A DNA stretch of 64,000 nucleotides. Origin: Bordetella parapertussis. Lineage in GTDB: Bacteria; Pseudomonadota; Gammaproteobacteria; Burkholderiales; Burkholderiaceae_C. The translations under genes were made by a program, and so were the position numbers. This document shows, piece by piece, positions 1-64,000 of the stretch. Under the pieces are notes generated by a model, which ran no database searches, was not told the origin of the DNA, and saw only the letters and a list, made by a program, of their open reading frames with translations. Location: assembly GCA_945878355.1 (NCBI GenBank), contig CAMCTC010000011.1:14810-78809 (forward strand), in the 5' to 3' direction. Each line of letters begins with the position of its first letter. Position 1 is the first letter of the stretch.

Positions 1-1
1 G

Positions 2-574
2 AATCGCGAATTGGCGCAGGTCGATGCTGATCTGTGCGCCAGCTGCGGCATCTGCGTCGGTGCCTGTCCGTCGTCGACACCTTTTCGCGGCACCGCGGTG
101 CTGGTCACCGGCATCGACATGCCACAGCAGCCGATCGACAGCGTGCGGCGCGAACTCGACGCCGGCCTGGCGGCGCTGCACAGCGAGCACCGTTTTGTGG
201 TGCTGGGTTGTGCGCAAGCGCCAGCGTTCCTGCCAGCGGCGCAGCGCGACGTGGTCAGCCTGAGCCTGGTCTGCACCGGCATGTTGCCGCCGTCGTTTGT
301 CGACTATGTGTTGCGCAGCGGTGCGTCTGGCGTCGTCGTGACCGGCTGCGATGAAGGCGACTGTGTCTTCCGCTTCGGCCAGCGCTGGACCGAACAGCGC
401 CTGCGTGGCGAGCGCGAGCCGCAGCTGCGTGCCAGCGTGCCACGTTCGCGCCTGCGCGTGGTCTGGCCGACCGCGGGTGCACCGGGGCGGGTGGCCGACG
501 CGCTGGACCAGTTGCGCGACATGGCGCGCAGCGCGCCGCTGTCTGCCGTCAATGCCGAGGTCTTTCATGGTTGA
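2..574 (+). CDS. 4Fe-4S ferredoxin / FlpD(MvhD)-like iron-sulfur protein, 5' end cut by window edge
   Basis: The reading frame is open to the left edge, so the true start lies outside; a TTG at 11 is in frame but nothing supports it as the start. The visible part begins with a C-x2-C-x2-C-x3-C-P motif, the ligand set of a [4Fe-4S] ferredoxin cluster. The rest matches the FlpD/MvhD pattern ('hydrogenase iron-sulfur subunit'): a LGCAQAP stretch, then VCTGMLPPSF, GASGVVVTGC and EGDCVFR. In methanogens this domain passes electrons between hydrogenase or formate dehydrogenase and heterodisulfide reductase. Here the neighbours are membrane haem proteins, so a soluble electron-transfer role is inferred. 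The end overlaps the next gene by 8 bp, indicating translational coupling. The family call is fairly sure; the partner is not known. Confidence 0.75.
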   Translation, partial: NRELAQVDADLCASCGICVGACPSSTPFRGTAVLVTGIDMPQQPIDSVRRELDAGLAALHSEHRFVVLGCAQAPAFLPAAQRDVVSLSLVCTGMLPPSFVDYVLRSGASGVVVTGCDEGDCVFRFGQRWTEQRLRGEREPQLRASVPRSRLRVVWPTAGAPGRVADALDQLRDMARSAPLSAVNAEVFHG

Positions 575-1094
575 AGTCTCTCCTTCCAAACCGACTGGGG
601 CGCTGGTCTGGCTGGCCCAGGGATTGCTGTACGGCTTTTTCGCACTGTTGATCGGTGTGTTCTCGCAATGGCCGACCTACCAGCACCTCGCTGCAGACCA
701 GTCGCTGATCAAGCTCAGCTTCAGCCACCACGGCAAACATGTTTCGGCCTGCCGAGCAACCAGCGTGGCCGAACTGGCCAAGCTGCCACCCAATATGCGC
801 GCACCGACGCAATGCCCGCGCGAACGCGCGCCGGTACTGGTCGAGCTCGACATCGATGGTCAGACCGTGCTTCGCCAGCAAGCCCCGCCCTCAGGGCTGT
901 CGCGGGATGGCGCTTCGGCGGTCTACCACCGCGTGCAGGTGGCGGCCGGCCCGCACCGCCTGAGCGTGCGCCTGAAGGACAGCCCGGGCGGCAGCGGCTT
1001 CGACTACACCCGTGACGCCAACGTGACCCTGGCGCCGGCGCACATCCTGGTCATCGACTTCGACGCCGAACGAGGCGGCATCACGCTGCAATGA
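567..1094 (+). CDS. Hypothetical membrane-anchored protein of the redox cluster
   Basis: The 175-residue protein has no family that I recognise. One hydrophobic segment at about residues 11-33 looks like a signal anchor, followed by a soluble domain of about 140 residues that should face the periplasm. This contains two cysteines (contexts SACRAT and TQCPRE) and a C-terminal beta-rich part (YHRVQVAAGPHRLSV, LVIDFDAERGG). There is no CxxCH haem motif and no obvious Cu_A or Cu_B ligand set. It starts at ATG 567 inside the end of the ferredoxin gene and its stop overlaps the next ATG (ATGA), so it is translated with the oxidase-like gene. A small accessory subunit or assembly factor of that protein is the simplest inference. 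Confidence 0.7.
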   Translation: MVEVSPSKPTGALVWLAQGLLYGFFALLIGVFSQWPTYQHLAADQSLIKLSFSHHGKHVSACRATSVAELAKLPPNMRAPTQCPRERAPVLVELDIDGQTVLRQQAPPSGLSRDGASAVYHRVQVAAGPHRLSVRLKDSPGGSGFDYTRDANVTLAPAHILVIDFDAERGGITLQ

Positions 1095-2590
1095 ACACTG
1101 CCAACCCTCTGCATTCGCCCACCTCGGCATCACCGTCACCGTCGGCTGTGACGGCCCGCGGCAGGCCGTCTAAGGCCCATACCTGGACTTATTCGCTGGC
1201 CGTGCCGCAAGGTGCCCAGCGCGCTTTGGCGCGAGGCTGGCTCGGGCTCGGCCTGCTGGCGTTGATCGGCGCTGGCCTGTTCTCGGTGCTGCTGGTGCTG
1301 TCGCGCACACCGGGCTTGAACCAGTGGTTTGACGTCGCCCATTTCTTTCGCGTTGCGCTGGTGGTGCACGTGGACTTGTCAGTGCTGGTCTGGTTCGTCG
1401 CGCTGGGCGGACTGCTGTGGAGCGTGAACGGCTCGGCGCGGGGCATGGCCTGGGGTTGGGCGGCCCTGCTGCTGTGCACGCTGGGTGCAGCGCTGATGTC
1501 GCTGGCGCCCTTCATGGTGGGCTTTGGCCTGCGCGCCGATCCGGTGATGGCGAACTACATTCCGGTGTTAGACGGACCCTTGTTCATCGCCGGACTCTGG
1601 GTCTTCGGTGCCGGCGCTGCGCTGCTGGTGCTGCGCAGCCTGTTGACGGCGCCCAAGCCGGGCGGGAATTTCGGCGGCGACGGCGCGCTGCGCTTCGGCT
1701 TGAACGCCGCGGCCGTGTCCGCGGCCGCGGCGCTGGCTGCCTTCGCCGCCTCTTTCGCGCTGGTGCCGACCACGCTGGCCGGCACGGCCTACTACGAGAT
1801 CGTGTTCTGGGGCGGTGGCCATGCGCTCCAGTTCACCTGGACGTTGCTGATGCTGGTGGGCTGGCTTGCCTTGGCCAGCGCTTGCGGGGCGCCGGTGGCG
1901 CTCAGCCCGCGCATCACGCTGCTGATGCTGGCGATGGCGCTGGTCGCGGTGTTCGTCACGCCTTATGCCTACCTGGCCCACGACATCGCCTCGGTCGAGC
2001 ACCGCAAGCTGTTGACCTGGGCGATGCGTCTGGGCGGCGGGGTGGCGATCGCACCGATCAGTCTGGCGGTGGTGGTCGCGCTGGCCAGGACGCCGATGGC
2101 AGCGCAGCAGCGGCGCGGTCCCGCAGCGCCTCTGCGCGCGGCGCTGCTGTCGTCGGTGCTGTTGTTTGCCGCCGGCGGCTTGATAGGGGTCTTCATCGCC
2201 GGCAGCAATGTGCGCATCCCGGCGCATTACCACGGCTGCATCGTCGGCGTGACACTGGCGCTGATGGGCCTGGTGTTCCATCTGCTGCCCCAACTGGGCT
2301 ACGGCGCGCCACAGGGGCGGATCGCGACCCTGCAGCCCGCGCTCTACGGTGCGGGTCAGCTGATGCACATCGTCGGTCTGGTGTGGTCCGGTGGTTATGG
2401 CGTGCAGCGCAAGGTGGCGGGTGCCGAGCAAGTGCTGCGCAGCAGCGGCGAGGTGGCGGGCATGGCCTTGATGGGCCTGGGCGGCGCGGTCGCGATCGCC
2501 GGTGGCCTGCTGTTCGTGGCGGTGGTGATCCAGTCGCTGCGCCGCAGCGCGTTGGCGAGCGGGCATAACACGGCCAAAACACGGCCATGA
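1091..2590 (+). CDS. Haem-copper oxidase superfamily subunit I-like protein (CcoN/NorB-like)
   Basis: The 499-residue protein has roughly twelve hydrophobic segments. His93 (VVHVDLSVLVW) fits the low-spin haem ligand of helix II. His244 (FWGGGHALQF) fits the Cu_B ligand of helix VI. His379 and His381 (IPAHYHG) fit the H-x-H haem ligands of helix X. The spacings 244-297-379 follow the classical oxidases closely. Where helix VII normally has two adjacent histidines for Cu_B, only Ala296-His297 (YLAHD) is seen. No CcoO or CcoP cytochrome c gene follows; the next gene is a cytochrome b/flavin reductase fusion, which may donate the electrons. Automatic annotation would probably say 'cbb3-type oxidase subunit I'. 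Whether it reduces O2, NO or nothing cannot be told from sequence. The N-terminal 30 residues are Ser/Pro-rich and probably cytoplasmic. Confidence 0.8.
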   Translation: MNTANPLHSPTSASPSPSAVTARGRPSKAHTWTYSLAVPQGAQRALARGWLGLGLLALIGAGLFSVLLVLSRTPGLNQWFDVAHFFRVALVVHVDLSVLVWFVALGGLLWSVNGSARGMAWGWAALLLCTLGAALMSLAPFMVGFGLRADPVMANYIPVLDGPLFIAGLWVFGAGAALLVLRSLLTAPKPGGNFGGDGALRFGLNAAAVSAAAALAAFAASFALVPTTLAGTAYYEIVFWGGGHALQFTWTLLMLVGWLALASACGAPVALSPRITLLMLAMALVAVFVTPYAYLAHDIASVEHRKLLTWAMRLGGGVAIAPISLAVVVALARTPMAAQQRRGPAAPLRAALLSSVLLFAAGGLIGVFIAGSNVRIPAHYHGCIVGVTLALMGLVFHLLPQLGYGAPQGRIATLQPALYGAGQLMHIVGLVWSGGYGVQRKVAGAEQVLRSSGEVAGMALMGLGGAVAIAGGLLFVAVVIQSLRRSALASGHNTAKTRP

Positions 2591-2597
2591 CCCAGCC

Positions 2598-4520
2598 ATG
2601 ACCCGCCGACTGCAGGCGCTGCTGCGACATCTCTTCATGCGCGTGGAGGCGGTCTTCAACACCGCCTTCGGCGACCGGCTCAATCCGCTTTACCACCTGG
2701 GTGAGATCGGTTTCTTCCTGTTCTGGATCGTCGCCGGCAGCGGCTTGTACCTCTATGCCTTCTTCGAGACCGGTGTGGCCGGTGCCCATGCCTCGGTACA
2801 AGCGCTGACCCACGGGCAGTGGTTCGCCGGCGGCATCCTGCGCACTGCGCACCGCCATGCGTCCGACGCGATGGTGATGGTGATGCTGCTGCACATGGTG
2901 CGCCACTTCGCCTTCGACCGGCTGCGCGGTTTGCGCTGGTTCTCCTGGGTCACCGGCGTGGCGCTGATATGGCTCGTCTATGTGTTGGGCATCAACGGCT
3001 ACATGCTGCCCTGGGACCGCGTGGCGCAGTTCGTGGTGGTCGCGAGCTTCGAGTGGCTGGACGCCTTGCCGACTTTCGGCGGCAGCTTGATGCGCAACTT
3101 CATCTCCGCCAGCAGCGTCAATGATCGGCTGTTCTCGCTGCTCGCGTTCGTGCACATCGGCGTCTCGCTGGTGCTGCTGCTGCTGTTGTTCGTCCATGTC
3201 CAGCGCGTGCCCAAGGCCAAGACGTTGCCGCCGCGCCGCATCATGGCCAGCCTGGGCTTGACGCTGCTGGTGCTGGCGCTGGCCACGCCGGCGCTGAGCC
3301 AGGGCGGGGCGGCGGATCTGGGGCTGGCGGCCGGCACGCTGGCGCTCGACTGGTTCTACCTGGCGTTGCTGCCGCTGCTCTATCGGTTGCCGCTGGACAC
3401 TGTCTGGGCCCTGGTGGCTGCCGGCACGGCACTGCTGGTGGCGCTGCCCTGGCTGCCACTGGGCCTGCGTCGCGGGTCGGCGCGCGCCTGCAGTGTCACC
3501 GTGCATCCGCTGGCCCAGCCCCTGACGGTGCGCGATGGCGAGACGATTCTCGATGCCGGCCTGCGCCAAGGCATGGCCTTGCGCTACGAATGCCGAAACG
3601 GTGCTTGCGGGCTTTGCCTGTGCACGGTGTTGCAGGGCCGCGTCGATCACGGTGCCTACCAGCCCAGGGCACTGACCGCCGCGATGCGGGCCAGTGGCCA
3701 GGCTTTGATGTGCTGCGCCAAACCCTTGGGTGACCTGGTGATCGAGCTCGAGGCGGGCAGCGCGCCGGCGCGCTTGACGGTGGGCGAGCATCTGGCCCGC
3801 GTGGCGATGCTCGAGCATCTGTCGCCTGAGCTGGTGCGGCTGCGCCTGGCGCTGGTCGGCGAGCCGACACTGGCTTTCAAGGCCGGCCAGTACATCAACA
3901 TCGTGCTCGAAGACGGACAGCGCCGCGCGTTCTCGTTCGCCAACCCACCGCAGCAGGCCGATCACATCGAACTGCATGTGCGGCGCATTCCAGGCGGGCG
4001 TTTCACCGGCCATGTTTTCACCGGGATGAAGGTCGGTGACCTGCTGCGATTCGAGGGGCCGCTGGGTGACTTCACGTTGCGTGACAGCCAGAACCGGGTC
4101 CTGTTCGTTGCCGGCGCGACCGGCTTTGCGCCGGTCAAGAGCATTGTCGAGGACGCATTCGCGCGCGGCGTGCTGCGGCCGATGTGGCTGTACTGGGGGG
4201 TTCGCCAGCGCGCCGACCTGTATGCGCTGGACCTGGCGCAGCAGTGGCAGCGCGAGCATCCGAATTTCCAGCTCGTGCCGGTGCTGTCCGAAGGCTCAGA
4301 AGGCGATGGCTGGAGCGGCCGGCGCGGCAGGGTCCACGAAGCGATGCTGGCCGATTTTCCCGACCTGCGGGGGTTCGAGGTCTACGTCTGTGGGTCGGTG
4401 AAGATGGTCGATGCCGCCGTGCCGGCCTTCATCGCCCAAGGGCTGGGCGAGGGGCTGTGCTTCACCGATGCCTTCTTGACCTCGGCGCCTGAACGCCAGC
4501 CACAGCTCAAACCGGCTTGA
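2598..4520 (+). CDS. Cytochrome b / plant-type [2Fe-2S] ferredoxin / FAD-NAD(P) reductase fusion
   Basis: The 640-residue protein has three modules. Residues 1-205 resemble cytochrome b/b6: four helices, His85-His99 and His186-His200 each 14 apart (two b haems), and a GYMLPWD motif after helix C. Residues 210-290 add further membrane helices. Residues 297-385 are a plant-type ferredoxin with Cys332, Cys337, Cys340 and Cys372 or Cys373. Residues 390-640 are a ferredoxin-NADP reductase-like module with RAFSFANP (FAD), [10 protein letters not shown] (nucleotide) and a late VCGS. The parts suggest electron flow between NAD(P)H and a membrane haem pair, probably toward the oxidase-like protein encoded 7 bp upstream. 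The ATG at 2598 follows that stop closely. The 3' end overlaps hisD on the other strand by 14 bp. Module identities are secure; the direction of electron flow is inferred. Confidence 0.85.
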
Positions 4521-5877
4521 GCCTCATCTGCGCGGCCATGGCATGCGCATGCAGCCCTTCGCCATAGGCCAGTTCAGCGGCGATCGGCCCCAACACCTGG
4601 GCACCGGCCTGGCTGACTTCGATCAGACTGCTGCGTTTCTGGAAGTCATAGACGCCTAACGGCGACGAGAAACGTGCGGTGCCCGAGGTCGGCAGCACAT
4701 GGTTGGGTCCGGCGCAGTAGTCGCCCAGGCTCTCGCTGGTCCAGGCGCCGAGGAAGATCGCGCCGGCATGACGCAACAGCGGCTCCCAGCGATGAGGGTC
4801 GCGGCTGGACACCTCCAGGTGCTCGGGCGCGATGCGGTTGCTGATCTCGCAGGCCTCTTCCATGCTGCGGGTCAGGATCAGCGCGCCGCGGCCGGCCAGC
4901 GACTGGGCGATGATCGCCGCGCGCGGCATCGTCGGCAGCAGGCGGTCGATCTCGCGCTGCACTGCGGCGATGTAGCCGGCATCGGGGCACAGCAGGATGC
5001 TCTGCGCCAGCTCGTCGTGCTCGGCCTGGCTGAACAAGTCCATCGCCACCCAGTCGGCCGGCGTGCTGCCGTCGGCCAGCACCAGGATCTCGCTGGGGCC
5101 GGCAATCATGTCGATGCCCACGCTGCCGAACACCCGCTTCTTGGCACTGGCCACATAGGCATTGCCCGGTCCGGTGATCTTGTCGACACGCGGCACGGTG
5201 GCCGTGCCGTAGGCCAGCGCGGCCACCGCCTGCGCGCCGCCGATGGTGAAGGCGCGGGTGACGCCGGCCACGTAGGCCGCCGCCAGTACCAACTCGTTGC
5301 GCTCGCCGCGGGCTGCGGTGGCCGCCGCGCCGCTGCCGCCGGTGGCCACGCTGCCGCGCACCGGCGTGGGCACCACCATGATGATCTCCTGCACGCCGGC
5401 CACATGCGCCGGCACCGCGTTCATGATCAGGCTGGACGGGTAGGCGGCCTTGCCGCCGGGCACGTAGATGCCCACGCGGTCTAGCGGCGTGACCTTCTGG
5501 CCCAGCAAGGTGCCGTCCTCGTCGCGGTAGCTCCAGCTCTCGCCCGAGGCCTTCTTCTGCGCCTCGTGATAGCTGCGCACGCGCCGGGTGGCGGCCTGCA
5601 AGGCCTCGCGCTGCGCGGTGGGCAGGCCATCGAAGGCGGCCTTGAAATCGGCCTGCGACAGTTCCAGCTCGGCCATGCTGGCGACGGCCAAACCGTCGAA
5701 GCGCGCGGTGTAGTCGAGCACCGCAGCATCGCCGCGCTGCTTCACGTCGGCCAGGATACCAGCCACGCGCTGCTCAATCGCGTCGTCGGTCTCGGCCGAC
5801 CAGTGCAGCACGCGCTGGAATTCAGCCTCGAAGCTGGCGGACGCGGTGCTGAGGTGGCGGATGTCGACGGCAGGCAT
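4507..5877 (-). CDS. hisD: Histidinol dehydrogenase
   Basis: It catalyses the last two steps of histidine synthesis, from L-histidinol through histidinal to histidine with two NAD+. The 456-residue protein keeps the zinc ligands (Gln and His in [10 protein letters not shown], Asp in [11 protein letters not shown], His in EGLHAHAM) and the catalytic Glu-His in IAPEHLE. It is about 20 residues longer than the E. coli enzyme. Part of the excess is a Gly/Ala/Ser-rich insertion after MVVPTPVRG, before [13 protein letters not shown]. It lies 44 bp downstream of hisG in the same direction. The usual next genes hisC and hisB are absent; instead a convergent redox cluster overlaps its 3' end, so the his operon stops here. 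Confidence 0.97.
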
Positions 5878-5921
5878 GGCGCAGATCGATTTGGTTTGGT
5901 TCAGTTTGGTTCGGTTGAGGC
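5878..5921. repeat. Short TTTGGTT repeats between hisG and hisD
   Basis: This 44-bp gap carries three to four imperfect copies of a 7-bp unit (TTTGGTT or TTCGGTT on the + strand) within about 30 bp. It is unusually AT-rich for this genome. It sits just upstream of the hisD start, so it could affect translation or arise by slippage. No function is evident. Confidence 0.5.
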
Positions 5922-6608
5922 TCAGCCTGCGGCGCGGGCGAACGCATCGATCAGCCTGCGCATCGGCTCGCGCTTGAGCTTCAAGGCCGCCTGGTTGACC
6001 ACCAAGCGCGCGCTGATCTCCATGATGCGCTCGACCTCGACCAGGTGATTGGCCTTGAGCGTGCTGCCGGTCGAGACTAGGTCGACGATCGCGTCGGCCA
6101 AGCCGGTCAACGGTGCCAACTCCATTGAGCCATAGAGCTTGATCAGGTCAACGTGGACGCCTTTGTCGGCAAAGTGCTGGCGAGCGATGTGGGTGTATTT
6201 GCTGGCCACGCGGATGCGCGAGCCCTGTTTGACGGCGGCTGCGTAATCGAAGTCGGCGCGGGTGGCCACGCTCATCCGGCAACGCGCGATCTTCAGATCC
6301 ACCGGCATGTACAGCCCGCTCAAGGCCGCAGCGCCCTGCCCGCCCGCCCACTCGGCACCGTGCTCGAGCAGCACGTCCAGGCCCGCGACCCCCAGGTCGG
6401 CGCCACCATGCTCAACATAGGTCGGCACATCGCTGGCCCGAACCAGCACCACCCGCACATCGGGTCGACTGGTGCGCAGGATCAGCTTGCGGCTCTTCTC
6501 GGGGTCGTCCAGCACCTCAATGCCGGCCGCAGCCAGCAGCGGCAGCGAGTCGTCGAAGATGCGACCCTTGGACAGCGCCAGCGTGATCGTCGCAGTCGCA
6601 TTCGTCAT
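5922..6608 (-). CDS. hisG: ATP phosphoribosyltransferase, short form
   Basis: It carries out the committed step of histidine synthesis, joining ATP and PRPP to phosphoribosyl-ATP. The 228-residue length and the [18 protein letters not shown] start mark the short HisG type. That type lacks the C-terminal regulatory domain and, from knowledge of the family, works as a complex with HisZ. hisZ is not in this window. The phosphoribosyl-binding region is recognisable near [16 protein letters not shown]. Its ATG overlaps the murA stop by 4 bp (ATGA), so it is co-translated with murA, an arrangement common in Burkholderiales. Confidence 0.96.
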
Positions 6609-7876
6609 TTGAGTCTTTCGATGTCGGCGCCAATGGCGCGCAGCTTGGCTTCCATCCGGTCGTAGCCGCGATCGAGGTGGTAGATCCGGTCGACCAAGGT
6701 CTCACCCTTGGCCACCAGCCCGGCGATCACCAAGCTGGCCGATGCGCGCAAATCGGTGGCCATCACGGTGGCGCCAGACAAGGCGGGCACGCCGGTGACC
6801 AGCGCGGTGTGGCCATCGACCTCAATCCGCGCACCCAAGCGAACCAACTCGTTGACATGCATGAACCGGTTTTCGAAGATCGTCTCGCTGATCCGTGCCA
6901 CACCCTCGGCAATGCAGTCGATGGCCATGAACTGGGCCTGCATGTCGGTGGGAAAAGCCGGGTACTCGCTGGTGCGAAACCCCACCGCGCGCGGCCTGCC
7001 GCTGGCCTGCACGCGGATCCAGCCCTGACCCGCCTCGTCACCGTGGCTGATCGTGGCGCCGGTGTCGCGCAGCTTGTCGATCACCGCATCAAGGTGTTGT
7101 GCATCGGCACCGAGCAAGGTCACGTCGCCACCGGCAGCGACCACTGCGCACAGGTAGGTGCCGGCCTCGATCCGGTCGGGCAGGATGCTGTGCGGCGCGA
7201 TCGGCGAATGCAGCCGATCCACGCCCTGGATCCGAATTCGGCTGCTGCCATGGCCTTCGATGCGCGCACCCATCGCGATCAGCAGTTTGGCCAGGTCGCC
7301 GATTTCGGGCTCCTGGGCCGCGTTCTCGAGCAAGGTCTCACCATCGGCCAGCGTGGCGGCCATCATCAGGTTCTCAGTACCGGTGACCGTGACCATGTCG
7401 GTGGTGATGCGGGCCCCGCGCAAGCGAGTGGTCTTGGCCAGGATGTAACCGTGCTCGACGCTGATCTCGGCACCCATCGCCTGCAAGCCCTTGATGTGCT
7501 GGTCGACCGGCCGAGAGCCGATCGCGCAGCCTCCGGGCAGCGACACCCTCGCGTGTCCACAGCGCGCAAGCAGCGGGCCCAGCACCAGGATCGCAGCGCG
7601 CATGGTCTTGACCAGATCGTAGGGCGCTTCGGGCGCCGTGATCTGGCTGGCGTCCAATGCCACCGCGTCGCTGGCCGATCGCTCAGCGACCACACCCATG
7701 CTCCGCAACAGCCTGAGCATCGTCGAGACGTCCTGCAACTGCGGCACGTTGTGCAGCAGCACCGGCTGGTCGACCAGCAGCGCAGCGCACAGCTCTGGCA
7801 AGGCCGCGTTCTTGGCGCCGGCAATCGGCACCTGGCCGGTCAGGCGGCGGCCGCCGCGTATCAGGAGTTTGTCCAT
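6605..7876 (-). CDS. murA: UDP-N-acetylglucosamine 1-carboxyvinyltransferase
   Basis: This cytoplasmic enzyme starts peptidoglycan synthesis by moving enolpyruvate from PEP to UDP-GlcNAc. The 423-residue length is normal. Lys22-Asn23 in the GAKNAALP motif and the catalytic cysteine Cys117 in [15 protein letters not shown] are present, so the enzyme should be sensitive to fosfomycin rather than being a Cys-to-Asp variant. The gene sits between bolA (71 bp upstream) and hisG (4-bp overlap) on the same strand, the standard betaproteobacterial order. Confidence 0.98.
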
Positions 7877-7912
7877 GAGCTTGGCCCAGGTTCAGAGCCG
7901 CTCGGGGGACCG

Positions 7913-7939
7913 GGCGCATGCGCCAGCGGGGGCCCCGCT
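7913..7939. repeat. Adjacent palindromes between bolA and murA
   Basis: Two palindromes lie side by side in the 71-bp gap: a perfect 12-bp one (GGCGCATGCGCC, 7913-7924) and a stem of 7+7 bp around one G (AGCGGGG/CCCCGCT, 7925-7939). They could fold in the bolA-murA message. No T-run follows, so this is not a classical terminator. Confidence 0.45.
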
Positions 7940-7947
7940 GCGGCCTG

Positions 7948-8214
7948 TCAGTGTTGGATGTGGTGCGGGTCGGGAGACGCCGCCCATTCGGCAGGGGTCA
8001 AGGTCTTCATCGACAGCGCGTGGATCTGGGCCCGCATCCTGTCGCCCAGCGCGGTGTAAACGCGCTGGTGCCGAAGCACCCGACTCTTGCCGGTGAACTC
8101 GGCCGAGACGATGGTGGCAAAAAAGTGATGGCCATCGCCTTCGACCTCGAGGTGGTCGCAAGGCAATCCAGCGGCGATGAAGCCACGCACGTCGTCAGCA
8201 GTTGGGTCAGCCAT
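7948..8214 (-). CDS. BolA/IbaG family protein
   Basis: This 88-residue protein belongs to the BolA family, small proteins that bind [2Fe-2S] clusters together with monothiol glutaredoxins. The pattern LEVEGDGHHFFATIVSAEF followed by KSRVLRHQRVYTALGDRM is typical, with the conserved histidine in the RHQRVY stretch. Placement directly upstream of murA is the same as for ibaG (yrbA) in E. coli, so the IbaG subgroup is more likely than stress BolA. A GC-rich repeat occupies the DNA just upstream of its start. Confidence 0.9.
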   Translation of the reverse strand: MADPTADDVRGFIAAGLPCDHLEVEGDGHHFFATIVSAEFTGKSRVLRHQRVYTALGDRMRAQIHALSMKTLTPAEWAASPDPHHIQH

Positions 8215-8226
8215 GCGCTGGATTAT

Positions 8227-8290
8227 CTCTCAAGCAAATATGGCTTTGCCGCTTTGCTGGACCCCATCGGGGCGGCCGGCCTCAGGGCGC
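8227..8290. repeat. Dispersed GC-rich repeat, copy 1
   Basis: This stretch starts CTCTCAAGCAAATATGGCTT, continues to TTTGCTGG, then has CCCCATCGGGGCGGCCGGC and a GGGCGCC end. Closely similar elements occur at 14044-14124 and 30710-30790. It can fold as two hairpins, AAGCAAA.../TTTGCTG and CCCC/GGGG. It fills the gap between the bolA start and the end of the ABC-2 permease gene. Confidence 0.75.
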
Positions 8291-8323
8291 CCCGAGGGAC
8301 CGGCGGCGCCGCAGGCCGACGGA

Positions 8324-9084
8324 TCACGCCCTGAGCTTGTAACCGGTCTTGAGCAGGCGCAGCGCCAGCGCCGAGACCAGCAGAAAGCTGCCACCCACCA
8401 CGCACAAGCTGAGCCAGGGCGAGACATCGCTGGTGCCGAAGAAGCCGCGTCTGAAGCCATCGATCATGTAGAAAAACGGGTTCAAATGGCTCGCCTGGAG
8501 CCAGAAAGCGGGCAGCGAATGCACCGAGTAGAAAACACCTGACAAAAAAGTCATCGGCATGATGATGAAGTTCTGGAACGCCGACATCTGGTCGAACTTG
8601 TCGGCCCACAGCCCGGCGATCAGCCCCAGCGCACCCAACATGCCGGCACCGAGCAAAGCGAACACCAGGATCCACAAGGGCTGGGCAAACGACGGCGGCG
8701 CGAACCACACCGTGACCAGGAACACCCCCGCCCCCACCACCAACCCGCGCACCACGCTGGCCCCCACATAGGCGACGAACCAGGCCCAGTGCGACAGCGG
8801 TGACAGCAACAAGAACACCAAGTTACCGGTGATCTTGCTCTGCACCAGGCTGGACGAGCTGTTGGCAAACGCGTTTTGCAGCACGCTCATCATCACCAGC
8901 CCCGGGACCAGGAAACTGGTGTAGCCCACCCCTGGAAAAACCTCGACCCTGCCCTGCAACACATGGCCGAAGATCAGCAGGTACATCATCGCTGTGAGCA
9001 CCGGTGCGGCCACGGTCTGGAAACCCACCTTCCAGAAACGCAGCAACTCCTTGAAAAACAACGTTCGCGCGCCCGCCAAGCTGA

Positions 9085-9088
<4 letters not shown>
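8324..9088 (-). CDS. ABC-2 type transporter permease (YadH/NodJ-like)
   Basis: The 254-residue protein is the membrane part of an ABC-2 exporter, with six hydrophobic segments and the pattern of the YadH/NodJ group (FLVPGLVMMSVLQNAFANSSSS, then MPMTFLSGVFYS, then PFFYMIDGFRRGFFG). Its start overlaps the end of the ATPase gene by 4 bp, so the two form one transporter. The substrate is unknown. In related genomes this pair lies between the Mla lipid-transport genes and bolA-murA, which hints at an envelope component, but that is inference. Confidence 0.92.
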
Positions 9089-10044
<956 letters not shown>

Positions 10045-10045
10045 A

Positions 10046-10070
10046 GATCTCGATTGTAGGGAGCGAGATC
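10046..10070. promoter_or_regulatory. 25-bp dyad between the ABC exporter and tetR starts
   Basis: A perfect inverted repeat GATCTCG/CGAGATC with an 11-bp spacer starts 2 bp upstream of the ATPase ATG and ends about 40 bp before the TetR ATG. The position in a short divergent intergenic region fits an operator for the adjacent TetR protein. Binding is inferred only from position and symmetry. Confidence 0.45.
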
Positions 10071-10111
10071 AATCCCGCGTCGGCCGCTTGGTGCTAGATT
10101 GCGGGCACCCC

Positions 10112-10882
10112 ATGCGCGAAACGAACCCACCCAGCGACCAGGCGTCGCAACAACCCGTCGAGTTGCTAGCGCTGGCGCTGAACAGCGAGCCGTCCAAACC
10201 AGCGCCAACATCAACGCCCAAGTCGCAGGGCAAGAAGCCACGCCGCACTGCCGAGCGCATCCTTGAGGTCACGCTCGATCTGTTCAACCGCTTCGGTGAG
10301 CCCAATGTCAGCACCACGCTGATCTCGGCCGAGATGGGCATCAGCCCGGGCAACCTGTACTACCACTACCCGGCCAAGGACGAGTTGATCAACACCTTGT
10401 TCGCGGCGTTCGAGCATGGCCTGAACGACTTGCTGCAGGCTGCCGACAACGTGCGCAACGTCGAGGACGCCTGGCTGTTCTTCCACATGCTGTTCGAGTT
10501 GATCTGGCAGTACCGATTCCTGTACCGCGACCTCAATGACCTGCTCAGCAAGAACCGCAGGCTAGAGACCCATTTCCAGTTCGTGCTGAAGAACAAGTCG
10601 CGGGCTGTGCAGCAGGTGTTCGAGGGTCTGACGCGCGGCAACTCGATGCGCATAGACCGCCGCGAGGCCGAGCCTGTGGCCAGCAGTATGGTGGTCGTGC
10701 TCACCTACTGGCTGAGCTTCGAGTATGTCCGCGATCCGCGCCGCGCGCTCGAACCCGAGAGCGCGGCCGCAGCGCTGTCGCGCGGCGCCTACCATGTGCT
10801 GGCCCTGCTGATGCCCTACCTGGAGCCGCAAGCTCGCGAGCACCTGTTCGAGATCGCTGGGGCCTACCGCAGCGCTGATTGA
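10112..10882 (+). CDS. TetR/AcrR family transcriptional regulator
   Basis: The N-terminal helix-turn-helix is clear (about residues 45-95: RTAERILEVTLDLFNRFG, then ISAEMGISPGNLYYHYPAKDELI). The C-terminal ligand domain is long and has no family I can name with certainty. ATG 10112 is chosen; a TTG at 10088 is in frame. The first 40 residues before the HTH are Pro/Ser/Lys-rich and probably disordered. The gene diverges from the ABC exporter, which makes that exporter or its own promoter a likely target. Confidence 0.9.
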   Translation: MRETNPPSDQASQQPVELLALALNSEPSKPAPTSTPKSQGKKPRRTAERILEVTLDLFNRFGEPNVSTTLISAEMGISPGNLYYHYPAKDELINTLFAAFEHGLNDLLQAADNVRNVEDAWLFFHMLFELIWQYRFLYRDLNDLLSKNRRLETHFQFVLKNKSRAVQQVFEGLTRGNSMRIDRREAEPVASSMVVVLTYWLSFEYVRDPRRALEPESAAAALSRGAYHVLALLMPYLEPQAREHLFEIAGAYRSAD

Positions 10883-10905
10883 AATACTCTGCCAGGAGAT
10901 CCGCA

Positions 10906-11679
10906 ATGGCCAAGTGGACCGCTTTTCCCTACGACAGCGCGCCATACCGTCGCAGCAGCGCAGCGCTGAAGAAAGCCTGGCCAAGACTGCACCTCGGCGA
11001 CACCGAGGACTGCCCCAAGGACCCTGACCTGCTGCGGGGTTGGGCACAGTTTCATGCCGGCGAGTTCGAGCAAGCGCATGAAATCGGGATCGGTATCGGC
11101 GGCGCAGGCATCACACTGGCCAACAAGGCACAGGCGATCTATGCGAACTACCTGGAAGAAACTGCTGCCACCAAGCAATCGATGTTCCACGAGGTGGCGG
11201 CCCGGGCGCAGGCCCAAGCTGCTCGTGAGCCGGCCAACGCCAACGCGTACTACTGGCTGGCCTATGCGTTGGGCCGCTACAGCCAGAGCATCAGCGTGAC
11301 CAAGGCCTTGGCCCAAGGCATGGGCGGCAGGATCAAGGCTGCGCTCGAGACCACGCTGGCTCTGTCGCCCCGGCATGCCGATGCGCACATCGCGCTGGGC
11401 ACCTTCCATGCCGAAGTGATCGACAAAGTGGGCAAGCTGCTGGCCCGCACACAAGGTGCCGATGCGGCCACCGGACTGAGGATGTACCAGCACGCGCTCA
11501 AGCTCAACCCGGGCTCAGCGATCGCGATGATGGAGTACGCCAACGGACTGGTGATGCTCGAAGGCAACAAGCGAATGGCCGAGGCCGAGCAGCTTTATGC
11601 CAGGGCTGCCGCCTGCGAAGCAGCCGATGCGATGGAACGTCTCGATATCGAGCTGGCCAAGGCCGAACTGGCCGCCTGA
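10906..11679 (+). CDS. Conserved hypothetical protein with TPR-like helical repeats
   Basis: ATG 10906 is preceded by AGGAG at good spacing, which decides the start (257 residues). The protein is all-helical in appearance. It has repeat-like blocks ending in alanine-rich helices (ANAYYWLAYALGRYSQ, ADAHIALGTFHAEV, GSAIAMMEYANGLVMLEGN, AEAEQLYARAAAC), the look of degenerate tetratricopeptide repeats. No signal peptide is seen. It lies 23 bp after tetR on the same strand, so the two may be co-transcribed, and it runs convergently into proB. A scaffold role can be guessed from the fold; no specific function is recognised. Confidence 0.75.
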   Translation: MAKWTAFPYDSAPYRRSSAALKKAWPRLHLGDTEDCPKDPDLLRGWAQFHAGEFEQAHEIGIGIGGAGITLANKAQAIYANYLEETAATKQSMFHEVAARAQAQAAREPANANAYYWLAYALGRYSQSISVTKALAQGMGGRIKAALETTLALSPRHADAHIALGTFHAEVIDKVGKLLARTQGADAATGLRMYQHALKLNPGSAIAMMEYANGLVMLEGNKRMAEAEQLYARAAACEAADAMERLDIELAKAELAA

Positions 11680-11691
11680 CCTCAGCCTGGT

Positions 11692-13939
<2,248 letters not shown>

Positions 13940-13946
13940 TCAATAA

Positions 13947-13973
13947 CACAAAAGCCCCGGCAGGCCGGGGCTT
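13947..13973 (-). terminator. Rho-independent terminator after rpmA
   Basis: On the minus strand a 9-bp stem (AAGCCCCGG/CCGGGGCTT) with loop CCTG is followed by TTTTG. It comes after rpmA and ends about 35 bp before the obgE start. The ribosomal protein message should mostly stop here, so obgE depends on read-through or on a promoter inside this gap. Confidence 0.8.
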
Positions 13974-14043
13974 GATAACCGCAGCCCGACAACCGGGCTC
14001 AAGCCATCGCCCCAGCGAACCGGGGCAACAGCGGCGTCGAGGA

Positions 14044-14124
14044 CGCTCTCAAGCAAATGTGGCTTGGCCACTTTGCTTGACCCCCACGGGGGGCGGCCGG
14101 CGTCGGCCGGCGTCGGGGCGCTCA
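14044..14124. repeat. Dispersed GC-rich repeat, copy 2
   Basis: This 81-bp element runs from CGCTCTCAAGCAAATGTGGC through CCCCCACGGGGGGCGGCC to GGGGCGCTCA. Its last bases include the stop codon of rpmA (TCA on the + strand at 14122-14124). It is most similar to copy 3 (30710-30790) and shares its left half with copy 1 (8227-8290). Confidence 0.85.
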
Positions 14125-14379
14125 GGACGGGGTGACGAACACCGTCTGGCGGTTCAGCGCGCCCTTGATGGCATACGACACCGTGCCGTCGACCAAAGCA
14201 AACAAGGTGTGGTCCTTGCCCATGCCGACATTGGTGCCGGCGTGGAAGCGGGTGCCACGCTGCCGAACGATGATCGAACCAGCCGGGATGACCTGACCGC
14301 CGTAGACCTTGACGCCCAGCATCTTGGGTTGGGAATCGCGGCCGTTGCGGGTTGAGCCGCCGCCTTTTTTCTGTGCCAT
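14122..14379 (-). CDS. rpmA: 50S ribosomal protein L27
   Basis: The 85-residue length and the [16 protein letters not shown] start are standard, with the conserved [22 protein letters not shown] core. The N-terminus reaches toward the peptidyl transferase centre. It lies 113 bp downstream of rplU. The end of the gene abuts a dispersed repeat that supplies the stop codon; the last residues (VFVTPS) may therefore have been shaped by it. Confidence 0.98.
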
Positions 14380-14492
14380 GGTTTAAAAAACTCCTGATTG
14401 ACGAGGGCCGGATCAGTTCAAAGTCGGATTCGACCGGTTGACTGGATCCCACCCATGGTGGACGACTACCGCCAAGCGGCAGCCCGTGGGCC

Positions 14493-14804
14493 TCAGACGC
14501 CGATGGCGCCGATTTGCAGCTCGGTGTAGGTCTGGCGATGGCCGCCGTGCCGCTGATAGTGCTTGCGGCGACGCATCTTGAAGATGCGCACCTTGTCGTG
14601 CTTGCCGTGCGACAAAACGGTGGCTGTCACCGTCGCGCCGGCCACCAAGGGAGTCCCGATCGTCAATTCTGCGCCGCTGCCGACTGCCAGAACCTGGTCG
14701 ATCACGATCTCTTGGCCCACGTCCGCTGCTATCTGTTCTACCTTGATTTTTTCGCCGGCAGCAACCTTGAACTGCTTGCCACCGGTTTTTATGAGCGCGT
14801 ACAT
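14493..14804 (-). CDS. rplU: 50S ribosomal protein L21
   Basis: This is a 103-residue L21, starting at ATG 14804 ([14 protein letters not shown]) and with the basic [16 protein letters not shown] segment that contacts 23S rRNA. An in-frame extension upstream exists but does not match the family. It is divergent from ispB across a 181-bp gap, an arrangement conserved in many proteobacteria. Confidence 0.98.
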
Positions 14805-14952
14805 ATGTGCCTTCGATGCCTTCGATTGATTCAATGATTCATCCATCGACCAGCACGGCCGAAGGAACCTTAGACTGTAGCAGATATTCTTGTCGATCCC
14901 GCTGTTCACGCCAGCTCCGAGCGATCCGATCCGAGGTCGATGGCAGGCTCCC

Positions 14953-14958
14953 TATAAT
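14953..14958 (+). promoter_or_regulatory. Candidate -10 box for ispB
   Basis: A perfect TATAAT lies about 27 bp before the TTG start and 64 bp before the first in-frame ATG of ispB. No good -35 hexamer is seen 16-18 bp upstream, so this is a candidate only. Confidence 0.45.
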
Positions 14959-14985
14959 TAGTGGCCAGACTAAAACTGACCCACG

Positions 14986-15963
14986 TTGATTGAAACCCCA
15001 AAACCTGTCGCTGTTGACCCGATGGCCGCCGACATGCTGCAGGTCGATCGCGTGATAGGCCAGCGCCTGAGCTCCGACGTCGCGCTGATCAACCAGATCT
15101 CGCATTACATCGTCAACGCTGGCGGCAAGAGAATCCGACCGCGATTGGTTCTGATGTTCTCCGAGGCACTGGGCTTCGCCGGCGCTGAGCGTTTCGAACT
15201 CGCCGCCGCGGTTGAGTTCATCCACACGGCAACCCTGCTGCACGACGATGTGGTCGACGAGTCCTCGCTGCGGCGAGGCCGGCAAACCGCCAACGCGATG
15301 TTCGGCAATGCCGCCAGCGTGCTGGTTGGCGATTTCCTGTATTCACGCGCCTTCCAGATGATGGTGGGTGTGAACCGAATGCATGTGCTCGAGGTTCTGG
15401 CCGACGCGACCAATGTGATCGCCGAAGGCGAGGTGCTGCAGTTGATGAACATGCACGACCCGGACCTGAGCGTGGAGGACTACCTGCGGGTGATCAGGTA
15501 CAAGACCGCCAAGCTGTTTGAAGCCAGCGCCCGCTTGGGTGCCGTGTTGGCAGACGCCGGACATGCCGTGGAAGAGGCCTGCGCAGACTACGGCCGCTCG
15601 CTTGGCACGGCTTTCCAGTTGGTTGACGACCTGCTCGACTACGAGGGAGACGCCTTGTCCATGGGCAAGACGGTCGGGGACGACCTGCGCGAAGGCAAAC
15701 CCACCTTGCCGCTGCTGCTGGCCATGGCCAGATGCAGCGAAGATGAGCGGCAACTGATGCGACACGCCATCGAACATGGGCACACGTCAAGACTAGACGA
15801 CATCCTGACCATCGTGCGGCGCACCGGCGCGCTGCAAGCCACCCGCGAGGCCGCCCGGGCCGAAGCCGGCAAGGCCTGCGCAGCGCTTTCTTCGCTGCCC
15901 GACACGAGCGCGAGAAAGGCTCTGCTAGAATTATCGGCTCGCTCGGTAGAGAGAAATTTCTGA
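14986..15963 (+). CDS. ispB: All-trans polyprenyl (octaprenyl) diphosphate synthase
   Basis: It makes the ubiquinone side chain by adding isopentenyl units to an allylic diphosphate. Both aspartate-rich motifs are present: LLHDDVVDESSLRRG and FQLVDDLLDYEG, along with GGKRIRPRLV. The product chain length cannot be read with certainty; C8 is usual in this group. The start is either TTG 14986 (325 residues, close to E. coli IspB at 323) or ATG 15022 (313). Neither has a clear ribosome binding site. It diverges from rplU and is followed by tRNA-Pro. Confidence 0.94.
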   Translation: MIETPKPVAVDPMAADMLQVDRVIGQRLSSDVALINQISHYIVNAGGKRIRPRLVLMFSEALGFAGAERFELAAAVEFIHTATLLHDDVVDESSLRRGRQTANAMFGNAASVLVGDFLYSRAFQMMVGVNRMHVLEVLADATNVIAEGEVLQLMNMHDPDLSVEDYLRVIRYKTAKLFEASARLGAVLADAGHAVEEACADYGRSLGTAFQLVDDLLDYEGDALSMGKTVGDDLREGKPTLPLLLAMARCSEDERQLMRHAIEHGHTSRLDDILTIVRRTGALQATREAARAEAGKACAALSSLPDTSARKALLELSARSVERNF

Positions 15964-16010
15964 CCAGAGAGAGATTCGGGCCACGCCGGCAACAGCGTGA
16001 AAAGCCCAAT

Positions 16011-16087
16011 CGGGGTGTAGCTTAGCCTGGTAGAGCGCTACGTTCGGGACGTAGAGGCCGGAGGTTCGAATCCTCTCACCCCGACCA
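16011..16087 (+). tRNA. tRNA-Pro (anticodon CGG)
   Basis: The 77-nt sequence folds as a full cloverleaf. The acceptor stem is CGGGGTG/CACCCCG with discriminator A and an encoded CCA end. The anticodon stem is CTACG/CGTAG around loop TTCGGGA, giving anticodon CGG, which reads CCG. The T arm is GGAGG-TTCGAAT-CCTCT-like. C1 pairing with G72 is a proline tRNA hallmark in bacteria. It lies between ispB and pilB. Confidence 0.97.
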
Positions 16088-16260
16088 AAATTTCGCGTCA
16101 AGCAGCCATCAGCGCGCTGACAAGGCCACATGTTTCAGACCTCGCGATGCGAGAGCTAATCAAGAAACAAGGCCGGTAATGCCACCGATCTTGGGGTTAC
16201 AGCGACGACTCGACAGGCGATGATGCTGAAATCGGCACGCCGCGAGAACACTGCCCCGCC

Positions 16261-17976
16261 TTGGAAACCTCGGTCGACATCCCGCAACCATCCCTCTCAG
16301 GCGTCGCGAGGGTCTTGGTTCACGCCGGCAAGCTCAGCAGCAAGGCCGCGCAAGACTTGGACAAGTCTGCGCGCGACCGCAAGATCAGCTTCATCGGTGC
16401 GGTGATTGCGTCAGGCGCTGTCTCGGCTTTCGATCTGGCGCATCAACTGTCGCTGTCGTTGGCATTGCCGCTGCTGGACCTTTCGGCGATCGATCAGAAT
16501 CGACTGCCCAAAGGCTTGGTCGATGCCAAACTGAGCCTTCAATACCAGCTTGTCATGCTGGGTCGGCGAGGCAACCGGCTGTTCATCGGCGGTGCCGACC
16601 CGACCGACCAGGAAGCGGTAGAGCGCATCAAGTTCGCCACCCAGCTTTCGCCCGAGTGGGTGATCGTCGAGTACGACAAGCTCGCACGCATCATCGAGGC
16701 GAGAGGTCATTCCGCCAACGAGACGCTGGATGCGCTGACCGCGGAAGACTTCGAATTCGACGTCACCGAGGACGCCGGCGCCGCAGAGGCTGCCGAACTG
16801 GTTTCCGAGGTCGAAGACGCGCCAGTGGTGCGCTTCCTGCAGAAGATGCTGATCGACGCGATCAACATGCGCGCTTCCGACCTGCACTTCGAGCCCTACG
16901 AATACAACTACCGGGTACGGTTCCGGGTCGACGGCGAGTTGCGCGAGATCACGCAGCCGCCGATCGCGATCAAGGAGAAACTCGCGTCGCGGATCAAGGT
17001 CATCAGTCGGCTAGACATCTCGGAAAAGCGCGTGCCGCAGGACGGCCGCATGAAGATGAAGTTCGGTGCCAAGGCGATCGACTTCCGAGTCTCCACGCTG
17101 CCCACGCTGTTCGGCGAAAAGATCGTGATCCGGATTCTCGACCCGTCATCGGCCAAGGTCGGCATCGAGGCCCTGGGTTACGAGAGTGCCGAGAAAGAGC
17201 GGCTGATGGCCGCCATCACGCGGCCCTACGGCATGATCCTGGTCACCGGCCCGACGGGTTCGGGCAAGACGGTATCGCTCTACAGTTGCCTGAACATCCT
17301 GAACCAGCCGGGCGTCAACATCTCCACCGTCGAAGACCCGGCCGAAATCAATCTACCCGGCGTCAACCAGGTCAATGTCAACGAGCGCGCCGGCATGACC
17401 TTCTCGGTTGCGCTCAAATCATTTCTGCGCCAGGACCCTGACATCATCATGGTTGGCGAGATCCGCGATCTCGAGACCGCAGACATCGCGATCAAGGCTG
17501 CCCAGACCGGCCACATGGTGATGAGTACCTTGCACACCAACGATGCGCCAACCACGCTGACGCGCTTGCTCAACATGGGCGTGGCGCCGTTCAACATTGC
17601 CTCCAGCGTGATCTTGATCACTGCCCAACGACTGGCGCGCCGGCTGTGCGAGAACTGCAAGACCCCGACCGACTACCCGCGCGAAGCCATGCTGCGCGCA
17701 GGCTATGCGCCCGAAGACCTGGACGGCGCCTGGAAGCCGTTTCGTGCGGTCGGCTGTGCAGCTTGCAACAACGGGTTCAAGGGACGGGTCGGGCTGTACC
17801 AAGTGATGCCGATCACCGCCGCCTTGCAGCGAATCATCCTGACCGAAGGCACGGCGATGGACATTGCAGACCAGGCAAGAGCCGAGGGTGTGTGCGACTT
17901 GCGTCAATCGGGTCTGGTCAAGGTCCGAGCCGGCGTCACATCGCTCGAAGAGGTGATCGCCGTCACCAACCTGTGA
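16261..17976 (+). CDS. pilB: Type IV pilus assembly ATPase PilB
   Basis: This hexameric cytoplasmic ATPase drives pilus extension. The 571-residue protein has the N-terminal MshEN/T2SSE-N domain (1-150), Walker A TGPTGSGKT at 329-337, the Asp box region near 355-365, Walker B DIIMVGEIRD at 394-403 and the zinc tetracysteine Cys463/Cys466 with Cys499/Cys502. No ATG is in frame upstream before a stop at about 16177, so TTG 16261 is the best start. It begins the pilB-pilC-pilD cluster. Confidence 0.96.
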   Translation: METSVDIPQPSLSGVARVLVHAGKLSSKAAQDLDKSARDRKISFIGAVIASGAVSAFDLAHQLSLSLALPLLDLSAIDQNRLPKGLVDAKLSLQYQLVMLGRRGNRLFIGGADPTDQEAVERIKFATQLSPEWVIVEYDKLARIIEARGHSANETLDALTAEDFEFDVTEDAGAAEAAELVSEVEDAPVVRFLQKMLIDAINMRASDLHFEPYEYNYRVRFRVDGELREITQPPIAIKEKLASRIKVISRLDISEKRVPQDGRMKMKFGAKAIDFRVSTLPTLFGEKIVIRILDPSSAKVGIEALGYESAEKERLMAAITRPYGMILVTGPTGSGKTVSLYSCLNILNQPGVNISTVEDPAEINLPGVNQVNVNERAGMTFSVALKSFLRQDPDIIMVGEIRDLETADIAIKAAQTGHMVMSTLHTNDAPTTLTRLLNMGVAPFNIASSVILITAQRLARRLCENCKTPTDYPREAMLRAGYAPEDLDGAWKPFRAVGCAACNNGFKGRVGLYQVMPITAALQRIILTEGTAMDIADQARAEGVCDLRQSGLVKVRAGVTSLEEVIAVTNL

Positions 17977-18043
17977 AACACTTGTTGAAACCGTCGCACA
18001 GGGTCTGATTCAGGCGCCGTGCCGCGCAAGCCCCGGAGCAAGC

Positions 18044-19258
18044 ATGGCGACCGCCGCAAGAAACATCAAGGAACTGGTCTTCGAATGGGAAGGCCGGGAC
18101 AAGAACGGCAAGATTCTGCGCGGTGAAATCCGCGCTGGCGGCGAGGCCGCCGTCAGCGCCAGCCTGAGGCGCCAAGGCATCCTGCTGACCAAGGTCAAAA
18201 AGCGCCGAACCAGTGGTGGCAGCGCCGTCAAGCCGCGCGACATCGCGCTGTTCACACGCCAACTCGCCACGATGATGAAAGCCGGTGTACCGCTGCTGCA
18301 GTCCTTTGACATCGTTGGCCGCGGCGCCACCAACCCTAGACTGACCCAATTGCTGGGCAACATCCGGTCCGATGTCGAGACCGGTACCAGCCTGTCGGCA
18401 GCGTTCCGCAAGCACCCGATGCAGTTCGATGCGCTGTACTGCAACCTGGTCGAGGCGGGCGAGACCGGCGGCATCCTGGAAGCGCTGCTCGAACGCTTGG
18501 CGATCTACCAGGAGAAGACACTGGCGCTCAAGAGCAAGATCAAGGCAGCGCTGATGTACCCGGTCGCGGTGCTGGTGGTGGCATTCGTGGTGGTGGTGGT
18601 GATCATGGTCAAGGTGATCCCGGCCTTCAAGGAGGTGTTCAGCTCCTTCGGCGCCGACCTGCCTGCACCCACGCTGCTGGTGATCGCGATGTCAGAGTTC
18701 TTCGTCGCCACATGGCCCTTCATTTTCGGTGGACTGATAGGCGGCGGCTACCTGTTCATGCAGGGTTGGCGGCGATCAGAAAAAATGCAGATGGTGATGG
18801 ACCGCCTGCTGCTGCGCCTGCCGATATTCGGTGTGTTGATCAACAAATCGGTGGTCGCGCGCTGGACCCGCACACTGTCAACGATGTTCGCCGCCGGTGT
18901 ACCGCTGGTCGAGGCGCTCGACTCAGTGGGTGGTGCGGCGGGCAATGCGGTCTATGCGGAGGCCACCCGGGTGATCCAGCGCGATGTGTCGACCGGCAGT
19001 GCCTTGACCACCGCAATGCAGGGCACCGGCGTTTTTCCAAACATGGTGATCCAGATGTCGTCGATCGGCGAGGAATCGGGCGCACTAGACCATATGCTGG
19101 CCAAGGCGGCCGAGTTCTACGAAGAGGAGGTCGATGACATGGTCAAGGGTTTGTCAAGCCTGATGGAGCCGATCATCATCGTGATCCTGGGCACCATCAT
19201 CGGCGGCATCGTCGTCGCGATGTACCTGCCGATCTTCAAGATCGGCTCGGTGGTCTGA
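18044..19258 (+). CDS. pilC: Type IV pilus inner-membrane platform protein PilC
   Basis: This platform protein couples the PilB and PilT motors to pilin insertion. The 404-residue length is typical, with the duplicated T2SSF domain (each about 120 residues) and three membrane segments (near 170-190, 220-245 and 375-400). LARQL-like sequence FTRQLATMMKAGVPLLQSFD is repeated as WTRTLSTMFAAGVPLVEALD, the family signature. It lies 67 bp after pilB and is directly adjacent to pilD. Confidence 0.96.
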   Translation: MATAARNIKELVFEWEGRDKNGKILRGEIRAGGEAAVSASLRRQGILLTKVKKRRTSGGSAVKPRDIALFTRQLATMMKAGVPLLQSFDIVGRGATNPRLTQLLGNIRSDVETGTSLSAAFRKHPMQFDALYCNLVEAGETGGILEALLERLAIYQEKTLALKSKIKAALMYPVAVLVVAFVVVVVIMVKVIPAFKEVFSSFGADLPAPTLLVIAMSEFFVATWPFIFGGLIGGGYLFMQGWRRSEKMQMVMDRLLLRLPIFGVLINKSVVARWTRTLSTMFAAGVPLVEALDSVGGAAGNAVYAEATRVIQRDVSTGSALTTAMQGTGVFPNMVIQMSSIGEESGALDHMLAKAAEFYEEEVDDMVKGLSSLMEPIIIVILGTIIGGIVVAMYLPIFKIGSVV

Positions 19259-20203
19259 ATGGCGATGAATACAGACTCCAGTCTCATGCCATGGCTGCTG
19301 TCGCCCTGGGTGTTCGGCTTGCTAGGCCTGGTGATCGGCAGCTTTCTCAACGTGGTAATACATCGCCTGCCACCGATGCTGGAGCGCGAATGGCTGGGCG
19401 ATGTCGCGGGCTACCTGCAGGACGATGCCGCGATGGATCGGGTGTTGGGTTGCGGCGCACCGCGATGCGCCGAACTCGCGGGCCAAGGCCGGTCGCTGGC
19501 CAGCGAGTTGGCGCAACTGCCAGCGTTGAGCCTGTCGCGGCCTCGCTCGCGTTGCCCGCATTGCGGCCACCAACTCGCCTGGCACGAGAACATCCCGCTG
19601 ATCGGGTGGCTGCGCCTGGGCGGCAAATGCGCGGCCTGCGGCAAACGGATCTCGCTGCGCTATCCATTGGTCGAAGCCCTCACCGGCTCGCTGTTCGCCG
19701 CAGCAGCGACGCTTGCCGGCCCGACTTGCGGCACGGTGGTGTACTGCGTGGCACTGTCCTTGCTGGTGGCCGCCGCCTTCATAGACCTCGACACGACGCT
19801 GCTGCCCGATGACCTGACGCTGCCCTTGGTTGGCCTGGGACTGACTGCAGCCTGGCTGCAGTGGACACCTGTGACGCTGGTCGATTCCGCGCTGGGCGCG
19901 ATGTTTGGCTATGGGTCGCTGTGGGCCGTGGCGTTCTGCTACAAACTGCTGCGTGGCATGCAAGGCATGGCCGAGGGCGACTTTAAACTGCTGGCCGGCC
20001 TGGGTGCACTGCTGGGCTGGCAGGCACTGCCCTCGATCATCTTGCTGTCGTCGGCGGTCGGCGCTGTGGTGGGCATCTTCATGATCGTCGCCCGCGGCCA
20101 TGGCCGCAATGCGCCCATCCCTTTCGGCCCATTCCTGGCTGGCGGCGGCATGGCCGCGCTGTTTTTTGGCACCCAACTCAACAGAATGTGGCCCGGGCTA
20201 TGA
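19259..20203 (+). CDS. pilD: Prepilin peptidase / N-methyltransferase PilD
   Basis: This membrane aspartyl protease removes the prepilin leader and N-methylates the new end. The tetracysteine motif of the methyltransferase loop is present (CPHCGHQL...CAACGKR). The catalytic aspartates are in AAFIDLDTTLLPDD and the GxGD-like AEGDFKLLAGLGALLG. The segment between LEREW and the first CxxC is longer than usual and carries two extra cysteines (GCGAPRC). The ATG follows the pilC stop directly, and the stop overlaps the coaE ATG. Confidence 0.95.
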   Translation: MAMNTDSSLMPWLLSPWVFGLLGLVIGSFLNVVIHRLPPMLEREWLGDVAGYLQDDAAMDRVLGCGAPRCAELAGQGRSLASELAQLPALSLSRPRSRCPHCGHQLAWHENIPLIGWLRLGGKCAACGKRISLRYPLVEALTGSLFAAAATLAGPTCGTVVYCVALSLLVAAAFIDLDTTLLPDDLTLPLVGLGLTAAWLQWTPVTLVDSALGAMFGYGSLWAVAFCYKLLRGMQGMAEGDFKLLAGLGALLGWQALPSIILLSSAVGAVVGIFMIVARGHGRNAPIPFGPFLAGGGMAALFFGTQLNRMWPGL

Positions 20204-20823
20204 ACAACATTCCAACAGCAGCGGCCCGTGCAGTCGGCCTGACCGGCGGTATCGGTAGCGGCAAGAGCACGGTAGCTGCACTGCTGGTGGCGCACGGCGC
20301 GGCGCTGGTCGACACCGATGCCATCGCCCACAGCCTGACGGCGCCTTTCGGTCCCGCGATGCCGGCGCTGCGCCAGCGCTTCGGCGAAGAGGTGGCAGGC
20401 GCCGACGGTGCGCTGGACCGGGCGCGGATGCGCCAACTGGTGTTTGCCGACGCAAAGGCCAAGCAGGCGCTGGAAAAAATCCTGCACCCGATGATTGGCG
20501 ACGAGGCCATGCGTCAGGCCACCGTGGCACAGGCACGCGGCGCGGTGGTCGTGTTCGACGTACCCTTGCTCACAGCGGCCAGCCCCTGGCGCAATCGCTG
20601 CGAACGCATCCTGGTGATCGACTGCAGCGCCCAGACCCAGGTGCAGCGCGTGATGGCGCGCTCAGGCTGGTCGTCGGACCAAGTCGAACGCGTGATCGCA
20701 CAACAGACCAGCCGCGAAGCCCGGCGCGCTATCGCCGATGCGGTGATCTTCAACGACGGCCTGACGCCCGAGGCGCTGGCCGAAGAGGTAGCCTCGCTGT
20801 GGGCGATCTGGGCACTGGGCTGA
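20200..20823 (+). CDS. coaE: Dephospho-CoA kinase
   Basis: It catalyses the last step of coenzyme A synthesis, phosphorylating dephospho-CoA at the 3' hydroxyl. The P-loop GGIGSGKST lies near residues 15-23, and DTDAIAH follows as expected. ATG 20200 overlaps the pilD stop (ATGA); a GTG at 20188 is in frame but inside pilD. The 207-residue length is normal. pilD-coaE-zapD is a conserved proteobacterial string. Confidence 0.96.
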   Translation: MNNIPTAAARAVGLTGGIGSGKSTVAALLVAHGAALVDTDAIAHSLTAPFGPAMPALRQRFGEEVAGADGALDRARMRQLVFADAKAKQALEKILHPMIGDEAMRQATVAQARGAVVVFDVPLLTAASPWRNRCERILVIDCSAQTQVQRVMARSGWSSDQVERVIAQQTSREARRAIADAVIFNDGLTPEALAEEVASLWAIWALG

Positions 20824-20941
20824 TGACAGACCAGTTGCCAGGCCTCAAGCCGACCCGCAGCCAGTCCAACTCGGCCGCTGTGAAACAATCAAGCCACAGC
20901 CCGTGGCCCGATGCAGTGGCCGCCTGACGAGAGAGCGCGCC

Positions 20942-21697
20942 TTGGTCTTATACGAGCACCCATTCAACGAGAGCGTCCGCACCATGCTGCGGCTCGAACA
21001 TCTGTTCGACAGGCTCGACCAGTTGGTGCCCCGCGACACCGCGGTCGACCACCACTTCGCGCTGGTGACGATGTTCGAGATCTTCGACCTCGCCTCGCGC
21101 GCCGAACTCAAGCCCGACCTGCTCAAAGAACTCGAACGGCACAAAGCGCAGTTCACTGCCTACCGCAGCAATCCACAGGTGTCGCAGGCCGCGCTCGACG
21201 CGGTGATCGAGCGCATCGAACATGCGGTCACCGGCCTGAACCAGCAGCAGGGCAAGGCGGGTCAGTCACTGGCCGGCCACGAGTGGCTTGCCAGTGTGCG
21301 AAGCCGCATCACCATCCCAGCAGGAACCTGTGGGTTCGATCTGCCGGCGTACCACGCCTGGCAGCAACGCCTGCCGGCCCGGCGCAGTGCCGACCTGAAG
21401 ACCTGGCTTGACACGCTGGCGCCGCTGGCTGAAGCGCTGCACACCCTGCTGCAACTGCTGCGCGACACCGGCGTGCCACACAAGGTGGTCAGCAACGGCG
21501 GGCAGTTCCAGCAAAGCCTGCCTGCCGGGCGAACCTACCAATTGCTGAGGTTGCGCATCGACGGTGGCGACGAACTGGTGCCCGAGATCACCGGGCACCG
21601 GCTGATGGTGTCAGTGCGGCTGATGCGGACCGACGCCGAAGGGCGCTTGCGGCCCGAAGCCGTCGACATGGCGTTCGAGCTGACACTTTGCACGTGA
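20942..21697 (+). CDS. zapD: Cell division protein ZapD
   Basis: ZapD cross-links FtsZ protofilaments at the division ring. The opening VLYEHPFNESVRTMLRLEHLFDRL is the family signature. TTG 20942 puts the start right before it, with a purine-rich GAGAG just upstream; an in-frame GTG at 20903 would add 13 residues that do not fit the family. The protein is 251 residues, all-helical in the N half and beta-rich in the C half. It lies 118 bp after coaE and overlaps yacG. Confidence 0.93.
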   Translation: MVLYEHPFNESVRTMLRLEHLFDRLDQLVPRDTAVDHHFALVTMFEIFDLASRAELKPDLLKELERHKAQFTAYRSNPQVSQAALDAVIERIEHAVTGLNQQQGKAGQSLAGHEWLASVRSRITIPAGTCGFDLPAYHAWQQRLPARRSADLKTWLDTLAPLAEALHTLLQLLRDTGVPHKVVSNGGQFQQSLPAGRTYQLLRLRIDGGDELVPEITGHRLMVSVRLMRTDAEGRLRPEAVDMAFELTLCT

Positions 21698-21894
21698 CCG
21701 AGTCGGTCCAACCCGAAGCGCGTCGGGTGCCATGCCCGACTTGCGGCAGGCCAGCGCTGTTCGCACCCCAGAACGCCTGGCGCCCCTTTTGCAGCGAGCG
21801 CTGCCGCGGCGTCGACTTGGGCGCCTGGGCCAATGAGCGCTACCGGGTCGAGGTCGCGCCAAGCCCCGAGGCTGACGACACGCTGCCCGACTGA
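21694..21894 (+). CDS. yacG: DNA gyrase inhibitor YacG (DUF329)
   Basis: This small zinc protein inhibits GyrB in E. coli. The ligand set C-P-T-C and F-C-S-E-R-C is intact (C-x2-C-x15-C-x3-C), followed by RGVDLGAWANERYRV. GTG 21694 overlaps the zapD stop (GTGA) and is preferred over the TTG at 21688. The length is 66 residues. zapD-yacG adjacency is standard. Confidence 0.94.
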   Translation: MTESVQPEARRVPCPTCGRPALFAPQNAWRPFCSERCRGVDLGAWANERYRVEVAPSPEADDTLPD

Positions 21895-21980
21895 CCGCCG
21901 GCAGCGCTGACCCGCTTGGCGTGCGGGAACAAGCGCGCGCAGCCGCGACGGAATTGGCAACCAAGGCCCGGATCAGGCCT

Positions 21981-22009
21981 CTTGAAATGCCAGACTTCAG
22001 CCCTATAAT
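21981..22009 (+). promoter_or_regulatory. groESL promoter
   Basis: TTGAAA (21982-21987) and TATAAT (22004-22009) with a 16-bp spacer make a strong housekeeping promoter. The same bases also read as a sigma-32 type promoter: CTTGAAA, then CCCTATAA 13 bp later. Dual recognition is inferred from the overlap of both consensus patterns. Confidence 0.8.
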
Positions 22010-22015
22010 TGATTG

Positions 22016-22042
22016 CTAGCACTCGGCGTTGATGAGTGCTAA
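22016..22042. promoter_or_regulatory. CIRCE operator (HrcA site)
   Basis: The inverted repeat CTAGCACTC-N9-GAGTGCTAA matches the CIRCE consensus TTAGCACTC-N9-GAGTGCTAA with one mismatch in the left arm. It begins 7 bp after the -10 box, so HrcA bound here would block transcription start. hrcA itself is not in the window. Confidence 0.95.
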
Positions 22043-22141
22043 CAACCGAACCGGCGTCGTCGGTCCTCGGTTTCATGCATGTGATGGGGTGCTGGCGCTT
22101 CAGCCGCGTGCCCATTTGACTGAACTCCCAAGGAGATACGA

Positions 22142-22432
22142 ATGAAACTTCGTCCTTTGCACGATCGCGTGATCGTCAAGCGTCTTGAACAAGAAACCAA
22201 GACAGCCTCTGGCATCGTCATCCCTGACAACGCCGCCGAAAAGCCTGACCAAGGCGAAGTTCTGGCCGTCGGCCCGGGCAAGCGCAACGACAAGGGCGAA
22301 TTCATCGTCCTGAACGTTGCGGTCGGTGACCGCGTGCTGTTCGGCAAGTACTCGGGCCAGACCGTCAAGGTCGATGGCGATGAGTTGCTGGTGATGCGCG
22401 AAGAAGACCTCTTCGCTGTCGTCGCCAAGTAA
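22142..22432 (+). CDS. groES: Co-chaperonin GroES
   Basis: This 96-residue protein caps the GroEL ring. It starts [14 protein letters not shown] and has the mobile loop near residues 17-32 ([16 protein letters not shown]). A strong AAGGAG lies 7-12 bp before the ATG. It is controlled by the CIRCE/sigma-32 region upstream and is co-transcribed with groEL across a 185-bp gap. Confidence 0.99.
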
Positions 22433-22470
22433 AGCTGCTGCGCGACGCGCTGGCGTCGTTGGGCGGTGCT

Positions 22471-22501
22471 CGGAATCCTCACATAGCGCTGCTATGTTCC
22501 G
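22471..22501. repeat. Hairpin repeat between groES and groEL
   Basis: A perfect core ACATAGC-GCT-GCTATGT (22481-22497) sits inside outer arms CGGAA (22471-22475) and TTCCG (22497-22501). The surrounding bases are also complementary in part (GGGCGG and CCGCC). Similar hairpins recur in Burkholderiales intergenic DNA to my knowledge. In the groESL message it could act in RNA processing or stability. Confidence 0.7.
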
Positions 22502-22524
22502 GTTCCTGCGTTCCGTCCGCCTAG

Positions 22525-24276
<1,752 letters not shown>

Positions 24277-24318
24277 TGTCGCGGGGACGGCCTTGCCGTC
24301 CCTCGCTGCCAGACCATG

Positions 24319-24340
24319 ATTGACCGGCTCGCCGGTCAAT
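24319..24340. terminator. Hairpin after groEL
   Basis: A perfect 9-bp stem (ATTGACCGG/CCGGTCAAT) with loop CTCG lies 43 bp after the groEL stop. No T-run follows, so it may protect the 3' end rather than terminate. Confidence 0.55.
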
Positions 24341-24362
24341 CAGTGGCTCTTGCCAAGTACAC

Positions 24363-24388
24363 ACAGGCCACCTTCGGGTGGCCTGTTT
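24363..24388 (+). terminator. Rho-independent terminator of groESL
   Basis: A 10-bp stem ACAGGCCACC/GGTGGCCTGT closes on a stable TTCG tetraloop and is followed by TTTCGTT. It separates groEL from the convergent engB end at 24415 and could serve both directions. Confidence 0.8.
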
Positions 24389-24414
24389 CGTTGCGGCGCG
24401 CGCAAGACCCGGGA

Positions 24415-25146
24415 TCAGGTCGAAGCGGAATCGGCCTCTGGCGCTGGGCCGGGCGATTGCTGCCACTGGCGCAGCGTCAGCGCCGCATCGCCCAAGCCCT
24501 GGCGCGACAGCGCCGAGAACAGCGACACGCTGATGTCAGAGGCGTCGGTGGCCATTTCAGCCAGCGCTGTCTGCGCCTGCGCCAGCGCACGCGCCTGCTG
24601 GTTGCGGTTGAGCTTGTCGGCCTTGGTCAACAACACCAGCAGCTTGACCTCACCGCGACCCACCCGCTCAGACACAAAGTCCAGCAACTGTTGGTCCAGC
24701 GGCGTGAAACCATGGCGGCAATCGACCATCATGACAATGCCCGCCAGCACGTGGCGCATCGCCAGGTAATCGGCCATCACCTGCTGCCAACGCAGCTTGG
24801 CGCCGCGCGCCACTGCAGCGTAGCCATAGCCCGGCAGGTCAGCCCATCGGCCATCAGGGGCGTCTGCCGGCCCCAGGTCGAACAGGTTGATGTGCTGGGT
24901 ACGACCCGGCGTCTTCGACGCGAACGCAAGGCGCCGGTGTTGGGCCAGCGTGTTGATCGCAGTCGACTTGCCGGCGTTGCTGCGGCCGACGAACGCGACC
25001 TCGGGCAGATCCGACGCCGGCAACTGCGACAACAGGCTGGCCGTGGTCAAGAATCGGGCGCTTTGCGTCCAGGCCAGGGCCTCGCGCACAGCGGGGTCGG
25101 TGGGGATATCGGAGTCGCTGCTCCGTACGTTGGCGCTTGGGTTCAT
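24415..25146 (-). CDS. engB: Ribosome biogenesis GTP-binding protein EngB (YihA/YsxC)
   Basis: This GTPase is needed for 50S assembly. G1 is GRSNAGKST, preceded by LPEVAFVG; TPGRTQHINLF and LPGYGYAAV (switch I/II) and LLTKADKL (G4) follow. At 243 residues it is longer than E. coli YihA (210), mostly through N- and C-terminal tails. It diverges from the cytochrome c4 gene and converges on groEL. Confidence 0.96.
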   Translation of the reverse strand: MNPSANVRSSDSDIPTDPAVREALAWTQSARFLTTASLLSQLPASDLPEVAFVGRSNAGKSTAINTLAQHRRLAFASKTPGRTQHINLFDLGPADAPDGRWADLPGYGYAAVARGAKLRWQQVMADYLAMRHVLAGIVMMVDCRHGFTPLDQQLLDFVSERVGRGEVKLLVLLTKADKLNRNQQARALAQAQTALAEMATDASDISVSLFSALSRQGLGDAALTLRQWQQSPGPAPEADSAST

Positions 25147-25288
25147 GGAGCATTGTAAAATCGATGGGTTTACCCGATACCAACAAGCTACTCACCCCAT
25201 CAACAGGCCGAACACGCCATCCTGCACGCCGCCATCCGGCAGTGCAAAACCGGCGCACAAGGCCCTGTCCATTCCAAGGTTCCACGAC

Positions 25289-25915
25289 ATGAAGTCGCTG
25301 CTCGCCCTGTCGCTGTCTGCCCTGATCTCAGTGTCGGCCAGTTCGGCCTTTGCTTCCGAAACCAAGGCTGCTGCCAAGCCCGATCTGGCCAAAGGCCAGG
25401 AAAAAGCCACCCAGGTCTGCGCCGCATGCCACACCGCTGATGGCTCTCGCGGCAGCCCGGCCAACCCGATCCTGCAGGGCCAGCATGCCGAGTACTTGGT
25501 CAAACAACTGACCGAGTACAAAGCCGGCAAGCGAGCCAACGCGATCATGACCGGCATGGCCAGCGCCTTGAGCGACGACGACATCAAGAACGTTGCCGCG
25601 TTCTATGCCAGCAAGCAAGCCAAACCCGGCTTCGCCAAGAACAAGGAATTGGTCGTGCTCGGCGAGAAGATTTACCGCGGTGGCATCGCTGCCAAGCAAG
25701 TGCCGGCCTGCGCGGGCTGTCACAGCCCGACCGGCGCCGGCATCCCTTCGCAATACCCACGTTTGGGTGGACAACATGCAGACTACTCTGAAGCGCAGCT
25801 TAGCGCTTTCCGATCCGGCACCCGCGCCAACTCGGCCCAGATGACCGCGATTGCGGCCCGCATGAGCGACAAGGAAATCAAGGCTGTCTCCGATTACGTT
25901 GCCGGTTTGCGCTAA
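25289..25915 (+). CDS. Dihaem cytochrome c4
   Basis: This periplasmic electron carrier is 208 residues, with a signal peptide (about 1-22, ending SSAFA) and two haem c sites: CAACH at 44-48 and CAGCH at 141-145. The two halves are homologous (SDDDIKNVAAFYASK and SDKEIKAVSDYVAGL). Such proteins usually bring electrons from the bc1 complex to terminal oxidases. An in-frame extension upstream overlaps engB antisense and is not real. A very strong terminator follows. Confidence 0.95.
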   Translation: MKSLLALSLSALISVSASSAFASETKAAAKPDLAKGQEKATQVCAACHTADGSRGSPANPILQGQHAEYLVKQLTEYKAGKRANAIMTGMASALSDDDIKNVAAFYASKQAKPGFAKNKELVVLGEKIYRGGIAAKQVPACAGCHSPTGAGIPSQYPRLGGQHADYSEAQLSAFRSGTRANSAQMTAIAARMSDKEIKAVSDYVAGLR

Positions 25916-25931
25916 ACCACACCTGCACTCC

Positions 25932-25970
25932 AAACACCGAGGGCCGGTCGATGACCGGCCCTCGGTGTTT
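25932..25970 (+). terminator. Strong terminator after cytochrome c4
   Basis: An uninterrupted 18-bp stem (left arm 25932-25949, right arm 25953-25970) closes on a 3-nt loop GAT. The right arm ends in TGTTT, giving a short T-run. It lies 16 bp after the stop codon. Confidence 0.9.
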
Positions 25971-26079
25971 GCGCGGCCTTGCGAACAAGGGCCGCTGACC
26001 TTGCTGCCACCAAGGCGTCTGACTCTGGGCTAAGGTTCGACAGGCCTGACCCCGGCCTGCCTTGACAACTGGAGATCCC

Positions 26080-27069
26080 ATGCCATCAGTCTTTAACCGT
26101 GTTTCAGGCCAACCCGCGCCGTCCGAGATCACGCCACGCACGATCTACGAGGGTCGGCGCGGCTGGATGAAACGATTGGCCGCTGGCGCGCTGGGCAGCG
26201 GACTGGCCACCTGGGCAGCGCGCGATGCGCTGGCAACCGGCGGCGCGGCCAAGGGCGCTGCGCTGGCCGGCGTAAAGAGCGCGGTGGCCGGTGTGGTGAC
26301 GATGGAGAAATCCACGCCCAGAGCGGACGCCACCAGCTACAACAATTTCTACGAATTCGGCACCGACAAAGCCGACCCTGCGCGCAACGCCCACACGCTC
26401 AAGACGCGGCCGTGGACCGTGACGATCGAGGGCGAGGTCAAAAAGCCCAAGACCTTTGGCATCGACGAGTTGCTCAAGCTCAGCGCCATGGAAGAACGCA
26501 TTTACCGGCTGCGCTGCGTCGAAGGCTGGTCGATGGTGATCCCCTGGGTCGGCTACTCGCTGGCCGAACTGATCAAGCAGGTCGAGCCGACGGGCAATGC
26601 CAAGTACGTCGAGTTCCACACCCTGGCCGATCCCAAGACCATGCCTTTCGTCGGCTCGCGCGTGCTCGACTGGCCTTATGTCGAAGGCCTGCGCATCGAC
26701 GAGGCGATGCACCCGCTTTCGCTGCTGGCCTTCGGCATGTACGGCGAGGTGCTGCCGAACCAGAACGGCGCGCCGGTGCGGCTGGTGATGCCCTGGAAAT
26801 ACGGCTTCAAGTCGGCCAAGTCCATCGTCAAGATCCGCTTCGTCGAGCAGCAACCCAAGACCGCCTGGGTCAAGGCCGCTGCGCAGGAATACGGCTTTTA
26901 TTCCAACGTCAACCCAAAAGTCGACCACCCGCGCTGGAGCCAGGCCACAGAGCGCCGGATCGGCGAGGACGGCGTGTTCACCAAGAAGCGGCCGACGCTG
27001 ATGTTCAACGGTTACGAGGCGCAGGTCGGGTCGCTCTACGCCGGGCTGGACTTGTCCAAGAACTTCTGA
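26080..27069 (+). CDS. msrP: Periplasmic methionine sulfoxide reductase, molybdopterin subunit
   Basis: MsrP (YedY) repairs oxidised methionines in periplasmic proteins, with electrons from MsrQ. The 329-residue protein has a Tat signal ([15 protein letters not shown], Arg26-Arg27) and the Mo-ligating cysteine Cys146 in [14 protein letters not shown] 26080 is preceded by GGAG; a TTG at 26062 is in frame but unsupported. It lies 19 bp before msrQ. The twin-arginine motif is slightly unusual, with Gly-Trp-Met where Arg-Phe-Leu is common. Confidence 0.95.
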
Positions 27070-27088
27070 CACAGCGCCGGCGCAGCGC

Positions 27089-27700
27089 ATGAACAAGCTG
27101 CTGCTGCATCGCGCCGCCAAGCCGCTGCTGTTCAGCCTGGCGCTGCTGCCGTTCGCGCAACTGCTGTGGGGCGCGATCGCCAACACCCTGGGTGCGAACC
27201 CAGCCGAAGCACTGATCCGTGGCAGTGGCGACTGGTTGCTGCGCTTTGTCTGCCTGACGCTGGCGATCACGCCATTGCGCGAAGCAACAGGCTGGAGCGC
27301 GCTGGCCCGGCTGCGCCGGATGACGGGTTTGTTCGCCTTCGGCTACGGTGTGATTCACTTTCTGTGCTATGCCTGGCTAGACATGGGGCTGGACTTTGAC
27401 GACATCGTTCGCGACATCCCCAAGCGCCCGTTCATCCTGGTCGGCACGCTCGCGCTGCTCGGGATGCTGCCGCTGGCCGCGACCTCGTTCAACCGCGCGA
27501 TCAGGGCGCTGGGCGCAGCGCGCTGGAAAGCGCTGCACCGCGTGGTCTACGCGGTCGCGCTGCTGGCCTTGTTGCACTTCTTCTGGATGCGCGCGGCCAA
27601 GCACAACTTCACCGAATGGTCGGTCTATGCGGCCATCGTGGCCCTGCTGTTGGGTTGGCGCTTGCGCCAAGCCTTGCGGCGGCGAAGCGCTATTTCATGA
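27089..27700 (+). CDS. msrQ: MsrQ haem-binding membrane subunit (YedZ)
   Basis: This six-helix inner-membrane cytochrome b passes quinol electrons to MsrP. The 203-residue protein has conserved histidines in GVIHFLCYAWLD, KALHRVVYA and LLHFFWMRAAKHNF. It follows msrP by 19 bp. The last 11 bp overlap the end of the convergent dctM gene. Confidence 0.94.
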   Translation: MNKLLLHRAAKPLLFSLALLPFAQLLWGAIANTLGANPAEALIRGSGDWLLRFVCLTLAITPLREATGWSALARLRRMTGLFAFGYGVIHFLCYAWLDMGLDFDDIVRDIPKRPFILVGTLALLGMLPLAATSFNRAIRALGAARWKALHRVVYAVALLALLHFFWMRAAKHNFTEWSVYAAIVALLLGWRLRQALRRRSAIS

Positions 27701-28982
27701 ATCCTGGCAGCCACAGCGCGAGCTGCGGAAATACCAGCACCAGTACCAGGCCCACGACCAGTGGCAGGCAGAAGATTGCCGAACCCCGAAAGATCTGCGA
27801 CATCGGCACGTTCTTCAACAGCGCGTTCATCACAAACATGTTCATGCCCACTGGCGGTGAAATCAGCCCGACTTGCACCACCAACACGATCAGCACGCCG
27901 AACCAGACCGGATCGAAGCCGAGCTGGGTGACGACCGGAAAGAACACCGGGATCGTCAGCAACACCATGCTGAGTTCCTCCATGATCGTACCCAGCACCA
28001 CGTAGACACCCATCATCGCGGCGATCACCACCAGCGGGGGCAAGCCGAGATGGGTGATGCCGGTCTTCAGGTCGCCCGGCATGCTGGTGTAGTTGACGAA
28101 GTTCGAGAACATCGCCGCGGCGATCAGAATCGTGAACAGCATCGCCGTGGTGCGAGAGCTCTCGGCCAACACGTCGAACAGCACCCGCGGCGTCAAGCTG
28201 CCGCGTGCCAACGCGAACGCGAATGCGCCCGAGGCGCCTATCCCTGCGCCCTCGGTGGCAGTGAACCAGCCGCCGTAAATACCACCCAGCACCAGCACCA
28301 CCAGCAGCGCGACGCCCCAGATATCACGCAGCGCGGCCCAGCGCTCAGGCCAGTCAACCCGCTGACCCGCCGGGCCGGCTTCAGGATGGCGTCGAATGAT
28401 CCAGGCAACGCCCGTCATCAGCAGCCCAGCGCACAGCAGACCCGGCACCACGCCGGCCGCAAACAGCTTGCCAATATGGGTCTCGGTGACGATGCCGTAG
28501 ATCACCATGATGGTCGAAGGCGGGATCATGATGCCCAGCGTGCCGCCGGCGGCAATCACCCCGGTCGACAGGTAGTCGGCGTAACCCAGCTTCTTCATCG
28601 ACGGGTAGGCCACCTTGGTCATCGTCGCTGCGGTGGCGATCGACGAGCCGCAGATCGCGCCGAAACCCGCGCAAGCCATGATCGTCGCGTGAGCCAGACC
28701 ACCTCGGCGGTGTCCGACAAAGGCAAATGCGGCGCGAAACAGCTCGTGCGCCAGTCCGGCGCGGGCGACGAAATTGCCCATCAGGATGAACAGCGGCACC
28801 ACCGACAGCGTGTAGGCAAAGCCCGAGTCGTACACCACCTGCGCCGCAGCGGCGGCGGTCGGCCCCCAGCCACGCATCAGCCCGAGGCCGACATAACCGA
28901 CAAAGCCCATCGCGAAGGCCAGCGGGACGCGCAGCAGCGCCAGCACGAAGACCGCGGCAAAACCCAACAGCGCCTCGGTCAT
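27690..28982 (-). CDS. TRAP transporter large permease (DctM)
   Basis: The 430-residue protein has about twelve membrane segments and is the sodium-coupled transport subunit of a tripartite ATP-independent periplasmic system. GFGAICGSSIATAATMTKVAYPSMKK and GGTLGIMIPPSTIMVIYG are family hallmarks. It overlaps the small permease gene by 4 bp and forms one operon with the binding protein upstream. The substrate is not readable from this subunit. Confidence 0.95.
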   Translation of the reverse strand: MTEALLGFAAVFVLALLRVPLAFAMGFVGYVGLGLMRGWGPTAAAAAQVVYDSGFAYTLSVVPLFILMGNFVARAGLAHELFRAAFAFVGHRRGGLAHATIMACAGFGAICGSSIATAATMTKVAYPSMKKLGYADYLSTGVIAAGGTLGIMIPPSTIMVIYGIVTETHIGKLFAAGVVPGLLCAGLLMTGVAWIIRRHPEAGPAGQRVDWPERWAALRDIWGVALLVVLVLGGIYGGWFTATEGAGIGASGAFAFALARGSLTPRVLFDVLAESSRTTAMLFTILIAAAMFSNFVNYTSMPGDLKTGITHLGLPPLVVIAAMMGVYVVLGTIMEELSMVLLTIPVFFPVVTQLGFDPVWFGVLIVLVVQVGLISPPVGMNMFVMNALLKNVPMSQIFRGSAIFCLPLVVGLVLVLVFPQLALWLPGFMK

Positions 28983-29467
28983 GTCGCACCCCCGATGTCG
29001 GGGCTCGCATCGGGGTCACCGGGCTGCGCCACCAACAGCATATGCATCAGCGAGGTCAGCCCGCACAGCACGCTCATCAGCCCGACAAAAGGCCCGAGCG
29101 GCAGCTTGAGCTGGGCCGTGGTGTCACCATAGCCGGCCATCTGCATGGCCTTGTCCCACATCAACCAGGCCAGCGCCGCCAAGGCCAGGCCACACAACAG
29201 GTTGATCAAGCCCTGCTGCAGTCGGCGCAGCCAAGCCGGCATCAAGGCGTCGAGCGAGTCAAAAGCCACGTGTTCGCCGTGCAGGCTGACCAGCGGCAGC
29301 GCCGAGAAAATCACCACCACCATCAGGATTTCGGTCAACTCCAGCGAGCCCGGCACAGATTGGCTGAGCAGCTTTCGCCCCAGCACGTCGACGAGGGTCA
29401 GCGCCATGATGGCAAACAGGGCCACTGCGGCCAACAGGCCGCACAGTGCATCGAGAAGACGTTTCAA
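28979..29467 (-). CDS. TRAP transporter small permease (DctQ)
   Basis: The 162-residue protein has four membrane helices and DctQ-family features (LVDVLGRKLL, VPGSLELTEILMV). The start codon is TTG (complement of CAA at 29465-29467), supported by AAGGA 6 bp before it; no better ATG exists. It lies 81 bp after the binding-protein gene and couples to dctM by an ATGA overlap. Confidence 0.92.
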   Translation of the reverse strand: MKRLLDALCGLLAAVALFAIMALTLVDVLGRKLLSQSVPGSLELTEILMVVVIFSALPLVSLHGEHVAFDSLDALMPAWLRRLQQGLINLLCGLALAALAWLMWDKAMQMAGYGDTTAQLKLPLGPFVGLMSVLCGLTSLMHMLLVAQPGDPDASPDIGGAT

Positions 29468-29548
29468 ACGGTTTCCTTGCTACGCGGCCGATCGCTGCGA
29501 CGAGCGGCCGCGGGGGTACAGCAAGCCGGGAAGGTCCCGGCACGGGGG

Positions 29549-30580
29549 TCACTTCTCGAGCTTGGTGATCTCGGCACGGTACTCGGCCAGCACCTTCTTC
29601 GCGTCCTTCAGACCCTTGGCCTCGGCCGCCTTGATCCAGGCATCCTCCAACCCGCTGGTCTTGGCTTTGACCGCCGAAACAAAGGGCGCGTCGGCCTTGG
29701 TAAAGGCAACGCCGGCAGCCTGCATGAAGGCCATGCCACGGCGGTCAACCTTGTCCCAGCCGCGGCCGATCATGCGGGCAGCAAACTCTCCCGACATCTC
29801 GTCAACGATCTTCTTCACATCAGCCGGCATCGCGTCGTATTTGGCCTGGTTCATCATGAACACAAAGCTGGTGTTGTACAGACCGCCCGGGAAGGTGGTG
29901 GCGTACTTGATCACCTTGTCGATCTTGAAACCCTCGACCGATTCGGCCGGGAACAATGTGCCGTCCATCACGCCGGTCGACAGCAACTCATAACTCTCAG
30001 TCGAAGGTTTGAGGGTGGCATTCATGCCCAAGGCTTTGGTGATGTCATTGACCATGCCACCGCCAACGCGCCACTTCATGCCGGTCATGTCCTCGACCTT
30101 GGCCACCGTCTTCTTGGTGTTGAAAACAATGCCCGGACCGTGGGTGAACACCGCCAGCACCTTGACACCCTTGTGCTCTTCGGCAAACGCCGGGTGGCGT
30201 GCGTAGACACGCTGGAAAGCGACCGAGGTCACCTCGGCCGAATTGCCCATGAAAGGAAACTCGACCATCTGCGGGCTGACGAAGCGCCCCGGCGTGTAGC
30301 CGTGGACCGTGAACGACAGGTCGGCCAGGCCGTTGCGCACCGCGTCGAAGGTACCAGGCGGCGCCGACACCGCGCGCGGAAGCACGTTGCACTTGATCTT
30401 GCCAGCAGCTCTTTGCTCGAGCATGCCGCACCACTCGATCTGCGACAAGGTCAGGGTGTGCGAAGGCGGCACCCAGGAAGACAGCGTCAGCACGGTTTGC
30501 GCCATGGCCGGTGCGGCCAAGCCTACCGAGGCTGCCGTCGTGATCAGGGCGCGGCGAACCAGGTTCGACAGCAGGGACAT
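29549..30580 (-). CDS. TRAP transporter substrate-binding protein (DctP family)
   Basis: This is a 343-residue periplasmic binding protein with a signal peptide (about 1-28, ending PAMAQ). The arginine that usually clamps a substrate carboxylate is probably in MTGMKWRVGGG. The family mostly binds organic acids; the actual ligand is unknown. AGGAG lies before the ATG. It is the first gene of the dctP-dctQ-dctM operon. Confidence 0.94.
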   Translation of the reverse strand: MSLLSNLVRRALITTAASVGLAAPAMAQTVLTLSSWVPPSHTLTLSQIEWCGMLEQRAAGKIKCNVLPRAVSAPPGTFDAVRNGLADLSFTVHGYTPGRFVSPQMVEFPFMGNSAEVTSVAFQRVYARHPAFAEEHKGVKVLAVFTHGPGIVFNTKKTVAKVEDMTGMKWRVGGGMVNDITKALGMNATLKPSTESYELLSTGVMDGTLFPAESVEGFKIDKVIKYATTFPGGLYNTSFVFMMNQAKYDAMPADVKKIVDEMSGEFAARMIGRGWDKVDRRGMAFMQAAGVAFTKADAPFVSAVKAKTSGLEDAWIKAAEAKGLKDAKKVLAEYRAEITKLEK

Positions 30581-30901
30581 GGTTGAATCTCCTCAAGATG
30601 GAATAGCAAGCTGCGAGCCTGCAGCAACTGCAGATGCTGCCTCAATCTGCGGCCGCGCGACATTGCAGAAAACCAGGGGCCAGGACCGGGAGATGTCGGT
30701 GTAGCGCCACGCTCTCAAGCAAGTGTGGCTTTGCCACTTTGCTTGATCCCCACGAGGGGCGGCCGGCTTTGGCCGGACTTGGGGCGCTCAAAACGGGTCG
30801 GCGTGGCGCCTGTCACGGCTGTCCGCGCGCAGATCCGGAACTGACCCGATGCCGCCGCTAGAGTCAACCACCATGCCCCGCCAGCCCAAACCGGTTGAAA
30901 A
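30581..30901. other. Intergenic region with dispersed repeat
   Basis: This 321-bp gap separates the divergent TRAP operon and a hypothetical gene. Near 30620-30642 several CTGCAG-type short repeats are seen. The centre holds copy 3 of the dispersed repeat. I see no clear promoter hexamers and no protein-coding potential. Confidence 0.6.
30710..30790. repeat. Dispersed GC-rich repeat, copy 3
   Basis: This 81-bp element (CGCTCTCAAGCAAGTGTGGC to GGGGCGCTCA) matches copy 2 (14044-14124) over its whole length with few changes. Some changes are paired (GGCCGGC...GCCGGAC), which suggests that RNA or DNA folding matters. Confidence 0.85.
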
Positions 30902-31528
30902 ATGCCAGATCATGCCAGCCCGCCCACCGATCCCCGCGGCATCGTCGACTCGGCTGCCGACGGTCAGGCGCTGGGCACCGGTCCGGCACGCGAGTCACTC
31001 TGGCGATCGCTGCAGGCGCTGAGCCAGGCCGAACTCGAAACCGGCCCAGGTCGACCCGCTGCGCTGTGCCAAGCCTTGACAGAGACGGCCAGCGCACTGG
31101 CCGGGCTGCAGGCCTACAGCCCGGCTGAGAGCCACCTGGCCCAGGCCTTGCGCTGGGCGATGGTGATGGGCGCAGTCGACACCCGAGCCGACTTGTGCTG
31201 CAAGCTGGCCGAACTGGCAAGCCAGGTCGCCGACATGGCGGAGACGAATGGCGAACAACCCAACACCGTTCGCCGGGCCCGTGACCGGGCGCGTGACCAG
31301 GCCTTCGAGGCAGTGAGGCTGGCCGATCAGCGCGCCGACCCTCATTGGGAAATCAGTTTGCTGCTGCGCGCCAGCGATGTGCTGGTGCGTTGCGGCGACC
31401 ACGACGACGCGGCGCAGCTCAAACTGCGAGCCGACAAGCTGATGAACAGCTCGGCACCCCAGCACAACGCAAGACCCAGGATATCCCAGGACAGCCTGCG
31501 GATCGCCGGCCCCGCCACGCTGATGTAG
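30902..31528 (+). CDS. Hypothetical helical protein
   Basis: The 208-residue protein has no family that I recognise. It is rich in alanine, leucine and arginine, lacks a signal peptide and membrane segments, and looks helical throughout (SLWRSLQALSQAELETG, SHLAQALRWAMVMG, ASDVLVRCGDHDDAAQLK). The helix pairs resemble tetratricopeptide repeats. The coding bias (GC-rich third positions) supports a real gene. It lies 89 bp before the acyltransferase gene on the same strand. Confidence 0.65.
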   Translation: MPDHASPPTDPRGIVDSAADGQALGTGPARESLWRSLQALSQAELETGPGRPAALCQALTETASALAGLQAYSPAESHLAQALRWAMVMGAVDTRADLCCKLAELASQVADMAETNGEQPNTVRRARDRARDQAFEAVRLADQRADPHWEISLLLRASDVLVRCGDHDDAAQLKLRADKLMNSSAPQHNARPRISQDSLRIAGPATLM

Positions 31529-31617
31529 TCCGGGCAAGGGCCGCCAGCGGGCTGTTTGCCGCGCCGCCGCACAATGCGGGTCCAGCCCTTGCCGCGCCCA
31601 GGCGCGCCATCTGTCCC

Positions 31618-32208
31618 ATGCACCGCACGATCTTCACCACGCCGGGCGTCAACACGGTATTGCGCGCCTTGTCGCTAGGCTTTCTGCGCGCCACCGGCTG
31701 GAAGCTGGACGGCCAACTGCCTGCCGATCAACCCAAGTGTGTGCTGATCGCCGCGCCGCACACCAGCAATTGGGATCTGCCTTACACGCTGATGGTGGCG
31801 TTCGCGCTGCGACTCAACATTTACTGGATGGGCAAACAGCAGCTCTTCCGCGGGCCGTGGGGCCCCGTGATGCGCTGGTTGGGTGGCATCGCGGTCGACC
31901 GCTCGCAGTCGACCAACCTGGTGTCAGCCTCAGCAGCAGCGATTCGCGCGGCCGACGGCGCAATGTGTCTGGTGGTGCCGCCCGAAGGCACACGCAGCAA
32001 GACGCGCCAGTGGAAGACCGGCTTCTACTGGATCGCCCACGAGGCCGGCGTGCCGATCGTGATGGCGTACATGGACTATCCACGCAAGCTCAGCGGCCTG
32101 GGCCCGGTTTTCCAACCCACCGGGAATGTCGACGCTGACATGGCAGCGATCAAGGCCTGGTACGCACCGTTCAAAGGCAAGAACTGGCGGCAGTTCGACA
32201 ACGGCTGA
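31618..32208 (+). CDS. 1-acylglycerol-3-phosphate acyltransferase-like protein (PlsC family)
   Basis: The 196-residue protein has the H-x4-D catalytic motif (HTSNWD, His48-Asp53) and the phosphate-binding EGTRS (123-127), the two signatures of glycerolipid acyltransferases. It is shorter than classical PlsC (about 245) and belongs to a compact subgroup often annotated as 'acyltransferase'. ATG 31618 begins just before the first conserved segment. The acyl acceptor cannot be told. It converges on uvrA. Confidence 0.88.
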   Translation: MHRTIFTTPGVNTVLRALSLGFLRATGWKLDGQLPADQPKCVLIAAPHTSNWDLPYTLMVAFALRLNIYWMGKQQLFRGPWGPVMRWLGGIAVDRSQSTNLVSASAAAIRAADGAMCLVVPPEGTRSKTRQWKTGFYWIAHEAGVPIVMAYMDYPRKLSGLGPVFQPTGNVDADMAAIKAWYAPFKGKNWRQFDNG

Positions 32209-32232
32209 GCGGCGTTGTGCCGCCAGCGATCA

Positions 32233-35200
32233 TCACCGTTGCTCATCACGCGCCAGCACCGGCGCCAACGCCACACCGGTGTGTGTGCCGCGCACGACCA
32301 GCAACTCGGGCGGCCCGGCTGCCACCACCTGGCCACCGGCGTCGCCGCCTTCCGGGCCGAGATCGATCACCCAGTCGGCCTCGGCGATCAGGTCGAGGTC
32401 GTGCTCGATCACGACCACACTGTGGCCGCCGGTCACCAGCCGGTGCAGCACCCGGATCAGCCGCTCGACATCGGCCATGTGCAGGCCGACCGTGGGCTCG
32501 TCGAGCACATACAGCGTGTGCGGCGGCTTCTGCCCGCGCCGGGTCACGTCGTCGCGCACCTTGCTGAGCTCGGTGACGAGCTTGATGCGCTGGGCCTCGC
32601 CACCACTGAGCGTCGGGCTGGGTTGGCCCAGCGTCAGGTAGCCCAGCCCGACGTCCTTGAGAAGCTGTAGCGGGTGGGCGATGGACGGCATCGAGGCAAA
32701 GAAGTCCACCGCCTCGTCGACCTCCATGCGCAGCACGTCGCCGATGCTTTTTCCCCGCCAGCTCACCGCCAGGGTCTCGGGGCTGAAGCGCTGGCCGTGG
32801 CAGGCGTCGCAGGCCACCTTCACATCGGGCAGGAAGCTCATCGCGATCGTTCGCAAGCCCTGGCCTTCGCAGGCTGGGCAGCGGCCGTCGCCCGTGTTGA
32901 ACGAGAACCGGGACGCCGCGTAGCCCCGCGCCTTGGCCTCCAGCGTCTCGGTGAACAGCTTGCGGATGGTGTCCCAGAAGCCGATGTAGGTCGCCGGGCA
33001 GCTGCGCGGGGTCTTGCCGATCGGCGTCTGGTCGACTTCCAGCACCCTGTCAATCGGCTCGAAACCGGTCAAGCCTGTGCAGCCGACCAACGCCGGCAGC
33101 ACGCCAGCGGCCAATGCGTCGCGGCCTGCCTTGCTGACCTTGGTCGCGACGATGGCCTGCACGTTGGCCAGCAGCACATCGCGCGCCAGCGTGCTCTTGC
33201 CCGATCCCGACACCCCCGTCACCGCCACCAGCCGCTGCAACGGCAGCTCGATGTCGATCCCACGCAGGTTGTGCAGACTCGCACCCTGCAGGCCGAGTTG
33301 CAGCGTGGCACGGTTGACCACCCGGCGCGGCAGCAGAGGGTGCTTGAGTGGATGCGCCAGGAAGCGGCCGGTGACCGAGTCAGGGTTGGCCGACAGATCG
33401 GCCACCAAGCCCTGGGCAACGACATGGCCGCCGCGCTTGCCGGCACCGGGGCCGATGTCGATCAGGTGGTCGGCGCGGCGTATCGTGTCCTCGTCGTGCT
33501 CGACCACCACCAGCGTGTTGCCCTGGCTCGACAACCGGGCCAGCGCCTTGAGCAGCACCGCGTTGTCGCGCGGGTGCAGGCCTATCGTCGGTTCGTCGAG
33601 CACATAGCACACGCCTTGCAGATTGCTGCCGAGCTGCGCGGCGAGCCGGATGCGCTGTGCCTCGCCGCCCGACAGCGTGGGCGCGGCGCGGTCCAGCGTC
33701 AGGTAGCCCAGACCAACTTCCTCCAGAAATTCGAGCCGGCTGCGGATCTCGCTGACCACGTCGCGGGCGATCGCCGCGTCGCGGCCTTGCAGCGCCAAGC
33801 CACCAGCCCAGGCCCTTGCCTGACCCACCGCCCACTGCGCCACCGCGGTGATCGTGTGCTCGTCAAAGCGGATGTTGCGGGCGATCGGGTTGAGCCGGCT
33901 GCCCTGGCAATCGGGGCAAGGTTCGCCGCTGACGCCCTCGACATCGGCCTCCTCGGATGGGAAGCTCTGCTCGCGGCCTTTCTGGTCGTCGTCGCGGACG
34001 CTGTCGTCGTAGGCTTTGCGCTGCTCGCGCGTCAGCGTCAGACCGGTGCCCACGCAGCTGGTGCACCAGCCGTGCTTGCTGTTGTAGCTGAACATGCGCG
34101 GGTCGAGCTCGGGGTAGCTGGTCCCGCATTGCGGGCAGGCGCGCTTGGTCGAAAACACCTTGAGCGTGCCGATGCCGGCGGTGGAATCCACCGCGGCCAT
34201 CGCTTCGGCCAAGCCGTCCAGCGGCGTCAGCAGGTGCAGCACACCCTTGCCCAGATCCAGCGCCTTGGCCAGCAACTCGCGCAGTTCGGCTTCCTTGGCC
34301 GGACTGACCACCAGGTCGCCGACCGGCAGCTCTAGGGTGTGTTCCTTGAAGCGGTCCAGCCGCGGCCAGGGGTCAACCTTGACGAATTCGCCGTCCACCC
34401 GCAGGTGGGTATGGCCACGCGCCTTGGCCCATTTCGCCAGGTCGGTGTACAGGCCTTTGCGATTGACGACCAGCGGCGCGAGCAGGCCGACATGCTGGCC
34501 TCGGTGGTCGCGCAGCAGTTGTGCGGCAATGCTCTCGACGCTCTGCGGTTTGACCTCGGCGCCATCTTTCGTGCAACGCTGGGTGCCGAGCTTGACCCAC
34601 AGCAGGCGAAGGAAATGCCAGACCTCGGTGGTCGTGGCGACCGTGCTCTTGCGACCGCCGCGGCTCAGCCGCTGCTCGATCGCCACTGTCGGCGGGATGC
34701 CGTAGACCGCATCGACCTCGGGCCGGCCTGCGGGCTGGACGATGCTGCGGGCGTAGGCGTTGAGCGATTCGAGGTAGCGCCGCTGGCCCTCGTTGAACAG
34801 GATGTCGAAGGCCAGCGTGCTCTTGCCCGACCCCGACACGCCGGTGACGACGGTGAACTTGCCGCGCGGGATGTCCACGCTCAGGCTCTGGAGGTTGTTT
34901 TCCTTGGCGTTGACGATGCGGATGGCATTGCCAGCGGCCAGTCTGGCGGCCGCTCTTTCGGCATCACGCCTGGCCTTGGCGAGGAGCTGCAAGGGCCTGC
35001 CCTCTTCGACCGACAAGCCGATGCCCAGCGACTGCTCGTAATCGCGCAAGGCCCGACCGGTGTAGGAGCTGGGATGGGCTTTGACGTCCTCGGGCGTGCC
35101 GCAGCACACCAGTTCGCCGCCGGCTTCACCGCCTTCGGGGCCGAGATCGATGATCCAATCGGCGCTGCGGATCACATCGAGGTTGTGCTCGATCACGATC

Positions 35201-38073
35201 AGCGAATGCCCGGCCTCGAGCAGCTTGCGCAAGCTGCGCATCAGCTTGGCGATGTCGTCAAAGTGCAGGCCGGTGGTCGGCTCGTCGAACAGGAACAGCG
35301 TGCCGCGCCTGGCCGCAGGTTGCCTGGGTCCTTGCGCGGCGTCGGCCAGAAAGCCTGCCAGCTTCAGTCGCTGAGCTTCGCCGCCTGACAGCGTGGGCAC
35401 CGGCTGGCCGAGCCGCACATAGTCCAGCCCGACATCGACGATGGGCTGCAGCCTGGCCGTGACTGCGGTGTCGCCGGAAAACACGGTCATCGCCTCGGCG
35501 ACGGTGAGCTCCAGCACCTCGGCCACCGACAGCTGCCAGGCGCCGCGGGTCAGCTTGACTTCCAGCAGTTCGGCACGGAAGCGCTTGCCGTCGCAATCGG
35601 GGCAGCGCAGGTAGACGTCGGACAGGAACTGCATCTCCACATGCTCAAAGCCCGAGCCACCGCAGGTCGGGCAGCGCCCGTTGCCGGCGTTGAAGCTGAA
35701 CATGCCGGCGGTGTAGCTGCGCTCGACAGCGAGCGGCGCGAAAGCGAACAGCTTGCGGATCTCGTCGAATGCGCCGACATAGCTGGCCGGGTTGCTGCGC
35801 GCGGTCTTGCCGATCGGGCTTTGGTCGACGAACACCGCCTCGCTCAGCCAGTCCATGCCCAGCAACGCGTCGTGCTGGCCCGCACCCTCGGTGGGCTTGC
35901 CGAAGTGGCGCAACAGCGCCGGCACCAGCACGTCCTGGATCAGCGTGCTCTTGCCCGAACCGCTGACGCCCGTCACCACAGTCAAGCGCTGCAGCGGGAA
36001 GACGATCTCCAGGTTCTTCAGGTTGTGCTCGCGCGCGCCCTGCAGTATCAGTTTCGGCGTGGACTCGACGACGAGCCGGCGCAGGCCGATGCCCACATGC
36101 TTGCGCGCGCCCAGGTAGGCACCGGTCAGCGTGTCGGCATGGCGCGCCGCGTCGGGCGTGCCGTCGAAGACGATCTGGCCGCCACGCTCGCCCGGACCCG
36201 GCCCCATGTCGATCAGCCGGTCGGCCGCCAGCATCACCGCCGGATCGTGTTCGACCACCACCAGCGTGTTGCCGGCATCGCGCAGCCGGTGCATCGCTTC
36301 GACAATGCGGCCCATGTCGCGCGGGTGCAGGCCAATGCTGGGCTCGTCGAGCACGAACAGCGTGTTGACCAACGAGGTGCCGAGCGCGGTGGTCAGGTTG
36401 ATGCGCTGCACCTCGCCGCCCGACAAGGTGCGACTCTGGCGGTCCAGCGTCAGGTAGCCCAGGCCGACATCGCAGAGGTAGCGCAGCCGGGTTCGCATCT
36501 CGTCGAGCAGCAGTTTCAGCGCTTCGTCGAGCATGCTGCTGGGCAGGTCCAGGCCACGCCGAGTCGCCCCAAGCGGCCTGCTCCCCCTCGGGGGGGCGAC
36601 GCCGAAAGCGTCTTGGGGCTCAGGTTCGCCGTCGAAGAAGCTGCGCAGGCGCTGGATAGGCAGCATCATCAGGTCGTGCAGGCTCAAACCCGGCAAGGCC
36701 TCAAGTTGCTCGCGCGACCAGGCTGCGCCTGTCGGCAGAAAACGCTTCTCGGGTTTCTGCACCCCGTCCGCATCGGCTTTCGAGCCGAGACGCCACAGCA
36801 GCGCCTCGAGCTTGAGCCTGGCGCCGCCGCAAGCCCCACAAGGCGTGTAGCTGCGGTACTTGGACAAGAGCACGCGGATGTGCATCTTGTAGGCCTTGCT
36901 CTCGAGATAGCCGAAGAAGCGACGCACGCCGTACCACTGCTTGTTCCAGTTGCCGGCCCAGTTCGGGTTGCCATCGATCACCCAGTCGCGCTGGGCTTGG
37001 CTGAGCTGGGTCCAGGCGGTGTCGCGCGGGATGCCTGCCTCGCCGGCGTATTTCAGCAAATCGCTCTGGCAATCGGCCCAGGCCGGTGTCTGCAGCGGCT
37101 TGATCACACCGTTGCGCAGTGTCTTGCGGGGGTCGGGGATCACCAGCCCCATGTCGACGCCGATCACCCGGCCGAAGCCACGACAGGTCTCGCAGGCGCC
37201 GAAAGCCGAGTTGAACGAAAACAGCGCGGGCTGCGGGTCGGCGTAGCGCAAGTCGCTGTCGGGACAGTGCAGGCCGGTGGAGTAGCGCCAGAGATCCGCT
37301 TCGGCGCCCTCATTCAAGCAGTAGACGTTGACGCGGCCGCTGCCGCGCTTGATCGACAGCTCGATCGCCTCGACCACCCTGATCTTGTCGGCGCCGGCCA
37401 GCCTGAGCCGGTCGGCCACCACATCGAGCACTTTCCGGTGATCGACCACGCGCTCGGCCTGGACCCGGGTGAAACCGCTGGCCGACAACCACTGCTCGAC
37501 CTCGGCCGCTGTCACGGTCTCGGGCAGCTCGACCGGGAAGGTGATCACCAAACGCGGGTCGCCCTGCGCCGCAGCGCGTGCCATCAGACTGGCGTAGATC
37601 GTCTCGGGCGTGTCGTGTCGCACCGCTTGCGCAGTCTGCTTGTCGAACAGCTGCGCGGCTCGGGCAAACAACAGTTTCAGGTGGTCGTTCAGCTCGGTCA
37701 TCGTCCCGACCGTGGAGCGCGAAGTGCGCACCGGATTGGTCTGGTCGATCGCGATCGCCGGCGGCACGCCGTCGACCCGATCGACCGCCGGCCGATCCAT
37801 GCGGTCGAGAAACTGCCTCGCGTAGGCCGAAAAGGTCTCGACATAGCGCCTCTGGCCCTCGGCGTAAAGCGTGTCGAACACCAGGCTGGACTTGCCAGAA
37901 CCGCTGGGGCCTGTGACCACCGTCATCTCGCCGGTGCGGATGTCGAGGTCGAGGTTCTTCAAGTTGTGCTGGCGCGCGCCGCGTATGCGGATCAGCCCGG
38001 TCGCGTCGCCAGGTTGATCCGGCGGGGTGGGCTGACGCTCGGTGGCTGGGGACAACTTGGTTCGGCCAGACAT
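32233..38073 (-). CDS. Double-length UvrA: two complete UvrA halves in one polypeptide
   Basis: This 1946-residue protein is about twice the length of normal UvrA (about 940). It has four P-loops near residues 55, 704, 1080 and 1623, each followed by an LSGGE signature and Walker B. The first UvrA unit spans about 1-1020 and the second about 1040-1946. The second unit has a canonical UvrB-binding region and complete first zinc finger (CPQC...CTSC). In the first unit that finger is incomplete (HCPDSD, then CETC) and the UvrB-binding region is divergent. The large zinc fingers (CPTC...CPDC and CPAC...CDAC) are intact in both. ATG 38073 has AGGAG upstream; an in-frame ATG at 38127 adds 18 poorly conserved residues. 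I recall fused UvrA of this size in other Burkholderiales, usually beside a separate normal uvrA. Role: DNA damage recognition, perhaps specialised. Confidence 0.92.
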   Translation of the reverse strand: MSGRTKLSPATERQPTPPDQPGDATGLIRIRGARQHNLKNLDLDIRTGEMTVVTGPSGSGKSSLVFDTLYAEGQRRYVETFSAYARQFLDRMDRPAVDRVDGVPPAIAIDQTNPVRTSRSTVGTMTELNDHLKLLFARAAQLFDKQTAQAVRHDTPETIYASLMARAAAQGDPRLVITFPVELPETVTAAEVEQWLSASGFTRVQAERVVDHRKVLDVVADRLRLAGADKIRVVEAIELSIKRGSGRVNVYCLNEGAEADLWRYSTGLHCPDSDLRYADPQPALFSFNSAFGACETCRGFGRVIGVDMGLVIPDPRKTLRNGVIKPLQTPAWADCQSDLLKYAGEAGIPRDTAWTQLSQAQRDWVIDGNPNWAGNWNKQWYGVRRFFGYLESKAYKMHIRVLLSKYRSYTPCGACGGARLKLEALLWRLGSKADADGVQKPEKRFLPTGAAWSREQLEALPGLSLHDLMMLPIQRLRSFFDGEPEPQDAFGVAPPRGSRPLGATRRGLDLPSSMLDEALKLLLDEMRTRLRYLCDVGLGYLTLDRQSRTLSGGEVQRINLTTALGTSLVNTLFVLDEPSIGLHPRDMGRIVEAMHRLRDAGNTLVVVEHDPAVMLAADRLIDMGPGPGERGGQIVFDGTPDAARHADTLTGAYLGARKHVGIGLRRLVVESTPKLILQGAREHNLKNLEIVFPLQRLTVVTGVSGSGKSTLIQDVLVPALLRHFGKPTEGAGQHDALLGMDWLSEAVFVDQSPIGKTARSNPASYVGAFDEIRKLFAFAPLAVERSYTAGMFSFNAGNGRCPTCGGSGFEHVEMQFLSDVYLRCPDCDGKRFRAELLEVKLTRGAWQLSVAEVLELTVAEAMTVFSGDTAVTARLQPIVDVGLDYVRLGQPVPTLSGGEAQRLKLAGFLADAAQGPRQPAARRGTLFLFDEPTTGLHFDDIAKLMRSLRKLLEAGHSLIVIEHNLDVIRSADWIIDLGPEGGEAGGELVCCGTPEDVKAHPSSYTGRALRDYEQSLGIGLSVEEGRPLQLLAKARRDAERAAARLAAGNAIRIVNAKENNLQSLSVDIPRGKFTVVTGVSGSGKSTLAFDILFNEGQRRYLESLNAYARSIVQPAGRPEVDAVYGIPPTVAIEQRLSRGGRKSTVATTTEVWHFLRLLWVKLGTQRCTKDGAEVKPQSVESIAAQLLRDHRGQHVGLLAPLVVNRKGLYTDLAKWAKARGHTHLRVDGEFVKVDPWPRLDRFKEHTLELPVGDLVVSPAKEAELRELLAKALDLGKGVLHLLTPLDGLAEAMAAVDSTAGIGTLKVFSTKRACPQCGTSYPELDPRMFSYNSKHGWCTSCVGTGLTLTREQRKAYDDSVRDDDQKGREQSFPSEEADVEGVSGEPCPDCQGSRLNPIARNIRFDEHTITAVAQWAVGQARAWAGGLALQGRDAAIARDVVSEIRSRLEFLEEVGLGYLTLDRAAPTLSGGEAQRIRLAAQLGSNLQGVCYVLDEPTIGLHPRDNAVLLKALARLSSQGNTLVVVEHDEDTIRRADHLIDIGPGAGKRGGHVVAQGLVADLSANPDSVTGRFLAHPLKHPLLPRRVVNRATLQLGLQGASLHNLRGIDIELPLQRLVAVTGVSGSGKSTLARDVLLANVQAIVATKVSKAGRDALAAGVLPALVGCTGLTGFEPIDRVLEVDQTPIGKTPRSCPATYIGFWDTIRKLFTETLEAKARGYAASRFSFNTGDGRCPACEGQGLRTIAMSFLPDVKVACDACHGQRFSPETLAVSWRGKSIGDVLRMEVDEAVDFFASMPSIAHPLQLLKDVGLGYLTLGQPSPTLSGGEAQRIKLVTELSKVRDDVTRRGQKPPHTLYVLDEPTVGLHMADVERLIRVLHRLVTGGHSVVVIEHDLDLIAEADWVIDLGPEGGDAGGQVVAAGPPELLVVRGTHTGVALAPVLARDEQR
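36560..36623. repeat. GC-rich repeat inside the uvrA coding frame
   Basis: The DNA reads AGTCGCCCCAAGC, then CTCCCCCTCGGGGGGGCGAC, then GAAAGCGTCTTGGGGCTCAG. It forms nested inverted repeats (GTCGCCCC/GGGGGCGAC and CCCCAAG/CTTGGGG). The right half resembles the end of dispersed repeat copies 2 and 3. It encodes about 20 residues (DAFGVAPPRGSRPLGATRRG) at about 484-504 that are absent from ordinary UvrA. Confidence 0.7.
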
Positions 38074-38143
38074 CGGGCGCACTCCTGGGGGCAAGGCCCA
38101 ACATTCTAGGGAGGGTATGGCCGCCAACAGGGTTGCGGGGCGA

Positions 38144-38155
38144 TCGGTCGACCGA
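38144..38155. promoter_or_regulatory. 12-bp palindrome upstream of uvrA
   Basis: The perfect palindrome TCGGTCGACCGA lies 71 bp before the uvrA ATG in the short uvrA-livM gap. It does not match the LexA consensus CTGT-N8-ACAG. A regulatory role is only a possibility. Confidence 0.3.
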
Positions 38156-38220
38156 CCGAGCCCGTGATGCGAAATGGGTCCGCTTCGGCCTTGGCGAGCT
38201 CGACTACACCAACCCGGCGA

Positions 38221-39303
38221 TCATCGGCGCCAACGGGCGGCGCTGAGCGCGCGCAATCGGCCCACCACGCCGGTGGGAAAGTGGTAGACCGACAGCACGA
38301 ACAGCAGGCCTAGCCAGAGCAGCCAGCGGTCGGGCGAGACCAGTTGGCCCAGCAGCGGCACGCCGTCGAAGGCTTGGGCACCCAACTTGAGCAGGTCCTG
38401 CAGGTAGTTCTGCGCCAGCACGAACAGCACCGCACCGACCACCGCGCCGTACATCGTTCCCATGCCGCCGATCACCACCACCAGCAGGATGTCGAGCATG
38501 ACCTCGAAGCTCAGCGTGGTGTCAGGCCCGGTGTAGCGCAGCCACAGCGCCAGCAGCGCGCCGGCGACGCAGGCGAACAAGGCCGCCATCACGTTGCTCA
38601 AGGTGCGGAACACGACCGTGCGGTAGCCGATCGCCTCGGCCCGAAAGTCGTTCTCTCGGATCGCCTGCAGCACCCGGCCAAAAGGTGAGTTGACGATGCG
38701 CAGCAAGGCCAGGAACGACAGCGTGACGACGGCGAACAACAGGTAGTAGCTGACGACCCGACCATCTATCGTCAGGCCCATCCAGGGCGCGTCCAGCGGC
38801 TCGAACGCCGGGCTCAGCCAAACCGGATTCTTGAAGCTCAGGCCGTCTTCACCGCCGCTGAAGTCGCTGAGCTGCGAGGCGAGGGTCTGGAAGGCTGAGG
38901 CCACGGCCAGCGTGATCATCGCGTAGAAGATCGCCTTGACGCGCAGCGAGAACAGGCCAATCAGCAAGGACAGGCCCAGCGACAACAGCAGCGCCAGGCC
39001 CAGGCCCAGCGCCAGCGCGCCCCAGCCAGCACCGAGCCGGTGGCTCGCGATCGCGACACCGTAAGCGCCGATGCCGAAGAACATCGTGTGGGCGAAGCTG
39101 ACGATGCCGGTATAGCCCAGCAGCAGGTCGTAGCTGGCCACCAGCAGGATGAACACCAGCATCTTGGCCGCCACGCCCAGCGCCTTGCTGCCGGGGAAAG
39201 CAAACGGCGCGATGGCCAGGCCGATGACGATCAGCATCAAAATCAGCGCGAGCCAGCGGCTGCGCGGCAGGTCGTGGGAGAGCAGTCTATTTAGCATTTT
39301 CAT
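38221..39303 (-). CDS. livM: Branched-chain amino acid type ABC permease LivM
   Basis: This is the second permease of a hydrophobic amino acid uptake (HAAT) transporter. The 360-residue protein has about ten membrane segments; GYTGIVSFAHTMFFGIGAYG and the EAA-like loop AIRENDFRAEAIGYRT are typical of LivM. ATG 39303 has GAGGGG upstream; an ATG at 39297 is also possible. It is the last liv gene and lies 180 bp after livH, an unusually large gap filled with hairpins. Confidence 0.94.
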   Translation of the reverse strand: MKMLNRLLSHDLPRSRWLALILMLIVIGLAIAPFAFPGSKALGVAAKMLVFILLVASYDLLLGYTGIVSFAHTMFFGIGAYGVAIASHRLGAGWGALALGLGLALLLSLGLSLLIGLFSLRVKAIFYAMITLAVASAFQTLASQLSDFSGGEDGLSFKNPVWLSPAFEPLDAPWMGLTIDGRVVSYYLLFAVVTLSFLALLRIVNSPFGRVLQAIRENDFRAEAIGYRTVVFRTLSNVMAALFACVAGALLALWLRYTGPDTTLSFEVMLDILLVVVIGGMGTMYGAVVGAVLFVLAQNYLQDLLKLGAQAFDGVPLLGQLVSPDRWLLWLGLLFVLSVYHFPTGVVGRLRALSAARWRR

Positions 39304-39483
39304 GTCAACCCCTCGTCCGACGGGTACATCGGCCGATCCCCCAAGGGGATGCGGGCCGGCTTGGTGACCTGAGGTCGAACTCGGGCAGTCCCTGCGGACT
39401 GCCCGTGCCTGCCGAGGACCATCGGCCTCTGGCCGATGGTGGCCCGGCGCTCGGCCCGCCAGCTTCGATCAACGATGAGCCTT
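39304..39483. other. livH-livM intergenic hairpins and repeat
   Basis: This 180-bp gap holds a GC-rich repeat (about 39330-39365, CGGCCGATCCCCCAAGGGGA then GCGGGCCGGCTTGGTGA), a perfect 9-bp hairpin GGGCAGTCC-CTGC-GGACTGCCC (39383-39404) and another CCATCGGCC-TCT-GGCCGATGG (39419-39439). The repeat has a close copy inside the livH frame at 40499-40540. The hairpins would lie in the operon message between two permease genes. Confidence 0.75.
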
Positions 39484-40575
39484 TCATCGGTTCGTCACGG
39501 GATACAGGCCCTGCGGCCGCCACAGCAGGATCGCCACCATCAGCCCGATGTTGGAGAAAAGCGCCACCTTGGGCGCCAGGAAGCCGGTGTAGTTGGCCAT
39601 CAGCCCGACCAGCAGCGCGCCGACGAAGCAGCCCAGCGTCGAGCCCAAGCCGCCGATGATGATGACGATGAAGATCAGCACATTGACCTGGGCGCCGATC
39701 TGCGGCGTGACGTTCTGCTGGTACAGCCCCCACATCACGCCACCCAGGCCCGCCAGCGCCGATCCGGCGACAAACACGCCGACGAACAGCCGCCGGATGC
39801 GGTAGCCCAGGCTCTCGACCATCTCGCGGTCCTGCACGCCGGCGCGGATCAGCAGGCCGACCTTGGTGCGGTTGAGCGTCCAGGCCAGCAAGGCAAACAC
39901 CAGCAGCCCGATCGCGCCGGCCAGCACCCGGTAGATCTCGACCGACGCACCGTCGCCGATGGCGATCAACCAGGAGCCGCGCAGTGCCGACGGAAGCGGC
40001 AACGCGATCTGCTGCGGGCCCCAGATCACCTTGATCAACTCTTCGGCGACGATCATGCCGCCCATCGTGATCAGGATCTGCTTGAGATGCAGGCCGTAGA
40101 CCGGCCGAACGATCACGCGCTCGAATGCCCAGCCCACCGCGCCCGCCACGACCATCGCAGCGAGCATCGCCGCAAACACGCTGGCAAACTGGGCTGGCGG
40201 TGATTCGCCGGCCCAATCGGCCAGCCCGCCGATCACCGTGGTGGCGACGAAAGCGCCCAGCGCGATGAACACGCCGTGGCCGAAATTGAGCACATCCATC
40301 AAGCCGAACACCAGCGTCAGGCCCGAGGCGATCACGAAGATGATCAGCCCCATCGCCAGCCCGGCGACGGTCAGCGTCAACCAGCTGCTCGGGCTGGCGA
40401 TGGCGGGCAAGGCCAGCCCCATCAGCCCGCCCAGCAAGCCCAGCGGGCGCCAGTCGAACTGAGCCTTCGGGATCTGGAGCCCCTCGACCGGCGCGTACGC
40501 CGGCCGGTCCCCCGAGGGGACGCGGGCCGCCTTGGTGAACTGGCGCTCGGCCCGCTTCGCTTCGTTGGTCGTCAT
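39484..40575 (-). CDS. livH: Branched-chain amino acid type ABC permease LivH
   Basis: This is the first permease of the HAAT transporter, with 363 residues against about 290-310 for most LivH proteins. The conserved core begins near residue 55 (ASGLTLVFGLMDVLNFGHG appears near 83-101). The first 45 residues are hydrophilic and contain a stretch encoded by a dispersed repeat (TKAARVPSGDRPAYAP). The ATG overlaps the livF stop (ATGA). The extra N-terminus would sit in the cytoplasm. Confidence 0.93.
   Translation of the reverse strand: MTTNEAKRAERQFTKAARVPSGDRPAYAPVEGLQIPKAQFDWRPLGLLGGLMGLALPAIASPSSWLTLTVAGLAMGLIIFVIASGLTLVFGLMDVLNFGHGVFIALGAFVATTVIGGLADWAGESPPAQFASVFAAMLAAMVVAGAVGWAFERVIVRPVYGLHLKQILITMGGMIVAEELIKVIWGPQQIALPLPSALRGSWLIAIGDGASVEIYRVLAGAIGLLVFALLAWTLNRTKVGLLIRAGVQDREMVESLGYRIRRLFVGVFVAGSALAGLGGVMWGLYQQNVTPQIGAQVNVLIFIVIIIGGLGSTLGCFVGALLVGLMANYTGFLAPKVALFSNIGLMVAILLWRPQGLYPVTNR
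40499..40540. repeat. GC-rich repeat inside the livH 5' coding region
   Basis: CGGCCGGTCCCCCGAGGGGA followed by CGCGGGCCGCCTTGGTGA matches the repeat at about 39330-39365 with few differences. It lies in the open frame and codes for part of the N-terminal extension of LivH. Confidence 0.7.
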
Positions 40576-41309
40576 GCAGTCGCTCCCAGCGACAGGCCCA
40601 GCAGCCGTTGCTGCATGGCTTGATCTTCGGCCAACTCGGCCATGGTCCCGCGGTGTACGACCCGGCCGTTGTCCATCACCGCCACCTGGTCGCCCAAGGC
40701 CTGGGCCATCGCGAAGTTCTGCTCGACCAACAAGATGGTGGTGCGCTGGCGCTTGAGTTCATGGAAAGCGTCGATCAGGTTGCGGACGATGGAAGGCGCC
40801 AAGCCCTTGCTGGGCTCGTCGATCAATATCAGCAAACGCGGCTCGATGATGGCGCGGGCCACCGCCAGCATCTGCTTCTGCCCACCGGACAGCTTGCCCG
40901 CCGGGTAGAGCCAGAATTTCTTCAGCGCAGGGAAGAGCTCGAAGATCCATTCCAGCCGTCGGGTGTCGAGCTCGCCTGCGTGGCGCGCGGCGCGGGCGGC
41001 CAGCACCATGTTGTCCTTGACCGTCAGGTCGCTGAAGATGCCCATGCTCTCGGGCACATAGGCGATGCCCTGGGTCGCGATGTCAGGCGTGGCCTGGCCT
41101 TTGATCGACCGGCCCATGAAGCGCAACTCGCCCGCGCTGGCCGGCCACAGACCCATGATGGTTCGCAGCGTGGTGGTCTTGCCCGCGCCGTTGCGGCCCA
41201 GCAGCATCGTCACCTGGCCCTCGGGCACCGCGAAGTCGACACCGTGCAGGATGTGGTACGCGCCGATGTGGGTGTGTACGCCTCGCAGCACCAGGAATTC
41301 GTCGTTCAT
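40572..41309 (-). CDS. livF: Branched-chain amino acid type ABC ATPase LivF
   Basis: The 245-residue ATPase has Walker A GRNGAGKTT, signature LSGGQKQML and Walker B LLILIDEPSKGLAP, the LivF pattern. It overlaps livG upstream and livH downstream by 4 bp each, so the three are coupled in translation. Confidence 0.95.
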   Translation of the reverse strand: MNDEFLVLRGVHTHIGAYHILHGVDFAVPEGQVTMLLGRNGAGKTTTLRTIMGLWPASAGELRFMGRSIKGQATPDIATQGIAYVPESMGIFSDLTVKDNMVLAARAARHAGELDTRRLEWIFELFPALKKFWLYPAGKLSGGQKQMLAVARAIIEPRLLILIDEPSKGLAPSIVRNLIDAFHELKRQRTTILLVEQNFAMAQALGDQVAVMDNGRVVHRGTMAELAEDQAMQQRLLGLSLGATA

Positions 41310-42097
41310 GCGGGATGCCCTCCTGGCTCGGCGGCGGGGCCACCGAGGTAGGCTTGCTGCACGATAGGCGAGGCGATCACCGCCGTCGGCTCACCGTCGG
41401 CCACCAGTTGGCCGTTGTGCAGCACGATGATGCGGTCGGCCAGTTCACGCACCACGTCCATCTTGTGCTCGACCAGCAATATCGTGGCATCGCGTCGCGC
41501 CTTCAGCGCGCGGATCAGGTCCAGGATCACCGGCACCTCGTCAACGCCCATGCCAGCGGTCGGCTCGTCGAACATGAAGACCCGGGGGTCGAGCGCGATC
41601 AGCAACGCCACCTCGAGCTTGCGCTGGTCGCCATGCGGCAAGCTGCTGGCATGAGCCTGCGCCTTGTCGGCCAGCCGCACCTGGGTCAGGATGGCCTGCG
41701 CCTCGTCAATCCAGGCCTTGCGGTCGAGCCAGACACGCCAGAAGTCCACCCCGCCCCAAGCACCGCTCCGCCCGCGCCCAGCCTCGCGGGCCTGGATCGC
41801 CAAGCGCACGTTCTCAAGCACCGTCAGGTTGGCAAACAACTGGGTCAGCTGGAAGGCCCGACCCAGACCGCGCCTGGTGCGCAGCGGCGCCGACATTCGG
41901 GTGATGTCCTGCCCGTCGAGCAGCACCCTGCCCTCGCTGGCCGGCAGCTGGCCAGAGATCAGGTTGAAGAAGGTGGTCTTGCCCGCACCGTTGGGACCGA
42001 CGATGGCGGTGAGCGTGCCCGGCGCAAACGCACAGGACACATGGTCGACGGCCACGTGTCCGCCAAAACGGATGGTCAGGTCTTGGGTTTCGAGCAT
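41306..42097 (-). CDS. livG: Branched-chain amino acid type ABC ATPase LivG
   Basis: The 263-residue ATPase starts at ATG 42097 (MLETQDLTIRFGGHVAVD). It has Walker A GPNGAGKTT and the LivG-specific TRRGLGRAFQLTQLF region. The usual LSGG signature is replaced by LPHGDQRKLEVA, a substitution seen in LivG proteins, followed by Walker B VFMFDEPTAGMG. An in-frame upstream extension falls in the GC-rich gap and is not conserved. Confidence 0.94.
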   Translation of the reverse strand: MLETQDLTIRFGGHVAVDHVSCAFAPGTLTAIVGPNGAGKTTFFNLISGQLPASEGRVLLDGQDITRMSAPLRTRRGLGRAFQLTQLFANLTVLENVRLAIQAREAGRGRSGAWGGVDFWRVWLDRKAWIDEAQAILTQVRLADKAQAHASSLPHGDQRKLEVALLIALDPRVFMFDEPTAGMGVDEVPVILDLIRALKARRDATILLVEHKMDVVRELADRIIVLHNGQLVADGEPTAVIASPIVQQAYLGGPAAEPGGHPA

Positions 42098-42191
42098 GGG
42101 GTGCGTTCGCCGGCCCGAGGGCCGGCGCATCGACAGTCTGACTGGAGCCCTCTCCCGGAGGGGGCTGGGGGAGTACAACGGACGGGAATCG

Positions 42192-42240
42192 AGGTCCCGA
42201 CCGGAATCAGCGCATCAGCGCTGATTCCGGATCGGGACCT
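42192..42240. terminator. Large stem-loop at the livK stop codon
   Basis: A 21-bp stem with one bulged A pairs 42192-42212 with 42219-42240 around a 6-nt loop. The livK stop codon (42215-42217) lies in the loop, so the stem uses the last codons of livK. There is no T-run. It could be a stabilising 3' end that raises livK over the distal genes, or an attenuator. Confidence 0.75.
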
Positions 42241-43438
42241 GCATTTCTTCGGCCTTGATCTCCCGCACCAATTCCGGCACGCCCCAGGCAAAAGCCGGGT
42301 CCACCTTGATCTTGAAGTGGTACATGTCCTGCAGCGCCTGGTGGTCTTCCTTGCGAAACACCATCTTGCCCTTGGGCGTCTGGAAGCTCATGCCCTCCAT
42401 CGCCGCGATCAGCTTGTTGGTGTTGGTGTCACCCTTGGTCCGCTTCAGCGCCTCGACGACCGCGATCGCCGCGCTCATGCCACCGGCGGTGAAAAAATCG
42501 GGCGGCGACTTGTACTTGGTGTAGTGGTTGGCCACCAGCCACTCGTTGACCGGGTTCTTCGGTATGCCGAAGTAGTAGTACAGCCCGCCTTCCATGCCGG
42601 GGAACTGCTTGTAGGCGGTCATCGCCGGCAGGATGTTGCCGCCGGTGGCGATCTCGATGTTGTGGCGCTTGAAGTCGAGGTCGGCAATCTTGAACGGGTT
42701 GCCGCCAGCCCAGATGATCCAGACGATCTTGCGACCTGGCTGGTCCTTGAGCTTGTCAATGATGCGCTGGGCGGCGGCGGTGAAATCTGTGGTTGCTGCG
42801 GGCAGGTATTCCTCGTGCGCGAGCTTGGACTTCTTCAGCGCTTCCCGGAAAGCCTTGACGCCGTCCTTGCCGAAAGCGTTGTCCTGCGCCAGCGTGACCA
42901 GCGTGGTGCCAAGCTTGTCCAGCGCCACCGCGTTGGCGATCGCGTCCTGGCTGGAGTTGCGGCCGGTGCGGAAGATGTACTTGTTCCACTTGTCGCCCGT
43001 GATCGAATCGGCCACCGCGGGCTCGACCAGCAAGATCTTCTTGTACTCCTCGGCCACCGGCAGCATGGCCAGCGCGACGGGCGATGCGGTCGGACCAACC
43101 GCGATGTCGACCTTGTCGTCAGCATAGGCTGCGGCCAGCGCGCTCTTGCCCACGTCAGCCTTGCCCTGGTCGTCCTTCTCGATCACCACCAGCTTCTTGC
43201 CCTCGACCGAGAAGCTGCCGCCGGTGGCGTAGTCGAGGCCGAGGTTGAAGCCGATGATGGTTTGCTTGGCGTAGGCCTCCAGCGGGCCGCTCTTGCTGGC
43301 GATCAGCGCGATGCGGATCTCGGCAGGTTTTTGCGCGATAGCGGCTGCAGGCAGCAACAGGTTGGCGCCAAGGGCTGAGATCGCCAGCGAGAGGGTGCTC
43401 AGCGCAGCTTGGCGGCGCGAATTGGAAGTTTTGGTCAT
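42215..43438 (-). CDS. livK: Branched-chain amino acid type substrate-binding protein LivK
   Basis: This periplasmic type-I binding protein has 407 residues, with a signal peptide (about 1-35, ending AAAIAQ). ATG 43438 is preceded by AGGAG 6-10 bp upstream, which decides the start. IRIALIASKSGPLEAYAKQTIIG and VGPTASPVALAMLPVAEEYK match the family. The ligand may be an amino acid, amide, urea or aromatic acid, as this family is broad. It is the first gene of livK-G-F-H-M. Confidence 0.93.
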   Translation of the reverse strand: MTKTSNSRRQAALSTLSLAISALGANLLLPAAAIAQKPAEIRIALIASKSGPLEAYAKQTIIGFNLGLDYATGGSFSVEGKKLVVIEKDDQGKADVGKSALAAAYADDKVDIAVGPTASPVALAMLPVAEEYKKILLVEPAVADSITGDKWNKYIFRTGRNSSQDAIANAVALDKLGTTLVTLAQDNAFGKDGVKAFREALKKSKLAHEEYLPAATTDFTAAAQRIIDKLKDQPGRKIVWIIWAGGNPFKIADLDFKRHNIEIATGGNILPAMTAYKQFPGMEGGLYYYFGIPKNPVNEWLVANHYTKYKSPPDFFTAGGMSAAIAVVEALKRTKGDTNTNKLIAAMEGMSFQTPKGKMVFRKEDHQALQDMYHFKIKVDPAFAWGVPELVREIKAEEMQVPIRNQR

Positions 43439-43463
43439 GCGGAATCTCCTGCTACTGGTTTTG

Positions 43464-43478
43464 TCGAGCGTCGCTCGA
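43464..43478. promoter_or_regulatory. 15-bp palindrome in the livK leader
   Basis: TCGAGCG-T-CGCTCGA is a perfect 7+7 inverted repeat 26 bp upstream of the livK ATG. It could be an operator or a leader hairpin. The rest of the 299-bp gap up to the hydrolase gene shows nothing else that I can support. Confidence 0.4.
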
Positions 43479-43737
43479 GCTCGATCTTGACACGCATTAG
43501 GCCAGCCCAAGCCGATGCGTTGTCAGATTGCTGCAAACTCGTGTCTATCCTTGACTTGGCGTGGGCATTGCCTGCCCTGTCAATTCATGGGTTAGCCAGA
43601 TGTCGGCAGCGCCACGACCGAAAGACCTTTTCTGATGCCAGTGCCTGCGCGGGTCGCTGCCGTGGCTAGACCGATCACCCTCCGCCGACACCGCTGGGCC
43701 GGCGACAATTCGCACAGACCGACTTCAAGCGCTTGCG

Positions 43738-44550
43738 ATGGCCACGCGACACCCTCACCAAGGCAGCCCTGCGCGCCTGCATTCCTTGCTGGAGTGGCGC
43801 GCGCTGGTCGAGATCGCGATGCTGCCTTTCACCTGGCCCTTGCTGGGCGCAGCGCCGAAGGGCGACGGCCACCCGGTGTTGTTGCTGCCGGGCTTCATGG
43901 CTGACGAGATCACCCTGGTCGCGCTCAAGACCTTTCTGCGTGGCCGGGGCTACAAAGTCCAGACCTGGGGGCTGGGCCGCAACATCGGTTTCCAACGCCG
44001 CCATGCCGAGGCGCTGGAGCAGAAGATCCGCCACCTGCACCACCAGACCGGCCGCAAGGTCAGCCTGGTGGGCTGGAGCCTGGGGGGCGTTTTTGCACTC
44101 TATGGCGCGCACCAAGCCAGCGAATGCGTGCGCCAGATCATCACGCTGGGCAGCCCGGTCAGCGTCGACGCCGAGGGCAGCCAATCGCCGCCACTGGTCA
44201 AGGCGCTCTACAGAATGATCGCCCACCCGATGGGCACCGACGTGCATGTGATGCAGCCGCGCGCCAAGAAACTGCGCGAACACCTGCTGCCGGACCTGCC
44301 GATGAGTTGCCTGTATTCGATCAGCGACGGCGTGGTGCCGCCGCAGGAGGCCACGGTGCAGGGTCTGGACGCGCGCTGGGAAAACATCCGCGTCGCCGGC
44401 AGCCACAGCGGCCTGGGCTTCAACGCGATGGTGTTGTGCATCGTCGCCGACCGACTGGCCCAGGCCGAGGGCCGCTGGCAGGGATTCAATCCGGCCGGCT
44501 TGCCTGGCATGGTCTACCGCTTGATGACCCATGCGGCGCTGCCGATCTGA
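43738..44550 (+). CDS. Alpha/beta hydrolase
   Basis: This 270-residue hydrolase has nucleophile Ser114 in GWSLGG, acid Asp197 in SISDGVVPP and His223 in GSHSGLGFN, a complete triad. The oxyanion strand HPVLLLPGFMAD is also clear. It resembles esterases related to PHA synthase and lipase families; the substrate is unknown. No signal peptide is seen. It runs convergently into a WS/DGAT-family gene 18 bp away, so a shared role in neutral lipid turnover is possible. Confidence 0.88.
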   Translation: MATRHPHQGSPARLHSLLEWRALVEIAMLPFTWPLLGAAPKGDGHPVLLLPGFMADEITLVALKTFLRGRGYKVQTWGLGRNIGFQRRHAEALEQKIRHLHHQTGRKVSLVGWSLGGVFALYGAHQASECVRQIITLGSPVSVDAEGSQSPPLVKALYRMIAHPMGTDVHVMQPRAKKLREHLLPDLPMSCLYSISDGVVPPQEATVQGLDARWENIRVAGSHSGLGFNAMVLCIVADRLAQAEGRWQGFNPAGLPGMVYRLMTHAALPI

Positions 44551-44568
44551 AAGCTCTGCAGACAGGGC

Positions 44569-46041
44569 TCAATGTCGGCTGACCCGCGCCGCGCCGGTCG
44601 AGCGGCGCTGGCCGACGGATCGGCGACGAAGCGAACGTGCCAGCGCCAGATACTCCTGGAAGCTGTCACGCAGACACAAGGCAAAGACCTCCGGATCGGG
44701 CATCAGCTCGCGGCAAGAGGTGGGCGAGATCACGACCCGGCCGTCGTAACGGGTGATGGCATAGGCCAGCCCCAAGCCGTCGCTGATCGGCAGGATCGCC
44801 GAGTAATAAGTCATTCGCGCGCCACAGAGAAACAGTGGCTGGTCGGGCGCCGGCACCTCGGTGATCGTGCAATTGGCTGGCGGCGTTCGGCTGCCAAGCC
44901 GGGCACCGGCGCGCCGGACCCACCGGCGCGACCAAGCCAGCAACGCAGCCGAGGCCTGCTCACCGAGCTCGGCCAAATCACGGTTGCCCAGCAGCCGCGC
45001 GACCGGGTCCGGCACGACATCGGCCTGAGCCCGGATCGCGGCCAGGCGTTGCGCCGCGTCGGCGATGTCAGTGCCCAGGCGCAAATGGCGCCATGTCAGC
45101 CTGGCGCCGTCGACCTCATTGGCCGACACCGGCATCGGCAGGATCGCGGCCAAGCTATGTCCGGCGGGCAATTCGCCTTGGGCGTCGAGGTAACGGCGCA
45201 AGCCGCCGCCACACACCGCCAGCACCGCATCGGCTATCGTCGCGCCGTCGACCAGCCGGCGGATGTCGTCGAACTCGGCCTCGGTGAAGCGCCGGGTCTC
45301 GAACACCCGATGCGGCGAGACCACCGAGTTGAATCGCGTGACCGGCAGGTTTTCGGGCCGCAACAGCATCTCGCTGGCCAGCGCCACCGCCGCCGGCGCC
45401 AAGTGGGTGACCACCTTCAACAAGGGCCGCACCAGGCGCAGCGGCGCGGTCGCCGTCTGCAGCAGGCCGTGGCCGGCCAGCGACAGCAGCCCCGGCGCCG
45501 AATCGGCAAACCAGGGCTCGGGCGGGCCCTCGGGGTCAGGCTGGGCGCTGCGGTCCAGCAGCATCGCCGTCAGCTCGCTGAGCTGGTTCAACTCGACCGC
45601 CGCCAGATGGGTCTTGAGCAGCAACGCGAAACTGCCTGGTGAGAGGTCGAGAAAGCCATCAAGGCCCTCGATCACATAGACCTCCCACAGCGGCCGGTCC
45701 AGGTCCAGCGCGCGGGCGTGGATGCGCGACGTCTGGATGCAGAACTGACGCCAGTCGCCCGGCTTGGGCAGCGCGATGTGGCGGACGTGGTACTCAAGGT
45801 CGAAGTTCTCGTCGTCAATCCAGTACGGACGGTCCAGGCCCATCGGCACGCGCAGCAAGCGCTGGCGGAACAGCGGTGCACCTTGCAGCCGCCGCGCGAT
45901 GTGCGCCAGCACGCTCTTGAACCTGACCCTCGCGCCGGGCGCGGTGGACTGGTCGAAGATGTGCAACAGGCTGAGGTTGGCGTTCGAGCGCGCGGTGTCC
46001 GAATACAGAAAACCGGCGTCATGCCCGCTGAGTTGGCGCAT
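44569..46041 (-). CDS. WS/DGAT-family acyltransferase with a degenerate HHxxxDG motif
   Basis: Family members join acyl-CoA to fatty alcohols or diacylglycerol to make wax esters or triacylglycerol. The start MRQLSGHDAGFLYSDT and the second-half features (NCTITEVPAPDQPLFLCGARM, YAITRYDGRVVI) are typical, and the 490-residue length is normal. The catalytic motif, however, reads HLAAVEL at residues 145-151: the second histidine is Leu, Asp is Glu and Gly is Leu. Loss or change of activity is therefore likely. ATG 46041 is chosen because the family starts there; the in-frame extension upstream is not conserved. The reading frame is intact, so the protein is under selection or only recently changed. 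Confidence 0.85.
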   Translation of the reverse strand: MRQLSGHDAGFLYSDTARSNANLSLLHIFDQSTAPGARVRFKSVLAHIARRLQGAPLFRQRLLRVPMGLDRPYWIDDENFDLEYHVRHIALPKPGDWRQFCIQTSRIHARALDLDRPLWEVYVIEGLDGFLDLSPGSFALLLKTHLAAVELNQLSELTAMLLDRSAQPDPEGPPEPWFADSAPGLLSLAGHGLLQTATAPLRLVRPLLKVVTHLAPAAVALASEMLLRPENLPVTRFNSVVSPHRVFETRRFTEAEFDDIRRLVDGATIADAVLAVCGGGLRRYLDAQGELPAGHSLAAILPMPVSANEVDGARLTWRHLRLGTDIADAAQRLAAIRAQADVVPDPVARLLGNRDLAELGEQASAALLAWSRRWVRRAGARLGSRTPPANCTITEVPAPDQPLFLCGARMTYYSAILPISDGLGLAYAITRYDGRVVISPTSCRELMPDPEVFALCLRDSFQEYLALARSLRRRSVGQRRSTGAARVSRH

Positions 46042-46274
46042 CGTTTTGAGCTGAGTTATGGCTGCGTAGGTGTTTCTGCAGATCGATGGCCAATCCATCG
46101 GCACCAGCCCATCGGCACCCGCATTACCAGACCAGTATCGCCAGCAGTCCCTAGAGCGCGAAACCCAATCCACGCGAAGGCCTCTAGCTTGTGCACACCG
46201 ATTGCGGTGAGCCCACGAGCCGCACCTGCGCAAAGTCAAGACGCTCGGCGGCTCAGCGCTGCAGCATCGCCGTG
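46042..46274. other. Divergent intergenic region
   Basis: This 233-bp gap lies between the WS/DGAT-like gene and the ABC exporter. It has a direct repeat CCATCGGCAC at about 46096 and 46109 and a small inverted repeat GATGG-CCAAT-CCATC. No promoter could be assigned with confidence. Confidence 0.4.
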
Positions 46275-47006
<732 letters not shown>

Positions 47007-47016
47007 TCGCACGGGC

Positions 47017-49416
47017 ATGAAGGTACTGGACCGCAAGCTGCTGCGCGACCTGCGCGCGATGTGGAGCCAGGCTTTGACGATCGCGCTGGTGGTGGCCAGC
47101 GGACTCGGCGGCTTCCTGACCAGCCTGTCGGCGGTCGACTCGCTGGCTGCGGCGCGCGACGAGTTCTACGTCCAGGGCCGCTTCGCTGACCTGTTTGCCA
47201 ACGTCAAACGCGCGCCGCAGGCCTTGGCCGAGCAGCTGCGCGCGCTGCCCGGCGTGGCCGATGTCCAGACCACGGTCGAGCAGATCGTGCGCATCCAGCT
47301 CGCTGGCAGCAGCGACCCGGTGCTGGGCCAGCTGATCGGCATCGACCGCTTGCAACCGCCGCGGCTCAACCTGGTCAGCGTGGTGGCAGGCCGCGCGCTG
47401 TTCGACGGCGGGGATAGCGCCGGCCAATCAGGCGGCGCCGACAACGCCATCGACGCGCTGGTGTCTCAGGGTTTTGCCCAGGCACGCGGCTTGAAGCCTG
47501 GCGCCAGCTTGTCCGCGCTGATCAATGGCCGGCGCCGCGCGCTGCGCATCGTCGGTATCGCGATGTCGCCGGAGTTCATCTTCGCCGGCCTTTTCGGCAT
47601 GCCCGACCAGCGCGGATTCGGCATCTTCTGGGTCGACCAGGCAACGCTGGCAGCGGCTTACGACATGCAGGCCAGCTTCAACACGCTGGCGGTGCGGCTG
47701 ACGCCCGCCGGCGCGCGAACGCTGTCGGATCGCGCAGTGATCGCCGAGCTGGCTCTGCCGCTGGCGCGCTATGGCGGTGCGGCGCCGCGACCACGCGCCG
47801 AGCAAAGCTCACACGCGATGCTCGACAACGAGATCAAGGAGCAGCGCGTGCTCGGTACCGTGCTGCCCAGCATCTTCCTCGGCGTCGCAGCATTCTTGCT
47901 CAACGTCGTGGTCTCGAGGCTGGTCGCCACCCAGCGCGAGCAGATCGCAACGCTGAAGGCGCTGGGTTACCCGAACCGGACCATCGCCGCGCACTACCTC
48001 AAGCTGGTGCTGGCGATCGTCGGATTGGGGCTCGTGCTGGGCGTGCTGCTAGGGCATTGGCTGGGCGGTCTTTTCATGTCACTCTATGCCGAGGTCTTTC
48101 ATTTCCCCAGCTTCGTACACCGGGTTTCGCCAAACTTGGTGGCGCTGGCCGGCAGCATCACGGCCATCACCGCAGTGGCTGGCACCTTGTCGGCGATCCT
48201 GGCCACGGTGCGGCTGACGCCTGCCGAGGCGATGCGCCCGCCCGCACCAGGGCAGTTCAAGCCCACCGTCGCAGAGCGCCTGGGCCTGACCCGGCTGAGC
48301 CCGGCGCTGCGAATGATCCTGCGCAACATGGAGCGCCGACCCCTGCGCACCGGGATCGGCATCGTCGGCGTCGCCGCGGCGGTGGCCATTGTCGTGATGG
48401 GCAATTTCTTTCGCGACGCGATCGAGGTGATCGTCGACAGCAGCTTCACGCTGTCGATGCGCAGCGACGTCTCGGTCTGGCTGACCGAGCCAGCCGATGA
48501 CCGCGTGGCGCTGCAGCTGGCACGCCTGCCCGGCGTGCTGGCCGTGGAGTCGTCGCGCCAACTCAGCGCCACCTTGGTCCACGGTCACCGCCGCGAGCGG
48601 GTGCAACTGCGGGCCGTGCCAGCCGTGCCCGAGCTGCACCGCATCGTCGATGTCGATGGCCGCGCCGCCAGACCGACCGGTGACGGCCTGCTGCTGACCG
48701 ACCGCTTGGCCGACAAGCTCGGCTTGCGCGTTGGCGAGCGCGTGCGGGTCGAGATCGAGCAAGGCAAGCGGCGCGAGTTGACGCTGGTGGTGAACGGCAC
48801 GGTGCGCGAAATGATGGGCCTGAACGCCTACATGCAGCGCGACGCGCTGAACCAGGCGCTGGGCGACGGCGACCTCTCCAACGGCTTCGTGCTCTCGCTC
48901 GAACGCGGCAGCGAAACTGCTTTTCTGGCCGCGACCCAGGCTTTGCCGCGCGCGGCCGGCAGCTTCAGCAAGGCCACGATGCTGCGCAACATGCAGGAGC
49001 TGACGGCCCGCAACATCTTGATCATGAGCAGCGTGCTGACCGCCTTTGCGACCGTGATCGCGGTCGGCGTGGTCTACAACAACGCCCGCATCGCGCTGGC
49101 CGAGCGAGCCTGGGAATTGGCCAGCCTGCGCGTGCTGGGATTTACCCGAGGCGAGGTCAGCGCACTGCTGCTGGGCGAGATGGCGATCGTGATCGCGATC
49201 GCGCTGCCGCTGGGCATGGTCATGGGTTGGGCGCTGGTGCACTTGATCGCTGGCCTGCTCAAGAGCGACCAATTCTTCTTTCCCGTGTTGATCCAGCCCC
49301 GAACCTATGCAACGGCCGCGATCGCGGTGCTGGCCTCGGCCGCCGCCAGCGCGGCGGTGGTGCGGCGGCGTATCGACCGCATCGACATGGTCTCGGCGCT
49401 CAAGGTCCGGGAATAG
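47017..49416 (+). CDS. FtsX-like ABC transporter permease
   Basis: The 799-residue permease has two FtsX units: an N-terminal anchor (about 20-40), a periplasmic domain, three helices at about 280-400, then a second anchor near 445-465, a second periplasmic domain and three helices at about 670-790. Both units carry the QIATLKALGYPNRTI or ELASLRVLGFTRGEV type cytoplasmic motif. One polypeptide with eight helices is the LolCE/DevC-like duplicated arrangement. Together with the ATPase and adaptor it should form a mechanotransmission exporter from the periplasm or inner membrane outward. Confidence 0.92.
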   Translation: MKVLDRKLLRDLRAMWSQALTIALVVASGLGGFLTSLSAVDSLAAARDEFYVQGRFADLFANVKRAPQALAEQLRALPGVADVQTTVEQIVRIQLAGSSDPVLGQLIGIDRLQPPRLNLVSVVAGRALFDGGDSAGQSGGADNAIDALVSQGFAQARGLKPGASLSALINGRRRALRIVGIAMSPEFIFAGLFGMPDQRGFGIFWVDQATLAAAYDMQASFNTLAVRLTPAGARTLSDRAVIAELALPLARYGGAAPRPRAEQSSHAMLDNEIKEQRVLGTVLPSIFLGVAAFLLNVVVSRLVATQREQIATLKALGYPNRTIAAHYLKLVLAIVGLGLVLGVLLGHWLGGLFMSLYAEVFHFPSFVHRVSPNLVALAGSITAITAVAGTLSAILATVRLTPAEAMRPPAPGQFKPTVAERLGLTRLSPALRMILRNMERRPLRTGIGIVGVAAAVAIVVMGNFFRDAIEVIVDSSFTLSMRSDVSVWLTEPADDRVALQLARLPGVLAVESSRQLSATLVHGHRRERVQLRAVPAVPELHRIVDVDGRAARPTGDGLLLTDRLADKLGLRVGERVRVEIEQGKRRELTLVVNGTVREMMGLNAYMQRDALNQALGDGDLSNGFVLSLERGSETAFLAATQALPRAAGSFSKATMLRNMQELTARNILIMSSVLTAFATVIAVGVVYNNARIALAERAWELASLRVLGFTRGEVSALLLGEMAIVIAIALPLGMVMGWALVHLIAGLLKSDQFFFPVLIQPRTYATAAIAVLASAAASAAVVRRRIDRIDMVSALKVRE

Positions 49417-49431
49417 ACCGAGGACCCCGCG

Positions 49432-50631
49432 ATGAAACGCCGAACGATGATCGTCACTGCTTTGGCTGGGGCGGCACTGCTGGCGCTGCTGACCTGGGCT
49501 TTTGCGCCCAACCCGGTGGCGGTCGAACTGGCCGCTGTCAGCCTGGGCCGTTTCGAACAAGCCATCGTCGAGGACGGCCGCACGCGGCTGCGCGAACGCT
49601 ACAACGTCAACGCCCCGCTGGCAGGCCGGCTGGCGCGCATCACGCTGCGCGAGGGCGATGCGGTGGCCGAAGGCGCAGCCCTGGCGCTGATCACGCCGGT
49701 GCTTGCGCCGCTGCTCGACGAGCGCAGCCGGGCCGAGCTGGTCGGCCGACGCGACGCCGCGCAGGCCGGCGTGCAACGCACTGCGGTCTTGATCGAGCAA
49801 CAGCGCACGCTGCTGGCCCAGGCCCGCAACGAGTTGCAGCGCAGCGAGCAGCTCGCTGGCCAGGGCTTTGTCGCCCCGACCAAGCTCGACGCCGACCGGC
49901 TGGCGCTGCAGGCCGCGCAGCAAGCGCTGGAAGCGGCACAGCAAACCCGCCATGTGGCCGAGCACGAGCTCGAAGTTGCGCGTGCGGCGCTGCAGGCTCA
50001 GCAGTCAGGCGCCAGCGCCGGCTTCTTGCTGCGATCACCGGTGGCAGGCCGGGTGTTGAAGGTGGCGCAAGCCAGCGAGACCACGGTCGCACTAGGCACA
50101 GCGCTGCTCGAAATCGGCGACACCGCGCAGCTAGAGATCGTCGCCGAACTGCTGACCACCGACGCGCTCCAGGCCAAGCCAGGGGCGGCGGTGCAAATCG
50201 ACCGCTGGGGCGGCACGGGGTTGTTGCAGGGCCGCTTGCGCAGTGTCGAGCCCGCGGCCTTCACCAAGGTCTCGGCGTTGGGCGTGGAGGAACAGCGCGT
50301 CAAGGTGCTGATCGACCTGAGCAGCCCGGTGCCGCCGGCACTGGGCGATGGTTTTCGGGTCGGCGTTCGAATCCTCAGCCTGGTCCAGGACGGCGCAATG
50401 ATGGTGCCTGTCAGCGCGGTGTTCCCGCAACCCGGCCAGCCCGGCGCGATGGCGGTGTTCGTCGCCGAATCCGGCCGAGCAAGACTGCGTGCCGTGACGC
50501 TGGGCGGGCGCAACAACAGACAGGCCTGGGTGCGCAGCGGCCTGAGCGCAGGCCAGGCGGTGATCGAGTACCCGCCGGCAGCGGTGGCCGAGGGTGTGCG
50601 CATCAAGTCACGCCAAGTGCCGGGGTCTTGA
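49432..50631 (+). CDS. HlyD/RND-type periplasmic adaptor
   Basis: The 399-residue adaptor has an N-terminal anchor (about 7-24), a split lipoyl domain (YNVNAPLAGRLARITLREGD and FLLRSPVAGRVLKVAQ), a long coiled-coil hairpin rich in Ala/Gln/Leu (about 105-195) and beta-barrel and membrane-proximal domains. It bridges the permease to an outer membrane TolC-type channel, which is not encoded here. It lies 15 bp after the permease. Confidence 0.92.
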   Translation: MKRRTMIVTALAGAALLALLTWAFAPNPVAVELAAVSLGRFEQAIVEDGRTRLRERYNVNAPLAGRLARITLREGDAVAEGAALALITPVLAPLLDERSRAELVGRRDAAQAGVQRTAVLIEQQRTLLAQARNELQRSEQLAGQGFVAPTKLDADRLALQAAQQALEAAQQTRHVAEHELEVARAALQAQQSGASAGFLLRSPVAGRVLKVAQASETTVALGTALLEIGDTAQLEIVAELLTTDALQAKPGAAVQIDRWGGTGLLQGRLRSVEPAAFTKVSALGVEEQRVKVLIDLSSPVPPALGDGFRVGVRILSLVQDGAMMVPVSAVFPQPGQPGAMAVFVAESGRARLRAVTLGGRNNRQAWVRSGLSAGQAVIEYPPAAVAEGVRIKSRQVPGS

Positions 50632-50686
50632 GTCGCCAAGCCCGCTGCCAGTGCCGGATCGGCCGCCGCCCCACCAGAATCTGGCC

Positions 50687-51436
50687 ATGCAATCCGGCGA
50701 CGACGACCCCACCCGAGCGCTGGACGATTTCGCCCGCCGCATGCGCCCAGGCAAGCCGGCGACAGAACCGCCAGCGCTTTCCGCACGACAGGGATCGGGG
50801 CCATCGACCCGACCTGAAGCGCGCAACGCAACGCTGCGCAGCGGTCTGACCTGGAATCCGCACGACCTGGTCGATGTCCAGGACCTGGCCGACAAGCTGC
50901 GCGACGCCACGCAACCTCAAGGCGTCACCGAGCCCGACTGGCAACCCGATCCAACGGCCTTGCAGCTGCGCCGCACCGCCCATCCGCGCCTGCTCAACAG
51001 TTGGCAACCGAGCGCCTGGACCGGTGCGCTGCGCGAGGTGATCGGCAGCTGCACCGAGTTCATCAACCAAGCCGCCGGGCCGGTGGTCGAAACCTACCCT
51101 GCGCTGCAACTGCTGACACTGTGGCCACCGCAGCGGCCAGGCCAAGCGCCGCTGGGCCGCTGGCCGCAACAAATCCGCTTGTTCGCGCTGGCGCCAGACC
51201 AGATTGGCGCGGCGGTGCTGGCAGACCTGCCCGAAGATGCCACGCTGTGGCTGGGCGCGCAAGACACAGACTGGGCGCTGGCCGCCGAGATCTTGCTGCA
51301 CCATGAACCTGCGCTGCGACCGTTCCAACGCGAAGGTTTGCGCGACTTCATTGCGGCCGAGCGCAAGGCCGGCTTCACCAGGCTCAACACCGGCTACCAC
51401 CAAGCGCTGCCGGGCGGCGCGGTGTTGCAGCGCTGA
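50687..51436 (+). CDS. Hypothetical protein downstream of the ABC exporter
   Basis: The 249-residue protein is not recognised. There is no signal peptide or clear membrane segment. The first 60 residues are polar and probably disordered (DDDPTRALDDFARRMRPG). The rest is a mixed alpha/beta domain with many Trp and Pro residues (LLNSWQPSAWTGALREVIG, TLWLGAQDTDWALAAEIL) and a C-terminal FIAAERKAGFTRLNTGYHQA. It lies 55 bp after the adaptor and could belong to the exporter operon. ATG 50687 is preferred; an in-frame start at 50594 would overlap the adaptor end. Confidence 0.65.
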   Translation: MQSGDDDPTRALDDFARRMRPGKPATEPPALSARQGSGPSTRPEARNATLRSGLTWNPHDLVDVQDLADKLRDATQPQGVTEPDWQPDPTALQLRRTAHPRLLNSWQPSAWTGALREVIGSCTEFINQAAGPVVETYPALQLLTLWPPQRPGQAPLGRWPQQIRLFALAPDQIGAAVLADLPEDATLWLGAQDTDWALAAEILLHHEPALRPFQREGLRDFIAAERKAGFTRLNTGYHQALPGGAVLQR

Positions 51437-51547
51437 TGCCTGACCCGCCGCGCCAGGCTTGACGCGAGCAGTTTGGACAGACAAATACCGGAGCGCATGG
51501 TGGGCCTCGTCATCAGGTGACAGAGCCGGCGGTCGGCGCCAGGCGCT

Positions 51548-52363
51548 TCAGGCGCCGAAGCGCTGTCGCACATCCTGCGCAGTGGCCAAGGGCCGACCCA
51601 AACAGCGGGCGGCGTCGGCTGCCTGCATCACCAAAGCGGCATTGTCGGGCGCGATGCTGCCGTCCTTGAGCAGCAGGTTGTTCTCGAAACCGACCCGCAC
51701 ATGGCCGCCCAGCGCCGCAGCAGCCGTCGCGCAAGCGTGTTCGGTCGCGCCGAAAGCGCACATCGCCCAGGGCTCGGGGCCGCTGTGGGCCTGGACAAAA
51801 GGCAGCAGGTCCAGCGGGCTAGAGACTTGGCCAGCGCTGTAGCGACCCAGCACGAACAGCAGGAACCAGGGCGCGTCGGGCACCGTGCCGTCGGCGCGCA
51901 GCGCCTGCCAGCGCAGCAGGTCGGCCAGATCGTAGAGGATGACCTGGGTCATCACCCGCTCGCGTGCCAGCCAGCAGAAGAATTCGGCCAGGCCGGCAGT
52001 GCCGATCCCGGGCTGGTCGACCTCTCGCAAACCCACCGATACCGCCTCGGGACGCACCGAATACACCATCGCGATCTGCGCCGGCGCGGCGTAGACCTTG
52101 GCCGCCTCGCTGGTGACCTGCAACACCAGCGCATTGCCGACCGCAGCGTGGACCACGCGCAAGGCTTCGCGGTAGCCTGCGGCGTCCAGGCTGTGGCGGC
52201 CCTCAGGGTCGCGGATGTGCAGGTGCAGCATCGCCGCACCCGCATCCAGACAGCGCTTGGCCTCGGCCGCCAAGTGACTGGGCGTCAGCGGCAGCGCCGG
52301 ATGGTCGGCGGCCTGCTTGTACGCACCGTTGGGCGCGACCGTGAGGATCAGCGGGTTGGTCAT
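51548..52363 (-). CDS. Beta-keto acid cleavage enzyme family protein (BKACE, DUF849)
   Basis: BKACE enzymes split beta-keto acids with acetyl-CoA in a zinc-dependent Claisen-type reaction; the founding member, Kce, acts in lysine fermentation. The 271-residue protein has the metal motif HLHIRD near residue 50, the LTVAPNGAY start and the late GGHVRVGFENNLLLKDG segment. ATG 52363 lies 15 bp after the RND pump stop; a TTG at 52381 overlaps it. It is the last gene of the marR-adaptor-pump unit. The substrate is not predictable from sequence. Confidence 0.9.
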   Translation of the reverse strand: MTNPLILTVAPNGAYKQAADHPALPLTPSHLAAEAKRCLDAGAAMLHLHIRDPEGRHSLDAAGYREALRVVHAAVGNALVLQVTSEAAKVYAAPAQIAMVYSVRPEAVSVGLREVDQPGIGTAGLAEFFCWLARERVMTQVILYDLADLLRWQALRADGTVPDAPWFLLFVLGRYSAGQVSSPLDLLPFVQAHSGPEPWAMCAFGATEHACATAAAALGGHVRVGFENNLLLKDGSIAPDNAALVMQAADAARCLGRPLATAQDVRQRFGA

Positions 52364-52377
52364 CGCGGGTCGACTGC

Positions 52378-55300
52378 TCAAGCCGTCCCGGTCGGGTGGT
52401 CTGCGGCCACGCTGACCTCGGGTGTCGTCACCGGACCTTTGCCGCTGAAGCGGTCCAGCGCCAGGTAGATCACCGGTGTGATGTAGAGCGTGATCATCTG
52501 CGAGAACACCAGGCCACCGACCACCGCCACGCCCAGTGGCTGGCGCAGCTCAGCGCCGGCACCGAGGCCAAACGCGATCGGCAGTGCGCCCATCAGCGCG
52601 GCCAGTGTCGTCATCATGATCGGCCTGAAGCGCAGCACACAGGCCTCGCGGATCGCCTGTTGCGGCGTCATCCCGCCGTGGCGCTGCGCGTCGAGCGCGA
52701 AGTCGATCATCATGATCGCGTTCTTCTTCACGATGCCTATCAGCAGCAGGATGCCGATGGTGGCGATCAAGGTCAGGTCCATGTCAAACCACTTCAGCGT
52801 CAGCAGCGCACCGACCGCCGCCGAAGGCAGACCGGCCAGGATCGTGATCGGGTGGATGTAGCTCTCGTAGAGCACGCCCAGCAGCACATAGATCACCAGC
52901 AGCGCGCCGACGATCAGCACGATCTGGCTGCCCTGCGAATTCTTGAACACCGCCGCGTCGCCGCCATAGGCCGTGATCACCGAATCGGGCAGCCGGATTT
53001 CTTGGCGAACCTTGTCGATACGGTTGGTCGCGTCGCCCAGCGCAGCACCTGGCGCCAGGTTGAACGAGACCGTGACTGCTTGCAGCTGACCGACGTGGTT
53101 GATCGAGGTCGGACCGACCGTGCGCTTGACCGTCGTGAACGCCGACATCGGCACCAGCGCGCCGGTGGAGGCGCGAACGTAAACCCCGCCCAACGCGCTC
53201 TCGTCGGCCTTGGCCTGCGGCGCCACCTCCATGATCACCTGGTAGCTGTTGACAGCGGTATAGATCGTGCTGACCTGGCGCTCGCCGAAGGCCGAGAACA
53301 GGCCCGAGCGGATCGCGTCTATAGACACCCCCAGCGCGTTGGCACGCGCCCGGTCGATGTCCAAGCTGGCCTGCAGGCCGCGCAGTTGCGAGTCGCTGGT
53401 GACATCGCGAAACAGCGGATCAGCGCGCATTTTTTCCTGCAGCTTGAGCGCCCAGTCGTTCAACTCACCGGCCTGAACGCTCTGCAGGATGTACTGGTAC
53501 TGGGCCTTGCTGGACCGGCCGCCGAGCTGCAGGTTTTGTGTCGGCCGGATGAAGGCGTTGATGCCCGGCACGCTGCGCAGCTTCTTGCGCAAGCCCTCGA
53601 TCACCTGCTTCATCGGCGGACGTTCGCTGCGCGGCTTCAAGTTGATGAACATCCGGCCAACGTTCTGCGAGCCTTGCCCGCCGTTGAACGAGGTCACGCT
53701 AGCGACCGCCGGGTCGGCGCGCAGCAGCGCAGCGACCCGGTCCTGCAGGCGCACCATCTCCAAGAACGACACGTCTTCGGCGGCCTCGGTGCTGACGTTC
53801 ATCTGCCCGATGTCCTCTTCAGGGAAGAAGCCCTTGGGGATGTCCTTGAAGAGAAACCCGGTCGCGACAAAAGTCAGCAGCGCGACCAGCAACACGCTCT
53901 TGCGCCAGCGCAGCGCACCGTCCAGGGTGCGGCTGTAACCGCTCAGCATCGCATCGAAGGCGTAGCCAAAGCCGCGCACCAGGAATCCCGGCGGCTTCTT
54001 GTGAGCCTCGTCGGTGAGGAATCGGCTGGCCATCATTGGCACCAGCGTCAGCGAGACGAAGGCCGAGGCGACGATCGCCAGGCCGACGATGACCGCGAAC
54101 TCGTGGAACAGCAAGCCGATCACCCCGGGCATGAAGAAGATCGGGATGAACACCGCGATCAGCGAGATCGAGATCGACAGGATCGTGAAACCGACCTCGC
54201 GCGAACCTCGCAGCGCAGCCTGGAAAGGCGGCTCGCCGTTCTCGACATGGCGCATGATGTTCTCGAGCATCACGATCGCGTCGTCGACCACCAGACCGAC
54301 CGCCAGCGTCAGGCCCAGCAGCGAGATGTTGTCGATGGTGAAGCCAAAGGCCCAGAGCATCGCCAACGCACCGAGCAGCGACACCGGCAGCGACAGCGTC
54401 GGGATCACGGTGGCGACGAAGCGGCGCAGGAACAGGAAGATCACCAACACCACCAGCACTATCGTGCCCAGCATCGTCAGCGTGATGTCGTGCAAGGCCT
54501 CACGGATCGACACCGATCGGTCGTTGACGACGTTGATGCGAACCGACTGCGGCAACTGCTCCTTGAAGCCCGGCAGCTTGGCCTTGATCGCGTCGACCAC
54601 CGCCACCGTGTTGGCGTCGGGCTGGCGCTGGATCGCCAGCGTGATCGAGGTCTCGCCATTGAAGTTGGCCGAGCTCTTCAAGGTCTCGAAGCTGTCCTCG
54701 ACCTGTGCGACATCGCGCAAGCGCACCGGGTTGCCGCCCTTGACGCTGACGATCAACTCGGCGTATTCGGCTGCGCTGGCGAGCTGCTGGTTGGCCTTCA
54801 GCGTCAGGATCTGGCGCGGTCCCTCGAGCGTGCCCACTGGCGTGTTGGCGTTGGCCGCCGTCAGCGCCAGGCGCAGCTCGTCGAGGCTCAGATTGCGCGC
54901 GGCCAGCGCGCTGGGGTCGACCCGCACCCGCACCGCAAAGCGTTTGGCGCCGTAGATGTTGACCTGGGCCACGCCGCTGAGGGTGGACAGCGTGGGCGAG
55001 ATCAGGTGTTCGGCGAAGTCCTGCAGATCGGCCAGGTTCATCGACGGCGAGGTCAGCGCCATGAACAGGATGGGCGCATCGGCCGGGTTGACCTTGCGGT
55101 AGCTCGGCGGCACCGTCATCTCGATCGGCAGCGAGCGCTGCGCACGCAGCAGCGCGGCCTGCACGTCGACCGCGGCCAGATCGATGTTGCGCGCCTGGTC
55201 AAACTCCAGCGTCACATTGGTGGTGCCCAAGGTGTTGGTCGAGCTGATCACCGCCAAGCCGGGAATGGTCTGGAACTGTTTCTCCAGCGGCAGCGCCACC

Positions 55301-55485
55301 GAGGTCGCCATGGTCTCGGGGCTGGCCCCAGGCAAGTTGGCGAAGACATTGATCACCGGCGTGTTGTAGCTCGGCAGCGCAGCCACCGGGATCTTGCTCA
55401 GACCGATGATGCCGGCGGCGATGATCGCCAGATTGAGCAACACCGTCATCACCGGACGGCGGATGAACAACTCCGACAGATTCAT
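52378..55485 (-). CDS. RND multidrug efflux pump, HAE-1 family (MdtB/MdtC-like)
   Basis: This 1035-residue inner-membrane proton-driven pump has helix IV proton-relay aspartates Asp401-Asp402 (GLVVDDAIVMLENI). Twelve helices and two large periplasmic loops are evident. The porter-domain segment TLSTLSGVAQVNIYGAKRFAVRVRVDP points to the MdtB/MdtC/MuxB group more than AcrB. The ATG overlaps the adaptor stop by 4 bp. Only one pump gene is present, so it is probably homotrimeric. No outer-membrane channel gene is nearby. Confidence 0.95.
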   Translation of the reverse strand: MNLSELFIRRPVMTVLLNLAIIAAGIIGLSKIPVAALPSYNTPVINVFANLPGASPETMATSVALPLEKQFQTIPGLAVISSTNTLGTTNVTLEFDQARNIDLAAVDVQAALLRAQRSLPIEMTVPPSYRKVNPADAPILFMALTSPSMNLADLQDFAEHLISPTLSTLSGVAQVNIYGAKRFAVRVRVDPSALAARNLSLDELRLALTAANANTPVGTLEGPRQILTLKANQQLASAAEYAELIVSVKGGNPVRLRDVAQVEDSFETLKSSANFNGETSITLAIQRQPDANTVAVVDAIKAKLPGFKEQLPQSVRINVVNDRSVSIREALHDITLTMLGTIVLVVLVIFLFLRRFVATVIPTLSLPVSLLGALAMLWAFGFTIDNISLLGLTLAVGLVVDDAIVMLENIMRHVENGEPPFQAALRGSREVGFTILSISISLIAVFIPIFFMPGVIGLLFHEFAVIVGLAIVASAFVSLTLVPMMASRFLTDEAHKKPPGFLVRGFGYAFDAMLSGYSRTLDGALRWRKSVLLVALLTFVATGFLFKDIPKGFFPEEDIGQMNVSTEAAEDVSFLEMVRLQDRVAALLRADPAVASVTSFNGGQGSQNVGRMFINLKPRSERPPMKQVIEGLRKKLRSVPGINAFIRPTQNLQLGGRSSKAQYQYILQSVQAGELNDWALKLQEKMRADPLFRDVTSDSQLRGLQASLDIDRARANALGVSIDAIRSGLFSAFGERQVSTIYTAVNSYQVIMEVAPQAKADESALGGVYVRASTGALVPMSAFTTVKRTVGPTSINHVGQLQAVTVSFNLAPGAALGDATNRIDKVRQEIRLPDSVITAYGGDAAVFKNSQGSQIVLIVGALLVIYVLLGVLYESYIHPITILAGLPSAAVGALLTLKWFDMDLTLIATIGILLLIGIVKKNAIMMIDFALDAQRHGGMTPQQAIREACVLRFRPIMMTTLAALMGALPIAFGLGAGAELRQPLGVAVVGGLVFSQMITLYITPVIYLALDRFSGKGPVTTPEVSVAADHPTGTA

Positions 55486-56864
55486 GATGCGCGCGCTCCG
55501 CGGCTGGCCGCGGCCGCTGGGCCCGAAGCGGCACTGGACGCGGCACCGGGCGCGGCCCCTGACGCAGCGCTGGCCGCGCCAGGGGCGCCACCTCTGGGCC
55601 CAGACGCAGCTCGCCCGGCGTCGGCAGCACGCTCGATCAGCACGGTGCCCGGCCTGACGTTCTGGCGACCGTCGAGCACGATGCGTTCACCTGCCTTCAG
55701 GCCAGAGACCACGGCCTCGGTGCCGGCCGAAGCGAGGATCTTGATCGGCCGCACCGCCGCCACATTGCCGGGCCCGGCGACGAACACCGCCGTGCCGCGC
55801 GCACCCTGGACGATGGCTGCCTGCGGCACGACGATCACCTCAGGCAGGCTCTGCAGCTCCATCTTGACCGTCACATAAGCGCCAGGCCACAGCCCCTGAT
55901 CCTTGTTGGCGAACAAGGCCTTGACCTTGACAGTGCCCGAAGAAGGGTCGACGGCGCTGTCGACGAAGCTGAGCTTGCCCTTGCGAACGGCTGGCCCGCT
56001 GGCCGGGCTGTCAGGCAACACCGCGCTGACCACGCCGGTTCCCGATGCGAGGGCTTTCAAGGCATCCGGCAGGTTGCGCTGCGGCAGGCTGAAGCCCACC
56101 GCCACCGGGTCAATCTGCGTGATCGTCAGCATCGCCGGCCCACTCGGGGCCACGCTGCTGCCGGCAAACACCGCGATCGACCCCACCCGGCCGCCGCTGG
56201 CCGCGCTGATGCGCGAAAAAGACAGCTGAACCTTGACCGCGTCGATCGCCGCGAGGTCGGATGCAACGACAGCTTGCTGGGCCTCGACGTTGGCCTGGGC
56301 CGTGTCGACAACGCCTTGCGAGATGAAGTTCTTGGCCAGCAAGTCCTTGTTGCGCGCGAGCTGGCGTCGGGCATCGGCCAGCGTGGCCTCGTCCTTCTGC
56401 ATCTGGGCTTCGGCCTTCTTCAGGTTGGCGGCGTCAGCGCGCGAGTCGAGCGTGAACAGCAACTGGCCGCGCTGAACGAACTGGCCTTCCTTGACATGCA
56501 CCTGCAGCACCTGGGCGCTGACCTGGGGCTTGACGTCGATGCTGCTGAGCGCTGCCACCGTGCCACTGGCCTCGAGCGCGACGCTGAAATCGCGCGCCGC
56601 GGCGCGCAACAAGGTCACGCTGACCGGTGGGGCTGAGGCGGCTCCGGCTGGTCCTGAAGCCGCGCTGGCCGGGCTCGCCGGGCCGGACGCTGGCACGCCA
56701 GCCGCCGCTGCATCGGTCGCTGCGCCACGGGGTCCGCAAGCAGCCAAGGCCGCACTGATCAGCAAGACAGCAGTGCCACGAGCTGCGAAAGATTCAAGAA
56801 ATGAGTCAGGAAGCAGCCGGTTCAATGCGGTCTCCAATACAAGCGGATCAAAGGGATTCGGCAT
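55482..56864 (-). CDS. RND efflux periplasmic adaptor, predicted lipoprotein
   Basis: The 460-residue membrane fusion protein has a lipobox LAAC with Cys43, so it should be lipid-anchored. A Pro/Ala/Ser-rich linker follows (about 44-78), then the barrel-sandwich hybrid (VKPQVSAQVLQVHVKEGQFVQRGQ), an alpha-hairpin (about 135-190) and beta-barrel domains. The C-terminal 60 residues are another Ala/Gly/Ser/Pro low-complexity tail, which is not usual for this family. The start overlaps the marR end by 17 bp. Confidence 0.92.
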   Translation of the reverse strand: MPNPFDPLVLETALNRLLPDSFLESFAARGTAVLLISAALAACGPRGAATDAAAAGVPASGPASPASAASGPAGAASAPPVSVTLLRAAARDFSVALEASGTVAALSSIDVKPQVSAQVLQVHVKEGQFVQRGQLLFTLDSRADAANLKKAEAQMQKDEATLADARRQLARNKDLLAKNFISQGVVDTAQANVEAQQAVVASDLAAIDAVKVQLSFSRISAASGGRVGSIAVFAGSSVAPSGPAMLTITQIDPVAVGFSLPQRNLPDALKALASGTGVVSAVLPDSPASGPAVRKGKLSFVDSAVDPSSGTVKVKALFANKDQGLWPGAYVTVKMELQSLPEVIVVPQAAIVQGARGTAVFVAGPGNVAAVRPIKILASAGTEAVVSGLKAGERIVLDGRQNVRPGTVLIERAADAGRAASGPRGGAPGAASAASGAAPGAASSAASGPAAAASRGARAS

Positions 56865-57381
56865 CAGGGGATTCAAGTCGAGGGAAGGCTGCGCTGAGCA
56901 CGCCCAGACCCTGCACCAACGCGCTGAGCTGCGTTGGCGTGCAATCTTGCAGCGCCCGCGCCAGGTCGGACTGGGTCTGGCTGCGCATGCGCTCGAGCAA
57001 AGCCTTGCCGCTGGCGCAGAGCTGGAGCTCGGTGCGGCGGCGGTCATTCAGGCTGCCTCGGGCTTGCAGGTGGCCAGCGAGCACCAGCCTGTGGGCCATC
57101 GCCGACGCGGTGGCCAGCGTGACACCCAAAAACCCGGCCAGCGCACTGACCGAGCTGCCGGGATGCCGGTCTATGAAATGCAGGCCGCGAAACTGCGGCA
57201 CAGTCAGTGGTCCGTCGAGCTGAGATCGCATCGCCAGCCGCATCGCATCCATCACCTGCGGCAACACCACCAGAACCTCGGCCGCAGCCGATTGGGCGTC
57301 ATCGGTCTTCACCGCCAAGCCACGCGCGGCACCGACCTGGCGGCGGGGCATAAGGGCTGCGGGCGGTGGGTTGAAAACCAT
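56848..57381 (-). CDS. MarR family transcriptional regulator
   Basis: This 177-residue winged-helix regulator has the recognition region VSALAGFLGVTLATASAMAHRLVLAGHLQARGSLNDRRRTELQL, in which the DRR wing is typical. It should repress its own operon with the efflux genes. The start is uncertain: ATG 57381 is chosen because the next in-frame ATG upstream (57459) would place a perfect operator-like palindrome inside the gene; ATG 57351 is also possible. It overlaps the adaptor gene by 17 bp. Confidence 0.88.
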   Translation of the reverse strand: MVFNPPPAALMPRRQVGAARGLAVKTDDAQSAAAEVLVVLPQVMDAMRLAMRSQLDGPLTVPQFRGLHFIDRHPGSSVSALAGFLGVTLATASAMAHRLVLAGHLQARGSLNDRRRTELQLCASGKALLERMRSQTQSDLARALQDCTPTQLSALVQGLGVLSAAFPRLESPDAESL

Positions 57382-57396
57382 GTAAATCGAGGGAAA

Positions 57397-57417
57397 ATGC
57401 TTAGCGAACCTAAGCAT
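57397..57417. promoter_or_regulatory. 21-bp palindrome, probable MarR operator
   Basis: ATGCTTAG and CTAAGCAT form a perfect 8+8 inverted repeat around CGAAC, 16 bp upstream of the chosen marR start. Size, AT content and position are as expected of a MarR site covering the promoter of the marR-efflux operon. Confidence 0.7.
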
Positions 57418-57493
57418 CAGCATACCAAAGCCATCGTCTTTCTGCCTCGGACTTTTCAAGAGTGTCTCGGCAGCTGCGGCCTTTGAACCCTTC

Positions 57494-58309
57494 TCAGGCC
57501 GTCAGAATCCAGCCTTCGAGCGGGTCGACGACCGCTGGCAGGCCCCAGCCGGGCTGGCGCAGCGCCCAGCCCGCCTGGACCAGGCACAGCACCGCGTCCA
57601 GCGAATCGCCGCTAGCGTCGTCGGCCAGCGTGTCGCGCTGCGCGGCGCTGAGCTTCAGACGCAAGCCCAGCCGGGATCGGCCCTGCTCCAACGCCTCGAC
57701 AATGTCCTTGCGAGCGATCAGCCGGTCCGCGGTCTGCTTGGCCGTCTCGTCGCTCTTGTACGAGCGTCGCGCGATCAACTCGCGCGCCAACATGCCGGGG
57801 TAGGCCTCTAGTGCGACGCGGTCGGCGTCGCCCTGGCTTGGCGAATGGGCCGGAAAGCGCAGACCGGCAGCCCGCAGCAGCGGCACGCCGGCGTGCAGCA
57901 TGTAGGCCACCGGCGGGTTGACCCATTTCATCGACGGGCTGGAGCCAGCAGGCAGGTCGCAGGCGCGGTGGGCGAACTTCGCGCCCACCGGTCTGGCGTC
58001 GCAGAACGCGGCGAAAGTGTCACGGACCTGCTGCCGGCTCAGGCTGGCGTAATGCGCGATATTGGTGGCCCAGTCGAGCGGCCAGCCCAGTTGCTGGACC
58101 AACTCGCGTGGCAAGCCGAAAGGCAGGTCGAATCCGCCGACCCAAGGGCCGGGCTGCGCCAGCCAGGCGCCGAAATCCTCCAGCGACTCGAAGCGCTGCA
58201 GGCCAGTGAACTGCAGCACCGCGCCGTGCAGCAGCCCGCTGGCCATCACGATGGGTTTGCGCCGGCTGGGCCGGCTGGAGAAATCGACGCCGATCACGCG
58301 CTGTGTCAT
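57494..58309 (-). CDS. DUF429 family protein
   Basis: The 271-residue protein starts at ATG 58309 ([21 protein letters not shown]). The opening GVDFSS acidic motif and [10 protein letters not shown] match DUF429, a family predicted to have an RNase H-like fold; its role is not established. C-terminal [22 protein letters not shown] carries a further conserved Asp. It diverges from the ftsH-like gene across 49 bp. Confidence 0.88.
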
Positions 58310-58358
58310 GTCGGCGATTGTCCTTGGCTGGCACGATGGTTCGCGAAGGAAACCCGAC

Positions 58359-60263
58359 ATGCCCCTGCCCACACCGCCCTCATCGCCAGGATCTGCACCC
58401 AGACCCGCTCCGAACTCTCCACTCGGCACACCTTGGAAGCCGGGCCAGTTGTGGCCGCTGCTGCTGGCGCTGGTCGCGCTGTTCTGGCTGCGCGACCTCT
58501 GGGTCACCAGCACCCAGGTGCAACCCATTCCGTACAGCGAGTTCGTGCAGCAGCTCAAGTCGGGCAAGGTCGAGTCGATCGCGATCGGCAGCCAGTTCAT
58601 CGAAGGCAAGCTCAAGAGCCCGCAGCCCGATGGCCGAAACCGCATCGTCACCACCCGGGTGGCACCCGACCTGGCGCGCGAACTGGCCAGCTACGACCTG
58701 CGTTTCGAGGGCGTGGTCGAGAACACGCTGCTGCGCGACCTGCTGAGCTGGGTGCTGCCTGCGCTGCTGTTGCTGGGTGTGTGGAGCTTCATCGGCCGCA
58801 AGATGGCGGCCCAGGGCGGGATGGGTGGTATCGGCGGGCTGTTGTCGGTGGGCAAGAGCCGCGCCAAGCTGCACTCGGAGACCGACATCCAGGTCACTTT
58901 CGACGATGTCGCCGGCGTCGACGAGGCCAAGGCCGAGTTGCGCGAGTCGGTTGACTTTCTGAAAAACCCCCAGGCCTACGGCCGGCTCGGCGCGCACATG
59001 CCCAAGGGCGTGCTGCTGGTCGGCCCGCCAGGCACCGGCAAGACCTTGTTGGCGCGGGCGATGGCCGGCGAGGCCGGCGTGCCGTTCTTCAGCATCACTG
59101 GCTCGGAGTTCGTCGAGATGTTCGTTGGCGTCGGCGCAGCGCGGGTGCGCGACCTGTTCGAACAGGCCCGCGCCTCGGCGCCTTGCATCATCTTCATCGA
59201 CGAGCTCGATGCGCTGGGTCGGGCCCGCGGTTTCGGACCGATGGCCGGCGGCCATGACGAGAAAGAGCAGACCTTGAACCAGTTGCTGGCCGAGATGGAC
59301 GGCTTCGACGCGAGCACCGGTGTGGTGATCCTGGCAGCGACCAACCGGCCCGAGGTGTTGGACGCGGCGCTGCTGCGTGCCGGCCGCTTCGACCGCCAAG
59401 TGCTGGTAGACCGGCCCGACCGCAAAGGCCGGGCCGACGTGCTGCGGGTGCACTTCAAGAAGGTCAAGCTGGGCGCCGATGTCGCCGCCGACGCGGTGGC
59501 GGCGCTGACCCCCGGTTTTGCCGGCGCCGATCTGGCCAACCTCGTCAACGAGGCCGCACTGCTGGCGACCCGGCGCAACGCCGAGGCGGTGGCGATGACC
59601 GATTTCACCGCCGCGGTCGAGCGCATCGTCGCCGGGCTGGAGAAGCACCAGCGGGTGCTGGGCGAGGCCGAGCGCCGCACGGTGGCCGTGCACGAGATGG
59701 GCCATGCGCTGGTGGCGATGTGCCTGCCCGGAACCGACGCGGTGCACAAGATCTCGATCATCCCGCGCGGCATTGGCGCGCTGGGCTACACGATGCAACG
59801 GCCCAGCGAAGACCGCTACCTGGCGCGCCGCAGCGAGCTGCGCAACCGGCTCGCGGTCCTGCTGGGCGGGCGCGCCGCCGAGATGCTGGTGCTGGGCGAG
59901 GTCTCGACCGGCGCCGCCGACGACCTGGTCAAGGCCAGCGACATCGCCCACGACATGGTGACGCGCTGGGGCATGTCGGACGAGGTCGGTCCGGTGGTCT
60001 ACGACCGCGCGCCCCAGCGCTTTCTGGAAAACCCCGACAGCCTGACGCCCGAGCGCGGCCGGTCTGACGACACCGCGCGCCGGATCGACAGCGCCATGCG
60101 CGCGCTGGTCGACGAGGCTTTCGGTCGCGCCAGTGCCGCACTGGGGGCCCGGCGCGCGCTGCTCGAAGACGGCGCCGAGAAGTTGCTGGCGCAGGAGACG
60201 CTGACCGAGGCTGAGTTGCTGCCGTTGGCCGAGAGCGCCAGGCGGCTGGCGGCGCCGGATTGA
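58359..60263 (+). CDS. FtsH-family AAA+ membrane metalloprotease (accessory paralogue)
   Basis: The 634-residue protein has two N-terminal helices (about 31-46 and 130-146) around a periplasmic domain, Walker A GPPGTGKT (222-229), pore motif MFVGVG, Walker [10 protein letters not shown] (277-285), the [25 protein letters not shown] and a zinc site HEMGH (445-449) in place of the usual HEAGH. The N-terminus is Pro/Ser-rich. ATG 58359 has GAAGGA upstream; the in-frame extension is antisense to the DUF429 gene. Main FtsH genes in betaproteobacteria usually lie beside rlmE and folP, which are absent here, so this is likely a second copy. It ends 7 bp from the convergent protease gene. Confidence 0.92.
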
Positions 60264-60270
60264 ATCAGGA

Positions 60271-63200
60271 TCAGGGGTAGACGCCGAACTGGGACAAGCT
60301 CAGTTCGGGATGACCGGCCACCAGCGTGTCGAAGTAAGCCCGGCTGACCATGTCGAGCGGGTTGCCGGCAGGCGCGTAGCTGCCATCGACATCGCCGCGC
60401 AGCACGCCGACCAGGCCGACATGGACAGGACTGGCCGCCGAGAGGTCGACGCTGATAGGCGCCGGCACCGCGCCGGGGCTCAGGCTGGACTTGCCGGGCG
60501 ACAGCATCGACGACACCGTGGGGTCGGTCTCATTGAAGAAGATCCACTGTGGGTCCGGCGAAGTCAGGCCGACCACATGCTTGAGCACGAAGATCGCGTC
60601 GCTGAGTTCCACCTTGCCATTGGCGTCGAAGTCGGCCGCGTAGGCTTGGTACGGCGACAGCAGCTTGCCCGTACCGTTGACGTCGAGTCCGACAATCATC
60701 TTGAGGATCGCGATCGCGTCCTGCAGGTTGACGGCCTGACTGGTGGCGGCGGCCTCGGCGCTGGGGACACCACGGGCCGCAGTCACGTCAAGGCTGGATC
60801 CAGCCCCTGCAGTGAGGCCCGCAGTTCCACCAGCGCTTGTGCTGGCCGCGTGGCCGGCGGCGCTCACGTCCACCGCGTCCAGCAGGGTATGCGCCTTCCA
60901 GCTGTAGGCCAGCAGGTCAACCACCTTACCAAGGCCGCCGCTCACCGACTCGGCAGTGCCGTGCAGGTCTGTGTACTTGGCCGTCACGGTGATGGCGTGA
61001 CCCACCTGCGCAGCGGACACCAGCAAGGACCCGGCCGTTGCGTCGCCAATCACCACGCCATCAGCAAACCACTGGTAACTGACAGGCCCCAGACCATCAG
61101 CATCGGTGGCAACGGCGGTCAGCGTTTGCCCCGCGGCCAAGCTGCCGTTGATGAACACAGAACCTGGGTCGTTGACGTTGACCACGGGTACGGTCGCAGC
61201 GCTGCCGACCGACTCGACCGTTCCCTGACCATCGGTGTAGCCCGCGACGACAGTGATCGCTTTGCCCACCTGGGCCTCGGTCAGCACCAGCGTGCTGCCG
61301 CTAGCGACGTTGGTGCCATCGGCTTTCCACTGGTAGCTGACCGCGCCCAGGCCATCGATATCCACCAACGTGTTGGTGGCGGTTAGCGTTTGGCCTTGCG
61401 TGACGGTGCCGGTGATCGCGACGCCGCCGGTGGGTGGGTCATTGACATTGGCCACCGCAGCGGTGAACCGGCTGGTGACGGATTCCGCCATGCCGTGGCC
61501 ATCGATGTAACTGGCGACGACCGTGATCGCTTTGCCAACCTGCGCCTCGGTGAGCACAAAGCTGCCGCCAGTTGCGCCGCTGATATTGCTGCCAGCCGCT
61601 TGCCACTGGTAGGCGATCGCGCCCAGGCCATCGATGTCGGCAAGTGTGTTGGCAGCCGTCAAGGTCTGGCCCTGGGTCGCCACGCCAGCGATCGTCACAC
61701 TGCCGGTGGGCAGATCATTGACATTGACCACCGCTGCGGTGGCGACGCTGGAAACCGCCTCAGCTGTCCCATGACCATCGGTGTAGCTGGCCACAACCGT
61801 CATTGCCTTGCCAACCTGTGCCTCGGCCAACACGAAGGTGCTGGAGTTGGCGCTCGCGATGTTGACGCCGGCGGCCTGCCACTGATACTTGATCGCGCCC
61901 AGGCCGTCGGGATCGGCGAGGGAGCTTGTCGCGGTCAAGGTCTGCCCTTGAATGGCGACCCCGCTGACAGTCACGACGCCGGTGGGCGCGTCGTTGACGT
62001 TGGCCACCGCCGCAGTGGCGCTGCTGCTGACCGTCTCGGCGCTGCCATGGCCATCGGTGTAGCTTGCGAGCACAGTGACCGCCTTGCCGACCTGGGCCTC
62101 GGTGAGCACGAAGGTATTTGAGGTGGCACTGGCAATGCTGGTGCCGTCCGCTCTCCACTGGTGGCTGATCGCACCCAGTCCATCAACATCGGCCAATGTG
62201 TTGCTGGCGGTCAGTGTCTGGCCTTGCGTCAAAGTGCCAGCGATCGTCACAGCGCCCGTGGGTGCGTTGTTCACATAGGCAACTGTCTTGAAGTTGTAGG
62301 TCGTCGTCCCTACAAAACTGTTCCCGGCCAAGTCCTTGACCGAGCCTTCGGAGAACACCACCGAATAGTCAGTACCGTATTTGAGGTCGGTCGTTGGGTT
62401 GAACGTCAACGCACTGCCCGAGATCGTCAGGTTGGCGCTGGTGGCTATCGCCACGGGAACGCCAGCCACTGTCTTGAGCACGACGTCCCCGGTGCCTCTG
62501 GCGATCGCTTCGCTGAAGCTCAAGACGACGTTGCTGTCCACGGCCACTGCGACGGCCTCGTCAGCGGGGCTAAAGTTTGTCACCGTCGGCGCTGTGGTGT
62601 CCAAAGCGGAGAGTGCGACGACGCCGTCGGCGAACGACAGGCGCTCGGCATCCAGTAAGGTGTCGGCGCCTTCGGTGGCGCCGCTGACTTTGAACCCTCC
62701 GGCTATCGTTGTGATGGTGTAGTCGGCCCTTGGTCCGCTGTAACTCACCGTGTCGGTGCCCGCACCACCGTCCAGCGTGTCGTCGCCCGCGGCGCCATAC
62801 AAGGTGTCGTCGCCCAGGCCACCTGTGATGGCGTTGGCCGCGGCATTGCCGTACAGGCTGTCGCTGCCAGCGCCACCCAACAGGTTCTCGATCACGCTGC
62901 CGAAATTGACGGTCACCTGACCAGCCGACGTGATCGTGGCCGACTTGCTGCCGACATAACCCCAGTAGCCGGGTTCCAGATAGAGCGTGACCGACTGTGA
63001 CAGCGCGGCCGCGCTGAGCGTGTCCTTGCCGGCGCCGTCCCAGATGAAATTGTCGGCGCTTGCGCTGACGATGTAGCTGTCGTCACCGTTGCGCGCTGAC
63101 GTGCTGGATGTGCTGGGGCCGTAGAGGTATTGCAGTGCAGCGATGTCCAATGGACTGTAGACCGCGTGGTACTGGGCTGGATCGCTGGTGTAGGACATCA

Positions 63201-64000
63201 GCGTCCAGGCCGTGATGTCCTCGGAAGCCGGCAGGTAAGGCGCCTCATTCACATCGCTCTGAAACGGGTGTTTCAGACCCATCGCGTGGCCAAGCTCATG
63301 GATCACCGTGCCTGCCGCGTAGCTACCATCGACCGGCGCGAGATTGTCTGGATCCCCACGATCGAGGAACAGGTCACTGCCAAGGGCCGCGCCAGAAGGA
63401 AGAAAGGCGTAGCCTGCGCTGTCGGTTTGCGTGTTGTTGGCAAAGGCGATGGTGTTCAAGGCCGACACGGTGCCGGCCTCGAAACGCAGGTCGATCACCG
63501 ACGACACATAGTTCATCGCCTGCACAGAAAACGCTATTTGCTGCTCGTTGAAAGGCAGGTAACCCAAAGCATTCGCTGGGTGGTCTGTGTCATAGGCCGG
63601 CAATGCGCTCGGGTAGGCATAGAAAAAAGTCTTGGCCGGGCCCAGCAGGGCAGCGAATTGAGCGCCATCACCGCCCAACAATGTGTCAAGCCAATAGGGC
63701 AGCGCCAATGCACCGTTGACATAGCTGACGATCTCGATGCTCGGCGGCAATTTGACGAAGCTCGTGCTGACGATCGCGGTGTCGTTGCCGCCAGTGTCAG
63801 AGAGCTCGAAATCGCGGCTGGCAATCATGTAGACATCATCGCCATCGCCACCATAGAGCAGGTCAGTGCCGGTTCCTCCTGACAGCGTGTCATTGCCAGC
63901 ATTCCCATACAGAGAATCATTGCCAGCGCCGCCATCCAGGCTGTCGTTGCCCTCCTGGCCGGACAGTGAATCGTTGCCGTCACCGCCCAGCAGCGTGTCG
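60271..64000 (-). CDS. Secreted RTX metalloprotease (M10/serralysin-like) with Ig-like repeats, N-terminus beyond the window
   Basis: The frame is open to the right edge; the visible 63800-64000 part codes for RTX calcium-binding nonapeptides ([18 protein letters not shown]). Then follow, N to C: the catalytic domain with zinc motif [11 protein letters not shown] (DNA about 63300-63268) and a Met-turn LMSYTSD; more RTX repeats ([18 protein letters not shown]); a Big_5-like Ig domain (about 62595-62285); five tandem repeats of about 91 residues (62277-60900); two dockerin-like loops ([17 protein letters not shown] and [22 protein letters not shown]); and a C-terminal [11 protein letters not shown] region. 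At least 1240 residues are visible. RTX repeats point to calcium-dependent folding after type I secretion; no secretion genes are in the window. The protease call is firm; the target is unknown. Confidence 0.9.
60895..62277 (-). repeat. Five tandem Ig-like repeat units in the RTX protease
   Basis: Units begin at 62277, 62001, 61725, 61449 and 61179 (minus strand), giving spacings of 276, 276, 276 and 270 bp. Each carries [29 protein letters not shown] and YTDGHGTAE motifs. The last unit is the most divergent. High DNA similarity suggests recent duplication or recombination between units. Confidence 0.9.

Follow-up and report, generated by a model that had tools for sequence, protein, structure and literature searches.

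At the left end of the 64,000-nucleotide window (the whole stretch of Bordetella parapertussis DNA analysed here), four closely packed genes, g1 to g4, raise the question of whether they form a respiratory module of their own, as an earlier note on this DNA had proposed, or belong to a larger system. The tight coupling described in that note agrees with the open reading frames and the sequence: g1 and g2 overlap by 8 bp (567-574), g2 and g3 by 4 bp (1091-1094), and g3 and g4 are separated by a 7-bp gap (2591-2597). The four genes form one apparent transcription unit (Table 1), and to our knowledge their composition is unlike that of known complexes.

Table 1. Genes g1-g4 and their main features in the window
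Feature	Positions	Strand	Description	Basis or conservation
g1	2..574	+	C-terminal 190 aa; truncated at the window edge, 5' part outside	ORF list, sequence; Pfam, full-length relatives
g1 second [4Fe-4S] motif	35..67	+	C-x2-C-x2-C-x3-C	Cys kept in 68/68 cleaned full-length relatives
g1 FlpD (MvhD-like) domain	251..517	+	PF02662	Pfam; four FlpD Cys in 68/68
g2	567..1094	+	175 aa; single N-terminal TM helix and beta sandwich	AF2 pLDDT 92
g3	1091..2590	+	499 aa; heme-copper-oxidase fold without the CuB His pair	Pfam, AF2, Foldseek, tree
g3 His93	1367..1369	+	Predicted low-spin heme ligand	80/80
g3 His244, Gln247, Phe248	1820..1834	+	GHxxQF; of the CuB-type His, His244 alone is invariant	80/80
g3 His379-Tyr380-His381	2225..2233	+	Predicted ligands: the proximal one for the high-spin heme and the second for the low-spin heme	80/80
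g4	2598..4520	+	640 aa; cytochrome b6-like, [2Fe-2S] and FAD/NAD(P)H reductase parts	Pfam/NCBIfam
g4 cytochrome b domain	2673..3203	+	PF00033	
g4 [2Fe-2S] domain	3501..3725	+	Plant-type; PF00111	
g4 FAD- and NAD-binding domains	3801..4418	+	PF00970 and PF00175	

Upstream genes in relatives

The surroundings of the cluster were compared in 80 loci, the best 80 of 231 relatives picked by g3 similarity. The order g1, g2, g3, g4 recurs in 65 of these 80, and this order, together with the invariant cofactor ligands (68/68 g1 and 65/65 g4 sequences), places the gene set beyond chance. To its left, relatives carry the genes of eNOR, an NO-reducing heme-copper enzyme from the B-family branch that older work called a 'ba3-a1' oxidase; the usual order is eNOR-II, eNOR-I, usually CtaB, Sco and then g1-g2-g3-g4. 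Of the 80 loci, 62 extend 7.5 kb or more upstream of g3, and every one of these encodes eNOR-I there. Both flanks are complete in 59 loci; 51 of them hold both g1 and g4, six g4 only, two g1 only and none neither, and g2 is found in all 59. Castellaniella defragrans, a denitrifier with the operon, has g4 but no g1. Of 64 loci, 48 show a CRP/FNR-type box ahead of eNOR-II with at most two mismatches to what we take to be the consensus; shuffles made by an approximate doublet-keeping swap of our own implementation give an expectation of 9.3.

The upstream subunit I bears the mark of eNOR: a Gln (in GHSSQQ) aligns to the active-site Tyr of ba3 oxidase (GHPIVY), and the CuB and heme ligands are kept. 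Once nine mis-assigned g3 rows had been taken out, the remaining 66 eNOR-I rows show Gln235 and the CuB HH pair. The gene immediately upstream encodes a cupredoxin-type subunit II, with CuA ligands in 64/64 sequences. An excerpt of PMC8756737 gives a Gln at the site of the catalytic Tyr as diagnostic of eNOR and says that eNOR genes are often labelled as oxidases. NO reductase activity of eNOR has been published, according to papers that cite the work, and an excerpt of PMC6431628 places Sco in the eNOR operon of magnetospirilla.

Scans with Pfam and NCBIfam models confirmed that CcoO and CcoP are absent among the four window genes; with this, and with eNOR as the upstream genes of relatives, a standard cbb3 or aa3 operon was rejected. 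Judged from the relatives, the closest of which (L001, 93% in g3) has CtaB, Sco and a complete g1 gene after the end of eNOR-I, eNOR genes would lie to the left of the window in the source genome as well. Of a full eNOR set, the window itself holds the accessory genes only. We consider it rather probable that g1-g4 are the accessory genes making up the 3' half of an eNOR operon of proteobacterial type, working as outlined in the last section. The earlier note had named a standard cbb3 or NOR complex upstream, with g1-g4 as known accessories, as a finding that would speak against it; in relatives, eNOR comes close to this, and a description of the genes as known accessories was not found in print. 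No description of the g1-g4 set occurs in the passages of the eNOR literature covered, and the novelty of the set is uncertain.

Two membrane cytochromes b with different redox arms

The fragment of g1 in the window contains one 4Fe-4S domain and FlpD (45.9 bits against a Pfam cut-off of 22.3); in relatives, a cytochrome b6 domain and a further 4Fe-4S motif precede this part, giving 538 aa in the full-length protein of L070, which matches solved MvhD chains. The ligands are invariant in the 68 of 80 rows kept in the alignment (12 rows without the ferredoxin motif were set aside): four heme His, eight ferredoxin Cys and four FlpD Cys. The tail of g1 resembles the MvhD/FlpD partners of HdrA, with matches to MvhD chains and, in HdrA2, to the C-terminal part, but its FlpD forms one protein with a membrane cytochrome b. 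An HdrA partner for g1 was considered; no HdrA flavoprotein, hydrogenase or formate dehydrogenase was found among the annotated operon genes. A soluble FlpD protein, which the earlier note had seen as an entry or exit point, was ruled out because full-length relatives are membrane fusions; a path of electrons through NAD(P)H, Fe-S centres and b hemes, much as that note had suggested, is plausible.

As that note had recognized, g4 is a fusion of an N-terminal cytochrome b with Fer2, FAD and NAD domains. Heme His 85/99/186/200 and [2Fe-2S] Cys 332/337/340/372 are kept in 65/65 cleaned rows (65 of 78 retained). The C-terminal half has the Fer2-FAD-NAD order of oxygenase reductases of the BenC and MmoC type, and the FAD/NAD part finds its best solved relatives among the reductases of oxygenase or P450 systems; unlike those of the BenC/MmoC type, however, g4 carries a membrane cytochrome b in the same chain, and no oxygenase was found among the annotated operon genes. 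Both g1 and g4 share with cytochrome b6 and bc-type cytochrome b the four heme His, the 14-residue spacings and matches to cytochrome b6 chains, but differ in being fused to Fe-S or flavin arms; among the annotated operon genes, neither a Rieske protein nor cytochrome f/c1 was found.

Co-occurrence was examined across 369 genomes of one class, with thresholds fixed after the tables had been seen and Fisher tests that ignore shared ancestry; eight isolate genomes were hand-picked. Genomes were counted for eNOR-I from summed matches of at least about 340 bits (n = 34, three fragmentary), for g3 from a best match above 200 bits (n = 46), for g1 from E <= 1e-60 extending past the cytochrome b part (n = 33; G001, with a match confined to that part, was dropped) and for nosZ from E <= 1e-50 (n = 62). 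By these measures, g1 is present in 32 of 34 eNOR genomes and eNOR in 32 of 33 g1 genomes, with the two lying within 5 kb in 26 of the 32 shared genomes. The nosZ counts, like the CRP/FNR-type box, speak for a link of eNOR with NO: nosZ is present in 17 of 34 eNOR genomes, against 34 of 317 genomes that have neither eNOR nor g3; the other 17 eNOR genomes, which gave no nosZ match, speak against it.

This bears on a serious possibility, though not the one we would expect, namely that g1 and g4 are quinone-linked dehydrogenases of NAD(P)H or ferredoxin type that feed the quinol pool and eNOR only indirectly. The homology to cytochrome b6 with all four heme His is consistent with it, as is an Asp-Trp pair that follows the four-helix part (68/68 for both D and W in g1; D 65/65 and W 64/65 in g4), which would mark a quinone site and which we take to resemble the PEWY loop of cytochrome b. 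A general quinone reductase, however, would not require so close a co-occurrence of g1 with eNOR.

The oxidase-like g3 and the anchored g2

The g3 protein scores as COX1 (39.1 bits against a Pfam cut-off of 34.8), and its AF2 model matches ba3 oxidase with E 4.8e-8 (Foldseek). It has the oxidase fold, with three heme His for two heme sites, but of the three CuB His, including the HH pair, only His244 is kept in all 80 sequences. The HH dipeptide is absent from 77 of the best 80 of 231 (the three exceptions carry it at 297-298 in L056 and at 304-305 in L069 and L071), and the CuB pair is unkept in all three alignments of helix 293-297, one of which leaves a single His297 in 48 of 80. At the position of the cross-linked Tyr of oxygen reductases stands Phe248 (80/80), and GHxxQF also occurs in 9 of 9 checked g3 relatives outside eNOR operons. 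In overall fold g3 is like the CcoN of cbb3 oxidase (CcoNOP), and several of its relatives bear the NCBI name 'cbb3-type cytochrome c oxidase subunit I', a name that looks generic; it is unlike cbb3 in lacking the CuB His pair and in adjoining eNOR, not CcoN, in trees, with moderate support.

Because the CuB His pair is missing, g3 is probably neither a second oxidase nor a catalytic centre, and a catalytic oxidase was rejected. The oxidase likeness claimed in the earlier note holds for the fold and the three heme His. These same features are what favours a free-standing respiratory module with g3 as an oxidase-like centre; given the loss of HH, the Phe at the Tyr position and the eNOR-type NO reductase genes (II, I) to the left, usually with CtaB and Sco, such a module is very improbable.

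Since 18 of the 46 g3 genomes lack eNOR, g3 is not an eNOR-only part, and its relatives also adjoin aa3-oxidase or cytochrome c-maturation genes. Such neighbours would suit a role in assembly: the set would mature eNOR cofactors, with g1 and g4 supplying electrons for heme A synthesis by CtaA or for heme or copper reduction, g2 and Sco handling copper, and g3 acting as an oxidase-derived heme chaperone. The operon includes Sco and usually CtaB as well, and CtaA stands divergently in front in 31 of 80 loci and lies downstream in another 9. Among the 18 genomes with g3 but without eNOR, at least 8 have g3 near oxidase, CtaA or CtaB genes (L136, L138, L139, L142, L143, L144, L147, L152), although in most of these eight loci on the opposite strand to its neighbours; the oxidases of L136, L138, L139 and L143 score best with CtaD/CoxA, above the curated cut-off in L139 only, and CtaA adjoins g3 in L141. 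Divergent g3 relatives, one with C-terminal TPR repeats, adjoin cytochrome c-maturation genes (L111, L146, L149), those of L111 being ResB and two Cytochrom_C_asm genes. Against this, g1 tracks eNOR almost one to one, whereas CtaA and aa3 oxidases are much commoner, and large multi-cofactor reductases are a costly means of reducing a synthase. Assembly as the function of the whole set appears unlikely.

It has also been considered that g3 is an NO- or O2-binding sensor or an NO buffer, perhaps exchangeable with hemerythrin. The denitrification gene nosZ is present in 11 of the 18 genomes with g3 but without eNOR, against 34 of 317 with neither, a comparison that ignores shared ancestry. A hemerythrin gene (Hemerythrin in Pfam for L154) follows g2 in 4 of 6 eNOR loci of g3-less genomes (L154-L157), as well as in L163, where g3 is on another contig, and on a Defluviimonas plasmid. 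However, hemerythrin also accompanies g3 in eNOR loci (between g1 and g2 in L117, before eNOR-II in L153), so plain replacement fails, and Pfam finds no signalling domain in g3; a sensor or buffer is quite unlikely.

For g2, described in the earlier note as an unknown anchored protein, no match was found in Pfam or NCBIfam, and one N-terminal TM helix is present. Its residues C62 and C83 occur in all 80 loci (best 80 of 231).

A possible route of electrons to NO

In the favoured reading, that of an eNOR operon's accessory half, eNOR, with its CuA subunit II and Gln-type subunit I, would reduce NO to N2O, and g1 and g4 would be alternative, interchangeable electron-input cytochromes b with two b hemes each. 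Their C-terminal redox arm is probably cytoplasmic and fed by a cytoplasmic donor: g4 would take electrons from NAD(P)H via FAD and [2Fe-2S], and g1 from a partner protein via FlpD and two [4Fe-4S] clusters. The b hemes may then hand electrons on, either to quinone or towards eNOR. For g2, the role proposed is that of an anchored beta-sandwich protein, a subunit or an assembly factor, and g3 may be a relative of eNOR-I that carries heme, lacks a normal CuB site and deals with electrons, heme or NO without reducing O2. Gene content, gene order, ligand conservation and co-occurrence are what the comparison shows; NO reduction in this organism, the direction in which electrons flow, a physical complex and the roles of g2 and g3 are inferred from them.

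Some observations speak against the favoured reading. With CuA in its subunit II, eNOR seems to draw on a periplasmic electron carrier, and an excerpt of PMC13274419 calls eNorB quinol-dependent; neither supply needs a direct path from g1 or g4. The g4 gene is rare outside loci of this kind: among the matches listed it appears, full-length or split, in at least 3 of the 369 genomes (G001, G090, G350), and G090 has it some 1.9 Mb away from its eNOR genes. It is rather unlikely that proteobacterial eNOR is wired to the cytoplasm in one supercomplex, with a dedicated g1 or g4 carrying NAD(P)H or low-potential Fe-S electrons across the membrane, and that g3 is a new heme protein, an oxidase fold rebuilt without copper that also serves other oxidases.

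NO reductases control N2O release, and g1, being nearly one to one with eNOR, offers a second genome marker for eNOR and a handle on its electron source. With its conserved oxidase fold lacking a normal copper site in eNOR, aa3 and cytochrome c-maturation loci, g3 is an unexplained heme protein.

Layout of the operon in the window and in relatives

The window start falls inside the g1 reading frame (ORF scan of the sequence), and the reading frames and sequence give the same spacing among g1-g4 as the earlier note, with overlaps of 8 and 4 bp and a gap of 7 bp. The last 14 bp of g4 (window 4507-4520) are shared with the 3' end of hisD, which runs toward it.

Genes at the left end of the window and their domain matches
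Gene	Positions	Strand	Content
g1	2-574	+	last 190 aa only; [4Fe-4S] and FlpD (Pfam, NCBIfam)
g2	567-1094	+	ORF; no family match in Pfam or NCBIfam domain scans
g3	1091-2590	+	weak COX1 match, Pfam only
g4	2598-4520	+	cytochrome b6-like, [2Fe-2S] and FAD/NAD reductase (Pfam, NCBIfam)
hisD	4507-5877	minus	next gene after g4, convergent

A g3 search of species genomes yields 231 relatives, the best 80 of which were used as loci and annotated by tblastn, with the identities of the upstream genes fixed by Pfam and NCBIfam on one locus, L070. The order g1-g2-g3-g4, whose conservation was in question, recurs in 65 of these 80 loci. The usual order is II, I, CtaB, Sco, g1, g2, g3, g4, where I and II denote the catalytic and CuA subunits of eNOR, a nitric oxide reductase of the heme-copper family; eNOR-I lies upstream of g3 in all 62 loci that extend at least 7.5 kb in that direction. 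CtaA is divergent and ahead of II in 31 of the 80 loci and downstream in 9. The variant order g4, g2, g1, g3 occurs in four loci (L067, L069, L071, L080), and the L069 operon carries two g2 copies (7358-7840 and 9543-10001). One alphaproteobacterial plasmid carries II, annotated there as hypothetical, followed in order by I, a heme o synthase gene, SCO, g1, g2, and hemerythrin. The closely related MAG L001 (93% g3 identity) is titled Bordetella parapertussis, which looks like a wrong label given that other close relatives carry the names Rhizobacter or Caldimonas.

Heme-copper subunits upstream in relatives and their probable link to NO

The upstream subunit I can be aligned with the T. thermophilus ba3 oxidase; the CuB HH pair is kept, and the Gln of GHSSQQ replaces the ba3 active-site Tyr. 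Of 75 extracted eNOR-I rows, 9 proved to be g3; the 66 used show no variation at His231, Gln235, the HH pair, His385, or His387, and the CuA ligands are kept in 64/64 extracted subunits II. In published work, Gln at the Tyr position is the mark of eNOR, with a cupredoxin subunit II directly upstream (PMC8756737); a Tyr-less "ba3-a1" enzyme of the same kind has Sco within its operon (PMC6431628) and is equated with eNOR, citing an activity report (PMC8879329); and eNOR is listed among biochemically characterised NORs (PMC11388526). eNOR itself is already known. No description of the g1-g4 partner set was found in the literature searched, which did not include the main eNOR paper. Among the searched texts, only PMC8756737 brings FlpD together with cytochrome b and nitric oxide reductase, and there FlpD has a single mention, in a table of domain combinations in the appendix.

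A CRP/FNR-type box (consensus TTGAT-N4-ATCAA) was scored in the 320 bp upstream of eNOR-II. With at most two mismatches, it is present in 48/64 loci versus 9.3 in shuffles, and with at most one in 20/64 versus 0.8; within the eNOR-I gene, a box with at most two mismatches occurs in 1/70. In a survey of 369 genomes from the class of Castellaniella defragrans, nosZ is found in 17 of 34 eNOR genomes (not in the other half) versus 34 of the 317 that lack both eNOR and g3. Seven of eight hand-picked isolate genomes have a nosZ match above the cut-off.

g1 and g4 as putative input modules

In relatives, full-length g1 joins a cytochrome b6-like domain to a pair of [4Fe-4S] motifs and FlpD. Judged from sequence, both g1 and g4 look like working electron-transfer chains because their cofactor ligands are invariant in cleaned rows: in g1 (68 rows), four heme His, together with eight Cys in the ferredoxin part and four more in FlpD; in g4 (65 rows), again four heme His, plus the four Cys of the [2Fe-2S] site. 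A crude hydropathy count gives six helices for g4 and only three for g1, whose topology it leaves unsettled.

Among 59 loci complete on both sides, 51 have both g1 and g4, six only g4, two only g1, and none neither; g2 is present in all 59. In the class survey, 34 genomes have eNOR-I, 33 have g1, and 32 have both. g1 is missing from two eNOR genomes, G001, in which g4 is present, and G272, in which the contig ends just past eNOR-I; G223 is the sole g1 genome without eNOR. The two genes lie less than 5 kb apart in 26 of the 32 genomes, farther apart on the same contig in two, and on different contigs in four. g4 is much rarer than g1, with G001, G090, and G350 (split) among the matches listed.

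Mainly because none of the 59 complete loci lacks both genes, a swap pattern, and because g1 pairs with eNOR almost one to one, g1 and g4 are most likely interchangeable input modules, for which we infer direction, partner, and complex. By cytochrome b topology, the redox arms of g1 and g4 are probably on the cytoplasmic side. The Fe-S arm of g1 or the flavin arm of g4 would be reduced by a cytoplasmic donor, after which electrons would cross via two b hemes, presumably to reach quinone or the eNOR side, and N2O would be produced by eNOR.

Hemerythrin, g3 relatives, and further oxidase subunits

Several eNOR operons in which no g3 adjoins (L154-L157, L163, L169) have a hemerythrin gene directly 3' of g2, and two eNOR loci with g3 (L117, L153) also contain one. 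g3 occurs without eNOR in 18 of the 369 class genomes (L134-L152), in at least eight of which it is near oxidase or CtaA/CtaB genes. In Herbaspirillum sp. ST 5-3, a remote relative of g3, with TPR repeats at its C terminus (L111, 7327-9288), is flanked by ResB and Cytochrom_C_asm genes, and the surroundings of g3 relatives in L146 and L149 resemble those in L111. Four of the eight isolate genomes (L100, L101, L102, L106) encode an additional heme-copper subunit I, with reading frames of 577-593 aa and the sequence GGHHL[IV]GGP, which forms a clade adjoining CcoN in the tree.
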